Shown here: piece after piece, positions 1 to 63,125 of the stretch
Layout of the letters: each line of letters opens with the position of its first letter
Position numbering within the stretch: position 1 is the first letter of the stretch
Assembly: GCA_030037525.1 (NCBI GenBank)
Contig: JASHRC010000013.1
Coordinates: forward strand, 1-63,125
Source of the DNA: Candidatus Acidiferrales bacterium
GTDB lineage: Bacteria > Acidobacteriota > Terriglobia > Acidiferrales > UBA7541
Direction: 5' to 3'
DNA: 63,125 bases
Program-made: the position numbers and the translations under genes
Notes under the pieces: model-generated
Seen by the model: the letters and a program-made list of their open reading frames with translations, nothing else
Databases searched by the model: none
What the model was told of the DNA's origin: nothing

Positions 1-2405
1 GGTATCGAGATCGTTTTCAGCTCGATGTCCTCGCCGATCACGCGGCGAAGCATTTTTTCCATTTCGGAGACCACCGAGTCTACGTTCAACACCTTGGGAG
101 CCAGAATCTGCTTGCGGCTGAAGGCCAGCAGTTGGTGCGTCAAACCGGCCGCGCGCTGAGCCGCCGCCTGGATCTGCTCGGCATTGCGGCGCAACGACTC
201 GCCGACGGGCAGCCGCTCGGCGAGCAGATCGGCATAGCCCTGAATCACCATGAGCAGGTTATTGAAGTCATGAGCGATGCCGCCCGCCAGACGTCCGACC
301 GCTTCCATTTTCTGGGCCTGCCGGAATTGCTCCTCCAACTTCTTGCGATCGGTGATGTCGAGAGACATGCAAATGGCGCCCTGAACCCGACCCTCGGAAT
401 CGCGTAGCGGCTCGACATGGCAGGCGTACGAGTTCCCCTCCCACTCCAACGCAAAAGCTACGTGCTCTCCCGCGATGGCGCGCCGATGCCCCGAGATCGG
501 TGGGAACGACGGATCTTCGGTTGCGAAATACTCGTTGAGCGACAGCCCCACGATCTGGTGCGGCTTGAGCCCCAGCTGGGAAAGCCCGAGGCCTACGGCG
601 GAAGTAAAGCGCAGGTTTCGGTCGACGGTCCACAGCACGGCGGGAAGCTGTTCGACAAGGACGCGAAGCCGGGCTTCGCTTTCACGGACTCTTTCTTCGG
701 CGCGCTTGCGCTCAATGGCCAGGGCGATCTGGCCGCCGACAGAAGAGAGAAACTGGAGGTCCCGCTCATCGTACGCGTTTTCGCGATGATAGTTTTGGAC
801 CACCAGAACACCGATGGTGCTCGAAGGAGTGCGCAAAGGAACGCCCAGCCACGACGCCGACGGGGTCCCCACAAGCCGAACTTCGCCGGCTCGAGCCAGT
901 CGCCTGAACTCCTCGGGCGAGATGCTCATCGCCCGGCCGCTCCGAAAAACATAGGCCGTGCAGGTGCAGTCGAGACTCTGCGCAGTTGGGGCAGGAGGCG
1001 GATCGAATTTGTCCACGTAGAAGGGAAAACCGAACAGGCCGGTTGCGGGATCATGCAAAGCCACAAAACAGTTATCTGCGTCGAGCACTTCGGTCAACGC
1101 GGAATGAATCCGTCGCAACAGGTCGTCCAAATTGTCCGTCACGTTCACGGCACGAACGATCTCAGTGGAGACTTGGCGCTCCAGCTCGGCGCGCTTGCGA
1201 TTGGTGATGTCCTCAGCGGTGCCATCGTGGCTGATGATTTTGCCGCTGGCATCACGCGACGCACGGACATTGAGGGAAACCCAAATCTTGCTGCCGTCTT
1301 TTTTCCTCATCCGGCATTCATAACCATCGAGAATGCCCTCCTGCTCGAGTCTCCGCACAACCTCCTTGCGGCCGTCCGCATCGACGTAAAGCTGCTTGGC
1401 AATATCCGTAACGTCATCAATCATCTCGGCCGCTGATTCGTATCCGGCGATGCGTGCCATCGCTGGGTTCACGGTAACAAAGCGCCCCTCTGGGGTAGAC
1501 TCGAAAAATCCTTCGACCGCGTTTTCGAAGATCCGTTCGTATTTTTTCTCGGCGCGATGCCGCGCCTGTTCGGCCCGACATTCCTCGGTGATGTCCTCGT
1601 AGATCCCGAAAGCACCAGCCAGCTTGCCGCGGACCACCAGCGGCACTCCAATGATGTGGACATCGACGATGGACCCGTCGCGACGCTGGCGCTTGGTTGA
1701 AACCCGAACAATCTCACCCTTGAACGCGCGGTCCAGCAGACCGCGCATCTCGTCATGGCGGCCGGAAGGCGCGATCAGTGTATCGAGGACCCGCCCATGC
1801 ACCTCGGCCGAGGAATAACCAAACAGAGTTTCAAAAGCCGGATTGCACATCTGCACGCGACGGTCCAGGTCCAAAGCCACAATGGCCAGCGGATTGTTCT
1901 CGCTCAGCGCCTGCACATACGCGGCGTGCTTGGCAATCTTTTCTTCTGCGTTGCGCCGTTCGGTGGTATCGATGGCTACACAAAGAATCGCTTGGCGGCC
2001 GACGAACTGGATGCGCTGGGTAATCACCTCCACCGGGAAGACCTCGCCGTTCTTCCGTCGGTGCCGCCAGTGGCCGCGGTTGGTTGTGGACCTTCCCTGC
2101 GATTCGACCGATTTCAGCAACCGGGGTATATCCTCCTCGGACCCGATATCGGTGATTCGCAGGCCGAGGAACTCCTCGCGCGAGTGGCCATAGGCGCGAA
2201 CCGCGGCGGCGTTGACCTCGAGGAACTTCAGGGAGGAAAGGTCCCAGACATACATGGGCAACGGATTGCCGGAGAACAAGAGCTCAAAACCAGCATCCGA
2301 GGGAGGCGCTTCTACACGCTCTCCTAGCCCGGGTTTTTCCTGCCCGGCAGGAGGGTGCACTCGACGATTTTGGCCGGGACGGAGCGTGCCTGTTCGGCTC
2401 GGCAT
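1..2405 (-). CDS. Multi-PAS/GAF sensor histidine kinase, 3' end outside the window
   Basis: The minus strand is open from an ATG at 2405 to the window edge, giving at least 801 residues. Three PAS domains are visible at roughly residues 41-400, then a GAF domain (about 413-557), a fourth PAS domain (about 560-690), and the histidine phosphoacceptor helix with GGIAHDFNNLL, where the His is about residue 712. The window ends just inside the ATPase domain (EKMLRRVIGEDIEL). No transmembrane segment is seen, so it is probably a cytoplasmic sensor that autophosphorylates on His. The H-box and following sequence resemble hybrid kinases that carry a C-terminal receiver, but that part is not in view. 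The chosen ATG has AAGG a few bases upstream; a GTG at 2360 is an alternative. It is divergent from metK. The ligands cannot be read from the sequence. Confidence 0.9.
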   Translation of the reverse strand, partial: MPSRTGTLRPGQNRRVHPPAGQEKPGLGERVEAPPSDAGFELLFSGNPLPMYVWDLSSLKFLEVNAAAVRAYGHSREEFLGLRITDIGSEEDIPRLLKSVESQGRSTTNRGHWRHRRKNGEVFPVEVITQRIQFVGRQAILCVAIDTTERRNAEEKIAKHAAYVQALSENNPLAIVALDLDRRVQMCNPAFETLFGYSSAEVHGRVLDTLIAPSGRHDEMRGLLDRAFKGEIVRVSTKRQRRDGSIVDVHIIGVPLVVRGKLAGAFGIYEDITEECRAEQARHRAEKKYERIFENAVEGFFESTPEGRFVTVNPAMARIAGYESAAEMIDDVTDIAKQLYVDADGRKEVVRRLEQEGILDGYECRMRKKDGSKIWVSLNVRASRDASGKIISHDGTAEDITNRKRAELERQVSTEIVRAVNVTDNLDDLLRRIHSALTEVLDADNCFVALHDPATGLFGFPFYVDKFDPPPAPTAQSLDCTCTAYVFRSGRAMSISPEEFRRLARAGEVRLVGTPSASWLGVPLRTPSSTIGVLVVQNYHRENAYDERDLQFLSSVGGQIALAIERKRAEERVRESEARLRVLVEQLPAVLWTVDRNLRFTSAVGLGLSQLGLKPHQIVGLSLNEYFATEDPSFPPISGHRRAIAGEHVAFALEWEGNSYACHVEPLRDSEGRVQGAICMSLDITDRKKLEEQFRQAQKMEAVGRLAGGIAHDFNNLLMVIQGYADLLAERLPVGESLRRNAEQIQAAAQRAAGLTHQLLAFSRKQILAPKVLNVDSVVSEMEKMLRRVIGEDIELKTISI

Positions 2406-2873
2406 AGCCTTATCAAGAGACGGGCAGTGACAGACGACCCCGGGCACATGTATAGGCCCCCCGAAGGGGTCCCACAATGGTACATTCGTACCACCGAATT
2501 CATTGATTTTGCAGGGCTTGCCTCGGGGCCTTGCGATCAAAATGCGATGGCAGCAAGGTAAGGAAAAACATTACGTGCCATGCGGACAGCCAAGGCAGAT
2601 TACCAGGCGCGGCGCCGTGCTTGCATCAAGCTGAAAACTATTCGTACTCCTTCTGGACTCCGGGCAGGTCGCTCGCGGCGGGTCGAATGAACCCGAGGAG
2701 CCCCGCAGTACCGCTCCCAGCGAGAATTTTACCCTTTAACGCCCACTCGAACCCACTGAGACCCGCATGATTGACCTTGTGCGCGGGCGTGTGCTAGCGT
2801 TTCTAATCCCGGTTCGTGAAAAAAAGGCGCAATGTAACCCACGCTCTGGTCGACGCCTGCGGAGGACACTCGT
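2406..2873. other. 468-base non-coding gap with several hairpins before metK
   Basis: No convincing gene lies here. Short hairpins can be drawn: GGCCCCCC/GGGGTCC at 2454-2472 with one mismatch, TGGTAC/GTACCA at 2478-2493, GCAGGGC/GCCTTGC at 2511-2534, ATGGCA/TGCCAT around 2546-2582, and GCTTG/CAAGC at 2619-2631. The series suggests a structured leader or small RNA between the divergent kinase and metK. It does not match the SAM or SAH riboswitch cores I know, so no class is assigned. Confidence 0.35.
2771..2800 (+). promoter_or_regulatory. Possible sigma70-type promoter of metK-ahcY
   Basis: TTGACC (2771-2776) is followed after 18 bases by TAGCGT (2795-2800). The -35 is good and the -10 is weak. 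It would give a leader of roughly 65 bases before metK. This is sequence resemblance only. Confidence 0.3.
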
Positions 2874-4061
2874 TTGGCACATGCGCATGAGAAGTTCCTA
2901 TTTACGTCGGAGTCTGTAACCGAGGGCCATCCCGACAAGATCGCCGACCAGATTTCCGACGCGGTCCTCGACACCGTGATGCAGCACGACCCGATGGGGC
3001 GAGTTGCCTGCGAAACCCTGATCACGACCGGGCTAGTGGTTATCGCCGGTGAGATCACCATCCAGAAAGAGGCGCGCGGAGTCCTTGAGTACGAGCGTAT
3101 TGCTCGCGATGTGATCGCCGAGATCGGCTATAACCGGGCCAAATACGGCTTTGACGCCGAAACCTGCGGCATTTTGTCCGCCGTCAAGCCGCAGTCCTCC
3201 GACATCGCCCTGGGAGTCGATACAGGCGGCGCCGGCGACCAGGGCTTGATGTTCGGCTATGCCTGCGACGAGACGCCCGAATTGATGCCCATGCCCATCC
3301 AGTTGGCCCACCAGTTGACCCGCAAGCTTGCCGAAGTCCGCAAGAACAATGTCCTCAGCTTCCTCCGGCCCGACGGTAAATCACAAGTCTCGGTCGAATA
3401 TGTGAACGGTCGCCCGGCGCGCGTTGATACCGTGGTGATTTCCACGCAGCATAGTGACAGCGTCTCGCATGGCGACCTGCGCGAAGCCGTCGTCGAAAAA
3501 GTCATCAAGCCGGTCGTTCCAGCCGAAATGTTCGACAACACCACGATCCACGTGAATCCCACCGGGCGATTCGTCACCGGCGGCCCCATGGGAGATGCCG
3601 GCCTCACCGGCCGCAAGATTATTGTGGACACCTACGGCGGCTACGGTCGTCACGGAGGCGGCGCATTTTCCGGCAAGGATCCTTCCAAGGTCGACCGGTC
3701 CGCTTGCTACATGGCGCGCTACATCGCGAAAAACATTGTGGCCGCAGGCCTCGCGCGGAAGGTGGAAGTGCAGCTTGCCTATGCCATCGGCGTCGCCGAG
3801 CCGGTATCGGTCATGGTCGATACGTTCGGCACGGGAACCATCCCGAACTCCCACATCACGGAAATCGTGCGGGCTCTGTTCAAGCTCACTCCGAGAGAGA
3901 TCATCGCAGCGCTCGATCTGCGCCGTCCGATTTATCGCGCCACGGCAGCCTACGGCCACTTTGGCCGGACCGGTCCCGGCTTCAGCTGGGAGCGCACGGA
4001 CAAGGCCGAGGCGATCAAGAGAGAAGCGGCTTCCAGCGGCACCGCTGTCGCGACACGCTAG
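2874..4061 (+). CDS. metK: S-adenosylmethionine synthase
   Basis: Makes S-adenosylmethionine from methionine and ATP in the cytoplasm. At 395 residues it is the usual length. It carries the family's [16 protein letters not shown] near the N-terminus, the [13 protein letters not shown] glycine-rich segment and the ATP-binding [13 protein letters not shown] near residues 263-275. The start is a TTG: GGAGG lies eight bases upstream at 2861-2865, and the ATGs just downstream that give MetK-like spacing are out of frame. The next gene, ahcY, begins 27 bases after the stop, so synthesis of SAM and recycling of its by-product are probably co-transcribed. Identification is secure; the non-ATG start may limit translation. 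Confidence 0.97.
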
Positions 4062-5363
<1,302 letters not shown>

Positions 5364-5389
5364 CGGGTTCGTTCCTCCCGAATTTCACG

Positions 5390-5566
5390 AAATCGCCGAC
5401 GGGCGTCCCCATAATCTCGCGATCGCGATTCGCGCAGGCAAGCCGCGTGCGCACTCTGGTCATACGGCCGCCCACCTTCGATCTTTTCTAAGAACGCCAC
5501 AAGTTGTGGCGGCCGAACCAAGCTACCGACGTGCGTGGTCAGAATTCGATTTTGACGGCTCGCCAT
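5390..5566 (-). pseudogene. N-terminal remnant of a MetE-like methionine synthase
   Basis: An ATG at 5566 with GGAAG nearby opens a reading frame that begins ASRQNRILTTHVGSLVRP and continues to GGRPYDQ. This is the characteristic start of cobalamin-independent methionine synthase-family proteins (ILTTHVGSLPRP...). After about 45 residues the similarity fades, the frame turns into arginine-rich sequence, and it runs into the end of ahcY. The full protein should be about 350 residues or more, so only the N-terminus remains. It is convergent with metK-ahcY, so a homocysteine-to-methionine gene once sat next to the SAM cycle genes. The exact decay point is uncertain. Confidence 0.6.
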
Positions 5567-5592
5567 AGTGACTTCCGAAACGATACGGTGTG

Positions 5593-5620
5593 TTGTAAGA
5601 GAAATTTGTACTGGTAGAAT
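5593..5620 (+). promoter_or_regulatory. Promoter with very short leader
   Basis: TTGTAA (5593-5598) and TAGAAT (5615-5620) are spaced by 16 bases. The ATG at 5631 comes only 10 bases after the -10, so transcription should start a few bases before the start codon. This supports the 5631 start and suggests a near-leaderless mRNA. Confidence 0.5.
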
Positions 5621-5630
5621 TTCGAGCCTG

Positions 5631-6305
5631 ATGCTGTCACGCTTCCTCGTTACTATCGCCGCAGGCGGGCTGGCTCTCGGCGCCGTCGGGAGCATACTTC
5701 AGGGCAATACCGCTCGGAAAGACCAGACTCATGCGCTAGAGGCTTCCTCCCCAGTTCGCTTGACCGGCGAAGTTCTGCGCGGGCAAATCTATGAGCATGA
5801 GGTTGGGCACAACATGGTTTTCCGGCTTACACCCACTGTTTCCGACGAGGGAGGTGGCTGGGTGATCGGCATGCTGCCGTTGGCCGGACCGGCCGATGAG
5901 CCGTTGGAATTTGTGGAAGTAGCGACGCCGCCGTATCACGGCTACAACCAGAGATATCTTGGGGCCACAGCAGGATACTCGGCGCGGGAAGCGGTCGCCG
6001 TCACCCTGCGCCAGTTCTATTTTGTCCAGTCGGTGGCCGACCAGCATATCGCCAGCGAGGTCGTGAACGCCTTTCTCTATCCCAGTTCAGTCTCCGACGA
6101 CGAGAAAAGCCGCATCCGCACCGAATCGGCTGGGATTGAACTCGGCAGCGGCCAGCTTCATATCCTACGTTCGCGTATTGCGCCGGGCAAAGCAGGAGGG
6201 CCCGATACAATCGCCTGGCTGAAGTTCGAAGTGGCGCTCGATTTCTCTCCCAGTATCACGCTCCAGTCGGTGCTTGCGCCGAGGCCGGCGCCCAACCACC
6301 GTTAA
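5631..6305 (+). CDS. Unknown exported or membrane-anchored protein
   Basis: A 224-residue protein that begins MLSRFLVTIAAGGLALGAVG, a likely signal peptide or single N-terminal membrane anchor. The rest is soluble, with no cysteine-rich or catalytic motif I can name. I choose the ATG at 5631 rather than an upstream start at 5568 because the hydrophobic leader starts there and a promoter ends 10 bases earlier. A segment near the middle (LEFVEVATPPYHGYNQRYLG) looks like ordinary globular sequence. It stands alone between the MetE remnant and a frameshifted secreted-protein gene. I do not recognise the family. Confidence 0.7.
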   Translation: MLSRFLVTIAAGGLALGAVGSILQGNTARKDQTHALEASSPVRLTGEVLRGQIYEHEVGHNMVFRLTPTVSDEGGGWVIGMLPLAGPADEPLEFVEVATPPYHGYNQRYLGATAGYSAREAVAVTLRQFYFVQSVADQHIASEVVNAFLYPSSVSDDEKSRIRTESAGIELGSGQLHILRSRIAPGKAGGPDTIAWLKFEVALDFSPSITLQSVLAPRPAPNHR

Positions 6306-6325
6306 CCAGAACGGCTCAGCCGAGT

Positions 6326-6735
6326 CTAAGGGACCGCGACGGTCGGTCGAGCCGCGCCGGCTTCACCCGCGTCGGGCACCCTCAGCCCTTGTTCACGCTC
6401 GCGCCGGAGCTCCCTTTCCCTCGAACGAGAGTAAATGAACTCGTGACCCATCTCGTCACCGGGATAAAACCATTTGGCGACGGCAGGTACACCTCGATAG
6501 GAATCGTTTGGCTCCGCCAAGGTGATCTCGGTAGCTCCGGTTGGTTCGGCTTGAGCACCACAGTTGAGCAAGACAAACCAATAGGCTCTGGCAAGACCTG
6601 GCCCGGAACCCTTATAGCTGAACTGAAAATGAAAAGTGTGGCCTGGTCCATGGGGTCTGCCTTTGTTTGGCTGGGAGCAACAAAAGCCAAAAGTGAGACC
6701 GCTCGTAGAGCTCTTCCGATTCGTAGGTTCATCAT
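6326..6735 (-). pseudogene. Frameshifted small secreted protein
   Basis: A strong ribosome binding site (GGGGAGGA) precedes ATGATG at 6735/6732. The frame starts with a signal peptide ending in SQTKA, then reads DQATLFIFSSAIRVPGQVLP, like small acidobacterial secreted proteins (...VPGQVLPAGTYWF...). Near 6585-6592 the homology jumps to another frame, which continues AYWFVLLNCGAQAEPTG and GDEMGHEFIYSRSRE to a stop at 6326. A one-base deletion (or four) explains the break. Either the gene is recently inactivated or the assembly has an indel. The function of the intact family is unknown to me. Confidence 0.6.
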
Positions 6736-7080
6736 TCCTCCCCTCAATCGAATAGCACAAGGCTCTATCGGAGATGTGGGCCGCTGCCGCCTGTTTGAAC
6801 AGGCAAGCCGACCGAGTCCACCTGCGTGCCGTGATTGTTCGGCGCGAGCGATTTCACCGAGCCGCAAGGCGCGGCGGTTTCCGGTTTTGCGCCGGGAGAG
6901 TCACGAAGCGCACCGCGGTGTCGAAACGGTAATCGGCCCAGTCGCGGCTCCTTCGTTGGCGTGGAGTTATCTCGCAACTACCGCGTTTTGTGGCCGCTTG
7001 CACTTCTAGGTTGTCCGGACGCGCCCCGCTTGGGTGATCGGAGGGCCTTGCCAGCCAACGGAGGCCAATTCCTCCGCACC

Positions 7081-7998
7081 ATGCGATGCCTTAGAATGGT
7101 GCCGATGAAGCCAGCCGCGCCAGTTCTGGCAATGCTCGCCCTTGGCATGACTCCCGCCACACCGCTCCAAAACGCAGCAACGCCGACGACAGCCACGCAC
7201 GAAAGCTCCGCACGTCCCGACGTGGAAAGGCTCATCGCACAGAGCGGCGGCGACGTATCGGTGGCCTTTCGCTCGCTTGACAGCGGTCAGGAACTCATGA
7301 TTCAGGCCGATCGCCCCTTCCAGGATTCACTGGCCTTGAAGATTCCGGTGATGATTGAGCTTTTTGCCCAAGCGGCCGCGCAGCAAGTGAAGCTCAGCGA
7401 TGCCGTGATGGTCCGCAATCTTTTTCGCAGCGTGGTGGACTCGAGCGCCTACACGATCGAGCAGAGCGCGGGCGACAGTCTCGAGGATGCTCCCGAAAGG
7501 GTGATGACGCTCGGCCAGCTTTGCAACGCGATGATCAAGACCAACAGCGATATCGCCGCCAATCTCCTGATCGAGCACCTGACCCTGGAGGCGATCCAGG
7601 ATCGCATCCACCGGCTCGGCGCCGACGGTATGGTTTTGGCCGCCGGCTTCGGCGACACCAAAGCTGCCGACCGAGGAATGAAGAACGTCGCCACGCCCCG
7701 CGCGCTGATGACCATCCTTCTCGCCTTGGCCCAGAACCAAGTGGTCAGCGCGGACGCGAGCGCGCAGATGGTCGGCTTGCTGGCAAATTCGCGGCTGCCG
7801 GGCAGCATCGTGGCCATCGCCGTGTCTCCGGAGGTAGTGGAGAACCAGAAGCCATCGCCCGGCGGAGACCAGCACAACGCGGCCATCATTCTTGGCGCCA
7901 GATCGTTTGTACTGGTAACGGACGTGCGGGGAATCAGCCCGGGAGCAAGCGCGGCCCTTGTTGCGCGCATCTCGCACGCCCTGGCCGCCGCGATTTAA
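7081..7998 (+). CDS. Class A beta-lactamase-fold protein lacking catalytic residues
   Basis: About 305 residues: an N-terminal signal peptide (possible starts at 7081, 7096 or 7105) followed by a serine beta-lactamase-like domain. The fold is recognisable from KIPVMIELF, IAANLLIEHL, GDTKAADRGM, LMTILLALA and HNAAIILG. The active-site motifs are not intact. The SxxK position reads LALK (L84 to K87, with a Ser one place too early at 83), the SDN/SSN loop reads NSD, the omega-loop Glu position is Gly, and the KTG strand reads QKP. The protein therefore probably does not hydrolyse beta-lactams by the class A mechanism. It may bind peptidoglycan fragments or another ligand. Alignment of the loops was done by eye. 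Confidence 0.8.
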   Translation: MRCLRMVPMKPAAPVLAMLALGMTPATPLQNAATPTTATHESSARPDVERLIAQSGGDVSVAFRSLDSGQELMIQADRPFQDSLALKIPVMIELFAQAAAQQVKLSDAVMVRNLFRSVVDSSAYTIEQSAGDSLEDAPERVMTLGQLCNAMIKTNSDIAANLLIEHLTLEAIQDRIHRLGADGMVLAAGFGDTKAADRGMKNVATPRALMTILLALAQNQVVSADASAQMVGLLANSRLPGSIVAIAVSPEVVENQKPSPGGDQHNAAIILGARSFVLVTDVRGISPGASAALVARISHALAAAI

Positions 7999-8059
7999 GG
8001 CCGGCGCACGGTCCGGCTAGATCCATGCGCCTTCCAAGCCCTGGAATTACCATCGTCTC

Positions 8060-9185
8060 CTAAGCAGCTTCGCGCCGGTACAGAAGATAGGCCCGAATGA
8101 AAGGATCGATATCGCCGTCCAGCACCTTCTGCACGTCGCCTCGCTCGAACTTCGTGCGGTGGTCTTTGATCATCTGGTAGGGCTGCATCACATAAGAACG
8201 GATTTGGCTGCCGAAGCTGATCTCCGGCTTTGAGGCATCGAGCTTGCGAGCTTCCTCGCGACGCTTTTCGAGTTCGAGCTCGTACAGCTGCGATCGCAGG
8301 AGCGTCATGGCCATTTCGCGGTTCTTGTGCTGACTGCGCTCGTTTTGGCACTGCACGACGATTCCTGTGGGAAGGTGGGTGATGCGAATGGCGGTCTCGA
8401 CTTTGTTGACGTTCTGCCCGCCCTTGCCGCCAGAACGATAGGTGTCGACACGCAGGTCGTCCGGGTTGACGACCACTTCGATGCGGTCATCGATTTCAGG
8501 AATCACAAACACCGACGCAAATGACGTGTGCCGCCGCGCCTGCTGGTCGAACGGCGAAATACGAACCAGACGATGCACACCGCTTTCGCCCGCTAGCATG
8601 CCGTAGGCGTTTTCGCCTGCGATTTCGATCGTGGCCGACTTAATGCCGGCTTCTTCGCCCGGCGTCGATTCCAGCACATTCGCGCGGAAACCCTTGCTTT
8701 CGGCCCAGCGCAAATACATTCGCAGCAGCATTTCCGCCCAATCCTGCGAGTCGATGCCGCCGGCGCCGGGCTTGATCGTGAGAATTGCGTTCAGGCGATC
8801 ACTTTCGCCCGCCAGCAGAGTCTTGGTTTCCAGCTCGGAGACGTACGCATCGGCCGCGGCCAGTTCCTTAGCGATATCGGTGAGCAGGGATTCGCGCTGC
8901 GCGGTGTCGGTCTCCTCCTGCGCGAGGTGAAAATACGTGTCGAGGTCGCTCACTTTGCTGGCGAGCGTTTTTTCCGCATTCACGCGATCCTCAAACTGCT
9001 TGCGTTCCTGCAGGACGGCCTGGGCCTTTTCCTGATCCTGCCAGAAATTTGGTTCGCTTACCTTTTCCTCAATGGCAGCGAGGCGCTTTCCTGCCGACGC
9101 CGCGTCAAAGATAGCTCCGCACCAGCCCGATGCGTTTGGCGAGCTCGGCGTACCGTTGCTGGAGATCTTCGATGTGTTCGGCCAT
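8060..9185 (-). CDS. prfB: Peptide chain release factor 2 with programmed +1 frameshift
   Basis: Release factor 2 ends translation at UGA and UAA. The gene is in two frames. The first runs from the ATG at 9185 ([15 protein letters not shown]) to an in-frame TGA at 9105-9107 after GLVRSYL. The second continues [22 protein letters not shown] to 8060. At the junction the minus strand reads CGGAGC TAT CTT TGA C, the classic prfB slip site with an SD-like GGAG three bases before CTT; a +1 shift reads GAC. The total is about 374 residues, as expected. The C-terminal part has the GGQ motif within [15 protein letters not shown]. Frameshifting lets RF2 regulate its own level. It lies 49 bases after lnt. 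Confidence 0.95.
9104..9118 (-). promoter_or_regulatory. prfB programmed +1 frameshift site
   Basis: The minus strand reads GGAGC TAT CTT TGA C. CTT pairs with a Leu tRNA that slips onto TTT when RF2 is scarce and UGA is read slowly; the upstream GGAG mimics a Shine-Dalgarno stimulator. The layout matches the well-studied E. coli prfB site. Confidence 0.92.
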
Positions 9186-9234
9186 TTTCCGTGGGAGCCA
9201 TCCGACCTGAAGCGCGGCGCTCTCACGAAACATT

Positions 9235-10752
9235 CTAGCGTGATGTCCTCTGAGTCGCCACCCCGAGAAAGGCCACCGATGCCACCAGGCAAAGCCAGGC
9301 AAACCAGTCGCCAAAGCGCACGTATGGCGTCAGATCGCTGCGGAAATCGTAAGGCGCGTCCCGCTGGCCGCGAATGTCGGTTGGCAGCGAGCGGATGGTG
9401 CGGCCATAGGGATCGACGTCCACCGTGAAGCCGTTGTTCGTATCGCGCAGCAGCCAGCGCCGGTTTTCAACCGCCCGTACACGCGCCATCATCAAGTGCT
9501 GTGCCGGTGCGGCTGAGCGGCCAAACCATCCGTCATTTGACATGTTGACCAGCAGTTCGGCCCCCTGGAGCGTGAAATGGCGCACCTCATTCGGGAAAAT
9601 CGCCTCGTAGCAAATGAACACGCCGAAATTCCCGCCCGGAAGGGTGCCCAGGCTATATTCCGTTCCCGGCGTGAAATCGCCGATGTCAGCGGTCAGCTTG
9701 CCTGCAAAGCTGAGTAAGTGGCGCAGCGGCACATACTCGCCCCAGGGAACCAGATGAATCTTGTCGTAAGTAAAGAGCCGCGCTCCGGAGGGGGCCAACA
9801 GAATGGCGCTGTTTGTGGCGATCCATTTTCCGAGGCGATTGGCCCTCCAGTCTTCGACGCCAACCAGAAAGTCCTGCCCCGCATCGCGCGCAATCCGCTC
9901 GGCGCGCCCCATAAATGCGGGGTCGGTTGTCGTGAACGGAGCAGGCACCTCCGGCCAAACAATCAGCCCGGGCTCCTGGCGTGCCGCCTCAATACTGATC
10001 CGCTCGAGCTCGTCGAGGTCTCGGGCATGCTGCGGCATCCAGTCAGGAGAGTACGAGTAGGACTGCGGAAAATTCGTCTGCACCAGGTGCGCCACAAAGT
10101 GCGGGTGCGAGGTCGGCACGAAATACACGCCTCCTGCCCCCACAAAGATCAGCACGGCCGTCAAGACCAGCACCGCCTTCCAAGCGCGCTGGCGCCCAAC
10201 CAAGACCGCATACGCAACCAGCGAGCCGTAGCAGGCAATCACAAAGCTGAGCCCGTAAATTCCCGTCAGGGTCGTGAGCTGGACCAGCGCCAGACTGCCG
10301 CTCGCGGCGTAGCCGGTCAAGTTCCAGGGGAAGCCGATAATCGGCAGATGGGTGCGCGCAAATTCCAGCGTAACCCACAGAAACGGTGCTAGCGCGCAAG
10401 CCCAAAAGGGCCCTCGTTTTGAAGCAAACGCCACTCCCCAGGAAAATACCGAGCAGATGATTCCACCGGCAATAGCCATCAGCAGCACAAGTCCGGCTGA
10501 GATCAACGGTGGCACGTCTCCATACTGGTGTACCACCGCCGCAATCCAGGTAAGGCACAGAGGGTAGAAAACGAGGGCATGGACAAAGCCGTACAGGGGT
10601 GCCGCAGCCAGCCGGGCGCGATGGGAGGCAAGAATCAGCAGTCCGATCGAAATCCACGCCAGCAGCGACAGGTTGTAGTTGGGAAACGAAAGCGCCAGCG
10701 TGGCTCCGCTCGAAATCGCAAGCAGAAGCCGCCTGGACCAGGAATCGTTCAT
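9235..10752 (-). CDS. lnt: Apolipoprotein N-acyltransferase
   Basis: Adds the third acyl chain to the N-terminal Cys of lipoproteins in the inner membrane. Of 505 residues, the first 210 hold several hydrophobic segments (for example 85-105 and 160-185), followed by a carbon-nitrogen hydrolase domain. The Glu-Lys-Cys triad is clear: E268 in [10 protein letters not shown]331 in [12 protein letters not shown] and C381 in [12 protein letters not shown], close to the E. coli numbers. It starts 15 bases after the SPOR gene and is followed by prfB, as the fourth gene of a tight five-gene cluster. Confidence 0.96.
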
Positions 10753-10767
10753 TCAACGGGTCGCCGT

Positions 10768-11400
10768 CTAGTGCTTGATGATGGCTTTGAAACCGGCGTG
10801 GTCCAGGGCAGCTCGCGCCGATTCGGCGGCATGCTGATTGGGGTACGGACCCACTTGCACGTGATAGAAGGAGTCGCCGTTCGGCGCCAGGACAAAGGCC
10901 GGAAAATTCTTCTGCTCGAGAGCCTCAGCCATGGCGAGAGCATCGCTTTGGTGTCGCAGCGCGGCAACTTGGAGCACAATCGAGCCTTTGACCAGTCGAG
11001 GCGCCTCGAACCGCGCAGAGGCGGGCGCGGCGTGAGCATTGGCGGCCGAGCGGGCCGAAATCGGCTGCGGCGCAGACGCTGGAGCCTCCTCCGGCGCAGC
11101 CGGAGCGAGCTGATTGTCGGTCCTCTTCGAATAAAAATCCCACTCGCTCGTTGGCGCCGGCGCAGACGCCGGAACCCCAGCTCGGTCCGGTTCCGAGGAT
11201 TTGGCGGGCGCACGGGAGGGGGGTGTGGCCTTTTCCAGAACATCAGCGGCGTGGACGGGCCCGCCGTATTGGTTACGCCCCATCACATAGCCGAGCGTGA
11301 AAAAAACGCCGCATAGCAAGACCACTCCCAAAAACAAGCCGACCAGGTGCCTGCTCTCGAGCACCCGGTCTGGGCCGGTTCGTCTTCCTCCGCCAGCCAT
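10768..11400 (-). CDS. SPOR-domain membrane protein
   Basis: A 210-residue bitopic protein: a short cytoplasmic tail, one transmembrane helix (about residues 19-40, HLVGLFLGVVLLCGVFF), a long Ala/Pro-rich linker and a C-terminal SPOR domain (about 137-208, with IVLQVAALRHQSDA and YHVQVGPYPN). SPOR domains bind denuded glycan strands, usually at the division septum. The ATG directly follows the stop of the slipin gene, so the two are translationally linked. The partner enzyme is unknown; the periplasmic linker fits spanning to the peptidoglycan. Confidence 0.9.
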   Translation of the reverse strand: MAGGGRRTGPDRVLESRHLVGLFLGVVLLCGVFFTLGYVMGRNQYGGPVHAADVLEKATPPSRAPAKSSEPDRAGVPASAPAPTSEWDFYSKRTDNQLAPAAPEEAPASAPQPISARSAANAHAAPASARFEAPRLVKGSIVLQVAALRHQSDALAMAEALEQKNFPAFVLAPNGDSFYHVQVGPYPNQHAAESARAALDHAGFKAIIKH

Positions 11401-12174
11401 CTACCGATTCCCTCCGTTTGCCTTCATCCACTGCGCCAGAATATCAACCGGGACCGGAAACACCACGGTCGTATTTTTCTCCACGCCGATTTCCGTCAAA
11501 GTCTGCAAATAACGCAGCTGGATCGAAGCGGGCTGCCTTTGGAGCACGGCCGCCGCGTCGGCAAGCTTGGCGGAAGCCTCAAATTCGCCGTCCGCGTGAA
11601 TGACCTTCGCGCGGCGCTCGCGCTCCGCCTCGGCCTGTTTGGCGATGGCGCGCTGCATTTGCTCCGGAATATCGACCTGCTTGACTTCCACCTTCGTTAC
11701 CTTGATACCCCAGGGCTCGGTATCCTGGTCAAGGATTAGTTGCAGTTTGGAGTTTACCTTTTCGCGCTCGGAGAGAATCTCATCGAGCTCAAACTGCCCG
11801 ACGACGCTGCGCAGGTTGGTTTGCGCCAGTTGCGAAGTGGCGTAGAGATAGTTCTGAACCTGCGAGAGCGCCAAGTTCGCGTCCACCACGCGGAAATAAC
11901 ACACCGCATTGACCTTCACGGACACGTTGTCGCGTGTGATCACATCCTGAGAGGGCACATCGAGCGTTTCGATCCGCAGCGAGATGCGGGTCAGCTTGTC
12001 GATCGGATAAAGAACCAGTTGCAACCCCGGGCCTTTGGGCTCGGGCAACATGCGGCCGAGCCGCAAAATCACGCCCCGCTCCCATTCCTTGATGACGAAA
12101 ATTGAATTGAACAGCCAGATCAGCACGATGACGACAGCCGCCACAATCCAGAGCGATACGAAACTGAGATCCAT
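11401..12174 (-). CDS. Slipin (SPFH/stomatin-like protein)
   Basis: About 257 residues from the ATG at 12174; an upstream start at 12189 would add five. An N-terminal hydrophobic hairpin ([16 protein letters not shown]) anchors the protein, and an SPFH domain follows ([33 protein letters not shown]), then a charged, probably coiled-coil segment ([16 protein letters not shown]). Such proteins form oligomeric membrane rings. The gene directly follows an NfeD-type protease; NfeD/slipin pairs are a known conserved arrangement in which the protease cleaves near the slipin C-terminus. It is part of a tight operon with the SPOR, lnt and prfB genes. Confidence 0.93.
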
Positions 12175-12195
12175 CGCTGCCTCCCGCACTCCCCG

Positions 12196-13575
12196 CTAAG
12201 AAGATGAAGATACCGATGGCTTTTGGATGGCCGGCTCCACGTCGAGCGTTAGGCCATGAATGCTCCTCACGCGCACGCGCGCGCCTTTCGGAATGCTCGC
12301 GCCGTCGACCGCCGCGGCACGCCACAATTCCCCGTGAACGCGCACCATTCCCAGCGCGGGGGCCGCGCCGACCGGTTCGATGACTTCTCCCTGTTCGCCG
12401 AGGAGCTCTTCCCGGCCGGTCGCTCGCTTCCAACCCCTGGAGCGCATCACGGCGCGTGTCAGAATGGCCGCCACGATCGCAAACGGAATGGCCACGGCCA
12501 GCGCGGTGCTTAGCCGCACGCCCATCCCCGTCCACGGCGTCTGTATCAGCATGATCGCACCCAAAATCATGGCGATCGTTCCCCCCACACCGAGCACTCC
12601 GTGCGTCGGGAACTTGGCTTCCAGCACGAAAAGCGAGAGTGCCAGAATGATCAGCGCAACGCCGATCCACGACACCGGCAGTTGCTGAAACGCCAGCAAT
12701 GCCAGCAGGATGGCAATGCCCCCGATCACTCCCGGCGCAAACATGCCGGGATGGTTGAACTCGACGTAGAGCCCGAGCACTCCGACGATGAGCAGCACGA
12801 ACGCCACGTTCGGCTCGACAATGTGGGTGAGCAGTCTTTCGCGTGCCGTCATGCCCAGCTCGGTCTCCATTGGATGCGATAGGGCCAGCGGTTCGGTCGA
12901 TCCATTAAAGCGCGTGATCGTGCGGCCATTGAGTTTGGCGAAAAGATCGTCATCCGATGAGGCCACCAAATCAATGAGCTTGCCGTCGAGCGCCTCTTTG
13001 TCGCTGAAGGCCTTCGCGTCGGTCACCGCCGTCACGGCGAGATCAGCGTTGCGGCCACGCTTGGTAACATAGCTGCGCAGAAAAGCCGCCGCATCGTTGG
13101 TCACCTTCTTGCGCATGGTTTCATCGATCTGTATGGTTTGGCCGAACATCTCAAAGACCGGTGAAGCCGCACCCGTATTGGTTCCCGGAGCCATGGCGGC
13201 GATATCGGCAGATTCCAGCACGAAAAACCCCGCCGACGCCGCGCGCACCCCCGAAGGAGCCACGTAAATCGCAACCGGCACCGAGGAGCCCAAAATTGCC
13301 CGCACGATCTCGCGCATCGAGGTGTCCAGGCCGCCCGGCGTGTTCATGGTGATCAAAATGAGGCTGGAGTGCTGGCGGTTGCCTTCGGCGATTCCGTTGA
13401 CAATGTATTGAGCGAGGATCGGCTCGATTTCGCCGTCAATTCGGAGCACGGTGACGCGGTCTACCGAAGAATTCGAGGAAGCAGCCGATCTGGCCCCGCC
13501 GGTCGCAGTTCCGAGCGACAGCGCGGCCAAAATCACCGCCCCCACTGGCAGGCGTCCGAATGGCTGGAAAAACAT
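12196..13575 (-). CDS. NfeD-family membrane serine protease
   Basis: A 459-residue long-form NfeD: signal sequence, an N-terminal ClpP-like protease domain (about 40-240), four or more transmembrane segments (about 265-385) and a C-terminal NfeD OB-fold domain (about 395-450, with LLGEQGEVIEPVG). The probable nucleophile is the Ser in RAASAGFFV and the general base the Lys in RKKVTNDAAAF. Its known partner type, a slipin, starts within 25 bases downstream, so the pair is probably one functional unit in membrane protein quality control. Confidence 0.92.
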   Translation of the reverse strand: MFFQPFGRLPVGAVILAALSLGTATGGARSAASSNSSVDRVTVLRIDGEIEPILAQYIVNGIAEGNRQHSSLILITMNTPGGLDTSMREIVRAILGSSVPVAIYVAPSGVRAASAGFFVLESADIAAMAPGTNTGAASPVFEMFGQTIQIDETMRKKVTNDAAAFLRSYVTKRGRNADLAVTAVTDAKAFSDKEALDGKLIDLVASSDDDLFAKLNGRTITRFNGSTEPLALSHPMETELGMTARERLLTHIVEPNVAFVLLIVGVLGLYVEFNHPGMFAPGVIGGIAILLALLAFQQLPVSWIGVALIILALSLFVLEAKFPTHGVLGVGGTIAMILGAIMLIQTPWTGMGVRLSTALAVAIPFAIVAAILTRAVMRSRGWKRATGREELLGEQGEVIEPVGAAPALGMVRVHGELWRAAAVDGASIPKGARVRVRSIHGLTLDVEPAIQKPSVSSSS

Positions 13576-13682
13576 TCCGAGCGCGTATTATAGCAATAGA
13601 GCGGAGGGAAACTGCGAATGCTTTTGAACGGGGTGAACGCCGCAGCCGGAGGCGCCCGTTCTGCTCCCGGAACGTACGAGGT

Positions 13683-14516
13683 TCAATTCGCAACAGGTTT
13701 CTGCTGGGCCTCGTAGGGCGGGGGACGGTGCAAGACGTCCTGCACCTGCGGATCCTTGATCACGCGCGCAAAATCGGGATCTTTCTCTGCAGCCAGAAGG
13801 TGCTTGTAGCCGTCGTCACGGGCCAGTTTCAAATAGCGCGCGGTGTGCTCGGCATCGCCCAACCTCGCATACGACTTCGCCACCAGAAAATAGAGAGTCC
13901 CTTGGTCGGCCACAGTGCGGTGCTGCACAACGGAACCGCCCGTCCCTTGCGCTTCGAAAATATTGGGATCGAGAGCCAGGGCTTTGCCGAACGCCTCCAT
14001 GGCCTGCGGATAAAGTTTCACGCTGCAATAGGCGTAGCCGAGATTGCTGTAAATCGGCGCAAGCCTGTCCCCTCCTATGCCAATCGCTTTCTTGTAATAC
14101 TTGATGGCTTTGCCGAAGCGCTGGCGGGAATACTCGATCGTGCCGAGGTTATTCACGGCGGACCCGGCTTTGGCATCCGCGCGCATCGCTTTTTTGTAGA
14201 AGCGCTCGGCCAGAGCGTCCTCGCCCAACTGTTGGTAGGCAATGCCGATCTTGTTGAGAACCACAGCGTCCCGGGGGTCTTGGTCCAACAGGCGCTGGTA
14301 GGCGACGGCAGCCTCGCTGTAATCCTTACGCGCCATCAGCAGGTCCGCATGCATTTGGGCGACTTGGCGCGGCGTCATCGGCGCCGGGGCGGAATCCTGG
14401 CCGGCGCTGCTCGCGGCGCCGGAATAGGCGGTTGTCGAAACATCGGGTTGGCGAAGGCTCCAAGCGCTTGCGAATGGAAGCAAAAGCGGTATGGCGTAGA
14501 GGGCCCCAACTCTCAT
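13683..14516 (-). CDS. Exported TPR protein
   Basis: 277 residues beginning with a signal peptide (MRVGALYAIPLLLPFASAWS). Several tetratricopeptide repeats follow between about residues 55 and 200 (for example AAVAYQRLLDQDPRDAVVLN, YSNLGYAYCSVKLYPQAMEA, FGKALALDPNIFEAQG). A C-terminal segment after residue 210 (YFLVAKSYARLGDAEHTARY) may be one more repeat. It begins 36 bases after the stop of the peptidoglycan synthase gene, so it may act as a periplasmic scaffold for that enzyme. This role is inference. Confidence 0.85.
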   Translation of the reverse strand: MRVGALYAIPLLLPFASAWSLRQPDVSTTAYSGAASSAGQDSAPAPMTPRQVAQMHADLLMARKDYSEAAVAYQRLLDQDPRDAVVLNKIGIAYQQLGEDALAERFYKKAMRADAKAGSAVNNLGTIEYSRQRFGKAIKYYKKAIGIGGDRLAPIYSNLGYAYCSVKLYPQAMEAFGKALALDPNIFEAQGTGGSVVQHRTVADQGTLYFLVAKSYARLGDAEHTARYLKLARDDGYKHLLAAEKDPDFARVIKDPQVQDVLHRPPPYEAQQKPVAN

Positions 14517-14552
14517 TGCCCTGCTCCTGATCGAACCGGCGTTCCGGGGACG

Positions 14553-17120
14553 CTACTGCTGAGACTTCGAGCTGCTGGCCGGCTCCTTGGTCCCCCCAAA
14601 GATACCAAATATCCGCCCGAGGAACCCCTTTTTCTTCTCCGCCCCCTGGCTGGAATTTTCCGGGTTGCTTTGCCCGGGATTCGCCGGCTGGCTGTGAGCA
14701 GGAGCGAGCGCGTTGGAGGGCTCAGACGGCCGCGGCGGAGGCGGCTGGACGGCTGCCGAGGTCTCGCCCTTGCCGAATAAACTTTTCAGCCAGGAACCGG
14801 GCGCCGCTTGCGCGCTGGCCCCGCTGCTATCGCAATACTGAGTCGGCTCACTGCCGGCGATGAAGTGTTCGCTCACGCCGGTCGGGCAGGCATTGTCCGC
14901 CAGTCTCCCCGTTTGGGGATCGATGCTGACCTCGGTAATCCCCGGTGGTGGTTGAAACTCCTGGGCATTGCGGTACTTCGGCAGCAGAACCGCCCGCTTC
15001 ATGAACTCTCCCCAAATGGGAGCGGCAGCCTGGCCTCCAGCCAACCCCAGATCGCGATTGTCATCAAAGCCGACCCAGACGACACACAGCAGATTCGAAG
15101 TAAATCCCACGAACCAGCCGTCGCGCGAAGTGCCTGTTTTCCCCGCAGCGGGCGCGTCGAACCCCATGGCGCGAACCGGATAGCCCGTGCCGTGGTTGAT
15201 CACATCCTCCAGGAGACTGGTCGTTAGATAGGCGACGCGCGGATCGAGCACGGCTCTGTTTGCCGGCGCCGCTGTCTCCGTGGAAGACCCGTCGGCGGCA
15301 ATAACCGTGCGAACGAACAGTGGCTCTGCGCGGATGCCGTGATTGGCAAACGCCGTGTACCCCGCTGCCACGTCGAGCGGTGTCATTTCATACGCACCGA
15401 GAGCCACTGCCGGCGTCGGCTGGATATTGTTGCCGAGTCCCATCTGCCGTGCGACATCGACGACGCGCTGGTAGCCGATCATCTCGGCAACCTTCACGGT
15501 CGCCACATTGAGAGAACGCATCAGCGCATCGCGTGTGGTAACCTGACCGTAGAACTCCTCCCCGTAGTTGTCCGGCGTGTACTCCTTGCCGTCGAACTCG
15601 AAGGTGGTCGGCGAGTCATCCACGGTCGTCGCGGGCGTAACCACCGGCTGCAAGTTCTCGACGGCATTATCGAACGCAGCCGCGTAGACGAAGGGCTTGA
15701 ACGCCGAGCCAGGCTGCCGGCGAGCCAGCGCGTGATTCAGCTGGCTTTCTCCGTAATCACGCCCGCCGATGAGAGCTCGGATCTCACCCGTATACGGATC
15801 AAGGGCGATGAGCGCGACCTGCGGACGCTCGACCGGTTGGCCTTTCTTCTTCCAAAGGGCATAGCGGCGCGCCAGTAGCTTATCGAGCTCCTCGACTCCG
15901 ATTTGAACGGCCTCGGCCGCGGCGCGCTGGAGTGCTGGTTCGAGCGTGGTGTAAATGCGGAAGCTTTGCGTTTCTAGATCGCTTTCGGAGATTTTCTGCA
16001 GGAGCTGATCTTTGACCATATCGACGAAGTAGGGCGCGGAACTGCTTCCCAGCCCGCCATTGGTAAATTTGAGCTTCGATTTCTTGGCCGCTGCTTCCTG
16101 GTCGGGCGTGAGGAAGCCATCGGCGACCATTTCCGCGAGCACACGGTCGCGGGCCTCATCGGCGCGGTCCACATGGCGCTCGGCCGACGAGTAGCGGTTC
16201 GGAGCGCGAATAATCGCCGCCAGGAAGGCCGCTTCGCCCGTATTCAACTCCCGGACATCCTTCCCAAAATAGGCGTTCGCGGCCTCGCCGAAGCCCCGAA
16301 TCGAAAAGCTCCCCCGATTGCCCAGGTAAATGTCGTTGGCGTACAGCTCGAAAATCTGCTGTTTCGTGAAGCGCTCGTTGATCTCGGCAGCCATGACGAC
16401 CTCTTTGAGCTTCCGCGACCATTGGCGCTTGGTCGTGAAAAAGAACGTCCGCGCCACCTGCATGTCGATGGTGCTGGCGCCTTGCGCCTTCTGCCCACGG
16501 CTGACGTCGTAGAAGGCTGCACCAAACACGCGCACCAGGTCGAGAGCCCCATGCTCGAAGAAGCGCTTGTCCTCGGCGGCCAGTACGGCATTGATCAACA
16601 CCGGCGGCAGGTCTTCAAAGCGAACTACCCGGCGCTTCTCACGCGAGCTATCGAAAAGGTTCGTCAGCAGGTCCGGCTCGATATCCGCAAAGTCGACCGA
16701 GCTCGAATCCCCTAGCTCGGTGATCTGCGAGATCTCCCCGCCTTCGAAGCTGACCCGCAAGGCATTGTGGCCGTGAAAATAGGAACTCGTGGAAGGGAGA
16801 ATCTCCACCCTCGATCCGGTCGCATGGAATTGCCCCGGCGAGCCCGCCACGGGCCCTTCCTGGTACCCAGCACGAAGCAGGTAGGCGGCGAGGTCGGATG
16901 GATGCAGAGCCTCGCCAACGTAGATGCGGTCAGGAGCCGAACACACGCGCGAGGTATTCTGAAAAATTTGGCCGGTCAGCCGCTGATCGATCAGATGACC
17001 AAACTGGATGTAGTAGTACGTAAATACGCTCGCGCCGGCGAGCACGATGGCAAGCAATAGACCCAGAATCGTTAGGCCGGTGCGGGAGGTGAAAAAGCCG
17101 CGGGCGATTCGAATCCTCAA
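14553..17120 (-). CDS. PBP1B-type bifunctional peptidoglycan synthase
   Basis: Class A penicillin-binding protein of 855 residues that polymerises lipid II and cross-links peptides in the periplasm. Order: an N-terminal transmembrane helix (about 15-38), a UB2H-like region (65-135), a glycosyltransferase domain with E183 in EDKRFFEHG and QGASTIDMQ (213-221), and a transpeptidase domain with the nucleophile in GSAFK (S472, K475), SLN (536-538) and KTGTS (661-665). The tail is Pro/Ser-rich and ends in a lysine/glycine segment. The UB2H region is the docking site of outer-membrane activators in the E. coli enzyme. The TPR gene follows after 36 bases and may be functionally linked. Confidence 0.95.
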   Translation of the reverse strand: MRIRIARGFFTSRTGLTILGLLLAIVLAGASVFTYYYIQFGHLIDQRLTGQIFQNTSRVCSAPDRIYVGEALHPSDLAAYLLRAGYQEGPVAGSPGQFHATGSRVEILPSTSSYFHGHNALRVSFEGGEISQITELGDSSSVDFADIEPDLLTNLFDSSREKRRVVRFEDLPPVLINAVLAAEDKRFFEHGALDLVRVFGAAFYDVSRGQKAQGASTIDMQVARTFFFTTKRQWSRKLKEVVMAAEINERFTKQQIFELYANDIYLGNRGSFSIRGFGEAANAYFGKDVRELNTGEAAFLAAIIRAPNRYSSAERHVDRADEARDRVLAEMVADGFLTPDQEAAAKKSKLKFTNGGLGSSSAPYFVDMVKDQLLQKISESDLETQSFRIYTTLEPALQRAAAEAVQIGVEELDKLLARRYALWKKKGQPVERPQVALIALDPYTGEIRALIGGRDYGESQLNHALARRQPGSAFKPFVYAAAFDNAVENLQPVVTPATTVDDSPTTFEFDGKEYTPDNYGEEFYGQVTTRDALMRSLNVATVKVAEMIGYQRVVDVARQMGLGNNIQPTPAVALGAYEMTPLDVAAGYTAFANHGIRAEPLFVRTVIAADGSSTETAAPANRAVLDPRVAYLTTSLLEDVINHGTGYPVRAMGFDAPAAGKTGTSRDGWFVGFTSNLLCVVWVGFDDNRDLGLAGGQAAAPIWGEFMKRAVLLPKYRNAQEFQPPPGITEVSIDPQTGRLADNACPTGVSEHFIAGSEPTQYCDSSGASAQAAPGSWLKSLFGKGETSAAVQPPPPRPSEPSNALAPAHSQPANPGQSNPENSSQGAEKKKGFLGRIFGIFGGTKEPASSSKSQQ

Positions 17121-17244
17121 TCCCTTTCTCCGCTATAGTTTCCGGATGCCCCGAGGCACTTCAGCCGTGCCTGGGCCGCACGGCTTTGCCCCGATGCCTG
17201 TTCCAAGCTTCGACCTCAATGTCCCTATTAGATAAAACGCTATT

Positions 17245-17631
17245 TTAGATCGTATGGTTGTCTGCGTGGGCATGAAAATCGTGGGGCCACGCAAACAGAG
17301 CCAGGTCAAACGTAACGTTATAGTCGACCGTAATGTCCACCTGGCCGTTCGTGGGGTCCACAATCAGCTGGATGGCATCTCTGCTGGCAGGAATATCGAG
17401 CTCTTGCGCCTTTTTGTAGATATCGTCGCGAATATCGTCGAGGCTCTTCTTCGGATAGCCGGTTAGGGCAAACCTCGCTTCCGATTTGATGGCGTCCTCG
17501 AATTGATAATAGGCCACATAAGCAGGAATGATCTTTACGAAGGCCAGAATGAGCGCCACCAGAAGAAGCAGCGTCAGCACTAGCCGGAACCTCGCGCCGC
17601 CCCGCTGTCTGGTTTGCTTCGCCCTAACCAT
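17245..17631 (-). CDS. Small membrane-anchored protein of unknown function
   Basis: 128 residues: basic N-terminus, one transmembrane helix (about 15-37, LVLTLLLLVALILAFVKIIP), then a small extracytoplasmic domain (IRDDIYKKAQELDIPASRD and VDPTNGQVDITVDYNVTFDL). The layout resembles small pseudopilin-like or DUF4845-type proteins, but I cannot assign a family firmly. It lies between proS and the peptidoglycan synthase gene, all on the same strand with gaps of about 125-135 bases. Confidence 0.75.
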   Translation of the reverse strand: MVRAKQTRQRGGARFRLVLTLLLLVALILAFVKIIPAYVAYYQFEDAIKSEARFALTGYPKKSLDDIRDDIYKKAQELDIPASRDAIQLIVDPTNGQVDITVDYNVTFDLALFAWPHDFHAHADNHTI

Positions 17632-17765
17632 CGCAAGACCACCGCCCCACAGGTCGTTTCGGGAACTAGCGATAGGCTAGCATGAGGCAAAGCCCGCGGC
17701 CTGGCGGCGCCGCTGGCGTGTTCGCGAATGAGTAAACGGAAGGCCCCCAGGCGCAGATGCTTTGC

Positions 17766-19229
17766 TCAGTACGCCCGTGCAAATATCGCTTTTTCCCGGG
17801 CCGGCTGCCCGCAGTAGACGCATTCTCCCGATCCGGCAGCCGGGGCGACAGTTCGATCGAGCGTCGGATCAAGCGGAATGCAGCGCATCGTGGCTTTGGT
17901 CTCTTCTTTGATCTTCTCCTCGCACTCGCTGCGGCCGCACCACCAGCAAAAGGCGAAGCCTCGCTCGACTGCTTTGCTGAACTCCTGGTAGTCGCGCGGC
18001 TCGACCGTACGGGCTTGGCGGAATCGCAGTGCGCGGCCGTACAGCGATTCTTGAATCTCCCCGAGCAACTGCGCCACCGCGACATCAATCCCCTGCTGCG
18101 GGACAAACGCTTTGCCTTCCTTGCCCGGCTGGTCGCGCCGCGCCAGGACGACCGAGGCTTTCGCCACATCCTTCGGCCCCAGCTCCAATCGCAGCGGCAC
18201 TCCCCGCATCTCCCAATCATTGAATTTGAATCCGGGGCTCAGCCCTTCGCGCTCGTCCATCTTGACGCGGATGCCTGCGTCGACCAGCCGACGGCTGAGC
18301 TGCCGGGCATTTTCAAAGACTTGGGTCTTCTCCTCATCGGTCTTGAAAATCGGCACGATGACAAGCTGATACGGTGCGAGCCGCGGCGGCAGAATCAATC
18401 CCTGATCGTCTCCGTGAACCATGATGATCGCCCCGACCACGCGCGTTGAAAGTCCCCAGGACGTCGTCCAGCAATGCTGCAGCGCCCCCTGCTTGTCCAG
18501 GTATTTGATTTCAAACGCCTTCGCGAATTTCTGCCCAAGATTATGGGAGGTCGAGAACTGCAGCGCCTTGCCGTCTCCCATCATCGCTTCGAGCGCGTAG
18601 GTGACTTCCGCGCCGGCGAACTTTTCTGCCTCCGATTTTCTTCCGGGGATCACCGGCACGGCCGCCTCGTTGCGCGCAAAGTCCGCGTATACCTCCACCA
18701 TCTGCAGCGTCTCGGCCTGGGCCTCTTCGGCGGTGGCATGCGCGGTGTGGCCCTCCTGCCAGAAAAATTCGAGCGTGCGCACAAACAGGCGCGTGCGCAA
18801 CTCCCAGCGGACCACGCTGTTCCACTGATTGATCAGCAGGGGCAGATCCCGGTAGGACTCGATCCATTTCGCGTACGAGTGCCCGATGATCGTCTCAGAA
18901 GTCGGGCGGATCACGAGCGGCTCTTCCAGCTCTTCCCCGCCGCCGTGCGTCACCACTGCCAGCTCCGGCGAAAATCCTGCGACGTGGGATTTTTCCTTCT
19001 CGATGAAACTGCGCGGAATCAGAAGAGGAAAGGCTGCATTGACATGCCCGGTCGCCTTGAACCGCTTATCGAGCGCCGCCATGATGGCCTCCCAGAGCGC
19101 CCAGCCGTACGGCCGCACGATCATGCAGCCCCGAACCGGAGCGTAATCGGCCAACTCGGCCCGCAGCACGACCTGGTTGTACCACTCCGAGAAATCTTCG
19201 GCCCGCGTCGTCAGTTTCCGCTCAGTCAT
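17766..19229 (-). CDS. proS: Prolyl-tRNA synthetase, archaeal/eukaryotic-like type
   Basis: Charges tRNA-Pro with proline. The 487-residue protein is the shorter form without the bacterial editing insertion: a class II catalytic core (RPYGWALWEAIMAALDKRF, RPTSETIIGHSYAKWI), an anticodon-binding domain, and a C-terminal zinc-type domain with CWWCGRSECEEKIKEE and CVYCG and the terminal FARAY typical of this type. I start at the ATG at 19229, which gives the usual N-terminus (TERKLTTRAEDFSEWYNQVV). It is divergent from glyA, with 234 bases between the starts. Confidence 0.96.
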   Translation of the reverse strand: MTERKLTTRAEDFSEWYNQVVLRAELADYAPVRGCMIVRPYGWALWEAIMAALDKRFKATGHVNAAFPLLIPRSFIEKEKSHVAGFSPELAVVTHGGGEELEEPLVIRPTSETIIGHSYAKWIESYRDLPLLINQWNSVVRWELRTRLFVRTLEFFWQEGHTAHATAEEAQAETLQMVEVYADFARNEAAVPVIPGRKSEAEKFAGAEVTYALEAMMGDGKALQFSTSHNLGQKFAKAFEIKYLDKQGALQHCWTTSWGLSTRVVGAIIMVHGDDQGLILPPRLAPYQLVIVPIFKTDEEKTQVFENARQLSRRLVDAGIRVKMDEREGLSPGFKFNDWEMRGVPLRLELGPKDVAKASVVLARRDQPGKEGKAFVPQQGIDVAVAQLLGEIQESLYGRALRFRQARTVEPRDYQEFSKAVERGFAFCWWCGRSECEEKIKEETKATMRCIPLDPTLDRTVAPAAGSGECVYCGQPAREKAIFARAY

Positions 19230-19462
19230 TGCTCTGGGAAGGCTCTCTTCCGGCGAGCCCGGCCAGACACAAACCCTGCCCGCGCGGCCTCGCAAGCCAG
19301 TCAGGTTAGGAAAGTCTCAGATTGAAGTCAACGACTCAAGACGACTCAAGACGGTCTGCCATTCACAGTTATCGACTCGAGCACGAGCGGCAACCCTGCT
19401 CTATGGCTTCTTCCTTTGCGCCGATTCTCGGTCGCTCGCCAGGCTTGATCGCTTTTGCTAAG

Positions 19463-20803
19463 ATGTGCGACGCACAAACGAACATGCTCAAAGACACGCC
19501 CGAACTCCGCCGCCTGAGTCGTTCACTTGAGGAAACCGACCCGGCAATTGCGGCGGTGCTGCACGAAGAGGTTCGTCGTCAGGCGACCGGTCTAGAGCTG
19601 ATTCCTTCGGAGAATTTCGTCTCCGAGGCCGTTCTGGAAGCAATGGGCTCGGTTCTTACCAACAAGTACGCCGAGGGCTATCCCCGCAAGCGCTACTACG
19701 GCGGCTGCGAATTCGTCGATCAGGCTGAGCAGCTCGCCATTGACCGCGCCAAGGCGCTATTCGGCGCCGAGCACGCGAACGTGCAGCCTCATTCGGGAAC
19801 CCAGGCAAATATCGCGGTTTATATGACCGCCCTGAAGCCGGGCGATACGGTGCTGGGCATGAATCTCGCGCATGGCGGCCATCTGACGCACGGCCACCCC
19901 CTGAATTTTTCGGGACTCACCTACCGATTCGTGCCGTACGGCGTTGCCAAGGAAACCGAAACGATCGACTACGACGAGCTCGATCGTCTCGCGCAGGAAC
20001 ACAAGCCGAAGATGATTGTCGTCGGCGCCAGCGCCTACTCGCGCGTTTTCGATTTCCAGCGAATGGCTCAAATCGCCCGATCAGCAGGAGCGCTGCTTTT
20101 CGTCGACATGGCCCACATCGCGGGCCTGATCGCCGCCGGCCTCCACCCCAGCCCCATCCCGTACGCCGATTTCGTCTCCACAACCACGCATAAGACTCTG
20201 CGCGGCCCTCGCGGCGGGATGGTTCTGTGTCGCGAAAGATTCGCCAAGAATCTTGACCGTTCGACGTTTCCCGGGACTCAGGGCGGGCCCCTGATGCACA
20301 CCATCGCGGCCAAAGCCGTCTGCCTGAAGGAGGCTGCCGAGCCCGGATTCGCCGAATATCAACGACAGGTTGTCGCCAATTCGAAGGCGCTCGCGCGAGC
20401 GATGGCCCAGCACGGATTTCGCATCGTCAGCGGCGGCACAGACAATCACCTTTTTCTGGTGGACGTGAATTCACGCGGGTTGACCGGGGCGGTTGTCGAG
20501 TCTGCGCTCGATCGCGCCGGCATCACCGTGAACAAGAACTCGATCCCCTTCGATCCGTTGCCGCCGCTCAAGGCCAGCGGCATTCGCATGGGCACCCCGG
20601 CCATCACGACTCGCGGCATGCGCGAACCGGAAATGGAAAAAATCGCCGGATGGATTGCGGAGGTTTTAAATCGCATCGGCGACTCCTTGACCGAGCAGCG
20701 GGTTCGCGGTGAAGTGGCCGCGTTCGCAGCCGAGTTCCCTCTTTACGCACGCCGCCTGGAGTCCGCCGAGGCCGCTCTGGCCACCTCCCGTTCCGCCGAT
20801 TGA
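19463..20803 (+). CDS. glyA: Serine hydroxymethyltransferase
   Basis: Interconverts serine and glycine with tetrahydrofolate and PLP, supplying one-carbon units. About 446 residues. The PLP-binding lysine lies in [14 protein letters not shown]; the N-terminal signature is [16 protein letters not shown] and the cofactor region includes [11 protein letters not shown]. The frame is open further upstream, but family N-termini support the ATG at 19463 ([15 protein letters not shown]) or 19484. It is the only gene on its strand here. It supports the one-carbon and methionine metabolism seen at metK-ahcY, though it is not linked to them. Confidence 0.96.
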
Positions 20804-20852
20804 ACAGCTTCGCTCCCCACTCGATCGTCGACTCGAGAGGTGGATTCGCCGC

Positions 20853-21263
20853 TTAAGCGATCGGTACGATCTGAAGCTCCCGGACCTGGCCGTCGCGGAT
20901 GGAAAAGGCCCGCACCGGTTTGGCCGCATCGGTTCGAGGCGAGAGGATGAAGTAAGCCGCCTCGGAATAATAGGCCTGTTCGACGTCCCGGGCCGAAGGC
21001 TCGTTCTCGCCGGTCGGGTGCGAGTGGTAGATGCCGAGGAATTCCAGATTCTGCGCCCGGAATTTTTTCATCAGCCGGACGATTTCTTCCGGCGCGATTT
21101 CGTAACTTCTTGCCGGATCACCCGCTACATTGCGAGCGGCCAACGCCTCGGTGACCACGCCGCCTTGTCCCGCGAGCAGTCCGCAGCACTCGCGTCCAGG
21201 GTCGCTCGACGCGTGCTCGCTCATGGTCCTCACAATCTCGCTCCGGATCTGAATCCCGCTCAT
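20853..21263 (-). CDS. JAMM/MPN-domain metallopeptidase
   Basis: A 136-residue single-domain protein of the Mov34/MPN/PAD-1 family. The zinc site is complete: E25 in GRECCGLL, H80 and H82 in GIYHSHPTGENEPS, S90 and D93. Bacterial stand-alone JAMM proteins often act on isopeptide or C-terminal linkages of ubiquitin-like sulfur carriers, or in cysteine biosynthesis; no carrier-protein gene is visible nearby, so the substrate is open. It lies 16 bases after the DUF885 gene and is probably co-transcribed with it. Confidence 0.92.
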   Translation of the reverse strand: MSGIQIRSEIVRTMSEHASSDPGRECCGLLAGQGGVVTEALAARNVAGDPARSYEIAPEEIVRLMKKFRAQNLEFLGIYHSHPTGENEPSARDVEQAYYSEAAYFILSPRTDAAKPVRAFSIRDGQVRELQIVPIA

Positions 21264-21279
21264 TTTCGCGGTTCCTGGG

Positions 21280-23127
21280 CTATTGCGGATTCAGGCGGGC
21301 CAGGACGAGCTTTTCGACCACGGGCACCGGCAGCGGACCTTCATCGAGCGCGGCATCGTGAAACCGCAGCATGTCGAAATTCCGGCCGGCGGCAGCTTGA
21401 TATCGCTCGCGAAACGCGAGCCATTCACGGATGCCAACGTAATAGGTGGGCAGCTGCGTGGAGCTCAGTTTGGCGCGCTGGAGTTTGCCCTCGGCTTCGG
21501 CCCGAGTCTGGAAGGCGTCCTGCGTCATCAGATCCATGGCCTGTGGGTCGGTCATCCCCATCGTTTGCATTTTGACGTCGAGAATGGCATTCGCCAGCAG
21601 CCGCAAACGAAGCTTGCGCATCTCCAAGCGGAACCGCGGGTCGTTATCTGGAAAGCCCTCGTCCATCATGACCTGCGCGATGTACTCGGCCCAACCCTCG
21701 ACGTAGGCACCATTGGCGTACAGCGCGCGAATGAGGCGGCGGCGTTCCGGCTGGATATTATTCAGGTGCTCGAACTGGATGTAATGGCCCGGCAGCGCTT
21801 CGTGAATGGTGAGCCACTGAAGCACCCAGCTGTTGTACTCGCGCAGCTTCGATTCCGCCTTTTCCTCCGGCATTTTCGGATCGATGGGCGTGACCCAATA
21901 CTGCGCTTCGGCGTCAGGTTCCAGCGGCGGCGGAGCCGCGAAACCGGCGACCGAGTAAATCCCGCGCATGAAGGGCGGGGTGGGAATTACCTTCAAATTT
22001 TCGCGGGGGCTGAGCGAGACGATCTTCTTTTCGCGGATAAACTGCTGGATGCTTTCCAGATCGGCCTCGACGGCGGCCTGGAGGTGATCGCGCTGCGGGT
22101 GATCCTCCGAGATCTTGTCCAACACTTCGCCAATGATCCGGTTCTCGCGATCGCGGCCCTGTAGATCGGAATGGTCGCCGTGCTCGGGATACATCCGGGC
22201 GTGCATGGGCAGGGCCAGCCGGAGCATTTCAGCGCGAACTTCCTCGAGTTCCCGCTCGGCCGAGGCCAAAACCTCTTCCGGTGTGATCGAAGTCTCCATC
22301 ACCAGCTTGAATTTCTGGTCGTAGAAATCCTTGCCCAGACGGAAATCGAGCCGGGAAGGGCGCTTGCCGAGATCGTCCTTCAGCCAGCGCGAGAAATCCT
22401 CAAGCGCGGCGATCGCAGCCGGCGCCACCTTATCGTATTGCGATTTTAGCGGCGAGCCGGGATCGATTTGGCCGGCGACGGTCCTTTGAATCAGTTCCAG
22501 GTTGCCATCGTTTTCCTGAATGGCGGTGGTGATGAAGACCGGATCGGCATCGGCAAGATACTGCTTGGCCTGATCGAGCACGCGCGGAATTTGTCCCATG
22601 CGCGCGAGCACCTGTCCGAGCCGGACATCCTTGGACGCATAGTTCTGCGACAGCGGCAGAAAGATCGAGTTGCCGATCAATTCGACGACAACGGTGGGGT
22701 GGTGGCGGTAGGCCTGAATGTGATCGAATTCGAGAAGATTCAGGCCGATCTGGTCATCGATGAGCTGCCAGTCGGCCGCGTCTTCCGGATCGAGCGAGGA
22801 GACCGGCGTCTGCTTGCGGAACCGCTCGCGCCAGCCTCGATAGAAGTCGCGTAGCCGGGCCATGGCGGCAAGGCTCAGATCGTCCAGTTGGGCGTCGAGC
22901 TCGACGGTCTGGCCAGTCCTGGGATCCAGATGTCGGTGGTATCCGGCGTAAGAGGCAGCCACGGGCTGGAGAGCGAGCGACGCCTTCACGAATTCGTCGC
23001 TCAGCTGAGCGAACCTTTGCGAGGCAGTAGCGTCGGCAGCCATAGCTTTCTCCCCACGCCGGGAACCCAGTGCCGCAAGGAAGATTGCGAAAAGCGCCAG
23101 GACCGCTGGCCGAGTCAGCAGGGGCAT
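21280..23127 (-). CDS. DUF885-family secreted metal-dependent hydrolase
   Basis: About 615 residues with an N-terminal signal peptide (PLLTRPAVLALFAIFLAALG); a GTG start at 23160 is also possible. DUF885 proteins are mostly helical and carry the zinc-peptidase-like motif HEALPGHYIQ, seen here in WLTIHEALPGHYIQFEHL, with a downstream YVEGWAEYIAQVMMDEGF segment that probably gives the third ligand. Members of the family are thought to be peptidases. It lies between the FKBP gene (66 bases or more upstream) and the JAMM gene (16 bases downstream), all on one strand. Confidence 0.9.
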   Translation of the reverse strand: MPLLTRPAVLALFAIFLAALGSRRGEKAMAADATASQRFAQLSDEFVKASLALQPVAASYAGYHRHLDPRTGQTVELDAQLDDLSLAAMARLRDFYRGWRERFRKQTPVSSLDPEDAADWQLIDDQIGLNLLEFDHIQAYRHHPTVVVELIGNSIFLPLSQNYASKDVRLGQVLARMGQIPRVLDQAKQYLADADPVFITTAIQENDGNLELIQRTVAGQIDPGSPLKSQYDKVAPAAIAALEDFSRWLKDDLGKRPSRLDFRLGKDFYDQKFKLVMETSITPEEVLASAERELEEVRAEMLRLALPMHARMYPEHGDHSDLQGRDRENRIIGEVLDKISEDHPQRDHLQAAVEADLESIQQFIREKKIVSLSPRENLKVIPTPPFMRGIYSVAGFAAPPPLEPDAEAQYWVTPIDPKMPEEKAESKLREYNSWVLQWLTIHEALPGHYIQFEHLNNIQPERRRLIRALYANGAYVEGWAEYIAQVMMDEGFPDNDPRFRLEMRKLRLRLLANAILDVKMQTMGMTDPQAMDLMTQDAFQTRAEAEGKLQRAKLSSTQLPTYYVGIREWLAFRERYQAAAGRNFDMLRFHDAALDEGPLPVPVVEKLVLARLNPQ

Positions 23128-23226
23128 AGATCGGAAAGACGGACGGGCAGGCGATTTCACCGGACGATTGTAGGCATCCGGTCAAGCAACCGCAAGCGGC
23201 CCGAAACAGCTGAGCGCCGCTCCTGA

Positions 23227-24057
23227 TCACCTGGCCGGTGGCGCGGGTGTGGGGTTTTGATAGCTTTGACGCGGGGCCTGGATGGACAGGAGATCGATTT
23301 CAAAGATCAGCACTGCATTGGGGCCAATGAGCGGGCCCGCACCGCGTTCGCCGTAAGCCAGAGCCGGAGGAAGAAAGATCTGCCATTTCGATCCGACCGG
23401 CATCATCTCAAGCACCTCGGTCCAGCCCCTGATGACCCGGCTGACGGGAAACACCGCGGGCTGGCCACCGCGCTTGCCTGAGCTGTCGAACTCGGTGCCA
23501 TCAATGAGGGTGCCGCGATACTGGCAGACAACCGTGTCGCTCGGTTTCGGTATCGGGCCGTTGCCTTGGGTGAGAACCTTGTATTGAAGACCGTCCGGCA
23601 AGGTAACCACGCCTTGCTTGGCCTTGTTGGCCGCAAGGAACGCCTGGCCTTCCTTCAGATTTTTCTCCCCCAGTTCTTTGCGCTCCGCCTCCAGCTTGGC
23701 CTGAAGCTGCTGGAACTCAGCCATGGCTTGCTCCTGGCTAAGTAGAGGCTTCGCTCCGGAAAGCACGTCCTTGACGGCGCGCGCCACGATCGCGGGATCA
23801 ACGTAGGTCGAGGGCACCTTCATGCCCTCAGCCATGTTCATGCCCAAGGCATAGCTCTGTTTGTCGCGGTCGGTCTGGAGCGTGAATGTCTTTGCGGCGG
23901 TCGAAGTGGCAGGCCTGGGAGTCGTGCTTGCGGCAGGGGGTTTCTGGGACGCCGAAGCGGGCGCTTGCTGCGCGCTCGAAGACGGAGCCTGTTGCGCCCA
24001 AGTGCCTGTTCCATATACAAGAGCCCCAATTAGGAGAGCCAGAATTTGTCTTTGCAT
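23227..24057 (-). CDS. Exported FKBP-type peptidyl-prolyl isomerase
   Basis: 276 residues: signal peptide (QRQILALLIGALVYGTGTWA), a low-complexity Ala/Ser/Pro/Gln/Thr stretch to about residue 55, an FKBP N-terminal helical dimerisation region (about 60-140, SYALGMNMAEGMKVPSTYVD) and a C-terminal FKBP catalytic domain (about 150-262, with VVCQYRGTLIDGTEFDSS, GWTEVLEMMPVGSKWQIFLP and AYGERGAGPLIGPNAVLIFE). It catalyses prolyl cis-trans isomerisation in the periplasm and resembles Mip/FkpA proteins. It is divergent from the kinase-RapZ gene. Confidence 0.95.
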   Translation of the reverse strand: MQRQILALLIGALVYGTGTWAQQAPSSSAQQAPASASQKPPAASTTPRPATSTAAKTFTLQTDRDKQSYALGMNMAEGMKVPSTYVDPAIVARAVKDVLSGAKPLLSQEQAMAEFQQLQAKLEAERKELGEKNLKEGQAFLAANKAKQGVVTLPDGLQYKVLTQGNGPIPKPSDTVVCQYRGTLIDGTEFDSSGKRGGQPAVFPVSRVIRGWTEVLEMMPVGSKWQIFLPPALAYGERGAGPLIGPNAVLIFEIDLLSIQAPRQSYQNPTPAPPAR

Positions 24058-24241
24058 TGGGATATTGTCCCATGGATCAGTGACGGGGCAAAACCGGCGA
24101 AAATTCTGTTTTGATGCAGCGCTGGCGCGCGCAGCTTTCGCCTGCCAACGGCTTGCGCCCCGTTTTTCGCGGGCTAAGTGTCTTTTTCGACCGCTGTTCA
24201 GGTCACGGCTCGCTATCTGCGCCTCGACCGACTAGACTCGT

Positions 24242-25759
24242 TTGTGGGCCGCTCCCGCCGTTTCCAAGCGGCTCCTCCGAGGATGGTTGGACACGTTGTT
24301 TGAGGCTCTAGAGGAACTCTTTGAGCGGCGCTTCCACCTGCCCGTCGAGCAGGTCGATGCGCTCCAGGGCGAGCTGGGCGGCTCGGGGCGCAAAATCGTG
24401 CGGCTGAGGAGTGGGCAGGCCACGGCGATCGGCGTTCTCTACCACGTGCGCGAGGAAAACGTCGCGTTCCTCACCTTTTCCCGGCATTTCCGCAGGCACG
24501 GTCTCCCGGTGCCGGAAATCTATGCCGAGAATCTTGGCCGCGGCGCTTACCTCGAGGAGGATCTCGGCGACACGACCCTTTTCGAATTTCTTTCAGCCAA
24601 TCGGAGGGGCGAAACGATCGGCGCCCAAGCGGCCGAAGCATATCGCCAGGTGGTCGACCTACTGCCTCGCTTCCAGATCGAAGCGGGCCGCGATCTGGAC
24701 TACACCGTTTGCTACCCTCGAGCCGTTTTCGACGCGCAGTCGATCGCCTGGGATCTGAACTACTTTAAGTACTACTTTCTGAAGCTCGCGGGCATCCCGT
24801 TCCACGAGCAATCGCTCGAAGACGACTTCGAACGGCTGACCAGATTCCTGTTGAGTGCCGACCACGACTATTTTCTCTACCGCGATTTTCAATCCCGCAA
24901 CATCCTGTTGCACGAGGGTAAGCCATTTTTCGTCGATTATCAGGGCGGGCGCAAAGGCGCGCTGCAATATGACATTGCCTCTCTGCTCTACGACGCAAAG
25001 GCGGATCTGCCGCCCCGGTTGCGCTACGAGCTGCTCGATCGTTACATCGACCGGCTGGGCGACTTCATCACCATCGAGCGCCCGGTGTTCCTCAACCACT
25101 ACTACGCCTACGTTTACGTCCGCATCATGCAGGCACTGGGCGCCTACGGGTTCCGCGGCTTCTATGAGCGCAAGACTCATTTTCTGCAAAGCGTGCCGTA
25201 CGCCTTGAAAAACGTTTGCTGGCTGCTCGAGAACGTTGAGCTGCCAATTGCGCTGCCAACGCTCGGCGAGGCGTTCCGGAGCATGGTGGCTTCCGAGAGA
25301 TTGCGGAACCTGAGTGTCGCCGCGCCCCCGAAAGCGCCAATCCTTCCTGCCGAACCGAGTGTTCTCACCGTACGAATTTTCAGTTTTTCGTACCGCCGGG
25401 GTATACCGAAAGACGAGACCGGGCACGGCGGTGGATTCGTTTTCGATGCGCGCGCCATACCGAATCCGGGACGCGAGGAGAGATTCAAGGCTCTTACCGG
25501 CACCGATGCGCCCGTCAGAGAGCATCTCGATCAACAGCAAGGCGTGCAGGAGTTTCTGAGGAGCGCCGCGTCTTTGGTAGAAGCCAGCGTGGATACCTAT
25601 CAGCGCCGCGGGTTTACGAGCTTGACCGTGGCGTTTGGCTGCACGGGCGGCCAGCACCGTTCGGTCTATTTCGCCGAGCAACTGGCAAAACGATTGAGAG
25701 GCCGGAAAGGCGTGGAGGTGGTGGTGCGGCATCTCGAGCTGGAGCGCGGAGACCAATGA
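24242..25759 (+). CDS. Aminoglycoside-phosphotransferase-like sugar kinase fused to a RapZ C-terminal domain
   Basis: 505 residues. The N-terminal part (about 20-345) is an APH/ChoK-fold kinase with the catalytic loop YRDFQSRN (213-220, D215) and VDYQGG (D232); it resembles AmgK, which phosphorylates the anomeric hydroxyl of MurNAc/GlcNAc. Residues about 374-502 form a RapZ C-terminal domain, with GHGGGFVFDARAIPNPG and the GCTGGQHRS loop (466-474); in E. coli RapZ this domain binds glucosamine-6-phosphate. The RapZ P-loop half is absent. The stop overlaps the start of the MurU-like gene by four bases, so translation is coupled. The start is TTG; a second in-frame TTG at 24287 follows a GAGGA. 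Kinase substrate specificity is inferred. Confidence 0.9.
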   Translation: MWAAPAVSKRLLRGWLDTLFEALEELFERRFHLPVEQVDALQGELGGSGRKIVRLRSGQATAIGVLYHVREENVAFLTFSRHFRRHGLPVPEIYAENLGRGAYLEEDLGDTTLFEFLSANRRGETIGAQAAEAYRQVVDLLPRFQIEAGRDLDYTVCYPRAVFDAQSIAWDLNYFKYYFLKLAGIPFHEQSLEDDFERLTRFLLSADHDYFLYRDFQSRNILLHEGKPFFVDYQGGRKGALQYDIASLLYDAKADLPPRLRYELLDRYIDRLGDFITIERPVFLNHYYAYVYVRIMQALGAYGFRGFYERKTHFLQSVPYALKNVCWLLENVELPIALPTLGEAFRSMVASERLRNLSVAAPPKAPILPAEPSVLTVRIFSFSYRRGIPKDETGHGGGFVFDARAIPNPGREERFKALTGTDAPVREHLDQQQGVQEFLRSAASLVEASVDTYQRRGFTSLTVAFGCTGGQHRSVYFAEQLAKRLRGRKGVEVVVRHLELERGDQ

Positions 25760-26493
25760 AGGCGATGGTCCTGGCCGCCGGCCTCGGCACTCGCCTGCGG
25801 CCGCTCACCGAGAGCCGTCCCAAGGCGTTGGTGGAACTGGACGGTCGCACGCTGCTGGAAATCGCACTCGCGCGCTTACGCGCATTCGGCATTCGTGAGG
25901 TGATTGTCAACGTCCATCACTTCGCCGACATGCTCGGCGAGTATTTGCAGGCCCAAGACAATTTCGGCATGCGGATTGAACTGTCCCGCGAGGACCTGTT
26001 GCTGGATACCGGTGGCGGACTAAAAAGGGCCGCGTGGTTTTTCCTCGAGGATTCCGGCAGCCCCGAGCCGTTCGTTTTGCACAATGTCGACGTGATCAGC
26101 ACAATCGACCTCGGAAGGATGGTTCGATTTCATACCGCAAATCAGGCTCTCGTCACGCTCGCCGTACAGGAACGCAAGGCCACTCGCTACCTGCTCTTCG
26201 ATCAGCAGGGCCGGCTTTGCGGGCGTCGCTCCGGACACGATCAGAAGCAGGCGGGGTCGGTCGAGGCTCTGGCCTTCTGCGGCATCCACGTGATTTCTCC
26301 GCGCCTGTTTGCGGTGATGACCGAAAAAGGGGTGTTTTCGATCATCGATGCGTACCTGCGACTGGCAGGCCTGGGAGAGCGGATCCTCGCGTTCGGCGCC
26401 GATGAATATTATTGGCGCGATCTCGGCCGGCCTCAGGATCTGCTCGCAGCCGCCCAGGATCTGCGGCAAAAGGTTCACCTCGGACTGCGCTGA
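25756..26493 (+). CDS. MurU-like sugar-1-phosphate nucleotidyltransferase
   Basis: 245 residues of the NTP-transferase fold: MKAMVLAAGLGTRLRPLTES with the PKALVEL lysine, the LLLDTGGGLK motif around residues 76-85, and HNVDVIST with the metal-binding Asp. MurU converts MurNAc-1-phosphate to UDP-MurNAc in the peptidoglycan recycling shortcut that bypasses MurA. The ATG overlaps the stop of the kinase-RapZ gene (ATGA at 25756-25759). The pair matches the known amgK-murU order, which is the main argument for the specific role. A mannose- or glucose-1-phosphate enzyme cannot be excluded. Confidence 0.88.
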   Translation: MKAMVLAAGLGTRLRPLTESRPKALVELDGRTLLEIALARLRAFGIREVIVNVHHFADMLGEYLQAQDNFGMRIELSREDLLLDTGGGLKRAAWFFLEDSGSPEPFVLHNVDVISTIDLGRMVRFHTANQALVTLAVQERKATRYLLFDQQGRLCGRRSGHDQKQAGSVEALAFCGIHVISPRLFAVMTEKGVFSIIDAYLRLAGLGERILAFGADEYYWRDLGRPQDLLAAAQDLRQKVHLGLR

Positions 26494-26499
26494 TCGTCC

Positions 26500-28441
<1,942 letters not shown>

Positions 28442-28510
28442 ATTTTTCTAGCCCGCCCCCAAAGTGCTGGCACAGATCCCTGCACGTATCCGAACGACCA
28501 GGAGAAGCGC

Positions 28511-28816
28511 ATGGCCTTTTTGCGAGCAGCGAAGACCAGTGATATTCCGCCAGGAAAGATCTCGGAGGTCGACGTCAACGGAACACCGGTGGCGATCGCC
28601 AACGTTTTCGGTAAGTTCCATGCTATCAGTGGGATATGCCTGCACCAGGCCGGGCCGCTGGGCGAAGGCGAACTGGAAGGCCAAGTCGTGACGTGCCCTT
28701 GGCATGGCTGGCAGTACGACGTCACAACCGGTCAAGTCGTCCCTCCTGGCGGGATGGGCGTCGATTGCTATGCGGTCGAAGTCCGCGGCGACGAAATCTT
28801 TGTAGATCTCGGTTAG
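28511..28816 (+). CDS. Rieske [2Fe-2S] ferredoxin-like protein
   Basis: 101 residues. The two ligand pairs are clear: CLHQAG (Cys-x-His) and CPWHGW (Cys-x-x-His), which bind a [2Fe-2S] cluster. The length matches stand-alone Rieske ferredoxins of the NirD or biphenyl-dioxygenase ferredoxin type that pass electrons to an oxygenase or reductase. No oxygenase is near it, so the partner is unknown. It starts 69 bases after thiC on the same strand, with AGGAG a few bases before the ATG. Confidence 0.94.
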   Translation: MAFLRAAKTSDIPPGKISEVDVNGTPVAIANVFGKFHAISGICLHQAGPLGEGELEGQVVTCPWHGWQYDVTTGQVVPPGGMGVDCYAVEVRGDEIFVDLG

Positions 28817-28924
28817 GCCTCCCAGACTCGAGCCGAAATGAGACCTTTTTATCAGCCAACCGATAGATTTCTGCACCTCTAGCCTGCAGTTCCGTGTATA
28901 GTGCGCGCTACGCTTTTTTGACGG

Positions 28925-29383
28925 ATGACGCAGGCTCCCATTAAACCCAAGCGCTGGCTGCTGGCCGTTGACCCGCGGGTCTACCATTGGGACACCCTTT
29001 TCGTGAAGGGCAAAGAAATGTGGCGGCACGCCGGGAATCGTCCGGAGGCTGCCAGGCAGTTCAAACAGGTCCACCGGGGCGACCGGGCGCTCTGCTACCA
29101 CGGCAAGCCAGAACATGCGCTGTACGCGCTGGCGGAAGTGACCCGCGACCCGTATCCCGATCCGCAGTACGCAGAAAGCAAGAAGCTGGTCATGGACCTG
29201 CGCGCCATCGAGCGGCTGCCGAGACAGGTGAAGCTCGCCGAATTGAGAGACAATCGCCTGCTCCGCAAGATCAAGTTCCTGAAGAATACGCGGCTGACCA
29301 TCTGCCCGTTGACCGAAGAGGAGTACGCCGAAATCCTGCGCATGGCTGGGATCGTAGCCTCTCCGGGAATTCCTCTGCCCTAG
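28925..29383 (+). CDS. EVE-domain protein
   Basis: 152 residues. The EVE fold (PUA-like) is indicated by RWLLAVDPRVYHWDTLFVKG, FKQVHRGDRALCYHG and ALAEVTRDPYPDP, as in THYN1-like proteins. EVE domains recognise modified bases in nucleic acids and in bacteria often sit with restriction or phage-defence genes. Here the neighbours are a Rieske protein and mutM (starts 91 bases later), so a role with modified or damaged DNA or RNA is possible but unproven. A TATAGT element at 28897-28902 may be a -10 for this gene. Confidence 0.9.
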   Translation: MTQAPIKPKRWLLAVDPRVYHWDTLFVKGKEMWRHAGNRPEAARQFKQVHRGDRALCYHGKPEHALYALAEVTRDPYPDPQYAESKKLVMDLRAIERLPRQVKLAELRDNRLLRKIKFLKNTRLTICPLTEEEYAEILRMAGIVASPGIPLP

Positions 29384-29474
29384 CATGTGAGAAGCCACAT
29401 CGCCTGTGGCAATATTTAACGGCGGCGCGAGACGCGCGCGATTGCGGGGATGCGCCAGAGCACCGCTCGATGGC

Positions 29475-30317
29475 ATGCCGGAACTTCCTGAAGTTGAAAC
29501 GATTGCGAGAGGCCTGCGCGCCACCTTGTCCGGACGCCGCATTGTGAGTGTGCGACTGGGAAAGACGGACTTCCTGGATGATCCTGCCGCCGTCGAACGG
29601 CAGGTTCCCGGCGCGCGCATTGTGACCGTCCGGCGCTATGGCAAGTTTCTGCTCCTCGATCTCGAAACTGTGGACCGAGCGTTCTCCCTGCTGGTCCACT
29701 TGGGGATGACCGGGCGCCTGGTGATCTCCGGCGCGAGGGCACCCATCCCGCGGCATACGCACGTGCGCTTCGCGCTCGATGATGGGCGCGAGCTGCGCTA
29801 CACCGATGTGCGGCGATTCGGGCGAATGGGAATCCTCGCCGACGACGCCGAGGAAAGTCGTCTCGGTTCGCTGGGGATGGATCCGCTCGAGACGCCTGAA
29901 AGGGAGTTCCTCGCGCTGTTCGAGCACCGACGGGCACAGATCAAGGCCCTGCTGCTCGATCAAACCGTTCTGCGCGGCATCGGCAATATCTACGCGGATG
30001 AGAGCCTTTGGCGGGCGCGCATTCATCCGCGGCGGCTCGGCGCGAATCTCACGCCGCAGGAAATCGGTCGCCTCTATCGGGCCATGCGAAAAGTGCTCGA
30101 GGAGGCCATCGAAGCGCGAGGCTCATCCATCGCCGACTACGTTGACGCCGATGGGAATCTCGGTGGATTTCAGCGCCGACACCGCGTCTATCAGCGACAG
30201 GGCCAGAAATGTTTTCGATGCGGCGCTCGAATACGGCGTGCCATGGTTGCCGGCAGGAGCAGCCACTTCTGTCCGCAATGCCAGCGCGCCCCGCGCCTCC
30301 GTCGGAAGCCGAGTTGA
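29475..30317 (+). CDS. mutM: Formamidopyrimidine-DNA glycosylase
   Basis: Removes oxidised purines such as 8-oxoguanine and formamidopyrimidines and nicks the site. 280 residues from the ATG at 29475, which gives the invariant PELPEVE N-terminus whose Pro is the catalytic nucleophile and whose Glu is the third residue. A helix-two-turn-helix region (GIGNIYADESLWRARIHPRR) and a C-terminal zinc finger (CFRCGARI ... SHFCPQCQ) complete the family pattern. It is convergent with the metal exporter, with 10 bases between the stops. Confidence 0.96.
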   Translation: MPELPEVETIARGLRATLSGRRIVSVRLGKTDFLDDPAAVERQVPGARIVTVRRYGKFLLLDLETVDRAFSLLVHLGMTGRLVISGARAPIPRHTHVRFALDDGRELRYTDVRRFGRMGILADDAEESRLGSLGMDPLETPEREFLALFEHRRAQIKALLLDQTVLRGIGNIYADESLWRARIHPRRLGANLTPQEIGRLYRAMRKVLEEAIEARGSSIADYVDADGNLGGFQRRHRVYQRQGQKCFRCGARIRRAMVAGRSSHFCPQCQRAPRLRRKPS

Positions 30318-30327
30318 AATCGAAAGC

Positions 30328-31281
30328 CTATTTTGAGCCGCGACCGGCCGGTGCCGGCATGTACAGACCGGCGCTGGCTGGCAAGCCGGCGCGCTCGAAC
30401 TGAATGGTCGTGTGCATGATGTGAAAATCGCGGGCCAGAACTTCACGAATGTTCGCGAGGACTTTTTCGCTCTCTTCCATGTGCATGTCGGGAATACGCA
30501 CGTGACAAGAGAGGGCGTGGAGATCGCCGCCCAGCGTCCAGATGTGGACATCGTGGACCTCTTGAACGCCATCGACCCGCAGGATGGCGGACACGACATC
30601 CTGAAGACGCATTGCCCGAGGCAGACCTTCCAGCAGGATGTGGCCGCTTTCGCGTAGAATTGCCTGTCCCGACCAGAGAACCATCCCACCGATGGCGATC
30701 CCCAGCACGGCGTCGACCCAGTGGGCGCCCGTCCAGCCGATCACGAGCGCGCCAACGAGAATGACGATGTTCGAAAAGGCGTCACCGAGATTGTGAATCC
30801 ACACGGTGCGAACGTTTAAATCTTTGCGCCCGCGATGAAGGGAAAGCGTAATTCCGCCGTTGACCGCCAGGGCTACCAGGGAGACCCACAGCATGATGCT
30901 GGCCCGAACCTCGACTGGGCTGCGCAACCGCGCGATCGACCCCCCGATGACGAACAGGGATGCCAGCGCCAGCACCGTGGCGTTGACGAAGGCCGCGAGA
31001 ATTCCGGCACGATGATAGCCGTAGGTCTTTTCGTGCGTCGGCGGACGCAAGGCCCAACGCATAGCCAGCCAGGAAATCACCAGGGTCGGTACGTCGGTGA
31101 GGTTGTGGACGGCATCGCTTGCGAGCGCCATGGAATGAGCGACATAGCCAGCGACCAGTTCGACCAGCACAAGAAGGAGCGTGGACACGACAGCCAGCCC
31201 CAAGATCCCGGTAGTCTTTTCGCCAGCCGTGCCCAGGTGTCCCAGGTGGTGGCCCGTACGCTCGTTCACATGGACGTGCAT
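30328..31281 (-). CDS. CDF-family metal cation exporter
   Basis: 317 residues: a His-rich start (MHVHVNERTGHHLGHLG), six predicted membrane helices and a C-terminal cytoplasmic domain (about 210-300). The intramembrane metal site is present in ASDAVHNLTD (helix 2) and HNLGDAFSN (helix 5), the two HxxxD/DxxxH patterns of zinc-transporting CDF proteins. The C-terminal domain has DVVSAILRVDGVQEVHDVHI. It most likely exports zinc in exchange for protons; cadmium or cobalt are also possible. It stands alone and is convergent with mutM. Confidence 0.92.
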   Translation of the reverse strand: MHVHVNERTGHHLGHLGTAGEKTTGILGLAVVSTLLLVLVELVAGYVAHSMALASDAVHNLTDVPTLVISWLAMRWALRPPTHEKTYGYHRAGILAAFVNATVLALASLFVIGGSIARLRSPVEVRASIMLWVSLVALAVNGGITLSLHRGRKDLNVRTVWIHNLGDAFSNIVILVGALVIGWTGAHWVDAVLGIAIGGMVLWSGQAILRESGHILLEGLPRAMRLQDVVSAILRVDGVQEVHDVHIWTLGGDLHALSCHVRIPDMHMEESEKVLANIREVLARDFHIMHTTIQFERAGLPASAGLYMPAPAGRGSK

Positions 31282-31474
31282 TAGAGGGATTTTACTCGCA
31301 GAGGCTCACGACGTAACAGCCCGCGTTCGCCAGGAAAACGTAAAAGGGACGTGTGTTTCACGATGTGCGGTGGGGAAACAAAATTGACTTCGCCTGTTTC
31401 AGACTTCTACCATCAAATGATTCCGAGCTTTGCCAGCGGGGAAGGGCGAGACGAATCCAGGCCTCGACCGGCCG

Positions 31475-32686
31475 ATGACACAAAATGCCACGAAGGTGAC
31501 TTTCTGGGGGGTCCGCGGGTCGACGCCCACCGTCGAGCGCGATTCATGGCGCTATGGCGGCAACACCTCCTGCGTGGAGCTAACGACGGCAGGGGGAGGA
31601 CGCTTCATCTTCGATTGCGGCACAGGGTTGCGCATGCTCGGCAATCACCTGCGCGCGGTGAACGGCCGCTGGACGAAATGGCGCGGCGACGGCGGAATCG
31701 AGGCCCACGTCCTGGTAACGCATTATCACTGGGATCACATTCAAGGCATTCCATTTTTTCATCCGTTTTTCGAGCCGCAGAACCGATTTCACTTCTATAG
31801 CTTCGAGTCGAAGTATCTCGGGCGAAACAGCCTACGCCAAGTGCTGGAGGCGCAACTCGCCAAGCCGTATTTCCCTGTCGATGTCGGCACCATGGCCGCG
31901 ACGCGCACGTTTCGCGAAATCACGGGCGGAGACCAATGGGATATTGAGGAAACGCACATCCGGACGGTTTTTCTGAATCATCCGCAGGGCTGCCTGGGCT
32001 ATCGCCTGGATACCCCCACCGGTTCGGTCGTCTACGCAACCGACAACGAGCCCGGAGCGCCGGAGTTTGACGACAACCTTCGGCAATTGGCGCAGGGGGC
32101 AAACGTCCTGATCTACGACGCGCAGTATTCGCCCGAGCAGCTTGCCTCCACACGCAAGGGATGGGGCCACTCATGCTGGCTGGAAGGAGTGAAGATCGCT
32201 TGCGAGACGAAGGTGAAGAACCTGGTGCTCTTTCACCACGACCCCGATTCCTCCAGCACCACAGTGGACGGTTTCCTTTCCGCTGCACGGCAGGAATTTC
32301 CTGCCACCTGGGCGGCCATGGAGGGGATGTCCATCTCGCTGGGCACAAACGGCACCGAGGTCGTTCTGCCGGAGGCACGTCTCGGCCAGCGCCGCCGTTT
32401 GTGCTTCCTGGCAACGGTGAGCGGGCGGACAGAAGACGGAATGCCCTTTGAAGAAAAAGCGACGGTGCGCGACATCAGCGTGCAGGGCGCGTATCTGTGG
32501 TTGCACCATCGGCCGCGGCTGCAGTCGGAATTACGCGTGGTGATCGACGGCCCCCAGCAAGCAGGAGCGGGCGCTCTCGCGCTGCGGGCCACGGTCACGC
32601 ATTGTGAAGCCCGGCGAAGCAAAGATCAGAACGGAGTGGGAGTGTTCTTCATCGAAGACGCAGAACCGGAACCCCCGCGAGATTAA
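31475..32686 (+). CDS. Metallo-beta-lactamase-fold hydrolase fused to a PilZ domain
   Basis: 403 residues from the ATG at 31475; an upstream start at 31430 is possible. Residues about 6-300 are an MBL-fold hydrolase with THYHWDHIQ (H83, H85, D87, H88) for two metals and later VLFHHDPDSS. Residues about 305-400 form a PilZ-like domain with TVRDISVQGAYL (the DxSxxG part) after GQRRRLCF, which holds clustered arginines rather than a clear RxxxR. PilZ domains bind cyclic di-GMP, so the hydrolase may be controlled by it. No c-di-GMP enzyme lies in the window. The substrate is unknown. Confidence 0.88.
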   Translation: MTQNATKVTFWGVRGSTPTVERDSWRYGGNTSCVELTTAGGGRFIFDCGTGLRMLGNHLRAVNGRWTKWRGDGGIEAHVLVTHYHWDHIQGIPFFHPFFEPQNRFHFYSFESKYLGRNSLRQVLEAQLAKPYFPVDVGTMAATRTFREITGGDQWDIEETHIRTVFLNHPQGCLGYRLDTPTGSVVYATDNEPGAPEFDDNLRQLAQGANVLIYDAQYSPEQLASTRKGWGHSCWLEGVKIACETKVKNLVLFHHDPDSSSTTVDGFLSAARQEFPATWAAMEGMSISLGTNGTEVVLPEARLGQRRRLCFLATVSGRTEDGMPFEEKATVRDISVQGAYLWLHHRPRLQSELRVVIDGPQQAGAGALALRATVTHCEARRSKDQNGVGVFFIEDAEPEPPRD

Positions 32687-32949
32687 ACTGCCCGCCAATC
32701 TGACTCATCGAGCGCCGCGATCTGTGATTCGATGTCGGCGAGCGCGCAGGTGAGCTGGTCGCGATAGCGTGGGTTCTGGCTTGCTTCCAGATCTCGCTGC
32801 ACTCGAACGCGCGAAAGAAGCAAAACCTCTCTTCGCCTGCGCCGTTCGGGGTCGGAAGCGGCCAGTGGTTGCTTGGGGCCTTTTGAATCCTCCCCCTGCT
32901 GCCCCTGAATCTGGTCCTCGACCGCCTTACTCTCCCAGCCGCGAGCCAT
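32683..32949 (-). CDS. Small basic, charged protein
   Basis: 88 residues, highly charged, beginning ARGWESKAVEDQIQGQQGE and containing RRRRREVLLLSRVRVQRDLE and YRDQLTCALADIESQI. Acidobacteria often have a small protein of this general form, which is my reason for calling it. It is predicted to be helical with no membrane segment or enzyme motif. It overlaps the end of the MBL-PilZ gene by a few bases, convergently. Function unknown. Confidence 0.55.
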   Translation of the reverse strand: MARGWESKAVEDQIQGQQGEDSKGPKQPLAASDPERRRRREVLLLSRVRVQRDLEASQNPRYRDQLTCALADIESQIAALDESDWRAV

Positions 32950-33101
32950 GCCAGCATTCTAGGGCGGTCCCGTCGTGGCTGCGCCGCTTTTTTCTCGCTG
33001 CGTTTCCTTGCCACAAGCCAAGAGCCGTGAATCTTTCGCCGCACGACCTCAGCGAAAACCGTTCGAGTTCAACGGCACTCCGTGGCCTCCCAGAAAAAGC
33101 C

Positions 33102-33130
33102 TTGGAGTTCGGCGGCGCATGGTTTATCTT
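33102..33130 (+). promoter_or_regulatory. Promoter of the structured leader and the 33235 gene
   Basis: TTGGAG (33102-33107) and TATCTT (33125-33130) are 17 bases apart. Transcription starting about seven bases after the -10 would begin near 33137, exactly where the 5' strand of the outer leader helix starts. Confidence 0.5.
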
Positions 33131-33136
33131 TTGCTG

Positions 33137-33225
33137 AGCACCGACCGGAGGGTGGTCGCCTAACCGGGCGACAGCCCCGCCGTTAAGGTCGCTGCAAGTC
33201 CTTCCAGATTCTGCGACCGGGTGCT
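33137..33225 (+). ncRNA. Predicted structured 5' leader, three-way junction, unclassified
   Basis: Four helices can be drawn without conflict. P1: AGCACC (33137-33142) with GGTGCT (33220-33225). P2: CGGAGGG (33146-33152) with CCCCGCCG (about 33175-33182), one A-G mismatch. P2a: GTCGCC (33155-33160) with GGCGAC (33167-33172), stacked on P2. P3: GGTCGC (33187-33192) with GCGACC (33213-33218), adjacent to P1. The ATG of the next gene follows nine bases after P1 and has no evident Shine-Dalgarno, so the leader could control translation. It does not match c-di-GMP, cobalamin, fluoride or TPP riboswitch cores I know. Confidence 0.45.
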
Positions 33226-33234
33226 GGTGCCAGC

Positions 33235-36200
33235 ATGAAGCGTCCTCGTTGGCTTCAAGTTTTTCTAGTCTTCCTTGTGGGCGCGTGTGCTGGTCTAGCC
33301 TCGGCTGTTCGGGGTGCGCCTTCCGATCGGCCCAATCCGGTCGGCAAGCAGGCCGACGCTCCCTCTTCCCAACGCGCGGCACTGACCATTCCCGGCCCCT
33401 TGCGCTCCTTCCTGCGCATGGCCGGAATCAGCCAGAAAGCATCGCCCGATGAAATCGTGCCCTTCCTTGCGCGCAACGTCTCTTTGCGGGGGTATTCAGG
33501 CCAAGGATTCAGTCAGCGGCCGACCGAGTTCCTGATCCTGCTGCGGCGCTATGTGCAACAGGCAAGAGAACTGGCGGTGTTGGCGGGACCTCAAGGGCTC
33601 ATCCCGGTTTCCGGATGCAAGGATGCCGAACGCATCCTCGAAATTCTTGGCTATCGAACGCGACCAGATTGTGGCCAGAGCAATGCGCACGTGGAGACAT
33701 CTGATTCGCAAAGAGCGTTTCTTACCATTGATTCCGGCTTCCCCCTTCCCGAACTTGAAAGAACTCTTCAGGGAGGCCCGCCGTTCACCTATGTGTTCCC
33801 GAATTCAGAAGTCCCCGTCCTTTTGTCGGAACGCGACTGGATTTCCGTCCACGAACAGCTGAACGGTAAGGACAAGAATCAAACCGGGCTTCTCGACGTC
33901 CTCCTGCACGATCCGGGCGTGGCTCGCTTGTACGCTGCCTGGAGTCGTATGGATCCGGAAACGCTCGTCTATCTCAAGCAGTCGCCGGGCCTGAAAAGGC
34001 TGGTGCCGCTCGCTGCTTCGCTCGATTACTACGGAGAGTACATTCGCATTCGCTCGGGGCGGGTGCTGGCTCCCGGGGGCACGGCTGCAGAGGCGCAATG
34101 GCGGGAGTTGGTCGGCGTCAGCCCCGATTCACCGGCAGAGTTTGTGCCGCGCCTGCTGACCAAAGACAATGGATGGCTGGCCGCCTATTTCGATTCGTTG
34201 GCCCGCGCCGCTCCGGACCAGCAGGCTCACTTCCTCGAGCCGGTCCGCTTCCGGCGCTGTTATGAGGCACTTCGAGGACGGGATGCGCGACCGAGCGCCG
34301 ACGGCTCGGTTTTTCGGCCGGATCCGGACCTGGTGTTCCTCACCACTCGTCTGGAATGGGACCGCGACGTTCAACCACGTGTGCCGGGAAATCTCCAGGC
34401 GTGGAAGAACCTCCTGAACCGCAAGACCAACGCCGAGATGGCTCGCAGCTGGGGGCTGCGCTTAAAAGGCCTAAACGATGCCGAGGGGCTTCTGGAAGCG
34501 ATATTTGCGTTTTCCCGCGTGCCGATCGAGAGCGGGCCGGCGGATATCTACCTCACGCTGTCGGAGCTGGATCGAAGGCGGTCCGCCGGGCGCCCTTTGA
34601 GCCCCCAGACGGTCGCGTTGATGGCCGACAAATTTGCGGGGTTCAGCGACCAGTATCTGATTTTTTCCGAGTTTCCCGAGCTGACCGACACTTCGATTGC
34701 GCTTTTTCTGAATACGGCGGCCTCTCTGGGAAAGATTCCCGATCACGCGTTGCGAGGCAACGCGATGGGAATCTTCCAAGCAAATGTCGGCGTGTGGCAA
34801 ATTCTGGCACGGCAAGGGCAGATTCCCGCCGCGGATCTGGACCCATCCTGGCAGCGTCTCATCAAGCCTTTCGCCCAGATTTCCTCCTCCGCGCAGCTTT
34901 TTGATGCTGGGCGCAAGTCCCTGGGCGAAATCTCGCTCGCGGCAAACGGCAACCGACGCGCAACCCAGGCCGAAGTGATCGATCTGGTTGCCGGCCCTCG
35001 CCAAACGGTTCCTGCCAGTCAGCAAATGCACTCACAAGTGGCGGACCGGATTCGTGCCGTGCTGAACGACCAGCGCCTGGTTTCTATCGACACACTGTTT
35101 GCCATCAGTGACGGCTTGGACTCGATCGGCCATGGAGGCTCGGCAGACAAAAGCCTGGTTCGCCTGGCCGAGGAGCTGCAGGAATTCCAGATGCCGCGGC
35201 CGATTTTCTCTCGGGGAGAAAGAGCTGAATGGGCGGCCGGAGTCTACGACAACCGGCACACGGAATTGCAGATGCATACAGATCTGCCGAAAATCCTGGC
35301 TTCGGCCACTTCCGGCCAGCACTTGGAAGATGCGCGCGGCGAGCTGGTTCCCTTTCTCAGGGATACGCTGGTCGGACTGAACTACGCCTACTACGAGCCG
35401 CCCGGCTCCCAAGCGCTGCACAACAATCCCCTATTGGTCCGATCTCACGATTTCTCCGGAGAAAGCATCGTCGGCTTAGAACAGCTGCTGTGGCAGGCCC
35501 CTCACGTGATCGGAACCGGGTCCCCGGCCGGTGGCGGCGCTCATCTGGTCGGCTCGCTCGCCGATCTGCCGTATGTCCTCGGGCGGATGGAAGGAGATTT
35601 CCTTTCGCCTGAAAACGTGCAGGCCCTGATCTGGTCTGACCTAGTGCCGGGCGTCATTGCCAACGCGGTGGTGCCGCGCTGGTGGAACGTGACCTCGAAT
35701 GAACTTCACGCCGTCGCCCTCTACCAGCGGGCCGGAGAAGAACTCCTGGTCGCCTCGGCAGAGAACCAGGAGTTGCGGGACAGAGTGAGCAGCATTCTTT
35801 CCGCGCGAATGACCCCGCGAGACGCATCGCTGCTGGACTCCGCTCTCGCGGAAAACCGCGTTCGGGATTTTTCGGGCGAGCTAACGCCCGCCGACTTGTT
35901 CTATCTGACTGCCGAGTACCGGCAGAAATTCCCAGCAGATCCTCCGTGGGGCCCGGCTGGACGCGAACTCGAGGCGCTCAATCGCCAGTATCCGTCGGAA
36001 GTGGAATGGCAGCGGTTGTCGCGAGATTTCGGCATCCCTCATCCCATCCTGGAGCGAACCAACGCCCGGGAACTATTGAGCGTGGGGCCGTTGCCCACCT
36101 TTGAGGGTTATTCCAGCAGGCTGTTGGCTGAGACCTGGGACTCTCCGAACCTGTATTGGGCCCGGCTCGCCGACGAGATGGGTTATTCGCCGGTCGAACT

Positions 36201-36402
36201 CAACCGACTAGTGCCGATGCTCACCCGGCGCATGATCGTGAAGATTTTTGCCACGGAATTGGATGATTCGCCGGCGATCCTTCGGGCGATGCGCGAAACG
36301 GGCGACGAACTGCGCCACGGGCAACTCGCCGCGATACCCGCTCTCAGCCGAGGCTCGTCGCCTTCGACCGCAGTTCCGGCGGAAAACGAAAAGGTGAACT
36401 GA
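33235..36402 (+). CDS. Very large secreted protein of unknown function
   Basis: 1055 residues starting KRPRWLQVFLVFLVGACAGL, a signal peptide with a possible lipobox-like LVGAC, then a long globular protein rich in Leu, Arg, Ala and Asp. I recognise no enzymatic motif, repeat unit or membrane segment; helical content looks high throughout. Cys are few. The VWFA protein gene follows after 36 bases on the same strand, and a structured leader precedes it, so the two genes probably form one regulated unit. There is no clear Shine-Dalgarno before the ATG. Confidence 0.8.
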   Translation: MKRPRWLQVFLVFLVGACAGLASAVRGAPSDRPNPVGKQADAPSSQRAALTIPGPLRSFLRMAGISQKASPDEIVPFLARNVSLRGYSGQGFSQRPTEFLILLRRYVQQARELAVLAGPQGLIPVSGCKDAERILEILGYRTRPDCGQSNAHVETSDSQRAFLTIDSGFPLPELERTLQGGPPFTYVFPNSEVPVLLSERDWISVHEQLNGKDKNQTGLLDVLLHDPGVARLYAAWSRMDPETLVYLKQSPGLKRLVPLAASLDYYGEYIRIRSGRVLAPGGTAAEAQWRELVGVSPDSPAEFVPRLLTKDNGWLAAYFDSLARAAPDQQAHFLEPVRFRRCYEALRGRDARPSADGSVFRPDPDLVFLTTRLEWDRDVQPRVPGNLQAWKNLLNRKTNAEMARSWGLRLKGLNDAEGLLEAIFAFSRVPIESGPADIYLTLSELDRRRSAGRPLSPQTVALMADKFAGFSDQYLIFSEFPELTDTSIALFLNTAASLGKIPDHALRGNAMGIFQANVGVWQILARQGQIPAADLDPSWQRLIKPFAQISSSAQLFDAGRKSLGEISLAANGNRRATQAEVIDLVAGPRQTVPASQQMHSQVADRIRAVLNDQRLVSIDTLFAISDGLDSIGHGGSADKSLVRLAEELQEFQMPRPIFSRGERAEWAAGVYDNRHTELQMHTDLPKILASATSGQHLEDARGELVPFLRDTLVGLNYAYYEPPGSQALHNNPLLVRSHDFSGESIVGLEQLLWQAPHVIGTGSPAGGGAHLVGSLADLPYVLGRMEGDFLSPENVQALIWSDLVPGVIANAVVPRWWNVTSNELHAVALYQRAGEELLVASAENQELRDRVSSILSARMTPRDASLLDSALAENRVRDFSGELTPADLFYLTAEYRQKFPADPPWGPAGRELEALNRQYPSEVEWQRLSRDFGIPHPILERTNARELLSVGPLPTFEGYSSRLLAETWDSPNLYWARLADEMGYSPVELNRLVPMLTRRMIVKIFATELDDSPAILRAMRETGDELRHGQLAAIPALSRGSSPSTAVPAENEKVN

Positions 36403-36438
36403 ATTCCTCTGGCAGAAGCAGTCATTTCGAGGGCTCCG

Positions 36439-37491
36439 ATGCTCAAAATATCCCTGGTATGTGCGGCTTTGCTGTGGTCCCTTTCGATTCGGGCTGTGGC
36501 GCAGGATACCGAAGGACCGCACATCCGCGTGGCCATCGATCTGGTGCAGTTGAACGTCGCCGTAACCGACAACAAGGGGCACTACATCACCGGCCTTCGC
36601 CCGCAGGACTTCCTGGTCGCCGAAGACGGCATCACCGAACAGATTGCGGCGTTCGGCGAAGGCAATGAGTCGGTGCGCACGCTCCCGAACATGGTGCCAC
36701 CCGGCAGTCAGCCGCAGCCGCCGGTCACCGCCAAAGAGCCCGGGGAACGCCTGACTGCCGGCGAGCTCAGCTCGCTCGTCGGCGGAGCAAGCGTTTTCGT
36801 TCTGTTCGACACAAGTAACTACATGTATCGGGGATTTGTTTTCGCTCAGGACGCAATCGTCGATTTTGTTCGATCTCTCGATCGCGCGGACAGAGTGGCA
36901 TTCTATTCCTACAGCCGCGATCTCTCCCGAGGTTCGCTGCTTTCTGTCGATCGCGCCCAAGTTTTGCGCGGCGTGCGCACGACCGTGGCCGGAGACGACG
37001 CCGCTCTCTACAATTGCCTTTTGCTGACAGTTCAGGATGCCGCCCGGTTCACCGGGCGAAAAGTGATCGTGGTCTTCTCCAATGGCCCGGATAACGCGAG
37101 TGTCGTGCCACCGGAGCAGGTGGCCGAGATGGCCCAATCGACGGGAACGACGATTTACATGGTAAGCACCGAGCAGGCCCACCTGGAGCCTATCTCGAAC
37201 GCGGTCTTCCAGCGCATGACCGCCGCAACGGGCGGCAAAGTCTACTTCGCAAAGAACTGGAAGGATGAGCAGGACGCGTTCAGTTCGATACGCGATGACT
37301 TGGCTCACCTGTATTCGCTCAGTTATTATCCCGAGCCCAATCCCAATCGCGGCTGGCGCAGCATTCGCGTCAAGCTTACGGGCAACCACGGGAAATACCA
37401 CATACGCACGCGCGACGGATATCGGCTGCGCAGTTTCGAATTCTCGACCGAAAACGCTTCTCCCAATCCCCAGCAGCCCACTCCGCGCTAG
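36439..37491 (+). CDS. VWFA-related secreted protein of the acidobacterial type
   Basis: 350 residues: signal peptide (LKISLVCAALLWSLSIRAVA), an N-terminal beta-rich region (about 25-75, VRVAIDLVQLNVAVTD-like sequence with DNKGHYITGLRPQDFLVAED), then a von Willebrand A domain (about 115-330). The VWFA-related acidobacterial domain typically starts exactly this way. The metal-site motif is DTSNY rather than DxSxS, so the last Ser is missing and metal binding may be weak. It follows the 1055-residue protein after 36 bases and is probably its partner on the cell surface. Confidence 0.9.
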   Translation: MLKISLVCAALLWSLSIRAVAQDTEGPHIRVAIDLVQLNVAVTDNKGHYITGLRPQDFLVAEDGITEQIAAFGEGNESVRTLPNMVPPGSQPQPPVTAKEPGERLTAGELSSLVGGASVFVLFDTSNYMYRGFVFAQDAIVDFVRSLDRADRVAFYSYSRDLSRGSLLSVDRAQVLRGVRTTVAGDDAALYNCLLLTVQDAARFTGRKVIVVFSNGPDNASVVPPEQVAEMAQSTGTTIYMVSTEQAHLEPISNAVFQRMTAATGGKVYFAKNWKDEQDAFSSIRDDLAHLYSLSYYPEPNPNRGWRSIRVKLTGNHGKYHIRTRDGYRLRSFEFSTENASPNPQQPTPR

Positions 37492-37623
37492 AAGCCGCGG
37501 TCGAATTCGCAGCAGGCGTCGTGCCGAGGCTCCTCCGCCGGTTTTCCCTTTGCGGCTCCCTCCGATTTCCGTAAAATCCTGGTCGACGATGCCGATCTAG
37601 CTCCGGCGGGTTGCCGCACGCTC

Positions 37624-37911
37624 ATGGCAACGAAAGAAAAGCTCCCTCGAACCGAAACGGATCTGGAGGCCTCGGTCGCCCCATTGCCTCTCTGGCAACT
37701 GGATATCGTCGAGGTAACCGGACACAATATCGAAGCCCGCGGCCGCGAAGAAGTGAACGAGCTCCTCGGACGGGGCTGGCTTTTGCTGCACATCTATACT
37801 TTGAAATACAACGAGGACGGAGTTTGGAGAGAGCGGCCCATGGCCATCCTGGGGCGACCGCGGAAGAATGGCCGTCGACGTAAGCCCGCGCCTTCCCAGG
37901 AAGGCCGGTAG
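37624..37911 (+). CDS. Small soluble protein of unknown function
   Basis: 95 residues beginning ATKEKLPRTETDLEASVAPL. A compact central part (LPLWQLDIVEVTGHNIEA ... VNELLGRGWLLLHIYTLKY) has the look of a small alpha/beta domain, and the C-terminus is basic (RPRKNGRRRKPAP). Codon use and composition resemble its neighbours. It is co-directional with the PEBP gene, which starts 47 bases after its stop. I do not recognise the family. Confidence 0.6.
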   Translation: MATKEKLPRTETDLEASVAPLPLWQLDIVEVTGHNIEARGREEVNELLGRGWLLLHIYTLKYNEDGVWRERPMAILGRPRKNGRRRKPAPSQEGR

Positions 37912-37958
37912 GACCCGCCAGAGGTCCCGTTGGAGGCTCGCAGAGGAGAAAGGCGGAA

Positions 37959-38420
37959 ATGGCGTTTCAGATCACGACCAGTGCGTTTCGAAATAACAGC
38001 CCCATACCCAAAAAATTCACTTGCGACGGGCCCGACGTTTCCCCGCCGCTCTCCTGGACTGATCCGCCTCCGAAGACAAAGAGCTTTGCTCTGGTTACCG
38101 ACGATCCGGATGCCCCCGGCGGCCTGTGGGTGCATTGGGTCCTTTACGATCTCCCCGCCGACACGCGCAAACTGCCCGAAGGCGTAGCGAAGGAGCCCCG
38201 GTTGCCGAACGGGGCGCTGCAGGGTCGCAACGATTTCGGGAAAACGGGCTACAACGGCCCTTGCCCGCCCCGGGGCTCTGCGCACCGCTATTTCTTCAAG
38301 CTGTACGCGCTGGACTCCCCAACGGGCTTAAAAGCCGGAGCAACGAAGGCCGAGCTCGAGCGCGTGATGAGCGGACACATTCTGGCGCAGGCTCAACTCG
38401 TTGGCGTTTTCCAGCACTAG
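37959..38420 (+). CDS. YbhB/YbcL-type PEBP protein
   Basis: 153 residues of the phosphatidylethanolamine-binding/Raf kinase inhibitor-like family. Signatures are FTCDGPDVSPPLSW, DDPDAPGGLWVHWVLYD and GYNGPCPPRGSAHRYFFKL, giving the conserved ligand pocket with Asp-Pro-Asp and the CPP turn. No signal peptide is present, so it is cytoplasmic. A good ribosome binding site (GAGGAGAAAGGCGG) precedes the ATG. Bacterial members are of uncertain function. Confidence 0.93.
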   Translation: MAFQITTSAFRNNSPIPKKFTCDGPDVSPPLSWTDPPPKTKSFALVTDDPDAPGGLWVHWVLYDLPADTRKLPEGVAKEPRLPNGALQGRNDFGKTGYNGPCPPRGSAHRYFFKLYALDSPTGLKAGATKAELERVMSGHILAQAQLVGVFQH

Positions 38421-38446
38421 CGCCGAATTTTGTTCCCCTCAAGGAC

Positions 38447-38592
38447 CGCTCTTCGTATTCGAACCTGCTGCGGCGCAAAGGGCTCTCGAAAACCCCGGGT
38501 GCTTCGCGCCTCCTCAGTGCCGGGTTCGAAATTACCGACACACCGAAGAGCGAGAGCCCATAAGCGCGACCTGCACTTCCGTACAGGTAGCT
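38447..38592. repeat. Cluster of nested and crossing inverted repeats in a non-coding gap
   Basis: Perfect complementary arms: CGCTCTTCG (38447-38455) with CGAAGAGCG (38544-38552); inside it TTCGAACC (38458-38465) with GGTTCGAA (38523-38530); inside that GGCGC (38472-38476) with GCGCC (38506-38510). GGGCTCTCG (38480-38488) pairs with CGAGAGCCC (38551-38559) and would cross the outer stem as a pseudoknot. ACCTG/CAGGT (38569-38573 and 38584-38588) forms one more hairpin. No gene is evident in the 267-base gap. Confidence 0.5.
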
Positions 38593-38687
38593 CATCAGAA
38601 ATCGCCAGGCCCGGAGCCAATCAACTCCCCTTCTCGCGGCCCATACTATGCGTACGACGAAATCCGTTCCTGACGGAGGCTCGACCC

Positions 38688-39101
38688 ATGAAGGCTCGAT
38701 TGGCTGTAGCTGTTTTGGTACTCGCGTGCGCGCCGCTGGGCCTGGCGAAAGATCCGCCGAGCTACGAAAAGGGCACCCTGCTCTCGATGGATTCCTCTTC
38801 GTGCGGGGTGGCCGAGAAGGGCTCGAAGACCGTCGCTGGCGAACTCCTGGGCACTGACGGCGAGCACAAGTCCACGCAGGAAGTGCTCTGCCAGGAATAC
38901 GTGCTGCAGGGCGAGCGCATTGTCTACCGAATTCGGCCGACCGACACCAAGCATCCCAGTCTGCTTCCGGTCGGCGACACGGTTCAGTACCGCATCCGCA
39001 AGGACAAGATGTATGTGCTAGATCGCGAAGGCGACTCGAAAGAACGAGAGTATTCGGTCGTCTCGATGCAGGTGCGCCAGGAATCGAAGAACACGCAGTA
39101 A
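38688..39101 (+). CDS. Small exported protein of unknown function
   Basis: 137 residues from an ATG at 38688 with GGAGG upstream. A signal peptide (KARLAVAVLVLACAPLGLA) precedes a small domain with SYEKGTLLSMDSSSCGV and ILQGERIVYRIRPTDTKH-like sequence (the visible residues are YVLQGERIVYRIRP and RKDKMYVLDREGD). The two Cys (in SSCGV and VLCQEYV) could form a disulfide outside the cytoplasm. Small proteins of this layout are frequent in Acidobacteria. Function unknown; an upstream start in the repeat region is not credible. Confidence 0.8.
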   Translation: MKARLAVAVLVLACAPLGLAKDPPSYEKGTLLSMDSSSCGVAEKGSKTVAGELLGTDGEHKSTQEVLCQEYVLQGERIVYRIRPTDTKHPSLLPVGDTVQYRIRKDKMYVLDREGDSKEREYSVVSMQVRQESKNTQ

Positions 39102-39214
39102 CGTCTCAGCCGGTTCTGCTTTGCCGCGCCTGGGCCGATCGCTTGACCGCCACGGCACGGCATCGCTTCTCGGGAGGTTTAACGAAGGCGGAAACCCGCG
39201 GATCGCCTCGGCCG

Positions 39215-40096
39215 CTACAGCTTCAATCCGCGCAGATATTTCCTGAAATTCTCTCCGAGCTTGGGATCTTTCAGCCCAAGCTGAACGGTTGCTTCCAAAA
39301 ACCCCAGCTTGTCTCCCGCATCATAGATTTTCCCATCGTAGACGCAGGCCAGCAGTTTCCCCTTCTTGGCAAGGCGGCACAAACCATCGGTCAACTGGAT
39401 CTCGCCGATGGCTCCTGGTCGTGCCGTGCGCAGGTCATCGAAAATTTCCGGCGGCAACAGGTAGCGGCCCGTGACGGCCCAATTCGAAGGCGCCTTTTCG
39501 GCGCTCGGCTTTTCGACCAGATTCCTCACGCGCAACACCTTGTCGCCCCAGCGCGACTTCTTCTCCACTTCCGCGTCGATGATTCCGTACAGATGCACCC
39601 GCTCGCGCGGCACGTGTTCCACGTGAATGACCCCCAGGCCGGTTGCTTCATAAATCTCGGCAAGCTCGCGCGTAGCAGGCACGCGGCTTTCGGCGATTAC
39701 ATCGGGGAGCAGCACGGCGAACGGCTCCTCTCCAACCAGATCGGCCGCGCACAAAACCGCATGGCCCAATCCCAGTGCTTCGCTCTGGCGTGTGTAGCTG
39801 AAGCGCAGACCGTTACTGATCTCCCGAACCAGCCGAGCCTGCTCGCTCTTTCCCTTTTGCTCAAGAAAGCTTTCCAGCTCGGGTGCCAGGTCGAAATGGT
39901 CCTCAATTGCGCTCTTGTGCCGCCCGGTGACAAAGATGACGTGCTCGATCCCGGATGCGGCACACTCTTCGACTGCATACTGGATCAGGGGCTTGTCAAC
40001 GACCGTGAGCATTTCCTTCGGAATCGCTTTCGTTGCAGGGAGGAACCGCGTGCCGAGTCCAGCGACGGGCAGCACGGCTTTGCGCACTTTTTTCAT
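39215..40096 (-). CDS. galU: UTP-glucose-1-phosphate uridylyltransferase
   Basis: Makes UDP-glucose from UTP and glucose-1-phosphate for envelope polysaccharides. 293 residues from the ATG at 40096 (KKVRKAVLPVAGLGTRFLP). The nucleotide-binding loop GLGTRFLPATKAIPKEM, the FVTGRHKSAIEDHFD block and the ELQLTDGL-like C-terminal block (IGEIQLTDGLCRLAKKG) identify GalU. Divergent from tsaD, with 117 bases between starts. The frame is open further upstream, but family length and the conserved N-terminus fix the start. Confidence 0.95.
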   Translation of the reverse strand: MKKVRKAVLPVAGLGTRFLPATKAIPKEMLTVVDKPLIQYAVEECAASGIEHVIFVTGRHKSAIEDHFDLAPELESFLEQKGKSEQARLVREISNGLRFSYTRQSEALGLGHAVLCAADLVGEEPFAVLLPDVIAESRVPATRELAEIYEATGLGVIHVEHVPRERVHLYGIIDAEVEKKSRWGDKVLRVRNLVEKPSAEKAPSNWAVTGRYLLPPEIFDDLRTARPGAIGEIQLTDGLCRLAKKGKLLACVYDGKIYDAGDKLGFLEATVQLGLKDPKLGENFRKYLRGLKL

Positions 40097-40213
40097 TTTG
40101 TTTTGGGGGCGCCTCTCTGGCTCAGGGAATGATCGCCGTCCGACGGGCCGTCGCGCCCAGACCCTCATGCTAACATAGCCTTTCAAAGCGACCGGCAGCG
40201 GTGAGCAGTGTCG

Positions 40214-41332
40214 ATGCACAGAAAAAACCTGATTTTGGGCATTGAGTCCTCCTGCGATGAGACAGCCGCAGCCGTCGTGGCCGGCGGACACGAGATTCTC
40301 TCGAATATCGTCGCGTCGCAATCGGAGATTCACCGCAAGTATGGCGGGGTGGTGCCGGAACTTGCCTCGCGTGAGCACCTGCGCCAAATCGTGCCGGTCG
40401 TGCGCGAAGCGATCGAGCAGGCGCAGATTACTCTGGGCGATGTCGATGCCGTGGCCGTAACTCAGGGACCGGGGCTTGTCGGCGCGCTGCTGATCGGCGT
40501 GACCTATGGCAAAGTGCTCGCCACGTCGTTGGGAAAGCCGCTCATCGCCGTCAACCATCTCGAAGGACATGTTCACGCGGTGCTGCTCGAAGCGCGCGCG
40601 TCAGGTCGCGAGCCGCAACTCCCCGCCGTCTGCCTGATCGTTTCCGGCGGACACACGATTCTCTGTGGCGTCAGAGCTGAACCCGCCAGCGGTGGGATGC
40701 ATTTTTCCTACAGCAAAATTGGCGCTACGCGCGATGACGCGGCGGGCGAAGCGTACGACAAGGTCGCGCGCATGCTGGCGCTCGGCTATCCCGGCGGGCC
40801 GATTATTGACCGCCTTGCCCCGTACGGGAATCCCCAGGCCGTGCGCTTCTCCGACCCGAAAATGACGGGTAACCCTTACGACTTCAGCTTCAGTGGCATC
40901 AAAACCGCCGTGCTCCATCACATCCGCCGCAATCGCGAGCTCGAAACGGAAATCGAAGCGCGCCGCCAGGCTCTCGCGCGCGGTGAACGGGGCGCCGATC
41001 GCCTGCGCGCGCTTTCCAGCGCCGCTACGCTCGATCTGGCCGCCAGCTTCCAGCGCTCGGTGGTCAGTACTTTGCTCTCGCGGACGTTTGCAGCACTGGC
41101 ACCCTACCCTGCGCGCGCGATTTTCGTTTCTGGCGGTGTCGCTGCCAATAGCGAACTGCGCGGCGCCTTCCAGACCGAAGCGACCCGCCGGGGCATCGAG
41201 GTGTTTTTCCCGAGCCGCGCGCTCTCGACCGACAACGCCGCCATGATCGCCGCCGCCGGTTACGCCCACCTCCTAGCCGGCGATCGCGCTGATTCGACAC
41301 TCAACGCCGAAGCCAACCTCCCTCTGGCATAA
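40214..41332 (+). CDS. tsaD: tRNA N6-adenosine threonylcarbamoyltransferase
   Basis: Transfers threonylcarbamoyl to A37 of ANN-decoding tRNAs with TsaB/TsaE. 372 residues from the ATG at 40214; a GTG two codons earlier is possible. ASKHA fold: ILGIESSCDETAAAVV, the metal ligands in NHLEGHVHAV, LIVSGGHTILCG, and the C-terminal FVSGGVAANSELR and STDNAAMIAAAGY. The partner genes tsaB and tsaE are not visible in the window. Divergent from galU. Confidence 0.96.
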   Translation: MHRKNLILGIESSCDETAAAVVAGGHEILSNIVASQSEIHRKYGGVVPELASREHLRQIVPVVREAIEQAQITLGDVDAVAVTQGPGLVGALLIGVTYGKVLATSLGKPLIAVNHLEGHVHAVLLEARASGREPQLPAVCLIVSGGHTILCGVRAEPASGGMHFSYSKIGATRDDAAGEAYDKVARMLALGYPGGPIIDRLAPYGNPQAVRFSDPKMTGNPYDFSFSGIKTAVLHHIRRNRELETEIEARRQALARGERGADRLRALSSAATLDLAASFQRSVVSTLLSRTFAALAPYPARAIFVSGGVAANSELRGAFQTEATRRGIEVFFPSRALSTDNAAMIAAAGYAHLLAGDRADSTLNAEANLPLA

Positions 41333-41554
41333 CTACACGCAGAGGCTCCCCGGCCTGGTGCTGAATCAGGAACCGGGTGCCGAAGCCTGGATTTATTCCC
41401 CAAGTCGCCTCGGTCACTGGAGAATATTTCGCCCTGCCAGTCGGCGAATTTCATGCGCTCTCGCACAACCGGAAAAATCGCCTCGGAAATCTGGCAGTCA
41501 CTGATTCGCTTGCTTGGCAGATTTCCTTTAGTCCACACTGGTCCCTAGGAGGTA

Positions 41555-43171
41555 ATGGTGCGAATCGGGTCGCATCGCGCGCCGGGGCTTGTGCTCCTGG
41601 CCTTGTTCACATGCGGCTGCCCTGCCTCGGCCCAGGAGCCAGCCGGCAACGCGTCTGCCATCGTTCCGAGCAGCCTGCCCTCCCTCGCCGACGCCCAGCA
41701 GAAGTACCGTCAAGGCAAGCTCGATTGGGCCGCGCAAGAGTACGCGATGCTCGTGACGGGCGCAGACGCGATGGCAGCCTATGTGGGACTGGCGCGCGTT
41801 GAGCTGAAAGAAAATCGGCCGGCGGACGCGTACGCGGCGGTTAGCAAAGCGATTGCGCTCGCACCCCGCGCGCCCGATGTTCAAGTAGCCCTGGGAGAGG
41901 TTTACTACCGGCAGGGCAAGATTCCCGAAGCGGAAAGCCAGTTCGTGAACGTCATCAACAGCGGAGCGGAGAATGCCCGCGCTTATCTCGGCTTGGCCCG
42001 AGTTTCCAATGCAGCCTCCCTCTACCGAAGAGGAAAGCTGATGATCGACAAGGCCCACCGCCTGGATCCCTCCGATCCCGACATAGACCGCTACTGGATC
42101 GACACGTTGCCTCTGGCGGATCGCATCAAGGCGATACAAGAGTATCTCGCCCAGGATTCGCCCGAGGATCAAGAAGGCCGCGCAGCGCTCGAGCGTCAGT
42201 TGGGACTCCTGCTGAGCATGCCTCCCAGCTCGGCGCATGCATGCCGAATGACCTCCCCGGTGAGCTCGACGGAAATCAACCTCAGACAGCTCCTCATCGA
42301 CTCGAGTCATCTCCGAGGCTACGGACTTGAAGTGAAGATCAATGGCGTCTCCGCACGCTTGATGCTCGACACGGGTGCGGGCGGCATTCTTATCGATCGC
42401 AAGATTGCGGAAAAGGCGGGCATCCCAGAAATCGCGCAAAGGGCGGTCCGCGGAATCGGCGACCAAGGGCCGGTCGCAGGCTATGTGGGTACTGCCGCCT
42501 CGGTTCGAATCGGGGACCTTGCCTTCGCGGATTGCAACATACGAGTGGCTGAGAGGAACTCGGTCGCCGGAGAGGAAGGTCTGATCGGCGGCGATGTGTT
42601 CGCGCATTTCCTGGTAGACATCGACGCCCCCGACGGGAAATTCCGCCTGAGCGAGCTGCTCCCGAGGCCGGATGAACCCTCTGCCGAACCGACCCTGGAT
42701 TCCGGTGCGAATCCGGCGGTGAGTTTCCACGACCGCTACATCGCACCGGAAATGCGAAACTATTCCAGGGTATTTCGTTTCGGGCACATGCTGCTGATTC
42801 CCACCAAACTGAACGATTCGGCGTACAAACTCTTCCTCATCGACACCGGAAGCCTTACGAACGCCGTCTCTCCCGACGCCGCGCGAGAAGTCACAAAAGT
42901 CTCGGGGGATTCCGAGACCGAGGTCAAAGGACTGAACGGCAGCGTGAAGAATGTGTTTCGCGGAAACGACCTGACGCTGACCTTCGGAAATCTCCGCCAG
43001 AGGAATCTCGACATTATCGCCTTCGATACCAAGTCGATGAGTGACTCGGCCGGGGTGGAGGTGTCTGGGATTTTGGGCTTCACCCTGCTGCGAATGCTCG
43101 ATATGAAGATTGACTACCGAGACGGCCTGGTGGCCTTCGGGTTCGACCCCAGTCGCTGGGGCGGTTTCTAA
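41555..43171 (+). CDS. Exported TPR protein with two retropepsin-like aspartyl motifs
   Basis: 538 residues. An N-terminal signal peptide (MVRIGSHRAPGLVLLALFTC, with Cys in LFTCGC that could be a lipobox) is followed by TPR-like helices (about 45-190, AQQKYRQGKLDWAAQEYA, ALGEVYYRQGKIPEAESQF). A retropepsin-like domain has ARLMLDTGAGGILIDRK (DTGA motif) near residue 270, and a second DTG motif lies in LFLIDTGSLTNAVS near 430. Each bacterial retropepsin half normally needs a dimer, so two copies in one chain could form the active site. The start has AGGAGG nearby. It is convergent with, and overlaps by four bases, the WD40 gene. Confidence 0.85.
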   Translation: MVRIGSHRAPGLVLLALFTCGCPASAQEPAGNASAIVPSSLPSLADAQQKYRQGKLDWAAQEYAMLVTGADAMAAYVGLARVELKENRPADAYAAVSKAIALAPRAPDVQVALGEVYYRQGKIPEAESQFVNVINSGAENARAYLGLARVSNAASLYRRGKLMIDKAHRLDPSDPDIDRYWIDTLPLADRIKAIQEYLAQDSPEDQEGRAALERQLGLLLSMPPSSAHACRMTSPVSSTEINLRQLLIDSSHLRGYGLEVKINGVSARLMLDTGAGGILIDRKIAEKAGIPEIAQRAVRGIGDQGPVAGYVGTAASVRIGDLAFADCNIRVAERNSVAGEEGLIGGDVFAHFLVDIDAPDGKFRLSELLPRPDEPSAEPTLDSGANPAVSFHDRYIAPEMRNYSRVFRFGHMLLIPTKLNDSAYKLFLIDTGSLTNAVSPDAAREVTKVSGDSETEVKGLNGSVKNVFRGNDLTLTFGNLRQRNLDIIAFDTKSMSDSAGVEVSGILGFTLLRMLDMKIDYRDGLVAFGFDPSRWGGF

Positions 43172-44313
43172 ACGAGCGGCGGTTCGTAGATGTAGGCCAG
43201 GCCGTCGGCGGTCATGGCGTAGGCCTTTAAGCCATCGAGCGACCAGCACAAGTCCACCAGCCCCTCGGCAGCATACTCGTCGTCGACCGAGAGCGTCTCG
43301 AGATTCGCCAGGAACAGGCGGCCTTTGGCGGAATTTTTCAGCCAGGAACTGAAGCACAGGCATAGCGGCAAGTGCGGATGGCAAGCGACCAGCTCCGCGC
43401 CAAACGGCAGTGGTTCGCTCGCCGGCAAGTCCGAGCTGAGACGATAGGCCTGCCCGCCCGAGCAATAGATGAGATTCCGGCTATCGGAGGTCCAGGCCAA
43501 TCCGGTGATGTGGCCCTGCGCCCCAAACACGCGCAGCCGCTGCAGCGTAGGCACATCGAGCACGACGATCGAGTCGTCGGCCCACTCTCCTTCCAGTTCA
43601 ACGACGCTGGCCAGAGCGCTCTCGTCAGGGCTAAAGGCGATCGCCCCGAAGCCAGCAAACGCACCTTCATCGCCCGATTCGGAATCGAGCTGCGGCCGGC
43701 CCATCCACTCCTCGAACGAGCGCATTCCGCCCACTTCGCTGAGTGGCGGGTCCGCGAAGCGAAGGTCTGCTGCTTCCCACAGACGCACGCGCGCGTCGGC
43801 TCCACCTGCGCAGGCGAACGCAAAGTATCGGCCGGACTCGGACCACGCAAGAGAGTGCGGAAACTTCGAAAACTGTCCGAACGTGCCGAGCGAACTCTTC
43901 TGGTAAAGATCGAACGCGTGCAGGCGGTCCCCCCAGGCTTGCCAGGCTACAGTCAAATGGCGGCCGCTGGATGACCATGCAAACGCCGCCGGCAACCCCA
44001 CGGCTGAAGCCGGCGGTTCGCCGGGAGCACAGAGCGCCATGGTGGGCGTTCCGAGCTCGACATCGTAGAGTGCGATGCGCTCGGTTCCCGTGCGGACCAC
44101 AGGCGACGACGCGCAAAGCTGGCCCGCGGGTGAAATCGCGAGGTGCGTCGCGTGGCCGCTAAAAACCTTTTGGATCAGCCAATTGGAATCGCGCGTAAGA
44201 TCGCGAAGCCCGCGCGCAACCAATGCCGCCGAGCGCCGGGTCAACGCGTGGGACGATGCCGGGACGATCTGTTCGGTCGAGTGTGGATTGCGCGGCGGCA
44301 TCAACGAAGGCAC
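43168..44313 (-). CDS. WD40-like beta-propeller protein
   Basis: 381 residues without signal peptide. Repeats of WD40 type are visible, e.g. VFSGHATHLAISPAGQLCA, AWSSSGRHLTVAWQAWGDRL, LAWSESGRYFAFACAGGADA, AIAFSPDESALASVVELEGE and GLAWTSDSRNLIYCSGGQAY, each a four-stranded blade with a final D/N-rich turn; about six blades fit the length. It is a protein-interaction scaffold. Its start lies inside the 3' end of the J-domain gene (13-base overlap), so the two are translationally coupled. Function is open. Confidence 0.82.
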   Translation of the reverse strand: MPSLMPPRNPHSTEQIVPASSHALTRRSAALVARGLRDLTRDSNWLIQKVFSGHATHLAISPAGQLCASSPVVRTGTERIALYDVELGTPTMALCAPGEPPASAVGLPAAFAWSSSGRHLTVAWQAWGDRLHAFDLYQKSSLGTFGQFSKFPHSLAWSESGRYFAFACAGGADARVRLWEAADLRFADPPLSEVGGMRSFEEWMGRPQLDSESGDEGAFAGFGAIAFSPDESALASVVELEGEWADDSIVVLDVPTLQRLRVFGAQGHITGLAWTSDSRNLIYCSGGQAYRLSSDLPASEPLPFGAELVACHPHLPLCLCFSSWLKNSAKGRLFLANLETLSVDDEYAAEGLVDLCWSLDGLKAYAMTADGLAYIYEPPLV

Positions 44314-45074
44314 GTCTGGTTTTCCAGCCGGCGCTTCGCCGCGGCGATCTGCTCGTCCACCTTGGCGATCATCTGCTGGAGAATGTCATGGCCGCTCTTT
44401 TCGGCTTCCTCGACGCGCAGCTTGAGTTGATGAAGTTCCGAGCGCAACAGCTCCTGCATCTCGGCTTCGATTTCCCCAAGCCTGCTGCGCGCCTGGCTGA
44501 CACGCCGGATCACACGAATGAGTTCGGCGCCGGGCCCTTCCCCGGCGACGGCCTCGGGACTGTGCTCGTACTCGGTCAGAATCTTCAGCAGGCGCTGCTG
44601 GTCGCCGCGCTCGTAGGCGCCATTGGCTTCGGCCATCAAATTCTGGCGCCTCACGCGGTCGCTGCGGTCCGAGGTGAGGTCGGGATGAATGCGCTTGGCG
44701 ACATCGCGGAACAGACGTTTCATCTCCGGCGTGGCCGTAAAGGCGCGAGGCGGGTGCGGAGACCGCTCGCCCGCAGCAGATTTTGTTTCCTCAGCCCGGG
44801 CGCGGGCCTCGCGGGCAGCGCGCTGGGCGCGTTCGTTGCCGGGTTGTTCGACCGCCAAACGCTCAGCGAGGCGGGCGCGCCATTCGTCCAATTCGGCGTA
44901 GCGCGAGCCGAGGAAATGCAGGTACTGGCGCTCGAACCCAGCTAGTTCGGCCCGCAGATTCGCAAACCGCAACTCGCGATCAGCCAGTTCGACCTCGAGG
45001 GCGGCTTGTTCTTCGAGCTTACGGGCAAGCTCTTGGTCCTCAGGCTTGGGAGGAACACTTGTAGCTCTGCTCAT
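44301..45074 (-). CDS. J-domain-like coiled-coil protein
   Basis: 257 residues from the ATG at 45074; a longer frame starts at 45182. The N-terminal half is a charged coiled coil (ELARKLEEQAALEVELADRE, ARLAERLAVEQPG). A J-domain-like segment follows with FRDVAKRIHPDLTSDRSD, which contains the HPD tripeptide needed to stimulate DnaK ATPase, and helix QNLMAEANGAYERGDQQRLL. A second coiled coil ends the protein. It is probably a co-chaperone or scaffold working with the WD40 protein whose start it overlaps. Confidence 0.8.
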   Translation of the reverse strand: MSRATSVPPKPEDQELARKLEEQAALEVELADRELRFANLRAELAGFERQYLHFLGSRYAELDEWRARLAERLAVEQPGNERAQRAAREARARAEETKSAAGERSPHPPRAFTATPEMKRLFRDVAKRIHPDLTSDRSDRVRRQNLMAEANGAYERGDQQRLLKILTEYEHSPEAVAGEGPGAELIRVIRRVSQARSRLGEIEAEMQELLRSELHQLKLRVEEAEKSGHDILQQMIAKVDEQIAAAKRRLENQTCLR

Positions 45075-45359
45075 TGACGGGCCAGCCGACCGATTGGCGA
45101 CCGCCGGCGGATTCCCCGCTTGGGCGCCATGGTGGTCGCCTCTGGGAGCTCGTCGGTTTGCCAAACCAAGCGACCGAACCAAATCCCAACGGACTGCATC
45201 CAGGGCTCGTTGTTAAATTCTACGACGCGGGCAAGAGCGCTCGGTCGCTGTTGGCGATTCGGTTTCCAGAACCGAATACAGCTGTGGCCGGGGGTCGTTT
45301 TCCTTCGAACCGGAGCACCGACAGAGCTAGAATCGGACTGGATTGCCAAAGGAGGCTAG

Positions 45360-45869
45360 GTGCCGGAAACCCCCGAGCAGTACCGCCAACGAATGTTCGC
45401 CCTGATCGATGGGAAGAATCCGCTGAAGCTGCTGGCTGCGGCGCCCGCGCGGCTCGCCAAGCTCTTGAAGGACGTGTCGGCCGCCCAGGCACGCAAGCGC
45501 CCCGCGCCGGAAAAGTGGTCGGTCGGGGAAATTGTCACGCATCTTGCGGACACTGAGGTGGCGGTCGGATATCGAATTCGCGCCATCGCCGGCCAGCCGG
45601 GGACACCAATCATCGGCTTTGACCAGGACGCATGGGTGACCGCCCTGCATTACGACCAGCGCGAGATGAAGAAATCCTTGGCACAATATCGAGCCGTTCG
45701 CGAGGCCAATGTCGCGGTGCTCAAGCGATTGACGCCCGAACAATGGAAGAGCTATGGCAACCACAGCGAACGCGGACAGGAAACTCTGGAGACCGTAGTC
45801 AAGATGCTCGCCGGACACGATCTCAATCACTCGAAGCAGATCGAGCGGATTTTATCGGCGAAGAAATAG
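45360..45869 (+). CDS. DinB-like (DinB_2) protein
   Basis: 169 residues, four-helix-bundle DinB/YfiT family: WSVGEIVTHLADTEVAVGYR near residue 55 provides the first metal-ligand His and LAGHDLNHSKQIERIL near the C-terminus supplies the others (HDxNHxxQ). Start is GTG with AAAGGAGG upstream. Members bind a divalent metal and often act as thiol-dependent transferases or in stress responses; the exact substrate is not readable. It is divergent from the J-domain gene and convergent with the M13 peptidase. Confidence 0.9.
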   Translation: MPETPEQYRQRMFALIDGKNPLKLLAAAPARLAKLLKDVSAAQARKRPAPEKWSVGEIVTHLADTEVAVGYRIRAIAGQPGTPIIGFDQDAWVTALHYDQREMKKSLAQYRAVREANVAVLKRLTPEQWKSYGNHSERGQETLETVVKMLAGHDLNHSKQIERILSAKK

Positions 45870-45887
45870 CGAGCGTCTGTTCGGACG

Positions 45888-48032
45888 TCACCAGATCCGG
45901 CAGCGCTCGGCTTCAGGCCGAACCATCTTCGAACCCGGCGGGCAGCCAAATGCTTTGGCGAAGGCAGGCGTATTGGCAAGCGGCCCGTTGGTGCGAAACT
46001 GATCGAGCGGGTGGGTGTTCGTTTTTGCCATCAGGCGGGCGTACTCCGGCCGGATGTTTTCTTCCCAAATCTGTCCCCAGCCGAGAAAGAAACGCTGCTC
46101 GGGGGTGAAGCCGTCGATCGAGGGCGCATTGGCCTTGCCTTCCGGCGTTTTTTCAAACGCGGCATGCGCGATGGTCAGACCGCCCAGATCGGCGATGCTT
46201 TCTCCCTCTTCCAGCTTGCCGTTGCCGCGCAAGCCCGGTTCGATTTCATATGCGCTGAACTGGTTGGCGATGCATTCGCCGCGGGCCTGGAAATTCTTGA
46301 GATCCTCAGGCGTCCACCAGTTGTGCAGGTTGCCGTTGCCGTCGAATTTCGCGCCTTGGTCATCGAAGCCGTGGGTCATCTCGTGCCCGATGACCGAGCC
46401 GATCCCGCCATAGTTAATGGCATCGTCCGCCTGGGGATTGAAAAACGGAGGCTGCAGAATCCCGGCAGGAAAAACGATCTCGTTCAAGGGAGCGGAGTAA
46501 TATGCATTCACCGTGGGGGGAGTCATGCGCCATTCCGTCTTGTCCACGGGCTTGCCGATCTTCTGGACATCTCGGGCAAATTCGAATTCCTCCCCGCCGA
46601 TCAGGTTTTCGACGTAGGGGCCGCGACCGACCTTGTAGTTAGAATAGTCGCGCCACTTCTCCGGGTAGCCGATCTGGAGGGTCATCATCGAGAGCTTTTC
46701 GACAGCCTGCTGGCGAGTAGCCGGGCTCATCCAATCGAGGGTTTCGAGATCGTCGCGCAGAGCCCCCCTGATATTGTTGACCATTTCGACTGCGCGAGAC
46801 TTGGCCTCGGGCGGAAAGTAGCGCTGAACGTAGTACTGGCCCAGCGCCTCGCCTAACTCGCCGTCGGTGGCCTCCACGCAGCGCTGCCAGCGGGGCAGCA
46901 GCTCCTTCGACCCGGTCAACTGCCGTCCATAGAAATCGAAATTCTCGTCGACAAACTTCTTGGGCAGGCTGCCTGCAACGGAATGGATCAAATGCCAGCG
47001 AAGATAGGTTTTCCAATCGGCAAGCGAAACCGCAGCGATCGATTGATCCATCTGCTTGAAAAAGTCGATTTGGCCCACGTCCAGCTTTTCGAGGCTGGGC
47101 ACGCCGACATCGGCGAAATACTCCTTCCAGGAGAGGTGAGGGGTGAGAGCGTCGAGCTGCGCGACTGACATGGGGTGATAGTTCGTCTCCGGATCGCGCA
47201 GTTCTTCACGCTTTTTCGAGGCTTTGGCGAGTGTGGTCTCAACCTCGAGCACCGTCTTGGCCTCCGCGGCGGCCTGATCTTCGCCCTCGCCCATCAGTTG
47301 AAACATATGGGTGACGTGTTGGACGTAAGCGGTGCGAAGCTGCTTGGAACGCTCGTCATCATCGAGGTAATACTGCCGGTCCGGCAAGCCCAGGCCGCCT
47401 TGTACGGCGCCGGCGATCACTTGCGTGCTGTCCTTCAAATCCTGTTCGGAGCCAAACTCGAAGACTGCGTTGACGCCCGCTTGCTGCAGGTGCGCGATTT
47501 CATCTTCGAGGCCGGCAGTCGTCTGGATCTCCTCAATTGGTCGCAACAGAGGTTCAAGGGGCTTGAGGCCGGCCGACTCAACCTGGGCTTCATCCATACA
47601 GCTCGCATAAAAGTCGCCGATCTTCTGCCAGTTCGATCCGGGCTGGGCGGACTTGTCTCGGGCGGCCTCTTCGAGAATCTCGCGAAGCGCCTGCTGGTTG
47701 TGATCGTGGAGCTTGTTGAACGAAGCCCAGGAGGGCCAATAGGCGGGAATCGGATTGTTCTTCATCCAGCCGCCAGCGACAAACTGATAGAAGTTGTCGC
47801 AGGGCGAAACCGACCGGTCGAGATTCGCTAGATGGAAGCCGTGAGCCGCGCTCTCCTGATCGGCTCGAGGCGAGCCTCCGCCGTCCCGCGTTTGAGCGAA
47901 TACGGCGCAGCCACCGGCCGATCCCAGCCAGAAAGCATCTCGGAGGCGCACATCGGATGATTGGGACCACAGCGTCAGCGGATAGACGAGGCTCACGGCA
48001 AAAACGAGCGAAACAGCCAAGCGTCGTATCAT
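45888..48032 (-). CDS. M13-family zinc endopeptidase
   Basis: 714 residues from the ATG at 48032 (GAGGA upstream), with a signal peptide (IRRLAVSLVFAVSLVYPLTL). It is a neprilysin/PepO-like peptidase: the N-terminal M13_N domain (FYQFVAGGWMKNNPIPAYWP), NAYYSAPLNEIVFPAGILQP, the zinc motif HEMTHGFDDQGAKFDGNG, and the third ligand in ESIADLGGL. It probably degrades small peptides in the periplasm. It ends convergently next to the DinB gene (18 bases apart). Confidence 0.95.
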   Translation of the reverse strand: MIRRLAVSLVFAVSLVYPLTLWSQSSDVRLRDAFWLGSAGGCAVFAQTRDGGGSPRADQESAAHGFHLANLDRSVSPCDNFYQFVAGGWMKNNPIPAYWPSWASFNKLHDHNQQALREILEEAARDKSAQPGSNWQKIGDFYASCMDEAQVESAGLKPLEPLLRPIEEIQTTAGLEDEIAHLQQAGVNAVFEFGSEQDLKDSTQVIAGAVQGGLGLPDRQYYLDDDERSKQLRTAYVQHVTHMFQLMGEGEDQAAAEAKTVLEVETTLAKASKKREELRDPETNYHPMSVAQLDALTPHLSWKEYFADVGVPSLEKLDVGQIDFFKQMDQSIAAVSLADWKTYLRWHLIHSVAGSLPKKFVDENFDFYGRQLTGSKELLPRWQRCVEATDGELGEALGQYYVQRYFPPEAKSRAVEMVNNIRGALRDDLETLDWMSPATRQQAVEKLSMMTLQIGYPEKWRDYSNYKVGRGPYVENLIGGEEFEFARDVQKIGKPVDKTEWRMTPPTVNAYYSAPLNEIVFPAGILQPPFFNPQADDAINYGGIGSVIGHEMTHGFDDQGAKFDGNGNLHNWWTPEDLKNFQARGECIANQFSAYEIEPGLRGNGKLEEGESIADLGGLTIAHAAFEKTPEGKANAPSIDGFTPEQRFFLGWGQIWEENIRPEYARLMAKTNTHPLDQFRTNGPLANTPAFAKAFGCPPGSKMVRPEAERCRIW

Positions 48033-48240
48033 TGCAGGGTTCCTCGCGCAAGTAGGGCGCATCGAGGGATGGATGGCCTGACAGAGCTTCCCCGGCATCG
48101 GCAGTCCGCCACTCTTCGCATCGCTATTCTCCTTAGGGATCCAAGCACTGTCAATCAACCCACCATATCGCTACCGAGACTGTGAGCCGCGTCAACGGGA
48201 TCACCTGCGGTAGACTAGTGCCGCCCCAACGGGAGTCTCT

Positions 48241-50031
48241 GTGCTTGATCCGCGCACCGAATATGGCCGACGCCTGCAATCGCACGTCCAGACGATTGCG
48301 AGACGAGAGCGCCAGCACCTCCTGATCGGGAACTGGAAGCTCGGGACCGTCGCTGCCTTCCTGCTGCTCATCTGGCTACGGTATGGCAGGCACGCCATTT
48401 CGGCGCCCTGGCTTCTCGCTCCTGTGCTGGCCTACACGGCTCTGTCGGTCGTGCACGAATATGCGATTCGCGCCAGGACTCACGCGCAAACAGCCGCCGC
48501 CTTTTACCGGGCCGGATTCGCACGCATGCAGGATCGCTGGAGCGGCACGGGCGCTACGGGCGAGAGGTTTCGGGACCCGAAACACGTCTATGCCGACGAT
48601 CTCGATCTATTCGGAACCGGCTGCTTGTTCCAGCTTCTGTCAACCGCAAGGCTGCCGATGGGAGAAAACCGCCTGGCGGAATGGCTGCTGAAGCCTTCTC
48701 GGGCGCGCGAAGTGGTCGAGCGGCAGGGCTTGGTCCGAGAACTGCGGGAAAGACTCGACCTTCGCGAGGACCTGGCCGTTACCGGAGAGGATCTGCGGGT
48801 TCGGCTGAATCCCGAATCGCTCATCAGGTGGTCGGAGGCCTCCCCCGTGCTGGCCAGCACGAGGTGGCGAGCCCTGGCTATGGTGCTTTCGTTCGCGGCA
48901 GCGGCCACCTTCGCCTATGCCGTCGACTCCTGGCACTACTGGCCTCTGGTGGGCGTGTTAATCGTCGAAGCGGCACTGCTCGTGCACTTTCGCCGGCAAG
49001 CAGAAGCGGTGGTCTCCGCCATCAGCTGCAATGCCGAAGGGCTCTTGCTGTTTGCCGAGATCGTAGAACGATTAGAGGAAGAGACTTTCCAATCGCCGCG
49101 GCTCGAGAGACTCGTCGCAGCATTCACCGAAGGCGACGAAAAGACTTCCCGAGCGATCCGACGTTTCGCCCGCATCGTCAGCTGGATCGACGGCCGCGAG
49201 AGCCTCGTGGCAAAAATCCTGAATCTGCCGATGCTCTATACCCTGCAAACAGCACTGGCCGCAGAGGCGTGGCGCAAGCGCCACGGACACCAGATGCGTG
49301 TGTGGGTCGATGTGGTCGGGGAAATCGAAGCGCTCCTTTCGCTCGCCGCCTATGCCTTTGAACATCCCGCCGATCCTTTCCCTGAAATCGATGCGGCGGA
49401 CAAGTCTGGTGCCCTGTTCGACGGCGCCGAACTCGGTCATCCGCTCATCCCCCATTCCTCGTGCGTGCGCAACGATGTCTGTTTGGACGCAAACACCCGC
49501 GTGCTCATCGTGAGCGGCTCGAACATGTCGGGGAAAAGCACGCTGTTGCGAACCGTCGGCGTCAACATCGTGCTGGCAATGGCCGGGGGACCGATTCGCG
49601 GGAAATCGCTGCGGATGAGCCCGCTCTTGCTAGGCACCCGATTGCGGAGCATCGATTCGCTCCAGGAAGGACGCTCCACTTTCTATACCGAACTGCTCCG
49701 CATCCGACAAGTATTCGAGCTGCTCTCCATGCAAAATGCCACCCTGTTCCTTTTTGACGAGCTGCTCGATGGAACCAATTCGCACGACCGGCGAATCGGA
49801 GCCGAAAATCTGGTGCGGGCGTTCCTGGAGAGGAACGCGATTGGAATCGTGACCACGCACGATCTGGCGCTGGCCGAGATGGCGCAATCGCTGGGTAGCA
49901 CGGTGCGCAATGCGCATTTCGAAGACCAGGTCCAAGACGGGCAGATGCGATTCGATTACAAATTGCGCCCGGGCGTGGTGACCAAAAGCAACGCGCTCAA
50001 ACTAATGAGGCTGGTGGGATTAACGGTATGA
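48241..50031 (+). CDS. Membrane-anchored MutS-family ATPase
   Basis: 596 residues. Two hydrophobic hairpins (about 35-75 and 215-255) precede a MutS-type domain V. The Walker A site is GSNMSGKST (about residue 425), Walker B is LFLFDELLDGTNS (about 502), and TTHDLALAEMAQ follows. The mismatch-binding N-terminal domain of MutS1 and the Smr domain of MutS2 are absent; an intermediate lever-like helical region (PMGENRLAEWLLKPSRAREV) is kept. Membrane attachment makes ordinary mismatch repair unlikely. Starts near 80 bases after the M13 gene on the opposite strand. Confidence 0.88.
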   Translation: MLDPRTEYGRRLQSHVQTIARRERQHLLIGNWKLGTVAAFLLLIWLRYGRHAISAPWLLAPVLAYTALSVVHEYAIRARTHAQTAAAFYRAGFARMQDRWSGTGATGERFRDPKHVYADDLDLFGTGCLFQLLSTARLPMGENRLAEWLLKPSRAREVVERQGLVRELRERLDLREDLAVTGEDLRVRLNPESLIRWSEASPVLASTRWRALAMVLSFAAAATFAYAVDSWHYWPLVGVLIVEAALLVHFRRQAEAVVSAISCNAEGLLLFAEIVERLEEETFQSPRLERLVAAFTEGDEKTSRAIRRFARIVSWIDGRESLVAKILNLPMLYTLQTALAAEAWRKRHGHQMRVWVDVVGEIEALLSLAAYAFEHPADPFPEIDAADKSGALFDGAELGHPLIPHSSCVRNDVCLDANTRVLIVSGSNMSGKSTLLRTVGVNIVLAMAGGPIRGKSLRMSPLLLGTRLRSIDSLQEGRSTFYTELLRIRQVFELLSMQNATLFLFDELLDGTNSHDRRIGAENLVRAFLERNAIGIVTTHDLALAEMAQSLGSTVRNAHFEDQVQDGQMRFDYKLRPGVVTKSNALKLMRLVGLTV

Positions 50032-50189
50032 ACCGGGAACAACGGAAAAAGCATCCTGCATAAGCTCGACTGCGAAATTTCCAGCGCCTGAAAGCCGCCA
50101 GGCACCAAGAGAAAACTGTCGCCCGAGCAGGACAGAAAGTGGGTGATCGCCGAAGCGCGCCTGCGATCGCAGGCGTGCGGCCAGGCCGA

Positions 50190-51695
50190 CTATTCCACGT
50201 TGTCGATCTGGGCTCGCTGCAGCCGATCGGAATAATCCACGTAGATGGTCTTCCACTCGGAATAAAACTCTAGAGCAGCAAGGCCCGCTTCGCGGTGGCC
50301 ATTGCCGGTGTCTTTGATCCCGCCAAACGGCAGGTGCGTTTCAGCGCCGATGGTGGGAGCGTTGACGTACACGATTCCGGTCTCAAGATCTCGCTGCGCG
50401 CGGAAGGCACTGTTCACGTCGTGGGTGTAGATCGACGCCGATAGGCCGTAACGGACGCCGTTGGCGATCTCCATTGCTTCCTGGAAGCTGTCGAAGGGAA
50501 TGACGGCGACGATCGGTCCAAAGATTTCCTCCTGGCAGATGCGCATCTTTGGATCGCAGTCGATGAAAACCGTAGGCTCGTGGAACCAGCCGCGCGCGTG
50601 CGAGCCGGTTTCCAGGCGATGGCCGCCGGTCTCGAGCTTTGCTCCTTCGGACTTGCCGATTTCGACGTAATTCATCACTGTTTTGAGCTGCTGCTCGTTG
50701 ATCGAGGGACCCATCTGCGTAGCTGGATCCAGACCGTCGCCCACCTTCAATTTCTTGGCCTGCTCGACGAAGCGCTCCACGAAGTCGTGGTACACCTTTT
50801 TGTGAACCGCCACGCGGCTGGCGGCCGTACAACGCTGGCCTGTGGTGCCAAATCCGCCCCAGACGGCGCCATCGACGGCCAACTCGAGATTGGCATCGTC
50901 CATCACGATGATGATGTTCTTGCCGCCCATTTCCAGATGGCACTTTTTAAACGTCGGGGCACAGGCTCGGCTTACCATGCGCCCGACTTCGGTCGAGCCA
51001 GTGAAGCTGACTAGGTTCACGCCCGGATCGTCGAGAATGGGCGCACCCGCTTGCGGGCCGTCGCCGAAGACGACGTTGAGCACCCCGGGCGGCAGGCCCG
51101 CTTCTTCGAGGGCTTGGGCAAGATTGTAGGTGGAAAGCGGCGTATCTTCGGCAGGCTTGAGCACGACGGTATTGCCGCAGACCAGCGCAGGCATCACCTT
51201 CCAGGACGGAATCGCCATCGGAAAATTCCACGGAGTGATCATCCCGGCGACGCCGACCGGGGCGCGCACAGCCATCGCGAACTTGTTTGGCAACTCAGAA
51301 GGCGCGACGTGGCCGAACTGGCGGCGTCCCTCGCCGGCCATCAGATAGGTCATGTCGATCGCTTCTTGCACGTCGCCGCGCGCCTCTTCGAGAATCTTGC
51401 CCATTTCGCGGGTCATGTCACGTGCATAGTCTTCCTTGCGCTCCACTAAAATCTGGGCCGCACGAAAGAGGATTTCGGCGCGCTTGGGGGCAGGAACCAG
51501 CCGCCACTTCTGGAAGGCAGTCTGCGCCGAACCGATCGCGTCGCGAACATCTTCGGCCGTCGAGGCGGGGAACATGCCGACAAGCTCGTCGGTGTGAGCG
51601 GGATTGCGATTCTCGATGGCCTTGCCCCCGCGCGCTTCGACCCACGCGCCATCGATGTAGTTCTTGAATACTGTGGGAGCAAACACGGTGGCCAT
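50190..51695 (-). CDS. NAD(P)-dependent aldehyde dehydrogenase
   Basis: 501 residues from the ATG at 51695 (GGGGAGG upstream). ALDH superfamily signatures are [18 protein letters not shown] with the general-base Glu, [12 protein letters not shown] with the nucleophilic Cys, and [15 protein letters not shown] near the C-terminus. The family is broad; the sequence most resembles alpha-ketoglutarate-semialdehyde or similar omega-aldehyde dehydrogenases, but substrate cannot be read. No sugar-acid pathway genes accompany it. Minus-strand neighbours are unrelated. Confidence 0.93.
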
Positions 51696-51890
51696 GAGCA
51701 CCTCCCCTGCGAACGAAAAATTAGATGCAGCCGGCTTTCGGGCGATTCGCCGCAGCGACCAAGGGCCGAGGGCATTATATTCGCCTAGTCAAGACGCACT
51801 GGAAAGCATTTAAGCATTTGGAAAACCGTGAAGACATTGGAGGTATCGAAGAATTTGGAAATACGTCTTTCTGCCGGGCTCGACAAGAAT

Positions 51891-51906
51891 AATTCTTTCG
51901 GAAGAA
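51891..51906 (-). terminator. Weak hairpin after the PG-binding gene
   Basis: TTCTT-TCGG-AAGAA forms a short stem with a stable tetraloop just downstream of the gene ending at 51938. The stem is only five base pairs and the following bases are A/T mixed, so this is a weak candidate. Confidence 0.25.
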
Positions 51907-51937
51907 CGAGGCGAAAATAGGACACTGCCAACGCGAG

Positions 51938-52519
51938 CTATTTCTCGGCAGACTTAGGATCGGGCGGGACGGCTGCGCCGGGCGCCTTTGAAGCGTCGGC
52001 CGGTGACGTCGGCTGCGAATTCGAGGTGGATGGCGTTGAGCAGCAGGTTGTCGACGGGGCCGAAGCAGGAGCAGAGCTTCCGGGAGCCGAACAGCAGGCT
52101 GGTACTACCGGTTTCGGTGCGCCTACCCCAGCAATATCTGAACCAAGGCCAAGTTTTTGCAGTGTCGGGGCGTCGAGCTTTCCGCTGGACTCGAGGCCAT
52201 TTGCGGACTGGAATTTCTCGAGCGCGACTACTGTGCTGGAATCAAGCTTGCCGCTCGGCTCTCCCTGGTAGTAGCCCTCGCGCGCCAGAGCAGACTGAAT
52301 CTCCGAAATGCGGTCCGACGTCGGTGCTTTCTGACCAGGCGGCTGACGCTTCGCCGAATGCCTGTGCCGGTGTGTGGTGGTCTTCTTTTGAGTGGAAGTC
52401 GAAGGCGAGGACGATGTGCTCGACTGGCTCGCGCGTGCGGTTCCGACACTGCCTGCTCCCAGAAGGCAAGTGAGCGAGAAACACGCGGTAAGGGTCCGCC
52501 CTGTCATGGAACGCATCAT
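51938..52519 (-). CDS. Exported peptidoglycan-binding-domain protein
   Basis: 193 residues; the start is one of ATG 52519, 52516 or 52507. A signal peptide (MTGRTLTACFSLTCLLGAGS) precedes a Ser/Thr/His-rich linker and one PG_binding_1 repeat (about 75-130: EIQSALAREGYYQGEPSGKL, LEKFQSANGLESSGKLDAPT). The tail is Ala/Pro/Ser-rich with three CC or C pairs (VPACCSAPG, TTCCSTPST), unusual for a periplasmic protein. It probably binds the cell wall. Neighbours are the aldehyde dehydrogenase and a coiled-coil secreted protein. Confidence 0.82.
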   Translation of the reverse strand: MMRSMTGRTLTACFSLTCLLGAGSVGTARASQSSTSSSPSTSTQKKTTTHRHRHSAKRQPPGQKAPTSDRISEIQSALAREGYYQGEPSGKLDSSTVVALEKFQSANGLESSGKLDAPTLQKLGLGSDIAGVGAPKPVVPACCSAPGSSAPASAPSTTCCSTPSTSNSQPTSPADASKAPGAAVPPDPKSAEK

Positions 52520-52661
52520 ACGACTGGAGGCTAAGTCGGCTGCGTTTGTCACCTATGAAACGCCCGTTCTGCAATTATCCCCATTCTTCAGGACGACTCA
52601 AGCGGGCCAGGCCGGGGAGGCGCCTATCTGGCAACCTCTGCTGTTGCCTCACGTCAACCGG

Positions 52662-53477
52662 CTACCGGCTCCTCATACCGAGCCGCTGCATTTGGTCTTG
52701 TGTCGAGTCGATCTGATCTTCCAAACTGCTCTGCCGCTCATAGAGGTCCTGCAAAAGATTGGTGGTCATGTTGCCGCCCCAGCGAGAATCGGGCTGAAGC
52801 AGCGTCTCGCGATGAGCTTGGGCATCCTCGTGCATGCCGGCAAGGGTCAACTGCGTTTGAGCGAGCTGGCCGGTAAGATGTTCGTAGCGTTCGGCGAGCC
52901 GCCCTTCCTGCTGCCGCGGGCTCAGCGGAACCTCCGCACTCACGAGCCCACGCCCCTCGACCAGAACCCCTGGCGGCATGTCATTCACTCGGGCGATATC
53001 GGCAAGGTTGTCAAGCTCTTGGAGGATTTCCAGACGACGGGCCTCCAGATCGGCAATGCGGTTATCGGTGGTAATCCCATGGCATGGCGCAACGACGTTG
53101 AGACCGGTGGGCAGGCCGGTACGCGTCTGGCGGAAATGAAGCAATTGGTCTTCCTGTTCCGAGACGCTCGACAGCTGGTCATCGAGCGCAGCCAGCTGCT
53201 GGGCGTACCAGCGGGGATCCTTTTTGGGCGGAAGGACGGGAGCAGACTCCAGATTTACGACCAGGGCCGGGGGCGCGGCGTTCGGCGGCCCGGGCTCGTC
53301 GGCCGGCTTCACGCGCGGGCCCAGCGCTTCGAGATCTTCGTTGGTCCACACTTTTATGGTCTTCGTCTCACCCTGGGGCTTTGGCGATGCCGCTCCATGG
53401 GCGCCACTGGCGCAGACAACGGTTGGAATCAACACCAGCAGCATCGGAGAAAAGAGGATCTGACGCGGAATTCGCAT
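52662..53477 (-). CDS. Exported coiled-coil protein of unknown function
   Basis: 271 residues from the ATG at 53477, with AGGAG eight bases upstream; the ATG six bases earlier is too close to it. After a signal peptide (RIPRQILFSPMLLVLIPTVV), a Pro-rich segment (TIKVWTNEDLEALGPRVKPA, where VWTNEDL is a recurring motif in acidobacterial secreted proteins) is followed by predicted coiled coils (QLAALDDQLSSVSEQEDQLL, LEARRLEILQELDNLADIA, EDQIDSTQDQMQRLG). No enzyme motif. Possibly a periplasmic structural protein. Confidence 0.7.
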   Translation of the reverse strand: MRIPRQILFSPMLLVLIPTVVCASGAHGAASPKPQGETKTIKVWTNEDLEALGPRVKPADEPGPPNAAPPALVVNLESAPVLPPKKDPRWYAQQLAALDDQLSSVSEQEDQLLHFRQTRTGLPTGLNVVAPCHGITTDNRIADLEARRLEILQELDNLADIARVNDMPPGVLVEGRGLVSAEVPLSPRQQEGRLAERYEHLTGQLAQTQLTLAGMHEDAQAHRETLLQPDSRWGGNMTTNLLQDLYERQSSLEDQIDSTQDQMQRLGMRSR

Positions 53478-53650
53478 GGCCATGACTCCTCGACTAGGGT
53501 TCGCTTTGCGGGGAGATCGAGAGTATGGCATGGCCCGGGCGAAGCTGGCAAGCATCGCGCCATCCGCCATTCGCTGCGGGCCATTGGGCTGAGAATTGTG
53601 GACAGAGAGCTCAGCTACGGGACGCTCTTTGCAACTCGCTTGATCATCTG

Positions 53651-55207
53651 CTAGGGCTTTGCGGGCACGGTGCCAGCCAGGAACAGTGTCAGCACTCGGT
53701 CGGCATCGGAATGACGCGCGATCCGGAACAGCACGTCGTCGCCGGGCTTCAGGTGGCCCATCTGCGTGTGGTAGTCAGCCATCGAGTTGATCGGGATGTG
53801 GTTGATCTCCACGATGACGTCGCCGCGTATGAACCCCACGTCCTCTGCGAAACTGGCGGGATCGACCTCGGTTACGACGGCACCGGTCAGCTTCGAGACT
53901 CCCAGCTTGCGCGCGAGATCGGGAGTGAGTTCCTCGGCGTGCAATCCGAACTGGCTGGGCTCTTCCGGCCGGTCCGGCTGGCCGGCGTTAGCCTGCGCGG
54001 ACTGGGGGAATATCTTGGCGCGATCGGCGACCGTTAGCGTGACTTCCTTCTCTTGCTTGTTGCGGATGTAATGCAGGTCGACGGACTGGCCGATGGATGT
54101 CTGCGCGATGGGATTTACAAGGTCCGCGCCGGTGTGCACGGGACGTCCGTTGACCTCGGTAATGACGTCGCCTGCCTGCAAGCCCGCCTTATCTGCAGGG
54201 CTGCCCGGCTCAACGGCTTCGATAACGATCCCGTAAGGGGCACCGAGCTCCTTCATCAAGACCGGATTGTTGCTGTTCTCTTCCTGAAAGGTGACGCCAA
54301 TCGAGCCGCGGACCACTTTTCCGGTCGTGATCAGCTGGTTGTAAACCGAGATCGCGGCGTTCGAGGGCAGCGCAAATCCGACGCCTTCGAATCCCCGGCT
54401 GCCCGTATAAATCGCGGTATTGATGCCGATGACCTCGCCCGCCATGCTGACCAGCGGTCCGCCGGAGTTGCCGGGATTGATGGCGGCGTCAGTTTGAATA
54501 AAGCGCTGGAATTGACGTCCGACGTTGGTGCGGTCCTTGGCGCTAACGATGCCAGCGGTTACGGTCGAGTTCAACCCGAATGGGCTGCCAAAAGCGAGAA
54601 CCCAATCGCCGACTTGGACGCCGTCGGAATTGCCGAGCTTGGCGACTGGCAGATCACGGGCTGCGTCGATTTTAACCACCGCGAGATCGGTATCTTTGTC
54701 CGTGCCGATGACCCGAGCACTGTAATGAGTGCCGTCGCCATCGAGAGCGACCTGGATTTTCGTTGCGTCCTCGATGACGTGATCGTTGGTGAGGATGAAC
54801 CCTCTTTTGTCTACGATGACGCCGGAGCCGAGGCTGCGCTCGGCGTCAGGCGCGTCATCGGGTGAGTCAAAGAAGCGATCAAAAAAATCCTGAAAGGGAT
54901 CGTTTTCGCCGCCGCGAGGATTCTTGCTGCTGCCCTTCGGCTTCTCAATGACCTGAGTCGTCGAGATATTCACCACGGCGGGACCGAGGTTTTTGCTAAT
55001 TGCCGCGAAGGTGCTTGAGAGGCTGACCGGGTCGGGTACGACGAGCAGCGAAGCGCCGTTGGAGCCTTGGGCATGAGTCGCCAGAGCGCGGCCAGAAATC
55101 ATGCTGCCAATCAGGATGCCAATGCAGAGGGTAATCGTCGCAAGCAGGGACGCGAACGCTTTTCGATGCCTTACCCAGCTCCACAGCTCGCGAAATTGGA
55201 CTCCCAT
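53651..55207 (-). CDS. htrA: HtrA/DegP-like serine protease with two PDZ domains
   Basis: 518 residues: N-terminal membrane anchor (about 18-40), trypsin-like domain with H143 (TNDHVIED), D174 (KDTDLAVV) and S248 (NPGNSGGP), then two PDZ domains (about 310-400 and 420-505, with AGLQAGDVITEVNGRPV and VGFIRGDVIVEINHIPI). It degrades or refolds damaged envelope proteins. A good Shine-Dalgarno (AAAGGAG) precedes the ATG. It lies downstream of the TonB receptor gene on the same strand but is separated by a terminator-like hairpin. Confidence 0.95.
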   Translation of the reverse strand: MGVQFRELWSWVRHRKAFASLLATITLCIGILIGSMISGRALATHAQGSNGASLLVVPDPVSLSSTFAAISKNLGPAVVNISTTQVIEKPKGSSKNPRGGENDPFQDFFDRFFDSPDDAPDAERSLGSGVIVDKRGFILTNDHVIEDATKIQVALDGDGTHYSARVIGTDKDTDLAVVKIDAARDLPVAKLGNSDGVQVGDWVLAFGSPFGLNSTVTAGIVSAKDRTNVGRQFQRFIQTDAAINPGNSGGPLVSMAGEVIGINTAIYTGSRGFEGVGFALPSNAAISVYNQLITTGKVVRGSIGVTFQEENSNNPVLMKELGAPYGIVIEAVEPGSPADKAGLQAGDVITEVNGRPVHTGADLVNPIAQTSIGQSVDLHYIRNKQEKEVTLTVADRAKIFPQSAQANAGQPDRPEEPSQFGLHAEELTPDLARKLGVSKLTGAVVTEVDPASFAEDVGFIRGDVIVEINHIPINSMADYHTQMGHLKPGDDVLFRIARHSDADRVLTLFLAGTVPAKP

Positions 55208-55246
55208 GCTGGCGCTCCTTTATTCGGTCCCCAGAAAGATTTTCTA

Positions 55247-55273
55247 AGTATAGCATCCCTTGCTAGGACGCAA
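55247..55273 (-). promoter_or_regulatory. Possible htrA promoter
   Basis: On the minus strand, TTGCGT (55268-55273) and TATACT (55247-55252) are 15 bases apart, giving a leader of about 33 bases before htrA. The spacing is short, so it is a weak candidate. Confidence 0.3.
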
Positions 55274-55481
55274 GGCCCGCTTGCCATTGCCATTTGCCGT
55301 GCCCGCAATGCCGACTCTCGAGCCCGCACTGATTAGTTTGCAAAACTGGAAACCTCGGCCATCCTCTGGACGAAACACCCGAGCTGGATACCACTGTTGT
55401 GGTTCTGGTGCGGCCAGCAAACCTCAGCGGCCTCCCGAGACCCAGCCATATTGCTGGTGCACCACAAGGTTAGGAGCCAAA

Positions 55482-55500
55482 GCGGCCTGCGAGAGGCCGC
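55482..55500 (-). terminator. Terminator-like hairpin after the TonB receptor gene
   Basis: GCGGCCT-GCGAG-AGGCCGC is a perfect seven-base-pair stem 20 bases downstream of the receptor stop. On the minus strand it is followed by TTTGG, a weak U tract. Confidence 0.5.
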
Positions 55501-55519
55501 CTTGGGCATCGCGAATGCG

Positions 55520-58495
55520 TTAGAAGTGGAAGGCGATTTCTCCCGTAATGGCTCGCGGGGTGATGTAATGCGTGCCGCTGAACGTCGAAAGAAAGTTGTA
55601 GAGTGCGTAATCGTTGGCCAGGTTGATTACGGTGATCTTGGCGCTCCATTTGTATCGGTCACCGTTGAAGAGGTTGTCGTCGCCAATCGCGAGATCGAAC
55701 AGGTCGTGGGCCGCGACGCGCGGCGGGTGGGTATCGTCTTGTTCGGCGTTGATGCCCGGGACTTTCAAGAGTGTCGATCCCCACTCGCTTGCCGGGCAGT
55801 TGAAAGGCAAGGCCACCGTGGGCGTCGCGTGCGCGCCGTTGCACGTGAAGCCAGCCTCAAATTCCTGATCGGCAGTGAGCGGAATCAGGGGCGGGGCTGG
55901 CGGGGCTAGCGGAGCTGGCGGGAATGCGATGTTGCTCGCAACTGCAGAGATATTCGGTACGCCGCCGATCGTCACCGATCCTGGGCAAGTGTTGGACGCC
56001 AGTATGCCGTAGCACGGCGTCGCACCGGCAACCAGCCCGCTATCGAAACGCCAGTTGAAGCCGACCCACGGACCGCGCTTCCACGGCTGGTATTGGATAT
56101 GTGTGGTCTGGTTGAACCGCTCGTCGTGATCGATACGGAAAGGCGTGAACTCTCCGGGCACACTCACGACCGGAGTCGCCCCGGCGCCGGCGATTTGGGG
56201 AGTGAAGAAGACGGCCGCTACGCTCGACATCACAACGTAGGCGGTGAACCCGTGTACATTGGGCACGCTCGCGCGGAGCGCCCAGCCGGGAATGTTGGAG
56301 CTGTGCCACTCGATTGGAAACGTGATCGGCGTGTTGCCCAGCACGCTAAAATCGAAGCCCCTGTGGGTTTCCTTCCAGATGTATTCACCATCGATCACCA
56401 AATGCTTGCCGAAGGCCTGCTGCAGGCCGGCATGGACTTCGTTCCGTTCACCCGGCTTGAGAGGTGTCAACGAAAACGAGGTGCATCCCAGCAAGGGATT
56501 TAGCACCGCCGAAGCGCAGCCGATACTCGAGAGCACCAGATTTTCATTGAACGGTGTTTCTTGCGTGCGGGCGTAAGAAACGCGAAGGATCGTGTTGCTC
56601 TGCTTGATGTTATAGGCAATACCCACCCGAGGCTCGGCCTGATGTGCGATCGTCAGGCCGTTGTAGAGGTCGCCACGCATTCCGACATTGAAGTTCCAGT
56701 TCCCTGTCGTGATCGTGTCCTGCAGGTACAAGGCGAGTTCCTTCACGTCCGTATGGCCCAGAAACGCAGACAAAGTTCCGCCTCGGGTAAGGTCGTAGGG
56801 TGCGAGCACAGGGTTATACAGGGGGAACTGGGTTGAGGCCGGAGCATCGGGGTTCGCCGGCGTGTTGGGCTGGCAACCGTCAGGCGCACACACACCGGTC
56901 GCCGGGGCCGACGCGCACTGCGACGGATCGGTGAAGCCCTCGACGGCTTGAAACGCGCCAATGATCGCCGGGCTTCCCGGCGGAACGTTTACATTAACGA
57001 GGTTCGGATTAAAGGTAATACATGGTGCGTTAAAGGTGGGATCGACGATTCCGACGTGATCGTGCTCGGTAAGAAACGTCTGCTGATACTGAACACCGCC
57101 TTTGACATTATGGATTCCCTTCACGTAGGAGACGCTGGCGCGGGCGCCGGCATTGGTCAAAAACCGGAGCTGGGAAACTGTCTGTCTCTGCAGGCTCGGT
57201 GCGAAATCATCGGAGAACGGATCAGCGCTCGGATAGTAGTTGTACTGATCGTGCCGCACATATAATCCGCCCGTGAGAACGGTGTTTGAATTGATCAAAT
57301 GCGTCCAGGTCGGTGCCGCATTGAAAGTCCTGATTTGCGAGCGCTGATCGGTGGGGCGGACCAGTTGACCGCAGTACACCGAACTCGTGCAGCCCTCCGC
57401 TGCGGTGGGTGCGAGCCCGTCATTGTCGAACGCCATGGTGGTGTTGCCCAACGTAAAGCCGTACCACGCGGTTGCGTCTTCGGCATCGAAGGAGTTTGGC
57501 GTCTGGAACCAAGACCGCGAGAAGCCGAGATTCACATGGATCGAATCAGCTTTTGAAAACTGATAATCGACCCGATCAAAAACATTTTCCTCGTTCCCTT
57601 TGTCATGCATCACTGTGAATTCCGGCGGATCGAGGAAGCGGCCCGTGTTCAAGCCGTTCGCTGAGATGAAGTTACCCCAACTCTGGCCGCCATAGCCAAA
57701 GTTAAATCCGCCGTTCACGGTTCCAAAGGCGCCGTAGTCGGCATACACGTCACCGTGCGGCGTGGTCATGCCCTGTCCCGAGCGTGTCGTTACGTCGATC
57801 ACGACACTGGTTTTATCGCCATATTCGGCCGGCGGCGCTCCTTCGATCACTTCCAAGGACTGCACGGCGTCGACAGGAATTTGGTTGGAGAAAACCTTGC
57901 TCTGCTGGTCTGTGATCGGCTGCCCATCCACGGAAAACGAGTTTTCCGCGTGGTCGCCGAGACCGTGGAAGAGACCGTTCGAGTCCGCGGCGATGCCGGG
58001 CGATGCCAGGGTCACCAGCGAGCTGATCGAGGAAGACGCGCTCTCGAGCGGCACTTCTTCAAAGAGGTGGCGATCCACATCAGTGTGCGCGGTCGAGTCA
58101 TTCTCGAGCAGATCGCCTGCGGCTTCCACAGTGATCGTACTACTGGCGGTACCCAACTGCAGCTTAATCTGCAGTTGCATCGGTACGGTGGATCGCACGT
58201 CGATATCCTGGACGTAGGGCGCAAACCCGGTTGCGGTCACGATCATGTGATAGGGATTGAAGGGAACGTTGGGAATGCTGAAATTGCCCATCGCGTCGGC
58301 GGTCGTGGCGCGTTCGAACTGGCTCACCGGGTTGTGAATGGTGATGCTGGCACCCGGTATGACGGCGCCCGATGGATCGGTGACCACACCAGCGACGCTG
58401 CCTGAATTGCCAACGTTCTGCGCATAAGCCTGGCCAGCGAAAGGCAAGAAAACAGAAATGAACAGCCGACCAAGAACTGCTCTTCGAGATGTCAT
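55520..58495 (-). CDS. TonB-dependent outer-membrane receptor with carboxypeptidase-like N-terminal domain
   Basis: 991 residues from the ATG at 58495 (GGGAG upstream), with a signal peptide (TSRRAVLGRLFISVFLPFAG). Then a carboxypeptidase-regulatory-like domain (SVAGVVTDPSGAVIPGASIT), a plug region (ENSFSVDGQPITDQQSKVFS, PAEYGDKTSVVIDVTTRSGQ) and a long barrel with aromatic-rich strands; the last residues are IAFHF, a typical outer-membrane beta-barrel signal ending in Phe. This is the acidobacterial receptor type that imports an unidentified ligand. A small CxxCH protein is encoded 121 bases upstream. Confidence 0.93.
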   Translation of the reverse strand: MTSRRAVLGRLFISVFLPFAGQAYAQNVGNSGSVAGVVTDPSGAVIPGASITIHNPVSQFERATTADAMGNFSIPNVPFNPYHMIVTATGFAPYVQDIDVRSTVPMQLQIKLQLGTASSTITVEAAGDLLENDSTAHTDVDRHLFEEVPLESASSSISSLVTLASPGIAADSNGLFHGLGDHAENSFSVDGQPITDQQSKVFSNQIPVDAVQSLEVIEGAPPAEYGDKTSVVIDVTTRSGQGMTTPHGDVYADYGAFGTVNGGFNFGYGGQSWGNFISANGLNTGRFLDPPEFTVMHDKGNEENVFDRVDYQFSKADSIHVNLGFSRSWFQTPNSFDAEDATAWYGFTLGNTTMAFDNDGLAPTAAEGCTSSVYCGQLVRPTDQRSQIRTFNAAPTWTHLINSNTVLTGGLYVRHDQYNYYPSADPFSDDFAPSLQRQTVSQLRFLTNAGARASVSYVKGIHNVKGGVQYQQTFLTEHDHVGIVDPTFNAPCITFNPNLVNVNVPPGSPAIIGAFQAVEGFTDPSQCASAPATGVCAPDGCQPNTPANPDAPASTQFPLYNPVLAPYDLTRGGTLSAFLGHTDVKELALYLQDTITTGNWNFNVGMRGDLYNGLTIAHQAEPRVGIAYNIKQSNTILRVSYARTQETPFNENLVLSSIGCASAVLNPLLGCTSFSLTPLKPGERNEVHAGLQQAFGKHLVIDGEYIWKETHRGFDFSVLGNTPITFPIEWHSSNIPGWALRASVPNVHGFTAYVVMSSVAAVFFTPQIAGAGATPVVSVPGEFTPFRIDHDERFNQTTHIQYQPWKRGPWVGFNWRFDSGLVAGATPCYGILASNTCPGSVTIGGVPNISAVASNIAFPPAPLAPPAPPLIPLTADQEFEAGFTCNGAHATPTVALPFNCPASEWGSTLLKVPGINAEQDDTHPPRVAAHDLFDLAIGDDNLFNGDRYKWSAKITVINLANDYALYNFLSTFSGTHYITPRAITGEIAFHF

Positions 58496-58616
58496 GTAAA
58501 TTTCTCTCCCAAATGGAACGTGGCCCGGACCGATGAACTCGGGGCGATGAATGAAAGTCGGCACTCGCAATTCAAACGAGCGGCGAGCGCTGGGAGATCG
58601 GTTAAGACCCAGGCGT

Positions 58617-58886
58617 CTAGGCGGGAGGGGCGCGGGGAATGCAGTGCGTGCAAACTGGCTCCAGGTCGAGCCGAGGTGTTTCCGGCGGCGCAAAGCGCGC
58701 GACTGGCACCGGCCGCTGCAAGACCAGCTCGACGGTGGGTTGAAAAACTGCAACCCGCCCGGAGTGGCAGGCCTGACAATTGTCGAATTCCGGGCCGTGC
58801 CAGTGGAGCGCCGCGTGAAGGCCGAGCAACCCCACCGCGAGGACGAGGGCGATCGCCAGCAGGCGTCTGCGTGGTCCCTTCAGCAT
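58617..58886 (-). CDS. Small membrane-anchored protein with a CxxCH motif
   Basis: 89 residues. An N-terminal membrane helix (LLAIALVLAVGLLGLHAALH) precedes a short tail with HWHGPEFDNCQACHSG and, near the end, CTHC. CQACH is a heme-c or metal-binding pattern; the histidines and paired cysteines suggest metal handling outside the cytoplasm. It is 121 bases upstream of the TonB receptor gene on the same strand, so it may help metal uptake. It is too short to be a complete cytochrome, and function is inferred. Confidence 0.7.
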   Translation of the reverse strand: MLKGPRRRLLAIALVLAVGLLGLHAALHWHGPEFDNCQACHSGRVAVFQPTVELVLQRPVPVARFAPPETPRLDLEPVCTHCIPRAPPA

Positions 58887-59263
58887 GTCAGTCCATGAGA
58901 CCTAGAGATCCTACCTTAGATGCGCCGTTTGCGGAAAGTTTGCCTTCCGGGTTTTTCCGATTGAGCAACCCGGAGTCCCTGTCGGGGGGAGTCGACTGAG
59001 AGTTGCCGACGCAACCGGCGAGCGTGCCACGCCTGAACCACGCCATCGTCGTCAAGTGAAGTGGGGCAGGAACATTTGAGACACGTTTAAACACGCTTCT
59101 TGCTTTCGATGTGCGCCTGGCGCGCCTTCGCCATTTTCTCACAAGCGCAGCCGGCAGTGGCTTGCCGATGGCAAATGGGACGACCAGGTTGGGAAAAAAA
59201 CGAGCGATCGGAAAACGCGGCCAACCAAACGAGCTTTGGTTCGCTCCTGTGGTTGGTCCAGAT
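58887..59263. other. 377-base gap with a hairpin near its right end
   Basis: No gene is evident. A perfect hairpin at 59223-59241 lies just past the stop of the membrane methyltransferase gene. The rest shows nothing I can name; it must contain the promoter of the CxxCH-TonB genes. Confidence 0.4.
59223..59241 (-). terminator. Terminator-like hairpin after the methyltransferase gene
   Basis: AACCAAA-CGAGC-TTTGGTT is a seven-base-pair perfect stem 23 bases beyond the stop. On the minus strand it is followed by GGCCGCGTTTTCC, so the U tract is short and offset. Confidence 0.4.
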
Positions 59264-60451
59264 TCAAAACATCGGCATGGTGATGTCGCCCCAGAAACTG
59301 CGGCGGGGAGGAATCAGAACGCTTTCAACCGCGGGGTCTTCGCCGCCAACATTCGCAATCAGCACGGGAGTCATCTTGGCCGAGAGATCAGTCACGCGAG
59401 AAACCGGCAGCTGGGATGCACCAGGTTCATCAACGCGGGAAAAGACTACTTTGTAGTGGTCCTGTGGGGTGCCCATGATGCGGTTCTTGTGGCTAGGATC
59501 GACCGACGGCACGGCAAAGCCCGCCCAGGAGGTGAGACGGTGCACGGAGACCTTGCTGAACATGCGGTGGTCGGTCCCCACGTCGGCAAACATGTTGACC
59601 ATGCCGTAGTCTTGTGGCAGCAAGTGAGCTGTGAACGCCGCGCCGGGCTCGTTTCGAAGCGCCGCTTTGACGCGATCGTCCTCGAGAGCCACAGAGACGA
59701 CCTGCTCGATCTTGCCGGTCGGCATAGGCCAGATGGCGATCGCCATCAGGTTCTGAGCGGGCAAAATCTCGGTGGCGGCGTGCGCGATGGTGTATCTCCG
59801 GGCGGCCACGGCACCCCCCAGAACCAGCGCAATGATTACGGCGCTCGAGATGGCCAAGGCCGCACCGCGGTTTGGCATCCAGCCCAACAACAGGTGGAAG
59901 AGCTTGCCACCGGGATTTCCTGGCAGGAACATTCCCGTGCGCTGGCGATAGGCGGCGTACTCGGGATGAGCGGCCTCGACCCGTTTCTCTTCGAAACGGG
60001 CAAGAAAATAATAGAGAAACAGCATGCCGAGATAGAGGACCAAAATGATGGTGCGCGGCCAGAGGGTCAGCAGTCCGAATCCTGCAACCGCGAGGCTCAA
60101 ATAAAACGGGTGGCGGATAAATTTGTACATCCAGGACTGTGCGGCTTTATGCTTCAGCAGTTTCGTGCCGTAGACCTGCACGGCGCAGATCAACGCAGCG
60201 AGCAAGCCCAGGCCGAAAGCCCACGAGCCGATCGTCCAGCGCAGGAACTCGAGGATAGGGCTCGTGGTGATCACCGAGTGCGGCAGGAAGAAAGATTCCA
60301 GCCACGCCGTGGCGCGCCAGCGGTGCAATCCCTGAAGGGTCGGTGCGTAGAGCGAATACCAATAGAAGGCGAACGGGCTGATCATGATGACCACTTCGAT
60401 CATCACCAGCCCATAGAGCAACGAAGCCAGCCATTTGAGAGCTCTCTTCAT
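59264..60451 (-). CDS. ICMT-like membrane methyltransferase with an added C-terminal domain
   Basis: 395 residues. Residues about 1-190 hold several membrane helices and the isoprenylcysteine carboxyl methyltransferase/PEMT-type signature: FIRHPFYLSLAVAGFGLL, then RFEEKRVEAAHPEYAAYRQR near residue 155, which bind S-adenosylmethionine. A further helix (about 195-215) precedes a soluble C-terminal domain of about 180 residues (QNLMAIAIWPMPTGKIEQVV, HRMFSKVSVHRLTSWAGF) that I do not recognise. The acceptor could be a lipid or isoprenoid. It is divergent from the 60758 gene. Confidence 0.8.
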   Translation of the reverse strand: MKRALKWLASLLYGLVMIEVVIMISPFAFYWYSLYAPTLQGLHRWRATAWLESFFLPHSVITTSPILEFLRWTIGSWAFGLGLLAALICAVQVYGTKLLKHKAAQSWMYKFIRHPFYLSLAVAGFGLLTLWPRTIILVLYLGMLFLYYFLARFEEKRVEAAHPEYAAYRQRTGMFLPGNPGGKLFHLLLGWMPNRGAALAISSAVIIALVLGGAVAARRYTIAHAATEILPAQNLMAIAIWPMPTGKIEQVVSVALEDDRVKAALRNEPGAAFTAHLLPQDYGMVNMFADVGTDHRMFSKVSVHRLTSWAGFAVPSVDPSHKNRIMGTPQDHYKVVFSRVDEPGASQLPVSRVTDLSAKMTPVLIANVGGEDPAVESVLIPPRRSFWGDITMPMF

Positions 60452-60757
60452 GACGCTCTCCGATTCGTCCGGGCGCCAAGAGCCCGCCTCGGGGCAGAAG
60501 CGCCAGACGCAGACTCGCTCCTGTACGCGCCTCTATTAGCACACCAAAAGAGCGAGGGTCAACGAAGGGCGAGCGATTTGTCCGAGGCTCGAGACACAGA
60601 GCGCGACGACGGTCGACTCGCCCCTGATTCCACCAACTTCGGCGAAATGGCCCAGCAGGCGAGCGGCACGATCGATTCCGACCGAGGGCATACCGCGCAG
60701 GTTTTGGCAAAGATGCGCCTTTTGAGACTCCCTCCTGCTGTATAATCCAAGCGATTT
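60452..60757. other. 306-base gap between divergent genes
   Basis: Apart from the TATAAT element at 60741-60746 near its right end I see nothing clear. It should hold the promoter of the methyltransferase gene as well. Confidence 0.4.
60741..60746 (+). promoter_or_regulatory. Perfect TATAAT -10 with near-leaderless start
   Basis: TATAAT lies 11 bases before the ATG at 60758, so transcription should begin within about five bases of the start codon. The -35 is poor (CTTTTG or TTTGAG nearby). Confidence 0.5.
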
Positions 60758-61285
60758 ATGCGTGTGTCTGCGGAACTCACATCCCGAGACGAGGAGGTCG
60801 CCTCCCGCCCCCGTAAGCATTTTCTCGGCACGGCGCTTTGGGTTGCTGCACTGGCGAACCTGCTGATTCCGGCCCTCTTGTTTTCGGTGACCCAATTTTT
60901 CGGCCCCACGGACGTTCGCTACCGCTCCCTGGTGGCGTTGGTCGTGCTGGCCGAGTATGCCATCGCTTTTTTGCTGTTTCTGCTGCATGCCAACGTGGGA
61001 TTCGCTGCCGGCTACACGTTTGCCACCGCGGCCACTGTGACGTTCGGGTCCGCCGTGTTGGCTTATGTCATCCTGCAGCCCGCCCGGTGGACTTGGGCTG
61101 CGTTTCTCACAGAAGCGCTCGTGCTCGGCGGATTCTCTTTTGCGGTCCTATCGAACGTCGTTTTTCTGGTAGCCAGCATCCGATACGCGCGCGCCATTCA
61201 TCCCCGCCTGCACCTCGGTGGCTTCTCCCTGGGTATCGCTGCCTTCGTCGTTTTGGTCTTTCTGTACATCCGCACCGTCACCTAG
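60758..61285 (+). CDS. Small membrane protein of unknown function
   Basis: 175 residues with four predicted membrane helices (about 25-45, 58-80, 85-107 and 118-140), then a short loop and a fifth at the C-terminus (GGFSLGIAAFVVLVFLYIR). The charged N-terminus (RVSAELTSRDEEVASRPRKH) is cytoplasmic. I recognise no family. A perfect -10 element sits 11 bases before the ATG, so the mRNA may be almost leaderless. The flavin oxidoreductase gene starts about 100 bases after its stop. Confidence 0.7.
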   Translation: MRVSAELTSRDEEVASRPRKHFLGTALWVAALANLLIPALLFSVTQFFGPTDVRYRSLVALVVLAEYAIAFLLFLLHANVGFAAGYTFATAATVTFGSAVLAYVILQPARWTWAAFLTEALVLGGFSFAVLSNVVFLVASIRYARAIHPRLHLGGFSLGIAAFVVLVFLYIRTVT

Positions 61286-61387
61286 CCTCACTTGCGGCGA
61301 AGGTGGTTGCCACCACCACGTATCGGGAGTAGAGTTTCTGCGCTTCAGGGGGAGTCTCCAGCCAAGGGAAAAGAGAAAGTCAAGAGA

Positions 61388-62395
61388 ATGAACGTCGATT
61401 TCGGCGTTATCGACCATATCGACAGGCAGAACAAGCCGATCTGGGAGACCTATGATAGCCGGCTGAAGCTGCTTCGGCGCTGCGACCAGGCCCGCTTTTA
61501 CGCCTATCACGTTACCGAGCATCATTTCACGCCGCTCGGTCTGGCGCCTTCCCCCCTGATCTTCTACGCGGCGGCATCGCGCGTCACAGAGAAGATCCGC
61601 TTCGGCCCTCTCGTGCTGATCACGACGCTTTACAACCCCCTGCGCCTGGCCGCCGAGATCTGCATGCTCGACCACCTAAGCCATGGCCGGCTCGAAGTCG
61701 GCACAGGCCGCGGAATTTCTGGCGTCGAGCTCGGTTTCTTCAACGTCACTGAACAGGAAGCACCGGAGCGATACGCCGAATCGGTGAAGGTGTTGCTGGC
61801 AGCGCTGACTCAGGATGTGGTGGACTATCACGGAAAGTATTTTGATTTCACCAACGTTCCCATCGAGCTCAGGCCGCTCCAGAAGCCGCATCCGCCACTG
61901 TGGTATGCGACCAACGCGCCGGAAAGCGCTGCCCGCGTAGGCCGCGAGAACATGAATCTGGCGTGCCTGGTGGCCAGCCAGCCAGCGCGCTCGACGATCG
62001 ATGCCTTCCGGGACTGCTGGAATCGAACGCACCACGGAAAAGGTCTCAAAATGCCGAAAGCGGGCGTGGCGCGGAACCTGTACGTGGGCGAGCGAGACGA
62101 CCAGGCCCGTGAACGCGGAATGTTTGGAAACAAGGGATTCTACGAAAGCCTCGTCTATCTCTGGCGTAAATACAACGTCACACACTCGACGCTTGAGGAC
62201 GTGTTGCGCGCAGGCGACTCGACGCTGTTCACCGGAACGCCCCAGACGGTTCGGGCCAGAATCGAGGAGGACTTGGAAGTGAGCGGCGCCGACTATTTTA
62301 TCGCTCGCTTTGCCTATGGCGACCTCACGCACGAAGAAAGCATGCGCTCGCTTGACCTCTTCATCAGCGAAGTCATGCCGCACTTTCAGAAGTAG
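61388..62395 (+). CDS. Luciferase-like (LLM-class) flavin-dependent oxidoreductase
   Basis: 335 residues from the ATG at 61388, with a purine-rich stretch upstream. TIM-barrel LLM family: HVTEHHFTPLGLAPSPLIF, RFGPLVLITTLYNPLRLAAE, LDHLSHGRLEVGTGRGISG and KYFDFTNVPIELRPLQKPHP are all standard. Members use FMN or F420; which cofactor is used is not decided by the sequence. No obvious pathway partner is present. Substrate unknown; monooxygenase of the alkanal or nitrilotriacetate type is possible. Confidence 0.93.
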   Translation: MNVDFGVIDHIDRQNKPIWETYDSRLKLLRRCDQARFYAYHVTEHHFTPLGLAPSPLIFYAAASRVTEKIRFGPLVLITTLYNPLRLAAEICMLDHLSHGRLEVGTGRGISGVELGFFNVTEQEAPERYAESVKVLLAALTQDVVDYHGKYFDFTNVPIELRPLQKPHPPLWYATNAPESAARVGRENMNLACLVASQPARSTIDAFRDCWNRTHHGKGLKMPKAGVARNLYVGERDDQARERGMFGNKGFYESLVYLWRKYNVTHSTLEDVLRAGDSTLFTGTPQTVRARIEEDLEVSGADYFIARFAYGDLTHEESMRSLDLFISEVMPHFQK

Positions 62396-62438
62396 CGCCG
62401 TCGCTCGGTCCGGGGATTTGCGAACCAATCCAGCCAGG

Positions 62439-63125
62439 TCAGTCCGCCGTATGAAATTCGACCAGATGCAATTCGGTTTCGGCGATGGCCCCGTGATGAT
62501 GATAGCTGTAACCGGTGATGCCGATACCGGGCGCGAACTCGAGTTCGGTGTCGTCGGCGTTGGTCAGGTAATCGAGCTCATAGGACAGCTGGCTGCCGGG
62601 CGCAATGCCTTTCACGTCGGCGAGCACGGCGGCGTGTGGCGGTCCAACCACCCAACAATATTCGCCGTCTTGTCTTTTCTCCGCCCCCCGATCGCACCCA
62701 AATCGCTCTCCGGCCGCCAACGGTAGCTGGAGGAAGCAGTCTTGTTCTCGAGGGAGGTCTTCCAAGGAATAGTTCGGGCTATCCAGTTGGTCAAGGATCG
62801 AGGGGTCATCGACGGTTGGAATCAAATAGAACCTGCCGTCGGGTCTCTCGAGAAGAATGGAAAGCTGTGGGTCGACATTCCCATCCGACCAGTTCAAGTC
62901 ACCGGGAAATCCCCGCACGACTGCGGCGATAAGACCTTGACGCTCGAGCACGCGGACCACGGACATCTTCCACCGGACGTGTGTCACCCTGCCGACCGAT
63001 GATCCCTCAACCTCCGAGCGCAGGAGCCCCCTATAAACCCAGTACGTGCCCGGTGAGAGGGGAAACGATTGGGCGGCTTCGGCAGATCTCCCGGAGGTGC
63101 GGGCGTCGCCGCCAAGCCAGAAGAA
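62439..63125 (-). CDS. Unknown protein, 5' end outside the window
   Basis: At least 228 residues: the minus-strand frame stays open to the right edge, beginning FFWLGGDARTSGRSAE. It reads SFPLSPGTYWVYRGLLRSE, a pattern seen in secreted bacterial proteins (PL..GT.WVYRG), then VTHVRWKMSVVRVLERQGLI and AAVVRGFPGDLNW, and ends ETELHLVEFHTAD. A signal peptide may lie beyond the edge. No enzyme motif. A GTG at 62987 would be an internal start only. Function unknown. Confidence 0.75.
   Translation of the reverse strand, partial: FFWLGGDARTSGRSAEAAQSFPLSPGTYWVYRGLLRSEVEGSSVGRVTHVRWKMSVVRVLERQGLIAAVVRGFPGDLNWSDGNVDPQLSILLERPDGRFYLIPTVDDPSILDQLDSPNYSLEDLPREQDCFLQLPLAAGERFGCDRGAEKRQDGEYCWVVGPPHAAVLADVKGIAPGSQLSYELDYLTNADDTELEFAPGIGITGYSYHHHGAIAETELHLVEFHTAD

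Follow-up and report, generated by a model that had tools for sequence, protein, structure and literature searches.

In the window, the 63,125-nucleotide stretch of Candidatus Acidiferrales DNA that was analyzed as a whole, a gene for an AmgK-like kinase with the C-terminal domain of RapZ (RapZ-C) fused to it overlaps a gene for a MurU-like nucleotidyltransferase. With moderate confidence, we propose that this pair carries out an AmgK/MurU-like salvage of MurNAc and that its RapZ-C domain is a re-purposed phosphosugar module. The proposal builds on what was observed directly for the pair, namely its architecture and gene order, the residue pattern of its RapZ-C domain, the single clade formed by such domains and the genes found in its company.

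Architecture of the gene pair

The fusion is encoded on the plus strand by a single open frame (positions 24242-25759) of 505 amino acids, counted from the first possible start. Homologous proteins mostly align from about residue 19-21 of this frame, so the true start is probably a TTG codon at 24287 or 24296 rather than position 24242. Residues 70-269 match the Pfam APH family (E 6.7e-12), and the kinase part (24464-25204, plus strand) aligns with positions 83-330 of 360 in the AmgK model NF045698 at 50.8 bits. The catalytic loop YRDFQSRN (24878-24901), which we take to be the Brenner-type motif of APH-fold kinases, and the DYQGGR motif contain the catalytic Asp and Asn and the second metal Asp; both are invariant in 21 of 21 alignment rows, and the pattern YRDFQ[SA]RN is found in 44 of 45 fusions. 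The kinase half therefore has the APH fold and the three residues by which an AmgK-type fold is recognized. Its only NCBIfam matches are two AmgK models, both far below their equivalog cut-offs (50.1 bits against 500 for NF045698, and 43.1 against 550 for NF045759).

At the other end of the protein, residues 376-500 (25364-25741) match the RapZ C-terminal domain PF22740 (E 3.5e-36, 124.5 bits against a cut-off of 27). The RapZ model NF003828 scores only 114.5 bits against a cut-off of 244 and covers just its positions 157-277 of 278, and the GxxGxGK string of the N-terminal P-loop half is present in 0 of 45 fusions as compared to 29 of 31 ordinary RapZ proteins; the fusion has the C-terminal domain of RapZ but is neither a full-length RapZ nor a P-loop protein of that family. 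The fusion as modeled by AlphaFold (mean pLDDT 88.2, pTM 0.69) matches APH-fold kinases, 3csv first, as well as the solved E. coli RapZ-CTD structure 5o5s, to which it is 41% identical (TM 0.91 by target, rmsd 1.7). Pfam, NCBIfam, the GxxGxGK counts and the structure model thus agree with the first-pass annotation, which had described an AmgK-like kinase that carries the C-terminal domain of RapZ but lacks the P-loop half. A chance domain match is ruled out, since the kinase-RapZ-C fusion recurs across phyla and folds as RapZ-CTD, and a frameshift or assembly artefact in the window is ruled out by the single open frame and the homologues.

The second gene of the pair (25756-26493, plus strand) encodes a protein of 245 amino acids whose best NCBIfam matches are MurU models, neither of whose cut-offs it reaches (116.4 bits against 250 for NF045761, and 110.6 against 370 for NF045697). 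Its start overlaps the stop of the fusion gene in the sequence ATGA (25756-25759). Gene order was scored at 131 loci, which became 122 distinct loci, window included, after eight duplicates and a second copy of the window locus were dropped; downstream counts refer to the 118 of these that have 900 nt or more of downstream sequence, and upstream counts to the 105 that have 1,200 nt or more of upstream sequence. A same-strand MurU-like gene lies within 300 nt of the fusion-family gene at 116 of the 118 loci, the placement beside an AmgK-type kinase gene that is expected of MurU, and the overlap is exactly 4 nt at 80 of them. The earlier observation of coupling to a MurU-like gene by a four-base overlap is borne out, and the fusion recurs next to a MurU-like gene across genomes, a check proposed at the outset. 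The two exceptions are L124, where the MurU-like gene is about 1.9 kb away, and L078 (6850-7950, genome G305), where RapZ-C is missing. At L078, a natural deletion, the ATGA overlap is formed by the RapZ-C-less kinase gene and the MurU-like gene; the pair can thus do without the tail, which behaves as an accessory module.

The distance of both enzymes from the NCBIfam equivalog cut-offs counts against MurNAc salvage, as does the comparison of the transferase with known structures, in which mannose-1-phosphate guanylyltransferase scores about equal to MurU. Such remoteness from characterized AmgK and MurU would also suit a pair that acts on another sugar (e.g. GlcNAc, mannose or heptose) for surface polysaccharides. 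We regard this alternative as rather unlikely; AmgK and MurU are still the best named models for the two proteins, and the murQ adjacency and the gene content of family f88, both described below, point to MurNAc-6P.

Around the pair, a gene for an FKBP-type peptidyl-prolyl isomerase (23227-24057) diverges from the fusion gene, and a small DUF4282 protein is encoded on the minus strand (26500-26838), tail to tail with the MurU-like gene. The frame at 26750-28441 presumably encodes a ThiC-like protein, and an Rfam scan of the window returned no family at gathering score, hence no TPP riboswitch.

Residues and fold of the fused RapZ-C domain

Residues were compared, in E. coli RapZ numbering, between the 45 fusions over 440 amino acids in length (of 50 loci) and 31 ordinary RapZ proteins from the same phylum. 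D182, R184, N188, C247, T248, G250, H252, R253 and S254 are kept in both groups, with C247 and R253 present in 45 of 45 fusions and G249 in 44 of 45. In the window, positions 247-254 form the loop CTGGQHRS (25640-25663), a C-X5-R-S string that is predicted to bind an anion. Elsewhere the two groups differ. Position 190, occupied by histidine in 27 and tyrosine in four of the ordinary proteins, is glycine in all 45 fusions, and the aromatic residue at 191 is replaced by arginine, also in all 45 (Gly-Arg at 25469-25474 in the window). Position 238 is phenylalanine in 45 of 45 fusions and lysine or arginine in 31 of 31 ordinary RapZ proteins, whereas position 170 is variable in the fusions (34 His, five Arg, five Lys and one gap). 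A five-residue glycine-loop insertion, ETGHG followed by GG in the window (25415-25429), is found in 45 of 45 fusions and in 0 of 31 ordinary proteins. Four fusions from Bacteroidota share G190, F238 and the glycine loop (4/4), with lysine or arginine at 191. As compared to E. coli RapZ (5o5o, 5o5s, 8b0i and 8b0j), the fused protein therefore retains the C-terminal fold, the CTGGxHRS loop and D182, R184 and N188, but it has no P-loop half, has replaced H190, R238 and in most cases K170, and has gained a loop.

These positions have been studied in E. coli. According to the available portions of PMC9841335, H190, T248, G249, H252 and R253 form a sulfate/malonate pocket proposed for GlcN6P, the variants H190A, G249W, R253A, K170A and C247A/S are inactive, and the variants tested lose the GlmZ pull-down. 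The set required in E. coli for GlmZ binding or processing (K170, H190, C247, G249 and R253) is not kept as a whole in the fusions. As judged by alignment, the fused RapZ-C domain has kept an anion pocket but not the RNA-binding set. The alignment of ligand residues that had been suggested at the outset gives a divided result: the loop C247-T248-G249-G250-H252-R253 stands, while H190 is glycine throughout, and with this histidine lost the ligand may differ from GlcN6P. Phosphosugar binding by the fused domain is plausible.

The fused domain does not stand in for the RapZ of its genome. A second RapZ-C is present in a frame of ordinary RapZ size (~290-410 codons) in 12 of 12 full-fusion genomes tested; G305, with its RapZ-C-less kinase, has the ordinary-sized RapZ alone. 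The genome of the window encodes an ordinary RapZ with the P-loop string GLSGSGKG on contig C151, and this rules out the fusion as a replacement. In a tree of 44 rows and 133 columns, the fused RapZ-C domains form one clade with support of 100/99; long branches were flagged by the program, and L082 was left out because of a missing motif.

Together, the changes at H190, R238 and K170 and the ordinary-sized RapZ retained in all 12 genomes make sRNA binding by the fused domain unlikely, and the RNA partner put forward in the first-pass annotation loses its footing. The same observations bear on the possibility of an E. coli-like role for RapZ-C, in which it would control the kinase by sensing GlcN6P, an RNA partner or both. 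It shares its fold and its anion loop with RapZ-CTD, which binds GlcN6P in E. coli (as stated in the accessible text of PMC7073468 and PMC9841335). Nevertheless, we judge E. coli-like sensing to be unlikely: two of the altered residues, H190 and K170 (the latter still lysine in only five of 45 fusions), are ones whose alanine variants are inactive in E. coli, an ordinary-sized RapZ is kept alongside the fusion, and Tannerella forsythia, from the family of one carrier, is reported in the portions of PMC5790795 available to lack glmS.

The geometry of the anion loop raises a different possibility. A C-X5-R-S loop with its cysteine at the end of a strand and its arginine at the start of a helix is typical of protein tyrosine phosphatases, and in our model the CTGGxHRS string is placed in just this way, a C-X5-R-S/T loop between strand and helix as in Cys-dependent (CX5R) phosphatases. 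RapZ-C could then be a Cys-dependent MurNAc-6-phosphate phosphatase that replaces MupP, so that one polypeptide would convert MurNAc-6P to MurNAc and then to MurNAc-1P. The available portions of PMC9841335 are in keeping with such chemistry, in that E. coli RapZ C247S is inactive, the SH group of C247 is suggested to be possibly catalytic, and a crystal containing GlcN6P revealed what is probably a product of its chemical transformation. The fold, however, argues otherwise. When the RapZ-C domain was modeled alone (pLDDT 92.3), all 17 Foldseek matches at E <= 0.001 were RapZ, the next listed match had an E value of 0.25, and no tyrosine phosphatase or other known CX5R phosphatase was among the 50 listed of 231 matches. 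Moreover, ordinary RapZ proteins conserve the loop just as well. The genomic evidence on this phosphatase is taken up in the next section.

Distribution and genomic company

Within the window's class, 50 of 200 genomes have a match to the full fusion protein (E <= 1e-30), most of them full-length and 67-77% identical, or about 50% identical in family f88. Four of the 50 are irregular: RapZ-C is missing from the kinase of G305, the match in G355 is just a fragment of RapZ-C close to the end of a contig, and the frames of G341 and G436 are broken. In a phylum sample of 294 genomes (profile search, E <= 1e-60), all six matches fall in the same class. The occurrence is patchy: the fusion gene is missing from all five further genomes that were sampled in the genus of the window, which counts against the salvage reading. 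A scan of genome contigs yielded at least 572 relatives. Nearly all of the best 80, which were taken further, are titled Acidobacteria or a subgroup; the others are Methylomirabilota/NC10 (L156, L159), Elusimicrobia (L162, L163) and two records titled only 'bacterium' (L157, L161), these six being 55-59% identical in the best segment. The fusion is also present in four Bacteroidota records of a plasmid collection (40-45% identity over 91-93% of the query).

Two of the Bacteroidota records, from Bacteroides finegoldii and Parabacteroides distasonis, annotate the fusion as RNase adapter RapZ, followed by a nucleotidyltransferase gene; the other two have no annotated feature at the position. The proteins of this name (WP_237923178.1 and WP_005858754.1; L188:5953-7383 and L189:5953-7383) resemble the window fusion in joining a kinase to RapZ-C, in G190, F238 and the glycine loop and in their nucleotidyltransferase neighbor, but are only ~43-45% identical to it. 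The name is likely misleading, because it ignores the kinase half.

A place for the pair in MurNAc recycling, as the first-pass annotation had proposed, is supported by three observations. In seven of seven genomes (six with RapZ-C, plus G305), NF045698 matches no protein other than the fusion-family kinase. A divergent murQ gene adjoins the fusion gene, so that a catabolic MurNAc gene and a putatively anabolic one have a single intergenic region in common, at 18 of 105 distinct loci (L042, L043, L046, L047, L049, L050, L052, L056, L058, L059, L061, L062, L074, L075, L076, L106, L110 and L111). The genome of the window has both murQ (contig C64) and anmK (contig C173). Two of these observations also have a side that counts against salvage: murQ and anmK lie on contigs away from the fusion, and murQ adjacency reflects few independent events, since 15 of the 18 loci come from a single genus (g168, family f1) and the other three from named metagenome-assembled genomes.

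Of the 200 class genomes, 179 have AnmK and 192 have a match of some kind to MurQ, which exceeds the cut-off in 175. AnmK is missing from 11 of the 50 genomes with the fusion, and a strong MurQ (E < 1e-50) is also missing from 11; the absence of AnmK counts against MurNAc salvage and would be in keeping with action on another sugar. A dependence of the fusion on AnmK was not found, as the fusion is relatively commoner in genomes without AnmK (11/21) than in those with it (39/179). For strong MurQ the numbers are the same, with the fusion in 11 of 21 genomes without and 39 of 179 with it. Both comparisons ignore kinship, which is strong (f85, f88), and for AnmK, G456 was counted as lacking it by elimination and the weak matches of G358 and G411 as present. 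In family f88, genus g184, all seven sampled genomes have the fusion and AnmK and no MurQ match at all.

Several of these patterns return to the putative MurNAc-6-phosphate phosphatase. G309 combines the fusion with AnmK and lacks any MurQ match, and its HAD_2 matches are weak, none being better than 3e-5, but a Gph-like HAD protein is present in G335, which belongs to the same genus. None of the seven f88 genomes has a MupP/Gph-type match at E <= 1e-10, as compared to 42 of the 50 carriers, so most carriers have a HAD protein of this kind. The MupP cut-off was reached in none of the 50 carriers but also in none of 14 control genomes, Caulobacter included, 11 of which (again with Caulobacter) have weaker matches; absence of MupP was therefore dropped as proof. 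G305, the only sampled genome with a kinase cleanly lacking RapZ-C, is also the only one of the 50 that lacks both AnmK and strong MurQ, a combination seen in three of all 200 class genomes; this is suggestive, but it is a single case. Several genomes that lack the fusion, G339 and G388 among them, combine AnmK with the absence of a strong MurQ, which counts against the phosphatase. Overall, we consider this phosphatase quite unlikely. A broader version of it is slightly less likely again: RapZ-C would at root be a catalytic-Cys phosphosugar phosphatase that strips the 6-phosphate of MurNAc-6P and passes MurNAc to the fused anomeric kinase, so that a two-gene operon leads from MurNAc-6P to UDP-MurNAc without MupP, competing with MurQ where that is present, and E. 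coli RapZ would be related to it but would have turned its active site to RNA binding.

A candidate MurNAc salvage route

Under the salvage reading that we favor, the kinase would phosphorylate MurNAc (perhaps also GlcNAc) at C1, and the co-translated transferase would make UDP-MurNAc. The RapZ-C tail would be a module for phosphosugar binding, gained by the kinase in a single ancient event, that gave up sRNA binding or never had any; most likely it would respond to an amino-sugar phosphate from the same branch point, be it MurNAc-6P, GlcNAc-6P or GlcN-6P, and tune the kinase accordingly. Substrate, ligand and direction of control are inferred. Like the AmgK-MurU route of Pseudomonas putida, P. 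aeruginosa and Caulobacter, as described in the portions of PMC5371407 and PMC13046382 available, the pair has the gene for an APH-fold kinase of the AmgK type as neighbor of one for a MurU-like uridylyltransferase, usually in a genome that has AnmK. It differs from that route in the RapZ-C domain of the kinase, in the low family scores of both proteins and in that MurQ often coexists with the fusion and can adjoin it.

Support for MurNAc salvage also comes from Tannerella forsythia, for which the accessible text of PMC5790795 and PMC7670621 reports experimental evidence that UDP-MurNAc-pentapeptide is formed from salvaged MurNAc; the organism is said there to lack murA, murB, glmS and glmU, and the route is assigned to AmgK and MurU, whose genes go unnamed in that text. 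P. distasonis, which carries the fusion pair, belongs to the same family, Tannerellaceae.

In the open-access literature, we found nothing on the function of the Bacteroidales fusions, no link between the RapZ fold and cell-wall recycling (subscription papers were mostly outside the scope), no joint mention of RapZ with AmgK or with Acidobacteria and, by a whole-word match that is a weak test, none of MurU with Acidobacteria. If the proposal is correct, Acidobacteriota and gut Bacteroidota would gain a MurNAc salvage kinase that is partly hidden under the name RNase adapter RapZ, and the RapZ sensor fold would be tied directly to cell-wall recycling. The fusion would allow the role of the RapZ C-terminal pocket to be tested cleanly, free of RNA binding, and it bears on how RapZ senses GlcN6P and on why its loop cysteine is essential.
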